Shown here: piece after piece, positions 1 through 20,263 of the stretch
Numbering within the stretch: the stretch's first letter is position 1
Layout of the letters: every line of letters begins with the position of its first letter
Assembly (NCBI GenBank): GCA_001275005.1
Contig: JWZX01001359.1
Span: forward strand, 1-20,263
Reading direction: 5' to 3'
DNA length: 20,263 nucleotides
From: Chrysochromulina tobinii
Taxonomy: Eukaryota; Haptophyta; Prymnesiales; Chrysochromulinaceae
The notes under the pieces: generated by a model
What the model was told of the DNA's origin: nothing
What the model saw: only the letters and a program-made list of their open reading frames with translations
Database searches by the model: none
Program-made: the position numbers and the translations under genes

Positions 1-343
1 TACGTGTAGTCGTGTACATGAAGCCGACAAAGAGCTTCACCATGTCGAGCGTGGGCGCTTGCTCGCCGAGGTCGTACAGCGCCAGGAAGAGCTTCCACCG
101 CTTCGCCATCGAGTTTACCGCGTGCTCGTACTTCACCTTCTCGCCCGCCGGACCATCCGCATTCTTCATCAACGTGGCGAGCTCCTCCATCATGCTCAGC
201 TCGAGCTCGTCCTCTTCCTCGTCGAGGCCGAGCTCGTTGAGGACCTTCAGCGTGTGAAGCTTCGGCGCGTTCGTCGACGCCTTCAGCGTCGCGCCGAGCT
301 CACGCAACGCCGCCGCCGCCTCCGCCTCTGCCTTTGCCGACAT
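1..343 (-). CDS. Partial gene, possible tyrosine-recombinase N-terminal (SAM-like) region
   Basis: The minus strand is open from an ATG at 343-341 to the left window edge (114 codons, no stop), so this is the N-terminal part of a longer protein. The first 50 residues are Ala/Glu/Leu-rich and helical with an acidic patch (LDEEEDELELS). The last 45 or so run KYEHAVNSMAKRWKLFL, then PTLDMVKLFVGFMYTTT. That order, a helix with a conserved Trp then a short 'p-t-l-d-x-v-x-x-F' helix, resembles the core-binding SAM-like domain at the front of tyrosine recombinases and phage-type integrases, which also occur in eukaryotic mobile elements. The catalytic R-H-R-Y domain would lie outside the window, so the function is tentative. 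It could equally be an unrelated helical protein. The gene is divergent from the glycoside hydrolase at 734, with a 390-bp spacer. Confidence 0.5.
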   Translation of the reverse strand, partial: MSAKAEAEAAAALRELGATLKASTNAPKLHTLKVLNELGLDEEEDELELSMMEELATLMKNADGPAGEKVKYEHAVNSMAKRWKLFLALYDLGEQAPTLDMVKLFVGFMYTTTR

Positions 344-590
344 CGGGCAACGGCGCGGGCCGACTGGCCACTTTTTCGGAAAATGTGGCCGGCCAACAAA
401 ATGGCCAACTTTTGCGTATTATCGCAACCCGCAACCAAAAATAGCCGACCAATCCGACCTAACGCTTTCAACAGCCTTGGCTGGTACCCCCGTCATCGCA
501 GCGATGCTCTCAGGGCTCGTTCCGCGCGACCTGGTGCTCCGCTGCCACCTCTACCTATGGTATTATTTTTTACTTTTTACCCGTTCTACC

Positions 591-618
591 TGTCCCGGCT
601 CCGCGGTGTCTTTTTACC
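591..618 (-). repeat. Left copy of dispersed repeat core
   Basis: Read on the minus strand, this starts GGTAAAAAGACACCG and ends GGAGCCGGGACA. It differs by one base from the core found twice in tandem at 19452-19486 and 19534-19568, and once inverted at 19802-19833. A direct echo of its T-run (CTTTTTACCC) lies just upstream at 573-582. It is in the opposite orientation to the tandem copies at the right end. Confidence 0.75.
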
Positions 619-649
619 CGGAACCGTGAACTGAAACTGCAAACTCACC

Positions 650-668
650 AAGGGGCTGGGAGCCCCTT
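650..668. repeat. Perfect 8-bp stem hairpin, GGG loop
   Basis: AAGGGGCT, loop GGG, AGCCCCTT. It lies 66 bp before the ATG of the glycoside hydrolase, so it is either promoter or 5' UTR sequence. The architecture (8-bp stem, GGG loop) is the same as the unrelated-sequence hairpin at 14991-15009. Confidence 0.6.
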
Positions 669-733
669 GAACTCACACAGGCGTCTCCCTACTCGTCGCC
701 GAAACCACTGGCGCGCTCGCTCCAGCCTCGTTC

Positions 734-3700
734 ATGACCATCCTCCGCCTCCTCGCGCGCCAGACGCGCCTCCCCGGCGCCACTGACAACACGCGATTCG
801 GCGAGGGCCGCGCGTCCCCCCGCAGCTTCCTCACGCACCACGTTGCCAACATCTCCACCGCCATGAAGCCGCCGACGCCCAAAGTCGCGTCTGTCGTGTT
901 AACGTTCACACAGGCACACAGAGGGCGCCACAAGGAGATGATCACACTCTTCGCCGCCACGCCGCCTCACCCGCAGGAGCTCCTCGCAGCGCGCGAGATC
1001 CGTCGCTACATCTTCTGTAGTACCGGTGTCCTGAGCAACATTTCGTTGCGTGGTTGCGGCGATGCCATCCTAGACGAGGCGCGCGGAAACGTCGTGCTGC
1101 TCACTGCCGCCTGTGCGCGCAAAGCTCGCGGTCCGGAAGACGCGACGCTGCGCGCCGTCTCGAACTTGGAGGGCGAAGCGCTCCTCGTGCACCACTCCGT
1201 CGAGCGCAACCCCTTCGTCGTCGGGGGCGGCAGTGCGCTCGGCTTGCTCTACGGAGCGTACCACTTTGCCGAGATCGCCCTCGGCGTACACTTTGGCATC
1301 GGCGGCGACATCTGCGTGCAGAGGATCTGGGCAGGCTATCTCGCTGACGCTTCGCGCGCGCTCCGGGAGCGCGGCGGCGTGCGCGCGCCGCGCTTCGCGA
1401 CGCGCGGTCTCAACCCTTTCCACGATTTTTTCGAGGGGCCTGATCTATGGGAAAAAGGGAACTACAAGATTTACGGCGCGCAGATGGCGAAGCTGCGGCT
1501 AAACGTGCTGGTCTTGCACAACTACAACGACTACCAAGAGGAAGGCGCCGTATATGGAGCTGGGTACGCCGAGCCGACGGTCTGGCTCGGCCCACCGTCA
1601 GACGTGGATGGCCTTGGGCACGTGCACTCGTCGTACGCCAACGGCACCATGCCAATCAGCTGGGCCTCCACATGCATCTCCAAGGACGGCGCTCCGCCGG
1701 TGCCGACCGGGTCGTTTGTGAGCGGCGCCGCGCTCCTTTTTGGCACCCCCTGCGTGCAGGAGCGCTGGCAGCCGTTGTCCGCAGCGGTCGATACCGTCGA
1801 GGCGCACGTTGCCGCCTTCAACGACGCCTCCAGTCTGTTTGGTGAAGTGTTCCCGCCGCTGCGAGCGCGCGGCGTGAAGAGTGCGATCGGCTCGGAGGTG
1901 CCGTCAGCACCGCCGAAGGTGTTCAATACGACGCTGGTCTACCTAAATGCCTTCCGCGCTCCATCCGACAGCCTGCTCACCTCGGGTTACTACGCTTGTG
2001 AGTACTCGACCAAGTGTGACTGGATGTGTGGGACGATCGCGCAAGGCAGGCGCCTGGCGTGTGCGCCCGAATTCGACTACCAGGAGCCGTACCTTCATCA
2101 CAACGTCCAAGGATGGGTGCTCGCCAACCAAGCCGCGGGCACGCTGCCCCTGGCCACGTACTACAACGGCTCCAAAGCGTCGCCCGGGAACACGTTGCTC
2201 TGTGTGGAAGAGGAAGAGGGTTCGCGCTGCAATTACATGCCGTGCTGCAATTATGTGCGCGTGCGGGCCGAGGGGTACGTCTACCCACCTTCGGTGCGGC
2301 AGGACGCGCTCCCAGAGGGGATCAACCTCGGCACCGACCTGTACCCGCTGCGGCTTTGGAGGTGCAACGCCACCAGCCTCGATCACGGTCGTGCGCGCGG
2401 AGATCCGCAGCCCTGTGATCCAGCCTCGGGCGACATGATGGCCACCTCGTCGCCGCTGCTCGAGCAGGACGCGGCGGCGATGGGGTACGTGCCTTGCGCG
2501 CACATAGGCCAAGTCTTCCGCCACCGGCCGCGCGCGTGGCTGCAATCGACCTACGAGGGCGCGCTGTCCCGGGCGACACGTGCCTTCCAGCTCGACTATT
2601 TCTGGCTGTGGACGCAGGAGGTGTGGAATGCGCGAGACCCGTTTGGCAGCCATGGGAACGCTTCGTGGGCTGCGGTGGGCAGCGACGCGGTGCAGACCGC
2701 CGTGGACGACTTCCTCGCCCTCGACGGCGCGCGGCACGCCCTCGGCCTCTCCGATAGTCTTGGCCTCGTCACAGGAGGCTGGACCCTCGGCCCACGCCAG
2801 CAGCGCGCCTACTTTGACTCAGTGCTGCCCCAAGGCTGGGCGCTCGCATCGCTCGATGAGCTGCTCGGTACGGTAGACGTGGAGCCCGAGTACGCGAACG
2901 TGACGCGCCACCCGTCGATCGTCATGCCCTGGCTCGAGGACGATCCGCATTTGGGTGTCAGCCAGCTCTGGGTCAGCCGCACGCTTGCGCACCTCGAGCA
3001 GGGCGCCGTGTTGGGCGCGACGGGCGCCGTGCCGATCACGTGGCGCATGGAGGCGATTGCGCCCACGCTGTATGCGGCCTCGCGGGCGAGCTGGGAGGCG
3101 AATCTCACCGCGCGCCAGGTGTGGCAAGATTGGTCCACTGGCGAGTTTGGCCTCACCTCCAAGGCGCACGCAGACGCCTTTGCGACGGCGTGGCTGGACC
3201 TCGAGGGCATCGAGGGCACTCTGACCTTCGCCGGCTGCCCGGGCACGGTGCAATTCTGCTCCGACGGCGCGGCCATCGACGATGTAGAGCGGCGAGTGCT
3301 CAGCCTGCTGTTGCTCGCGCCGCTCGTGTCGCCCTCCCCCGAACATGCCGACCGCTGGCGCAAATGGAGCTCGCTGCTCACGTATACCGTCGCCGCAGCG
3401 CGCGCCGCGTGCGTGGCGGACGAGTACAAGGGCTTCGCGGCGCAGGCGCGCGCGCTGCCGCCCTCGGATGAGCGACGCGCCCTCGCGAACGACACCCTTC
3501 TTCCACTGAAGCAGCGGATGGTGGCCGCAGCTACCAACCTGACCACGTTGCTGCTCGAGGCGACGGACGGGCCGGGGGAGATGGGTATGCTTGCGACGCT
3601 CCACTTGAGTGTTCTCTTCCTTGAGGCCAGCGACAGTGGCTTTGGCGAGAACCTGCTCAATCAGAGCGCGGCAAACGAACTCGAGATCTGGCTAGGGGGC

Positions 3701-4102
3701 GCGCTGCCGCCCTCAGCGCGCCTGCCCGCCCCCGGCTTCCGTGGCACCGAGCGGATCGTCTGCCTGGAGCCACGCTCGACCGCGGACTTTGCCGAGATGA
3801 TGCAGCTCAGCGTGAGTATCCTCTCTGTACCACAGCCTGTTCCTCTCCGGGTCAGCGTGACCGCCTTCCATCGCCCGCTCGGCCAGGGCAAGTGGATTCC
3901 AGTGCCCATGTCCGTTCACGGCACCCAGGGGCAAGTGTACCGAGTTAGTCTACCCGTGGATGCACACGGCGGCGAGGACTTTGAGTACTACATCCGCGCT
4001 GACCTGGTGGAGGGAACATCCTTGTACTGGCCGCCAGGCGCGCCGGAGCGCACGCAGACGGTAGTCGTGATGGGCGGCCCCGAGGCTCCCAAAATGTCCT
4101 GA
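734..4102 (+). CDS. Putative secreted glycoside hydrolase, GH20/GH67-like N-domain plus TIM barrel
   Basis: The 1122-aa product probably cleaves a glycosidic bond in a polysaccharide or glycoprotein glycan; the substrate cannot be read from sequence. Residues about 70-210 look like the alpha/beta 'domain 2' in front of GH20 and GH67 barrels (PQELLAAREIRRYI, then SALGLLYGAYHFAE). The barrel starts near RGLNPFHDFFEGPDLW (224-239), followed by MAKLRLNVLVLHNY and EPTVWLGPP. Candidate catalytic segments are DYFWLWTQEVW (621-631, Glu629) and PWLEDDPHLGVSQLWVSR (Glu735, Asp736, Asp737). Residues about 421-596 are a Cys-rich insertion that I do not expect in bacterial relatives, and about 1020-1110 form a C-terminal beta domain. 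About eleven N-X-S/T sequons suggest passage through the secretory pathway, yet no signal peptide follows the ATG. A pyrimidine-rich stretch ending TTCACACAG (913) could be a splice acceptor, so the true N-terminus may lie on an upstream exon. Family identity is from pattern memory only. Confidence 0.7.
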   Translation: MTILRLLARQTRLPGATDNTRFGEGRASPRSFLTHHVANISTAMKPPTPKVASVVLTFTQAHRGRHKEMITLFAATPPHPQELLAAREIRRYIFCSTGVLSNISLRGCGDAILDEARGNVVLLTAACARKARGPEDATLRAVSNLEGEALLVHHSVERNPFVVGGGSALGLLYGAYHFAEIALGVHFGIGGDICVQRIWAGYLADASRALRERGGVRAPRFATRGLNPFHDFFEGPDLWEKGNYKIYGAQMAKLRLNVLVLHNYNDYQEEGAVYGAGYAEPTVWLGPPSDVDGLGHVHSSYANGTMPISWASTCISKDGAPPVPTGSFVSGAALLFGTPCVQERWQPLSAAVDTVEAHVAAFNDASSLFGEVFPPLRARGVKSAIGSEVPSAPPKVFNTTLVYLNAFRAPSDSLLTSGYYACEYSTKCDWMCGTIAQGRRLACAPEFDYQEPYLHHNVQGWVLANQAAGTLPLATYYNGSKASPGNTLLCVEEEEGSRCNYMPCCNYVRVRAEGYVYPPSVRQDALPEGINLGTDLYPLRLWRCNATSLDHGRARGDPQPCDPASGDMMATSSPLLEQDAAAMGYVPCAHIGQVFRHRPRAWLQSTYEGALSRATRAFQLDYFWLWTQEVWNARDPFGSHGNASWAAVGSDAVQTAVDDFLALDGARHALGLSDSLGLVTGGWTLGPRQQRAYFDSVLPQGWALASLDELLGTVDVEPEYANVTRHPSIVMPWLEDDPHLGVSQLWVSRTLAHLEQGAVLGATGAVPITWRMEAIAPTLYAASRASWEANLTARQVWQDWSTGEFGLTSKAHADAFATAWLDLEGIEGTLTFAGCPGTVQFCSDGAAIDDVERRVLSLLLLAPLVSPSPEHADRWRKWSSLLTYTVAAARAACVADEYKGFAAQARALPPSDERRALANDTLLPLKQRMVAAATNLTTLLLEATDGPGEMGMLATLHLSVLFLEASDSGFGENLLNQSAANELEIWLGGALPPSARLPAPGFRGTERIVCLEPRSTADFAEMMQLSVSILSVPQPVPLRVSVTAFHRPLGQGKWIPVPMSVHGTQGQVYRVSLPVDAHGGEDFEYYIRADLVEGTSLYWPPGAPERTQTVVVMGGPEAPKMS

Positions 4103-4683
4103 GGAGGCTCCGATTCGGAGCCCCTACCCTTCGGACCCCCCCTAAAGGCCGGCGCGGCCGCCGCCGGCGCGGTGCCAGAGCCCCCCAGGGTCCGCCGCCC
4201 CTTGTGGGTGTGGCGCCCTGGCTTCATCGTTTCCTCCGAGTGCGATTGGAGTAACTGCCCCGCCACATGCACATCCGACATCGTGGAGTCATAACTCGCT
4301 GATTCCGGTCTTACGTTTATACTCGTTAATCGGATGACGTATTTGTATAGAGACTGACCCGTGCGTCCCGCAGGGTTCGGTTTCGTCGTGGAGTCTTCGA
4401 CCGACGACCCGTACCCCGTACGGTGGAGTGACTCGTGGTCGTGCGTGTGTACATCGAACAGATCCCGATCTCCGCCGATCTGCCATCTGGCTATCTCCGG
4501 CGACGGCACCGCGTTTATACATTTTCATTCACTGACCATTAAATGATGCTGCCAATGGATCGAGGATCGTGCGAACAACTGGAGAACACGACATGCATGC
4601 CTCCACATGCGCGCGCCGCGCCACAGAATTACGAGGCGCGAGAGCGCTAGCGCTTGTGGCTTGAGCATCCAAGAGCACATGCC
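4103..4683. other. Convergent intergenic region
   Basis: These 581 bases separate the 3' ends of two convergent genes. I see no gene or RNA. The region holds a hairpin right after the upstream stop (4106-4122), a GC-rich direct repeat of GCCGGCGCGG at about 4148-4174, and a 12-bp perfect palindrome AGCGCTAGCGCT at 4643-4654, itself flanked by CCACA (4621-4625) and TGTGG (4655-4659). No canonical AATAAA polyadenylation signal is evident. Confidence 0.5.
4106..4122. repeat. Hairpin just after a stop codon
   Basis: GGCTCCG, loop ATT, CGGAGCC: a perfect 7-bp stem starting 4 bp after the TGA at 4100-4102. Its place in the 3' UTR suggests an RNA structure, possibly in 3'-end formation, but the function is unknown. 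Confidence 0.5.
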
Positions 4684-5919
4684 TCATCGACCGTGCTGCT
4701 GCCTGTAGCGCGCGCCGAAGCTGCCTGACTCATTGTACTTCAGGTGCCCAAACTGCCCCTCTTGCATGGGGAAAGAGCGCTCACCGGCATGCGGGAACCA
4801 GCACATGATGTCATCCCACGGTCCGACTGCCGGGCTCGGCGGCACCTGCTCCAACTCGGACAGCTGGTTGCCGTACATGTACGAGTTGGCCCCGTGGTAG
4901 AGCCCGTCATAATACGCAGTCAGAGGGCGCTGCGGATGCGGAAACATGTTATGCGTGCCCATCATATCGAAGCAGAGCCCGCCCATCCCGGGCATGAGGC
5001 GCAGCAGGTCAAAGGGCTCGCCGAGGTTGGCTTGCTTCATCAGCCACGGTGAGAACTCATAGAGGACGTACCGAAAGCGCAACGCCCGAAGGGAGTTGAT
5101 CGCGCCACGAAGGACCTTAAGTTCATAGCCCTGCGTGTCGATCTTGAGCAGATGCACGCTCGATGCCCACGACGGCAGCACCGAGTCGAGGCGCACCGAG
5201 GGGACTTCTATCGTATTACTGCGCCCTCGAGCAGCTGCCAAGGAGCCCAGCGCACCATTATTGCCGCTACGGGGCAGAGAGACGGTGGTGTCTTCGTCGC
5301 CCACGGCCGCATGGATGATGTACGCAAAGCCGCCGTGCTGAGGCCTCCGAAGCGGTGGGAGCTCCCATCCCTTGCCACTCGCATCTCTGTGCAACTGGAC
5401 GAATTGCACGTTTTGGGCATTCCCATACCTTGCACGGATGTTGGCCAGGTTGTCGGGCATGGGCTCAAAGGCGAGGACGACAAAGCCGTTCTGCACCGCC
5501 GCCATCGTCTCCGCTGCGTCTTCACCCAGTCCGATGTCAACAATGATCGAGCCGAATCCCCCAGCAAAGATAGTCTTCGGTGGCTGCATGTTGCCCGCGC
5601 CGCACTGCCACTCACGAAGCAGCCCATGGATCCCATCAGATAGGTCTGCAAGCTCTGCACGGCCGCGATGCTTGCCGTGGTACGGGCGAGTCCCATCTTG
5701 TTGAAGTGCTCTTGAGCTCGTGGGTGCTGTGAGCTCCTCCCGCTTCAAGATGCTGCTCGCTTTCCTCTCTGCCGCTAGCGCATCACCACCACCACCCACC
5801 CGGTCAGTTTGCAATCGTCGACCGACGGATAGGCATGTACCAGCGGCTCCAATGAAAACGCCAACAAGGACCGCGCCGAGGAGCGCGGCCAGAGAAGAAG
5901 AAGTCACGTTCTGAACCAT
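4684..5919 (-). CDS. Membrane-anchored FkbM-family methyltransferase
   Basis: The 411-aa protein starts at a good context (GCCATGG). Residues 9-31 form one hydrophobic segment (LAALLGAVLVGVFIGAAG) with no clear cleavage site, so a type II anchor with a lumenal catalytic domain is likely. The SAM-binding core begins at SIIVDIGLGEDAAE (Asp128, Gly130, Gly132), followed by VLAFEPMPDNLANI (Glu152, expected to contact the SAM ribose). The FkbM hallmark LLKIDTQGYELKVLRGA follows at 258-273 (Asp261, Gly264, Glu266). Members of this family O-methylate sugars or small metabolites using S-adenosylmethionine; a Golgi-type anchor suggests a glycan acceptor, which is inference. Motif I reads DIGLGED rather than the usual DIGANxG, a mild deviation. 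It is convergent with the glycoside hydrolase at 734 and divergent from the CDC6 gene across 336 bp. Confidence 0.85.
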   Translation of the reverse strand: MVQNVTSSSLAALLGAVLVGVFIGAAGTCLSVGRRLQTDRVGGGGDALAAERKASSILKREELTAPTSSRALQQDGTRPYHGKHRGRAELADLSDGIHGLLREWQCGAGNMQPPKTIFAGGFGSIIVDIGLGEDAAETMAAVQNGFVVLAFEPMPDNLANIRARYGNAQNVQFVQLHRDASGKGWELPPLRRPQHGGFAYIIHAAVGDEDTTVSLPRSGNNGALGSLAAARGRSNTIEVPSVRLDSVLPSWASSVHLLKIDTQGYELKVLRGAINSLRALRFRYVLYEFSPWLMKQANLGEPFDLLRLMPGMGGLCFDMMGTHNMFPHPQRPLTAYYDGLYHGANSYMYGNQLSELEQVPPSPAVGPWDDIMCWFPHAGERSFPMQEGQFGHLKYNESGSFGARYRQQHGR

Positions 5920-6120
5920 GGCTCTTGCTTCCTCGATGACAGTTGCAATTGGCTGTGACGCGCTGTCGTTTCGTGAAACTAAAAGAGGGGGGTGACATAC
6001 GAAAAATGAATATGTTGGGTGCTCAGCTCGTCTTGATCAAGATACAAGACCAAGAGGTGACGCGACATGTAGTGTGGTTCTGCCCTCCGGATCGCGCGCG
6101 CGGTTGGCACCTGGTGTTTT

Positions 6121-6150
6121 GACTTGACTTGACTTGACCTGACTTGACTT
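6121..6150. repeat. Pentanucleotide tandem repeat (GACTT)n
   Basis: Six consecutive GACTT units fill 30 bp; the fourth is GACCT. A poly-T run follows directly. It lies 106 bp before the CDC6 start codon. It may be a simple microsatellite or a clustered TTGAC-type factor site. Confidence 0.8.
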
Positions 6151-6162
6151 TTTTTCCTTTGT

Positions 6163-6170
6163 CTTCGCGC
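6163..6170 (+). promoter_or_regulatory. Possible E2F site upstream of CDC6
   Basis: CTTCGCGC matches the E2F consensus TTTSSCGC at 7 of 8 positions and lies 86 bp before the CDC6 start codon. CDC6 is a classical E2F target in animals and plants, which makes the position suggestive. One such near-match in GC-rich DNA can easily arise by chance. Confidence 0.25.
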
Positions 6171-6255
6171 CACAAGTCTCCACCGCGGCTGCGCCAACAC
6201 TCCACCAACCTTCTCGGCAGAGCGTGCCGTCAGCGGCACTTCGCCTCGCGCAAGA

Positions 6256-9200
6256 ATGCTCCCGAGCACCAAGCGCCCCTTTGACGGTGGCACCTCGCAC
6301 CTGTCCGCTTACGAGGCCAAACGCGCCAAGAACATGGAGGACAATGCCGAGGTGCGCTCACTCACAATTGGCGGCCCTACTGCCTTCTTCTCACAATGCC
6401 CCGTGTTTTCCGTTCTCTCGGCAGGAGCTGCGCAAGCTCGGGCTCATGGGGAGCATCGTCCCAAAGGCCAGTGCCCCGACGGTCTCGGGCGGCGCGATGG
6501 TGCGCTCCTCCGATCCGGATGCAGCGCTCAAGGCGCCGGCGAGGCTGCTGCCATCAACCCTGTGGCAGCAGTCGGTCGCGGCGCTGCCGTCCGCCAAGAC
6601 GCGCGCCCAGCAGCTGGCCGATGACCTTCTGACCGACTGCGAAGTATGCGGCGGCGGCGACGACGAGCCAAACAACGAGCTGCTGCTCTGCGACAGGGAA
6701 GGCTGCGGGCGTGGCTACCACCAAAGGTGCCTCAATCCCATTCTCGAGCGCGTGCCGAAGCGCCGATGGCTGTGCCCCGAGTGCGTCGAGGCCTTCGGGG
6801 CGACTGGACCCGTGCCAGACGCCGGTGTGATGGGCTGCGCTGACGACGCGGCCGACTCCGTCGGCGCGACCCCGAGGGCGCCCGACAGCTGGTCGTCGTC
6901 GGCGGCGACGGCCTTTGGCGCCGCCTCGGCCTCGGCGGGATGCTCCTGCTCTGCAGCCGGGGCGGCGGCGGCGGCGGCCCTCGGCGGCAGCAACGCCACG
7001 GGCGCGGCCGACGCCCTCGACGCGGCCTCGGCAGCGGGTGTGGCGCGGGACTGGTGCACGCGCCGCCGCTCGATGTTGCAGCAGGCGCGCGCGGCGCTGC
7101 ACCTGGCGACGGTGCCTGCCGCGCTGCTGTGCCGCGAGGAGCAGCTGCGCACCGTACTCGACTTTTGCGGCGAGCGCCTCGCCGCTGGCCAGGGCGGCGC
7201 CATGTACGTCTCTGGCTCCCCGGGGCTAGGTAAAAGCCTCACCATTCGGCAGGCACACGATCGACTGGCTGAGGAGCTCTCTCCTTCGCACCGGCTCGCA
7301 CTCGTCAACGCCTTTCACCTCGCGTCGCCCGCGGCGGTGTATGCCACGCTGCTCGCCGAGCTCGGCGCCGAGCCGCGCGAGGCCGGTGAGGCCGGCGGCT
7401 CCGCTGCCATCACGCGGCGTCCAGAGGCTGAGGCTCGGATGGCGTTCGAGGCGTTCATCTTGCGCAGCGACGCGCCGGCGGCCTCTGGAGGTGGCAATGG
7501 CGGCGGCAAGCGCGCCGCACCCAAGGCCGCCGCGCACATGCCTGTGCCCGCCGCTAATCCGCCCAGGGCGGCGTCGGCCAAGGGAGCGATTGCCAAGGAG
7601 ATGGCAGCCCCGGAGGCGGCAGGTGCGAACAGGTGCGACGGCATGCAACCCTCGCGACCGACTCGGAAGCGGCGCGGCGCGGCCGAAGGCGTTGAGCCCG
7701 GGGCTGCTACCGCCACCGGAGCCGAAGCCGAGGGCGAGGGCGTCTGCGAGGGCACATTCGACGACGACGACGGCGGCGGCGCGGGTGACTCAATGGAATT
7801 CATCGAGAGAGCGGCCGAGGGCGTCGGCCGACCTCTTAAGGCGCGCTCCAAGATGGCTGCACACGCTATCGGCTCGCCGGGGAGCGACGGTGAGGCACCC
7901 GCACTGCTGTCACCGGTGCATGGCGAGGCGCTCGGATCGCCATCCGTCGACCCTGGCAGCCAGCGCCGCTTGCCCACCATGTTTCAGTCGATTCCTGCCG
8001 CCTCGCAGAGGGCAGCAGCACCGCCGCCGAGCCTGCTGCCCTCGCGCGTCGCGTCGCGCTCTGGCCGGACGGCGCCGCCCGGCAGCGTCGTACTGCCCAG
8101 CAGCGTCGTGGGGTCAACGCCCAGCAGTGCCATGGCTGGGGCCTACTGTGGCGGCGCCGCGCCCCCTGGCAGCGTCGCGCCGCTCCGCAGCGCGATGGTG
8201 CCGCGCAGTGCTGCCGCGCCGATGACCTCAGCGCCGCCCATGTCGGTGACCAGCAGCGATGGCGGCCCAACGATCGGCCGGCCGGCGGCTCCCATTGAGG
8301 AGCGGCGCCAGTCGCCTCGCGCGCATGCCTCCTCGGCCGCCCGTGCCGCCGCTGCCGCAGAGGAGACGGGCGCTTGCGACGGTGGTGTCGGCGACGCTCG
8401 TGTCCTCGCGCCCATCCCGATGGCGATGCCACTGGCTTCGGCGGCGACGGTGGACGATGGTTATCCGGTGGCTCCGTGCAGCGCCATGAAGCGTATCTCG
8501 CCACGTGGCAACCCCTCAACCGCGGCACAGCTCGCCGCGGCCGCGGCCGCGGCGCGCGAGCCCTCATCTTCCTCGGGTGCCTCGAACAGCAGCAGGCGCA
8601 TCGCTCAGCAAGATCAAGACTGGCTCGAGATCATGCACAGCCAGTCTGATGACGGGTCCGGCGCCGCCGCGGGCGGCGCGCCGGCTGCGAGCGGCGCGGC
8701 TGCTGGCGCGCCCTCTCCTGCCAGCGGCAGTGTCGGCGTCGTCGTCGGTGACAGCGCCTTTAGCGCGCGACTGCCCAAGTCTGCGCGTCCGAAGCCAGCG
8801 CCGCTCGCAATCGTCGCGGCCGAGGCGGCGGCGTTTGCAGGCGCGGACGGATCGGCCTCGAGCGCGCCACCCACGGACCAGCTGCACGTGGGTAAGCAGG
8901 TACGCGCCAAGTACGCTGCCTCGATGCCGAAGGCGAAGCGGCCGCGCAACAAGTTCGTTGACCGCTGGTACACGGCGGTTGTGACGGCCGTGCATGCGGA
9001 TGGCTCGTGCGATGTCACGTACGACACCGACGGCGTCGTCGAGTACGGCGTCCTTCCCGCGTATGTCAGAGCGCTCTCGAGCGTCGACTTCGCCTCGCCG
9101 AACGTCGCCGGGCCGCCCTCGCGCGCCCCCGGCGAGGCGCCCTCATATCCCGCCCTGCTCAATGCCCAGCTGCCAAAGGTCGATGCATCTTCGGCGGCTG

Positions 9201-12200
9201 CCTTGGCGGCTTCCGCCTCGGGGCCGCGCGCGCTGGCAACGGCGTCCGACACGGCGGCCGGCAGCGATTTGCCGTTTGGCGCGGCCTCTGCAGTGGGCGA
9301 GAAGCTGCAGGCGCAGGACTCGCGCTCGGGGATCTGGTACGACGCCAAGGTCGTCAAGATTGACGGCGAGGGCGACGGGTGCTCTCTCAAGGTGCACTAC
9401 ATGGGATGGAAGGCACGCTTCGACGAGTGGATCCGGGTCGACCAGGGGCGGCTCCGGGCGATGGGCGCGCCCTCGCCGCGCGCGCCTCAGCCTGACGGCT
9501 CCGCGCCCGAGGCGGAAGACGACGACGAGGCGGCGGCCGTGGAAGCTCACGATGATACGGCGCCTTCGGAGGAGAAGCCCATGTGCGATCGCCTGTACGG
9601 CGTCGAGTGCGGCGTGGGCGATATGATGCACGCCAAGGATAGCTACGGCAAGTGGTACGACGCCAAGGTCGTTGAGGTGCGCGGTGAGGGCGAGTCGCGC
9701 GAGCTCAAGGTGCACTACATGGGGTGGAAGGCGCGCTTTGACGAGTGGATGCAAGTTGGAATCGGGCGGCTGAAGCCCAAGGGTGGTCCCTCGCCGCCAC
9801 GCACGCTCGAGGAGATGGCTGCTGCCAGGGAGGCTGCCGAGCGCGAGGCGGCGGACAAGGCTGAGGCTGCGGCTGAGGCTGCGGCGGCGGCGAAAGCGCT
9901 TGCTGAGGCCGAGGCTCAGGCGAAGGCGAAGGCAAAAGCGAAGGCGAAGGCCGAGGCTACTTCGGCAAAGGCCGAGGCGGCGAAGGCCGAGGCGGCGAAG
10001 GCCGAGGCGGCGAAGGCGAAGGCAGCGGAGGGGGAACATGCGAAACGTCTCGACTACGATCCCTCGAGCTTCGGGGTTGATAGCGTCATCGGCGATCGCC
10101 TGCAAGCCCAGGACAACAAGGGCCACTGGTATGACGCAAAAGTAGTGGATGTGCGCTGCGAGGGCCTCGACCGCGACGTCAAGGTGCATTACATGGGTTG
10201 GAGGACGCGCTATGACGAGTGGATCCTCGTGACGGACCGACGGCTGCGGCCCATCGGGGCGAGCTCACCACCAGCGCATCGGGCCGGGCCCCCACAGAAG
10301 AGCCCACCTCGGCAGAGACCCTCGGCAGAGGAGGCACCGCGCGAGGACGCAAAGATGCTCGATCCGGACTTTGGCAACGACGCTGTCGTGGGCGATAAGC
10401 TAAGAGCGATGGACTCACGCGGCGACTTCTACGACGCACGCGTGGTGGCTGTTGATGACGAGGGTGAGACCCGCTCGCTGCGCATCCACTTTCTTGGCTG
10501 GAACAAGCGATGGGATGAGTGGGTCGAGGTCGGCGCCGGGCGGCTGATGGAAATCGGCGCGCTGTCGCCATGTGTGGTCCAGCCGGACGGGAGTGCGCCA
10601 GAAGACGAACATTTCGGCACCTTGCTGCAACCCGGCGACTACCTCGAGGCTCGTGATTCCATTCATGGCAAGTGGTATCACGCCAGGGTGGTCGACACTG
10701 AGGGCGAGGGCTTCGATAGGCAACTTCTCGTGCACTTTCTTGGGTGGAAGGCCAAGTGGGATGAATGGGTTCCTGTCGGCGAGGGTCGGCTGCTTCCATG
10801 GGGCACTCCGGCGCCCGACGAGGAGGGGGAAGAGGAGGGTGAGGAGGAGGAGGCGGAGGGGGAGGGGGCGGAGGCGGAGGCGGAGGAGGCGGAGGAGGGG
10901 CAGGAAGCGATGAAAGAGGCGATGGATACGGAGGAAGATCCCGCATTTGCAGTCGACGCTGCGGTGGGCGACTGGCTGCGGGCCAAGGACAGCTACGGCA
11001 CGTGGCACGATGCCAAGATCATCGAGCTCAAAGGCGAGTGCAAGGCGCGCGAGGTCAAGGTTCATTATAACCGATGGAACAAGCGTTGGGATGAGTGGAT
11101 CGAGGTCGGCGCCGGGCGACTGAAGACGATCGATGCGCCGTCGCCGTGCGAGATCCAGCCGGACGGGAGCGCACCCGAGGCCGAGGCGGAGGAGGAGGAG
11201 CCGGAGGAGGAGGAGCCTGAGGAGGAGCCTGAGGAGGAGCCTGAGGAGGATGACAACGAGGAGCAGGAGGACGGCGGGAAGGCAGAGCTTGACCCATCTT
11301 TCGGCAACGACCTTGTCGTGGGCGATAAGCTAAGAGCGATGGACTCAAAGGGGAAATTTTACGACGCACGCGTGGTGGCTGTTGATGACGAGGGTGAGAC
11401 CCGCTCGCTGCGCGTCCACTTTCTTGGCTGGAACAAGCGATGGGATGAGTGGGTCGAGGTTGGCGCCGGGCGGCTGATGAAAATCGGCGCGCTGTCGCCA
11501 TGCGTGGTCCAGCCGGACGGGAGTGCGCCCGAAGACGAGGCGGGGGAGGAGGCGGAAGAGCCCGATGAGGAGCCTGATGAGGAGCCTGATGAGGATGACA
11601 ACGAGGAGCAGGAGGACGAGGAGTCCAAACCAGCTGCGGCTCCCAATCCTTCTTTTGGTATTCACTCCTCAGTGGGCGAGAAGCTGCAGGCGCAGGACTC
11701 GCGCTCGGGGATCTGGTACGACGCCAAGGTCGTCAAGATTGACGGCGAGGGCGACGGGTGCTCTCTCAAGGTGCACTACATGGGATGGAAGGCACGCTTC
11801 GACGAGTGGATCCGGGTCGACCAGGGGCGGCTCCGGGCGATGGGCGCGCCCTCGCCGCGCGCGCCTCAGCCTGACGGCTCCGCGCCCGAGGCGGAAGACG
11901 ACGATGAGGCGGCGGCCGTGGAAGCCAAGGAGCCCCCTCCGCCGCCCCCGCCTCCCTCGATGAGCTACGAGAACTATGGCGTCGACGCCAAGGTAGGCGA
12001 CGCACTCGAGGCGCTCGACGTGCTTGGGAAGTGGCATTCGGCGCGCGTCGTGCAACTCGAGGGCGAGGGCATGGCGCGCACGGTCCTCGTACACTTCCCC
12101 GGTTGGAACGCAAAGCGATGGGATGAGTGGATTCAAGTAGGCACGGGGCGGCTCAAGCCCCTAGGTGCTCCAGCGCCCAGCGCCCCGCCTGCTCAGATGC

Positions 12201-14507
12201 ACTTGAAGGCGCGTTTGGAGGCCACCGCAGCGGAGGATGACGAGCAGCCGATGGCGGTTGAAGAGGAGGAGGAGGAGGAGGAGGACAATGAGGACGACGA
12301 GCCGGTGGCCGAGGCGGTGGCCGAGGCAGCTGCTGAGCTAGCTGAGCGCGACGAGGACGCGGCCATGTACGGCGTGTGCCTGGCCGCTGGCGACAAGCTC
12401 GAGGCAAAGGACCCGTACGGTAACTGGTACGTCGCCAAGGTGATTGGTGTGCGCGGCGAGGGCGAGACGCGCGAGGTCAAGGTGCACTACATGGGGTGGA
12501 AGGCGCGCTTTGACGAGTGGGTGCATGTGGGCACCGGGCGGCTGAAGCCCGAGGGTGGTCCCTCGCCGCCGCGGCCCGCGTCTGACGCGATGATCGCGCT
12601 CCTCAAAGCTCCCGAGGCGACCAAGGGCGCGTCTTCCCTCAAGGGCCTCTCACGTCGCGACAAGGGGTTGTCCACCGCGATGCTCATCTCGGTGGGCGGC
12701 AGCCGCCGCGCCGTGGCGAGCGCCTCGAGCGCCTCGCGCTCGCTCGTGCCCTATGAGCTCACTGGAGCGGTGGCGCAGCCATCGAACAGGCGAACGACCC
12801 ACGCCCAAGGCGGCCGGCGCGCGCGGCGGCGCGCTTGGCGCCGGCGGCGGGCGCGCGGGCGGCATGTGCATTGTGGTGCTCGACGAGCTCGACCAGCTTG
12901 TGAGCCGCCAGCAGGCGATCCTGTACTACCTCTTCGAGCTCGCGGCCCGGCCTGGCTCGCGCTTGGTGCTCATCGGCGTCGCGAACGCGCTCGACTTGAT
13001 CGACCACTCGCTGCCGCGGCTCGATGCCAAGGGGGCGGCGCCAACACTGCTCAAGTTCAACCCATACTCTCACGACGAGCTCTCGTCGATCATCCAGCAG
13101 CGTTTGGAGCCCATCGAGGCGACGCTCGGCACGACGCTCGTCGATCGGATGGCGGTGACCTTTGCGGCCAAGAAGGTGGCGGCCGCATCGGGCGACGCGC
13201 GCCGCGCGCTCGAGGTATGCCGCGTTGCTGCCGACAAGGCGATCGCCGAGCTCAAGGACTTTGAGGAACGTTTGCCACCGCCGCCGAGCCGCACAGCGCG
13301 CGCCGCGCCCTACGGCGCGCCGTACATGATGCGCGGCAAGTCGCCGCTCGCTCCGCGCCCATCGCCCCTCATCAGCGATGCCGAGCGGCAGCGCGCGTCC
13401 ACAGCCGCAGCGAGCGGCGCTGCCGGCGTGAGCTGCGGCGCCGGCGCGGGCGCGACGCCCAGTTGCACGCCGAGCGGGGCCGGAGCGCTGACGGCGGGCG
13501 CTGAGGTCTCGCGACTCGCGTTGCGGCCGCAGTTGCCACCGCGGCTGCCTGTGTCGGCCAGGGGGTCGGCCGTGCCGCCCTCGTCCGTTGGATCCGACGC
13601 ATCTGCCGCCTCGGCTGCCTCCACGGCCATCGCCACTGCTCCGGGCATGCTGCCGCCGCCCGCCTCTGCGTCTGCCGCCTCGAGCGCCGCCGGTTCGTCC
13701 TCCGCGGGCTCATCCTCTGGCGCAGCCGCGGGCGCCTCTGCGGACGTCTCCGGCGGCACCGAGCTGCTTCCCGCGTGGTCCGCGGACCCGCCGATCCGCT
13801 TCGATCACATGAAAGATGCGCTCGGCGTCGCGTTCCGCAGTGCTTCGTTCCAATTGCTCAAGTCGCTGCCGCACCACCAGTCACTCATCTTGTGCACGAT
13901 GGTGCTGCGCATGCGTCGGCTGACTCAGCAGGTGCGGGACGAGGCGGCGCGAGCGGCCGAGGCGGCCAAGAGGGCGGCCGAGGATGCGGCCGAGGCGGCG
14001 GCCAAGGAGGCGTGCACGCGCGAAGGCCCGGAGGCGGAGGCTGGTGCCGAGGCTGACCGCGGTGCGGATGCGGCCGAGGGTCACACCTCCGACGGTGCCG
14101 TCGCCAAGGTTGCCGCCGCCGCCAGGGGCAACGGGCGCGGCAGCGGTCGGACGACGAGCGCCGCCGCGGCAGCGGCTGCCGCCGCTGCGAGTGCCGCAGC
14201 CGTGAGCCGCGCGGCCGCGCTCGCAGCGGCCACGGGCGGGCACGAGCGGTGTACAATCAACATGCTGTCGGCGGAGTACGACAAGCTGTGCGCGAAGGCG
14301 AAGCTGCCTGCGCTCTCGCGGCAGGAGCTCGCCAACATGTGCGAGAACCTCGCCGTGTGCGGGCTACTCGGGCTCGGCGGCGCCACCGGCCGCCCCTCGC
14401 CCCACGAGAAACTGCAGCGCGCCGTTTGGCTGTGCATTTCGCAGGACGATCTGGAGCTCGCTACGTCCGAGCTGCGCGTATTCAAGCAGATGCTCGCGAC
14501 GAGCTGA
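6256..14507 (+). CDS. CDC6: CDC6-type replication licensing ATPase with PHD finger and inserted Tudor-knot array
   Basis: CDC6 is the AAA+ ATPase that binds ORC at origins and helps load the MCM helicase. Proposed model: exon 1 6256-6351, intron 6352-6424, a long exon to about 12.7 kb, one further small intron or frameshift, then a last exon to the TGA at 14505-14507; with 12746-12809 as intron 2 the product is about 2704 aa. Order: KR-rich N-terminus (possible NLS, 6-25); PHD finger 104-152 (Cys104, 107, 121, 126, His131, Cys134, 149, 152); AAA+ N-half with Walker A GSPGLGKS (296-303); Ala/Ser-rich linker from about 385; Tudor-like domain about 852-915; ten Tudor-knot repeats 983-2081; Walker B VVLDELDQL (Asp2164, Glu2165); sensor 1 LIGVANALDL (Asn2198); LPRL; sensor 2 ASGDARRALEVC (Arg2270/2271); winged helix about 2470-2704 with an Ala/Glu-rich insertion. 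VLDELDQL, the LIGVAN...LPRL block and GDARRALEVC fit CDC6 better than ORC1. Usual CDC6 length is about 500-600 aa. The ATG at 6256 is preferred over 6224 because it makes exon 1 splice in frame to ELRKLGLMGS. Confidence 0.8.
6352..6424 (+). other. Intron 1 of the CDC6 gene (73 nt)
   Basis: Donor GAG|GTGCGCTCACTCAC and acceptor TTCTCTCGGCAG|GAGCTG. The 3' half is pyrimidine-rich (CTTCTTCTCACAATGCCCCG). Removing it joins exon 1 (32 codons from the ATG at 6256) in phase 0 to the frame carrying the PHD finger. The same donor hexamer occurs in the intron at 15452-15554. Confidence 0.7.
8876..9080 (+). other. Tudor-like domain preceding the repeat array
   Basis: Residues about 852-915 of the CDC6 product read LHVGKQVRAKY, RWYTAVVTAV, GSCDVTYDTDGVVEYG, then VLPAYVRAL. 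The pattern (VGxxVxA, WYxAxVxxV, YDxDGxxEYGV, xxxYVR) is that of a plant-type Tudor or Agenet-like barrel. It is distinct from the ten Tudor-knot units that follow. Its ligand is unknown; related folds bind methylated lysine or arginine. Confidence 0.5.
9291..9546 (+). repeat. 256-bp direct repeat, copy 1 (Tudor-knot unit 1)
   Basis: Identical to 11670-11925 except for one synonymous base (C at 9526, T at 11905, both Asp). It covers unit 1 and its QPDGSAPEAEDDDEAAAVEA linker. The 2379-bp offset is a multiple of three, so the frame is kept. Confidence 0.95.
9968..10012 (+). repeat. 15-bp tandem repeat coding for KAEAA
   Basis: Three exact copies of AAGGCCGAGGCGGCG, followed by a decayed unit (AAGGCGAAGGCAGCG). 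It sits in a charged Ala/Lys/Glu linker (9810-10060) between Tudor-knot units 2 and 3, predicted to form a long single helix. Confidence 0.9.
10370..10607 (+). repeat. Direct repeat pair, Tudor-knot unit 4 (copy at 11300-11537)
   Basis: Unit 4 and unit 7 align at a constant offset of 930 bp, with long identical stretches including the GTGGGCGATAAGCTAAGAGC start and the CAGCCGGACGGGAGTGCGCC end. Differences are concentrated around the loop between the AMDS and YDARVV segments (SRGDF versus SKGKF). Roughly nine bases in ten agree by eye. Confidence 0.85.
11670..11925 (+). repeat. 256-bp direct repeat, copy 2 (Tudor-knot unit 8)
   Basis: Partner of 9291-9546 with 255 of 256 bases the same. The flanks are unrelated, so the duplicated block is sharply bounded. 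Identity at third codon positions shows a recent duplication or gene conversion. Confidence 0.95.
12746..12809 (+). other. Candidate intron 2 of the CDC6 gene (boundaries uncertain)
   Basis: The Tudor-array frame and the Walker B frame differ by one register. Frame 2 is open to 13264 and the Walker B frame is open from 12594, so the switch must fall between the end of the array and Walker B at 12864. Intron 12746-12809 (donor GTGCCC, acceptor CCCAAG, 64 nt, phase 0) restores the frame. Other frame-compatible choices are 12692-12809, 12713-12809, 12667-12778 and 12670-12778. None has a strong pyrimidine tract. A one-base sequencing error or a real frameshift would give the same picture. Confidence 0.35.
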
Positions 14508-15287
14508 GACGGCGCGGCGAGGGACGGAGATGAACAGCTGAACCAGTGGAGGCAAGGCAGGCTGAGGGGATGCGGATGGAAAGGGGGAAACCACAAACGC
14601 TGAGAAACTGAACAGCATCCGAATGCCGAAGAGCGAGAGAGTGCGAGAGGGGCAGAGATTATACAGAGTACGGACGGGGGTACCGTAAAGGGGGGGCGAC
14701 TGAGGGAGAGAGGACGGTAGAAAAACGATGCTGCATGTGACAGCCGTCCGGTCCGAATTCGGCGTCAACGCGTCCGCAATATTAATTAATTTTAATACAT
14801 CTCGAACCGGTAATCGAACGGGGTAACGCTCGGCTAACCGTTAACTTCTCCCTGAGCCGCTCGACGCATTTCCGACTAAAAATGGAGCAGGGTCCGTTAC
14901 CGGGGCACGAGGCCTCTGGAGGCCAGAGCCGAGCGCCCGATAAGGCCCGTGCGCGGCCCAAGAGGCATTACGCATCAGACGGCGCCTGGGCATGAGGTGG
15001 GACCTCATGTCGTGTCGCGGTACTAAACCCATGACTAAACCGTGAAGGACTGTAAAGGTGTAGCCTCAAAGTCGGGGTTGAATATAGGTTGATGAGTTTG
15101 ACACACAAGGAAACGCCCCTGAACGGGGGGTGGGGGTCGCAGTCCTGCAGACGGGGCGGGGTGTGCTGCGCGCGCCGCCGCCCACGTAACAAATACAGAA
15201 GTACCGCCGGTCACACCTCCGTCCATTGCGATAGAGGCCCCCGTGCTTGGGGGTCCGGTGAGTGTGCGCGTTTGTGTTTCACAGCCA
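14508..15287. other. Intergenic region between two plus-strand genes
   Basis: These 780 bases have no supported gene. The first 200 are purine-rich (GGGAGAGAGGACGG style), presumably 3' UTR of CDC6. There is an AT-rich island (ATATTAATTAATTTTAATAC) near 14778-14797 and a perfect hairpin at 14991-15009. Just before the next start codon, TTTGTGTTTCACAG at 15271-15284 looks like a splice acceptor, so a 5' UTR intron is possible. Confidence 0.45.
14991..15009. repeat. Perfect 8-bp stem hairpin, GGG loop
   Basis: CATGAGGT, loop GGG, ACCTCATG, in the spacer 279 bp before the next start codon. It has the same geometry as the hairpin at 650-668 but a different stem sequence. Confidence 0.6.
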
Positions 15288-16302
15288 ATGTTTAGAATTC
15301 GACACCCAGCAGCAGCAACGAACGGTTACAAAACCTTGGTTGACGTCGCGCCGCTCAACAACATGCCGCATCGAGCAGTCTATTCCGTGGACGACGTGAC
15401 GACCACAGCCACGCTGGAAGTCTGGCGTGACAAGCTCTCGCGCGAGGAGAAGTGCGCACCACCACCACGCTCTCGCCTGTTCCATGTTTGGCACTGCGTG
15501 CGCTTGCTTGCTGCTCCTCCTTGCTCATCTGCTGGGCTGCCCATTTTCACGCAGGTCCAAGGGCGAGTGGCATCACCGTTTCGGCGATAAGCTCGGCATG
15601 GAGGCACCCGCCTCGCGGCCGGCCTCCGAGCAGTGGCGCGCATTGAAAGGCCCCATGGACCTGAGCCACCTGCCGCCTCCCGGCCGCCCGTCGATGAGCG
15701 TGGAGCCGACGACGAGTGCGCTGAGGTGGGACGCGGCGCTCAGCCGTAACAATCTGCCGATGAAGGCGCCGAGTGTGGCGAGCAGCAAGCACTCGGCCGT
15801 GAGCCTGCCGTCGATGCGCACGGTCTCGATCACGAGCTCCGCCGACCGCCGACGTGAGCTGTTGATCGAGCGGCACGCCGAACTGCAGGCGCAGCTGCAG
15901 CTAGTGGAGCAGATGCTCAAACAGAACACGCCGTCCACCATGCTCTCGGCCCTCTCAGGCGTGAGCCGCGCGAGCGGCATGTCGCGCGCTAGCCAGGTAT
16001 CCCATATGAGCCAGGCGTCGCGCGTGAGTGGCGAAAGCGGTGCGTGCGGCGGCAGCGCCGCTAAGCAGCGTGACATAGAGCCCATGCCTGAAAGACGCGC
16101 GCCGCGGGTGCTGCTGGGTCCGATCCCCGAGCTCCGGGACATGCTGCCGCCGCGCGAGCCTGCCCAGTACGGCGCCGTGCCGCTGTGCCTCGACAAGCAA
16201 GACCCCGACTACAAGGCGCTCTCGCCCTTCAAGTCGGTCACAGGTGTCGGGCTGGCGATGCCCGGGACGGCACTGAGCAGCGCCCATAGCCCGCGGCATT
16301 GA
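15288..16302 (+). CDS. Unrecognised 303-aa protein with coiled coil (two exons)
   Basis: Exon 1 15288-15451 joins exon 2 15555-16302 in phase 2, giving 303 aa starting MFRIRHPAAATNGYKTLVDV. I do not recognise the family. Visible features are a polar N-terminal part (EVWRDKLSREEK|SKGEW across the junction), a Pro/Ser-rich middle, a predicted coiled coil at 151-179 (ADRRRELLIERHAELQAQLQ), a Ser/Arg-rich segment with a recurring SRAS/SQAS pattern at 189-213, and a Pro-rich tail with RVLLGPIPELRDMLPPRE and a DPDYKALSPFKS motif. There is no signal peptide or membrane segment once the intron is removed; the hydrophobic LLLLLAHLLGCPF stretch in the single-frame reading is translated intron. A soluble cytoskeletal or scaffold-type protein is possible, but that is only an impression. 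Confidence 0.65.
15452..15554 (+). other. Intron in the 303-aa gene (103 nt)
   Basis: Donor GAGAA|GTGCGCACCACC and acceptor CCCATTTTCACGCAG|GTCCAAG, with a pyrimidine-rich 3' half (GCTTGCTTGCTGCTCCTCCT). Splicing links two frames with no stop and with similar codon use. The donor hexamer is the same as in CDC6 intron 1. Confidence 0.75.
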
Positions 16303-17555
16303 GGCGCCTCTCCGTGCATGCGCGAGATGCCAAACCCTCTCGCCTCTGGATGGAGAGGTGGAGGGTGCAGAGCATGTTTTATATGGATGGATTTTGACCC
16401 ATGTTTGGCGGCGCGCATACCACAAAGTCGAGTACATAGATCGCCCGCATTTATTGGTGCGGAGTTAACGGGCGCACGAGGCTCGTATACGGTGTAGTGC
16501 ACGTCTGGGTAGCCTCAAGCCTGCTGTCTGTTGGCCGTACATGTAGCGCTGAGGTAGCGCATTGCCGGCTGAGGTACGCGAAGATTCAAGATTTGAAGAT
16601 AGCGACGCCGCGTTGGGCGCGCTAGGCCCCCGTAGGCGCTCTACCGGGGGGGGACGGCTACGTCGGCCGCGAAGCGCGAAGTATTAGCCGCACCGCGCCG
16701 CGCCCCCGGCGTGGGCCGGGCGGGCGGGCGCCACGACCGTGCGGTGCGAGTAGCTAGGTGCGAGGCTGCGAGGCGTGCGAGCCGTCGCGCCCGCGCCGCG
16801 CGTGCCCCCCCGGCGGCCGGGGCGGCCGCGCATGAGGCATGCGCGCGCGCGGCGCGCGATACCGTCGATTTCTCGTACGTGAGCTCGTTAAAAGGGATTG
16901 AATGTTTAGAATTTGCCGCGGACCGGCTCGCCATGGCGCGAGCCTCCTACGGTGATCGAGTCGCTAAGCTCCGATCGCGGCACGCGGGAGCCGGGACCGG
17001 CACCCACTCCCACACGCGTTTCGTTATTGCCGCATCCGCGCGTGCAGACTTGTAAACACTCTTGTAAACATTGTTCACAGTTGTCCTTGCCGGCCATTCT
17101 ATTCCGTTTAAATCCCCAAAGGCACGGTCCGGTCGGCGGGTCGGATTACTGTCGTCCGTGTAGGGATGCGGATGGCGCCCTATATGCTAGACTCAAAAGG
17201 TCAAATGGAAATTATACTCGAGTAGTAGACCACTTCGGCATTTGGGCGTGTCAAGTCGCCGACACGCGACAGAGCAGTGTGAAGGGTGTCCGCGATGCGT
17301 CGTGGGCGCCAGTGTGAGTACGTAGCTCGTACGTCGCGTCGTAGGTTCGTCGCGCCGTCGGGATCGGGGGGTTGGGGTGGGTTCAGCCGTTCAGCGCGGA
17401 AAAGCGCGGAGGGTTGGCGGCGTTAAGACGAAAGCGCGAGGGTCCGAGAGGAGGTGGGTGCGCGCAAGCCTGACGCAAGCCTTCCGGAGGAGGTGGCATC
17501 GTGAGTTTGAATCAAACCCTATCTCGTCGTACCGTAGTATGTCGATGCACTCGCT
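16303..17555. other. Long convergent intergenic region
   Basis: These 1253 bases lie between the 3' ends of two convergent genes. I find no gene, tRNA or rRNA. About 16640-16860 is extremely GC-rich and low in complexity (GCGCGC, GGCGGGCGG runs). A short direct repeat CTTGTAAACA occurs at 17049-17058 and 17061-17070. Several open frames exist, but their translations are Arg/Ala-rich and look like by-products of base composition. Confidence 0.5.
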
Positions 17556-19412
17556 CTACGCGGCGGGCGCGCACGCACGATCCGGCTCAAGCCGGAACAG
17601 CGCCACGTCATGCGGGGCGACGGTTTGGCTTATCGTGGCGTTCATACCCAGCCCTGTGAGATTGCGCCCGCCCCAGATGTCGTGCGCGATCCACCCACAG
17701 CTGGGTGCGGGCCGTAGGCGAGAGAGCTGTACGGACAGTGTCTGCGGCAGAGGAGCGCGATTGAAGAGCGCGATCGCCCAGCCACCGCCTTCGAGTCCGG
17801 CAGCGTACACCTCGTTCGTCTGCGCTGCGGTGAAGTTCGTCGAGAGGCACATCCCCTTCTGCGAGACGGACCGTATCAGCGTGCCGGGGTGCTCCGGATG
17901 GGCGTCGCCGGGTGTCGCAGGGTCGATCTCCCACCACCAACCCTGCCGATCGCTCGGGACGGCGCCTGGCACGCGGTCGCAACGATCCAGAAGTGGCACG
18001 TCCCCGGAGCTTGGCGCGGTGAGGCAGAGTAACGGTGCGGCAGGATCGCTATTGTTCTGGGTGACGTTTGCCACCAGCGCCCACGGAGAGTCCGTCGGCC
18101 GGTGCGTAGGGGCGGCTGGGGTGAAAACCTGTGTGGGGAATGGAACATCGCCGATGACGCAAGGGTCTTTGGACCAGTCATCGCACTGCCGAATGATCAA
18201 CGGCGAGGTGGCGCTCGGCTCGCAGCTGAGCACGGAGAGGCAGTGCGTGACCGAGCCTGCATTGCGCACGCGCGGGAAGGGGGGGGTCGTCACGCCCACC
18301 ACCGGCATACTGACCCTCCCCTCGTATGAGCTTCCCCACAGCTGCTGCGGGTCGCTTGGGACGCATGGGCGCAGCACGGAGACCGTCGCTGTCTCGGCAT
18401 GGTAGCCCGGGTAGAAGTCGTCGAGGGGCTCCGCCTGTAGCCCGAGGGGATCCTCATGGATGCGGCGCAGCTCCTTGTTCTTGACGATCTGCAAGATCTC
18501 GGCTGACATCCGCGACGCGTCCGCGCCGAGCAGCAGCGGTGACTTGAGGACAGACCAAAGGGTGAAGTGGCTTCGCGCCTCAGCTAAGGTGAGCCCAGGC
18601 CCGCCCCAAGAGAAGTTTGACGGCAGCGCGCCGATCTCCAGCATGTCCATGTCGTTCCACCCGCCGGGGCCGGCGTATCGCGCCAGCTGTGGGATCGCGT
18701 TAGCCCCGTTCAGACCCTGGATGATGTTGAGCCAGCCGTCCGCGATGTCCCCGTTGACTCTCCACATATTGCCCACGCCGTTTCCCCACGTCCACGGCTC
18801 TGCATAACCCTCGGCGCAAACAGAGTGGACCATCGGCCGGCCCGTCGCGTTGATCGCGTCGCGATACTCACGCCACGTCTCCTCATCCACCGGCCCACCA
18901 CACGCGTCCACCTCGATAAAGTCGGCGCCCCATCTCGCAAACGTTTCCATGTCGATCGCGACGTGCCCTGTGGGGCCGCTTCCAGAGCCGACACATCCGC
19001 CGCACGTTAAGTCGCCGATGTCGGTGTAGATCCCGAGCTTCATCCCACGCTCCTTGAGGAACCTGCCAAAGGCTGCCATGCCATGCGGCCAGCGCTCCCG
19101 GTACTCACCCGTCTCGGTGAGCTCGCCCGTCAGAGGATCGCGCGGGCCGAAGCAAGGCTCCTGCACCACAAAGTAGCTGAAGCCACCTTCGCCAACGAGG
19201 TCGGCGTCCACTAGCGCTTGCGCCCAGTGTTGGCACTGTGACTCATTCACACTGCGCATGATCCATTGTTCGGGCACGCACGTTGGTGGGGAACACGACC
19301 GATTTTTCTCCGAGGTGAACGGCCAAATGTTCCACGTCGCGAATCCGCGAGGCGGCGTCCGCGCGAGGCCGTTGTCCCACACGGTCACCGTCGCAGGAAG
19401 CCAAGCCAGCAT
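17556..19412 (-). CDS. GH27 alpha-galactosidase with inserted R-type-lectin-like domain
   Basis: The 618-aa protein is a retaining exo-glycosidase of family GH27 (alpha-galactosidase or alpha-N-acetylgalactosaminidase), a lysosomal or secreted enzyme removing terminal alpha-linked galactose. The barrel opens DNGLARTPPRGFATWN (13-28). KLGIYTDIGDLTC (125-137) and FIEVDACGG (165-173) place the nucleophile at Asp169; MWRVNGDIADGW (216-227) places the acid/base at Asp222; GGWNDMDMLEIG (250-261) and HFTLWSVLKSPLLLGAD complete the signature. The C-terminal beta domain is about 543-608 (GGWAIALFNR to DVALFRL). Between barrel and beta domain, residues about 349-540 are extra: repeated CLxxxxxxxPLxxxxC patterns (HCLSVLSC..PLIIRQC; LLCLTAPSSGDVPLLDRC) and a Trp-rich GWWWEIDP suggest a beta-trefoil (CBM13/ricin-B-like) carbohydrate-binding module. 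Usual GH27 length is about 400 aa. The start is forced: an in-frame TGA lies 9 bp upstream with no AG between. Only 12 residues precede the barrel, so no full signal peptide is visible despite several N-glycosylation sequons. Confidence 0.85.
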   Translation of the reverse strand: MLAWLPATVTVWDNGLARTPPRGFATWNIWPFTSEKNRSCSPPTCVPEQWIMRSVNESQCQHWAQALVDADLVGEGGFSYFVVQEPCFGPRDPLTGELTETGEYRERWPHGMAAFGRFLKERGMKLGIYTDIGDLTCGGCVGSGSGPTGHVAIDMETFARWGADFIEVDACGGPVDEETWREYRDAINATGRPMVHSVCAEGYAEPWTWGNGVGNMWRVNGDIADGWLNIIQGLNGANAIPQLARYAGPGGWNDMDMLEIGALPSNFSWGGPGLTLAEARSHFTLWSVLKSPLLLGADASRMSAEILQIVKNKELRRIHEDPLGLQAEPLDDFYPGYHAETATVSVLRPCVPSDPQQLWGSSYEGRVSMPVVGVTTPPFPRVRNAGSVTHCLSVLSCEPSATSPLIIRQCDDWSKDPCVIGDVPFPTQVFTPAAPTHRPTDSPWALVANVTQNNSDPAAPLLCLTAPSSGDVPLLDRCDRVPGAVPSDRQGWWWEIDPATPGDAHPEHPGTLIRSVSQKGMCLSTNFTAAQTNEVYAAGLEGGGWAIALFNRAPLPQTLSVQLSRLRPAPSCGWIAHDIWGGRNLTGLGMNATISQTVAPHDVALFRLEPDRACAPAA

Positions 19413-19424
19413 CCGAACCGGTCA

Positions 19425-19593
19425 ACGTTCTCCTTTCATCAGGGCACACTCGTACCGGTAAAAAGACACCGGGGGAGCCGGGACACTCATCACGGGACAC
19501 ACGGGACACGTTCTCTTTCATCAGGGCACACTCGTACCGGTAAAAAGACACCGGGGGAGCCGGGACACTCATCACGGGACACACGGGACACGT
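19425..19593 (+). repeat. Two tandem copies of an 82-83 bp unit
   Basis: Each unit runs from ACGTTCTC(C)TTTCATCAGG through GTACCGGTAAAAAGACACC and GGGACACTCATCACGGGACA to CACGGGACACGT. Copy 1 starts at 19425 and copy 2 at 19508; they differ by one inserted C at the start. The core contains the palindrome TACCGGTA and a shorter internal repeat of CACGGGACA. The block begins 13 bp upstream of the alpha-galactosidase ATG, so on the minus strand it occupies that gene's 5' leader or promoter. Confidence 0.9.
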
Positions 19594-19801
19594 GGACGCA
19601 CAAAGGCACACAGACCACACAGACGAACCTCACAACCATCCAAACCCAGTTCCAACAACACACACCCAGCACGTCAGCGCGACGACCGAAGCCGCGGCCG
19701 ACTCAACAGCCGCAGGCCCCCGGGAGCCGACCGCTCCCCGCGGCCGACTCAGAAGAGGCCGCCCCCAGCGAACCCGACCCTTACCGTAGTCCGTACCGTG
19801 T

Positions 19802-19833
19802 GTGTCCCGGCTCCCCCGGTGTCTTACCGGTAC
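19802..19833 (-). repeat. Inverted copy of the dispersed repeat core
   Basis: On the minus strand it reads GTACCGGTAAGACACCGGGG then GAGCCGGGACAC, matching the tandem-copy core except for a missing AAA. With the tandem copies at 19452-19486 and 19534-19568 it forms inverted arms of 32-35 bases around a 233-bp spacer. Confidence 0.85.
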
Positions 19834-19840
19834 TATAAAG
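19834..19840 (+). promoter_or_regulatory. TATA-like box next to the inverted repeat
   Basis: TATAAAG directly follows the inverted repeat copy in otherwise GC-rich DNA. It could serve a transcript running rightwards. No convincing coding sequence follows within the window. Confidence 0.2.
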
Positions 19841-20263
19841 ACGGAGGGTCCCCTGTACAATGCTACAATGGCTTCGCCAGTGCCTTGGTGCGCTGCCACG
19901 GCGACGCAGATATCGATCCGAGCCTCAAAGGGGGTGAGGCGACCCGCAATACCTTAGGGGCAGCGAACCGCCGCGGCCCCCGCGCAGTGTGCATTAACCA
20001 TAATTGGATTTCATCACAGTACTGCGTAAGCGGTAAGGGTTTTATACGCCGGTGCGCGCGCGCGTGATCCTGAGATCCTCGCCGCACGAGCGCCCGCACT
20101 GCCTGCCCAGGCTTTTCGCGCTCAACCTCAACGTCCGGCCAGGACCCCAGGAGTCTCGTTACCGTGCGGTACTCCGGGGCCAGAACTACCGGCTTATCCC
20201 TTACCGCGTACACTGACGCGGCGCTGTCGACCTTACGAACTACGGCACCCAGCCGGTAAGGTA

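What the first reader, a model, noticed from the sequence alone, without database searches (positions are those of the whole stretch)
7214..12884. CDC6 AAA+ ATPase split between Walker A and Walker B by about 1,860 residues
Walker A (GSPGLGKS, about residue 296) and Walker B (VVLDELD, about residue 2160) belong to one nucleotide-binding fold and are normally about 70-110 residues apart. Here the sequence after Walker A continues as CDC6 for some 80 residues, to about EAFILRSDAPAASGG, then enters a low-complexity linker, a Tudor-like domain and ten Tudor-knot repeats, and re-enters the fold just before Walker B. The N-terminal half and the array are in one open frame, so they are physically fused. 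I know of no described CDC6 or ORC1 with this arrangement. It suggests a licensing ATPase with a multivalent chromatin-binding loop emerging next to its active site.
Basis: partly seen in the sequence, partly recalled or inferred. Interest (0 to 1): 0.95.

Follow-up and report, generated by a model that had tools for sequence, protein, structure and literature searches.

The report
Algal CDC6 split by chromatin-reader array
In a freshwater haptophyte alga, the gene for the DNA-replication licensing ATPase CDC6 appears to carry, inside its ATP-binding domain, a huge loop with ten Tudor-type chromatin-binding modules, an unusual protein design.

Summary
The window is a contig of the haptophyte Chrysochromulina tobinii. 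In detail: Walker A (7214-7237) and Walker B (12873-12893) of one CDC6-type AAA+ domain lie 1,883 codons apart (68-191 in the 100 of 120 retrieved proteins where both motifs were found), with ten Tudor-knots between. N-half, linker and array share one open frame. The Walker B half is one base out of frame here, but a separate JGI protein (P0003, 877 of 888 residues identical) runs unbroken from the last two knots to the stop, so no intron is needed there. Prymnesium and other PHD-CDC6 relatives have 34-113 residues at the same loop, predicted disordered in P0004. So a disordered loop took up a reader array. The claim that it emerges next to the active site is not supported: the loop enters at the far edge of the sheet. 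Not shown: transcripts, and the N-side linker beyond 8033, where the only other protein (P0062) diverges. Most likely one protein of about 2,725 residues whose loop tethers CDC6 to methylated nucleosomes or DNA. New variant of a known kind.

The parts
6256..6351 (+). exon 1 (ATG; MLPSTKRPF...NAE)
   Evidence: NCBI model P0001 starts here; relative P0004 has a similar N-terminus
6352..6424 (+). intron 1 (73 nt, GT-AG)
   Evidence: P0001 reads NAE|ELRKLGL across it; boundaries read from the sequence
6638..6784 (+). PHD finger
   Evidence: Pfam PF00628 E=5.8e-10; also in P0004, P0059, P0060, P0061, P0062
7064..7492 (+). CDC6/ORC1-type AAA+ domain, N-terminal half
   Evidence: PDB ORC1 2.2e-12, CDC6 2.4e-6; elsewhere in the held genome matches only the ORC1 of C2205
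7214..7237 (+). Walker A GSPGLGKS
   Evidence: sequence; Lys codon 7232
7493..8884 (+). low-complexity linker, open in the same frame; insertion starts here
   Evidence: 6 of 1000 shuffles stop-free in a given frame; first 540 nt in the same frame in P0062, which diverges at 8033
8885..9100 (+). possible Agenet/Tudor-like segment (unconfirmed)
   Evidence: Agenet E=0.031, below cut-off
9293..9466 (+). Tudor-knot 1
   Evidence: Pfam E=4.4e-6; identical to knot 8
9614..9787 (+). Tudor-knot 2
   Evidence: Pfam E=9.5e-7
10088..10261 (+). Tudor-knot 3
   Evidence: Pfam E=2.6e-4, 21.3 bits against a cut-off of 20.8
10388..10561 (+). Tudor-knot 4
   Evidence: Pfam E=1.8e-8
10631..10804 (+). Tudor-knot 5
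   Evidence: Pfam E=2.1e-5
10964..11137 (+). Tudor-knot 6
   Evidence: Pfam E=9.4e-10
11318..11491 (+). Tudor-knot 7
   Evidence: Pfam E=1.4e-9
11672..11845 (+). Tudor-knot 8
   Evidence: identical over 195 nt to knot 1
11993..12166 (+). Tudor-knot 9
   Evidence: Pfam E=9.4e-6; present in P0003
12386..12559 (+). Tudor-knot 10
   Evidence: Pfam E=4.6e-6; present in P0003
12560..12872 (+). bridge from array to Walker B strand; one-base frame change near 12800 in this assembly, unbroken in P0003
12873..12893 (+). Walker B VVLDELD
   Evidence: sequence; aligned with CDC6 Walker B
13065..13235 (+). Cdc6/ORC-like ATPase lid
   Evidence: Pfam PF22606 E=2.4e-10
14211..14450 (+). CDC6 C-terminal winged helix
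   Evidence: Pfam PF09079 E=3e-9
14505..14507 (+). stop codon

Best explanation
It is the only CDC6-type gene detected in the held Chrysochromulina tobinii genome, coding for one protein of about 2,725 residues: PHD finger, first half of the AAA+ domain, a low-complexity linker, ten Tudor-knot modules joined by acidic or K/A/E-rich spacers, then the second half of the AAA+ domain, lid and winged helix. PHD-CDC6 proteins of this clade already have a variable, low-complexity loop between the helix after strand 2 and the Walker B strand; here that loop acquired and expanded a reader array. The AAA+ halves fold together as in normal CDC6 and the array leaves the fold as a giant loop on the sheet edge away from the nucleotide. 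The knots keep most residues of the PHF20L1 Tudor1 methyl-lysine pocket, so the loop (with the PHD) most likely tethers CDC6 to methylated nucleosomes, or to DNA, helping to place or retain it at ORC-bound sites. Shown: gene layout, domain identities, C-side fusion in a second sequence source, shared insertion point. Inferred: translation through the whole array, correct folding, chromatin binding, role in licensing.
For: One open frame from PHD through the tenth knot, unlikely by chance in the linker (6 of 1000) and array (0 of 1000). JGI protein P0003 (cluster of 39 members, contig of 4608 bases) is unbroken from knots 9-10 through Walker B to its end, 11 of 888 residues different. Each CDC6 half was found once in the genome; the only other hit is C2205, an ORC1 with BAH matches. 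The two halves are complementary; the insertion falls where P0004, P0005, P0059, P0060 and P0061 carry linkers of 113, 55, 34, 41 and 46 residues, disordered in the AF2 model of P0004, the one modelled. Window plus these five form one clade (98/94). Knots evolve as protein: pN<pS in 36 of 36 pairs of the nine distinct units. Pocket residues of PHF20L1 Tudor1 (Y24, Y29, F47, W50, Y54, plus D23 and E56; PMC13285377, abstract and passages), placed by the alignment: D23, W50 and E56 kept in 10 of 10 knots, aromatic at F47 and Y54 in 10 of 10, Tyr at Y29 in 8 of 10. A 5.3-kb intron would be odd in a genome averaging one intron per gene and 1,899-bp genes (PMC4580454, passages).
Against: No transcript or protein data. 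The N-side linker beyond 8033 rests on one assembly: P0062 (apparently the same gene, 5 of 529 residues different) then leaves the window's sequence for its last 14 residues, which could be a contig end, a variant or a real stop. The C-half is one base out of frame in the window; I read this as an error of the 454/Illumina assembly, not proven. Two 261-nt stretches are 99% identical, so the number of knots could be misassembled. The NCBI model P0001, from a MAKER2 pipeline that used RNA-seq, has further introns that cut the PHD, several knots and Walker B and keep only 4 knots by motif; I judge these introns spurious from conservation alone, and they might in part be RNA-supported. The Y24 pocket position is non-aromatic in 10 of 10 knots. 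The N-half scores closer to ORC1 than to CDC6.
Confidence: 0.69

Rival explanations
1. The array is genomic but is removed, wholly or in some isoforms, by splicing from 7.5 kb to 12.8 kb, so that most CDC6 protein has a normal short loop and the array is an alternative exon or a nested gene.
For: Relatives P0059, P0060, P0005, P0061 and P0004 have only 34-113 residues at this point. The NCBI model, whose pipeline used RNA-seq, invokes several introns in the region.
Against: Both flanks are in the array's frame (N side in the window; C side in P0003), which a removed intron or nested gene would not need; linker stop-free by chance in only 6 of 1000; introns in this genome are few and genes short (PMC4580454 passages).
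Confidence: 0.15
2. Assembly artefact: repeats caused a Tudor-array gene to be joined to CDC6, or the array to be mis-sized; the real gene differs.
For: 454/Illumina/Phrap hybrid assembly (PMC4580454 passages); 261-nt near-identical repeats at 9286-9546 and 11665-11925 and 92% repeats at 10357-10608 and 11287-11538; P0062 diverges within the linker.
Against: A separate source has the same C-side fusion (P0003). The N-half reads in frame through the linker into the first knot. Outside C526 the array DNA has only partial matches in the held genome: best by score 76% over 193 bases, shorter ones up to 90% over 60 bases, the listed ones in spacer parts (40 of 326 candidates scored). A repeat-driven error would change the number of knots rather than create both junctions (inference).
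Confidence: 0.1
3. Split gene: two proteins, PHD plus AAA+ N-half ending in the linker, and array plus AAA+ C-half, which pair in trans.
For: P0062 ends shortly after the N-half; P0003 starts inside the array.
Against: Both ends can be explained by short contigs (2121 and 4608 bases), and P0003 begins inside a near-identical repeat (11840); in the window the frame is continuous.
Confidence: 0.06

Closest known systems
PHD-CDC6 proteins of haptophytes and close relatives (Prymnesium parvum P0059, Prymnesium sp. P0060, unnamed ENA protein P0004)
   Same: PHD finger, AAA+ core, Cdc6_C winged helix (not found by Pfam in P0060), one clade (98/94), low-complexity linker at the same point before Walker B
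   Different: Linker of 34-113 residues and no Tudor-knots, against about 1,800 residues with ten
Drosophila and human CDC6 (7jgr_G, 8s0e_G)
   Different: No PHD (recalled) and no such insertion; normal Walker spacing
ORC1 with BAH (C. tobinii C2205; plant ORC1 with PHD and BAH, recalled)
   Same: Replication initiator AAA+ carrying chromatin-reader domains
   Different: ORC1 readers sit at the N-terminus, not inside the AAA+ fold; C2205 is a separate gene
PHF20/PHF20L1 Tudor1, MRG2/MRG15/Eaf3 and MYST chromo-barrels
   Same: Knot profile matches PHF20L1 Tudor1 at 1.4e-12 and MRG2 (4pl6) at 1.2e-9; model of one knot is a small five-strand barrel, Foldseek E about 2e-3
   Different: Those proteins are not AAA+ ATPases and have one or a few barrels (recalled)

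Membership tests
CDC6 (eukaryotic licensing ATPase) | Walker A and Walker B of an initiator-type AAA+ domain | tested here: met
   GSPGLGKS and VVLDELD aligned with CDC6/ORC1; Pfam AAA_16 and AAA
CDC6 (eukaryotic licensing ATPase) | Walker motifs at normal spacing in one contiguous fold | tested here: not met
   1,883 codons against 68-191 in the 100 of 120 retrieved proteins where both motifs were found by pattern
CDC6 (eukaryotic licensing ATPase) | Cdc6/ORC lid and Cdc6_C winged helix | tested here: met
   PF22606 E=2.4e-10, PF09079 E=3e-9
CDC6 (eukaryotic licensing ATPase) | Closer to CDC6 than to ORC1 | tested here: inconclusive
   C-half: CDC6 106 bits, ORC1 74. N-half: ORC1 50, CDC6 30. 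Tree parts its clade from two ORC1 rows (98/96), but the deep split from animal and fungal CDC6 is weak, 69/77. A separate BAH-ORC1 exists.
CDC6 (eukaryotic licensing ATPase) | ATP-dependent MCM2-7 loading with ORC | not testable with these tools
   needs biochemistry
ORC1 | N-terminal BAH domain | tested here: not met
   no BAH among the families listed for the window's two ORFs at E up to 1; C2205 matches BAH structures. Not all ORC1 proteins have BAH (recalled).
Tudor-knot / chromo-barrel | Pfam PF11717 over the gathering score | tested here: met
   9 of 9 distinct units
Tudor-knot / chromo-barrel | Methyl-lysine aromatic pocket | tested here: inconclusive
   by sequence only: aromatic at F47, W50 and Y54 positions 10 of 10, Tyr at Y29 8 of 10, aromatic at Y24 0 of 10; binding not tested

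The most novel reading that the evidence does not exclude
A replication-licensing ATPase whose nucleotide-binding domain is interrupted by a multivalent methyl-lysine or nucleosome-reading loop, so that CDC6 itself, not only ORC, is targeted by chromatin marks, and chromatin engagement could strain or relieve the AAA+ domain and so gate licensing.
Probability: 0.35. Interest if true: 0.82.

Novelty: new variant of a known kind. Interest (0 to 1): 0.66.

Why it matters
CDC6 is an essential ATPase of replication licensing (established knowledge); in the 100 of 120 retrieved proteins where both motifs were found, Walker A and B lie within 191 residues. A CDC6-type gene, single in the held genome, that seems to tolerate about 1,800 residues of reader modules inside the fold would show where a AAA+ initiator can accept cargo, and would suggest a lineage that reads chromatin through CDC6 as well as ORC1. 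It gives a testable case for how histone marks direct origin licensing, and the series short linker, longer linker, array suggests how such an insertion could arise stepwise.

Tried and rejected
Intron at the array-to-Walker-B junction: dropped, because P0003 reads through. Frame change as loss of function: judged unlikely, since the gene is the only CDC6-type copy found, though the held genome is 53 Mb of a reported 59 Mb. NCBI model P0001: not used as a guide to exons, since it cuts out Walker B and half the PHD, both present in relatives. Array as a recent copy of another gene: no full-length copy seen in the genome (only 40 of 326 candidates scored, partial matches in spacer parts); the nearest protein-level match outside the window is a chromodomain plus Tudor-knot ORF on C471. 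P0062's last residues were not found in any frame of the window (best chance match 8 of 15). One scan of viral contigs gave no relative; in the metagenome collection no scan was available, so the DNA of P0003 and P0062 was not seen and their JGI source is taken to be metagenomic by inference. The organisms of P0004, P0005 and P0061 are not named; I place them with haptophytes by the tree only. Protein searches are limited: one search scored only the 7978 candidates sharing most words and only 7985, so other CDC6 proteins with arrays could be missed. Papers: of nine searches, aimed at this architecture (0, 3, 1, 0, 3 papers), at AAA+ insertions (42 papers, 12 listed), at PHF20L1 (7), at the organisms; I saw listings with titles and abstract starts, and nothing there suggests a described CDC6 with Tudor-knots. 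I read passages found by term of PMC4580454, PMC8222357, PMC7450096 and PMC13285377, and no paper in full.

Full report
Source. The window is the whole of contig C526 of a 53.15-Mb genome in 2,253 contigs. The NCBI protein P0001, 'cell division control protein 6-like protein [Chrysochromulina tobinii]', is listed on a contig of the same length, 20263. The organism is a freshwater haptophyte, assembled from 454 and Illumina reads and annotated with MAKER2, which used RNA-seq among other evidence (PMC4580454, passages).

Observation. ORF 6143-13264 carries a PHD finger, the first half of a CDC6/ORC1-type AAA+ domain and ten Tudor-knots; ORF 12594-14507, in another frame, carries the AAA+ second half, the Cdc6/ORC lid and the Cdc6_C winged helix. 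Walker A lysine and Walker B aspartate are 1,883 codons apart. In the 120 proteins retrieved, both motifs were found by pattern in 100, 68-191 residues apart, median 73; the other 20 lacked a pattern match and include P0001, P0003 and P0062. Nine of nine distinct knots pass the Pfam cut-off, the weakest narrowly (21.3 against 20.8 bits), while the proposed Tudor-like segment at 8.9 kb does not. In a given frame, the linker is stop-free in 6 of 1000 dinucleotide shuffles and the array in 0 of 1000.

Is it one coding unit? On the C side, JGI protein P0003 (888 aa, cluster of 39 whose other members I did not see, contig of 4608 bases) runs in one frame from knots 9 and 10 through the bridge into Walker B and on to the end, with 11 of 888 residues different from the window. 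The window differs there by a one-base shift of frame near 12800; since an unbroken copy exists and the assembly used 454 reads, I read this as a probable assembly error, not proven. On the N side, P0062 (also JGI) covers the PHD, the N-half and the first 540 bases of the linker in the same frame (5 of 529 residues different), then departs at 8033 into 14 residues not found in the window. Continuity from 8033 to the first knot therefore rests on the window alone. P0001 joins all parts in one model but removes Walker B, half of the PHD and most knots (4 left by motif), so I do not trust its introns, though some might be RNA-supported. With intron 1 (6352-6424) the protein would have about 2,725 residues (my count).

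CDC6 or ORC1? The Walker B half matches human CDC6 at 106 bits and ORC1 at 74; the N-half prefers ORC1, 50 against 30 bits. The only paralogue found, C2205, is a clear ORC1 (215 bits against 169 for CDC6) with BAH matches. Each half of the window's gene is otherwise found once. A tree of 23 proteins puts the window with five PHD-CDC6 or CDC6 proteins (98/94) apart from two ORC1 rows (98/96), but the deep split from animal and fungal CDC6 is weak (69/77). CDC6 is the better name, by the C-half and by elimination; strictly, membership against ORC1 is inconclusive.

What is the array? The other nine knots are 48-70% identical to knot 10, with fewer nonsynonymous than synonymous differences per site in 36 of 36 pairs of the nine distinct units (pairs share ancestry and are not independent). 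Knots 1 and 8 are identical over 195 nt, within 261 nt at 99%: a recent duplication or an assembly problem. The AF2 model of one knot is a small five-strand barrel (mean pLDDT 72.8), closest to PHF20L1/PHF20 Tudor1 and MRG2 (Foldseek E about 2e-3 to 4e-3, none under 1e-3); by profile PHF20L1 Tudor1 scores 1.4e-12. PHF20L1 Tudor1 binds H3K36me1 with Y24, Y29, F47, W50 and Y54 plus D23, and its tandem Tudors bind DNA and lose methyl selectivity on nucleosomes (PMC13285377, abstract and passages). In the window's knots D23, W50 and E56 are matched in 10 of 10, F47 and Y54 by aromatics in 10 of 10, Y29 by Tyr in 8 of 10 (His in 2), Y24 by no aromatic. Since single mutations of any of the five, Y24 included, reduced or abolished binding in PHF20L1, the same ligand cannot be assumed. 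Methyl-lysine or nucleosome/DNA binding is the likeliest role; it is inferred.

Mechanism. Most likely the AAA+ halves fold as usual and the giant loop, with the PHD, tethers CDC6 to chromatin, raising its local concentration at ORC-bound sites. In Drosophila, N-terminal disordered regions of Orc1, Cdc6 and Cdt1 are dispensable for MCM loading in vitro (PMC7450096, passages), so added flexible chromatin-binding parts need not be part of catalysis; those regions lie outside the AAA+ fold, unlike here.

Novelty. The titles and abstract starts listed by my searches do not suggest a described CDC6 with Tudor-knots, an array within its AAA+ fold, or a haptophyte PHD-CDC6; the listed papers were not read for this. 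Among proteins retrieved, only P0001 and P0003 carry both Tudor-knot and CDC6 domains by the precomputed Pfam column, and by motif. I call it a new variant of a known kind: a CDC6-family ATPase with a new internal architecture. On recheck I lowered confidence from 0.70 to 0.69, giving 0.01 more to splicing, because P0001's pipeline used RNA-seq.

Noticed in passing
P0004, P0059, P0060, P0061, P0062 and window 6638-6784: A PHD finger at the N-terminus of CDC6 in the Prymnesium/Chrysochromulina clade (P0005 lacks its N-terminus); one search listed no paper on it.
   Followed up: partly
G000:C471:14007-22694 (-), in L034 and L035: Another giant ORF (2,896 aa) with a chromodomain, Tudor-knots (three by eye) and a weak C-terminal BRCT match below cut-off, perhaps a damage-response scaffold using the same knot type.
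   Followed up: partly
window 9286-9546 and 11665-11925; 10357-10608 and 11287-11538: Near-identical internal duplications (99% and 92%) in an otherwise diverged array: recent duplication, gene conversion or assembly effect.
   Followed up: partly
G000:C2205, L003:433-2322: ORC1 in one open frame with BAH matches; the only CDC6 paralogue found.
   Followed up: yes
NCBI model P0001: The deposited gene model splices out Walker B, half of the PHD finger and several knots; the annotation probably needs revision.
   Followed up: partly
P0061: This relative has a second, different insertion between the Walker A helix and strand 2, so this CDC6 lineage tolerates insertions at more than one loop.
   Followed up: no
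window 17556-19421 (-) and 4684-6036 (-): Neighbouring genes: alpha-galactosidase A-like (Melibiase_2 plus C-domain) and an FkbM methyltransferase-domain protein.
   Followed up: no
window 671-4102 (+): Long ORF of 1,143 aa with no Pfam match at E up to 0.001.
   Followed up: no
window 19425-19593: Two copies of an 82-bp tandem repeat, 98% alike.
   Followed up: no
window 6119-6150: Short TTGAC-unit repeat about 100 bases upstream of the CDC6 start codon.
   Followed up: no
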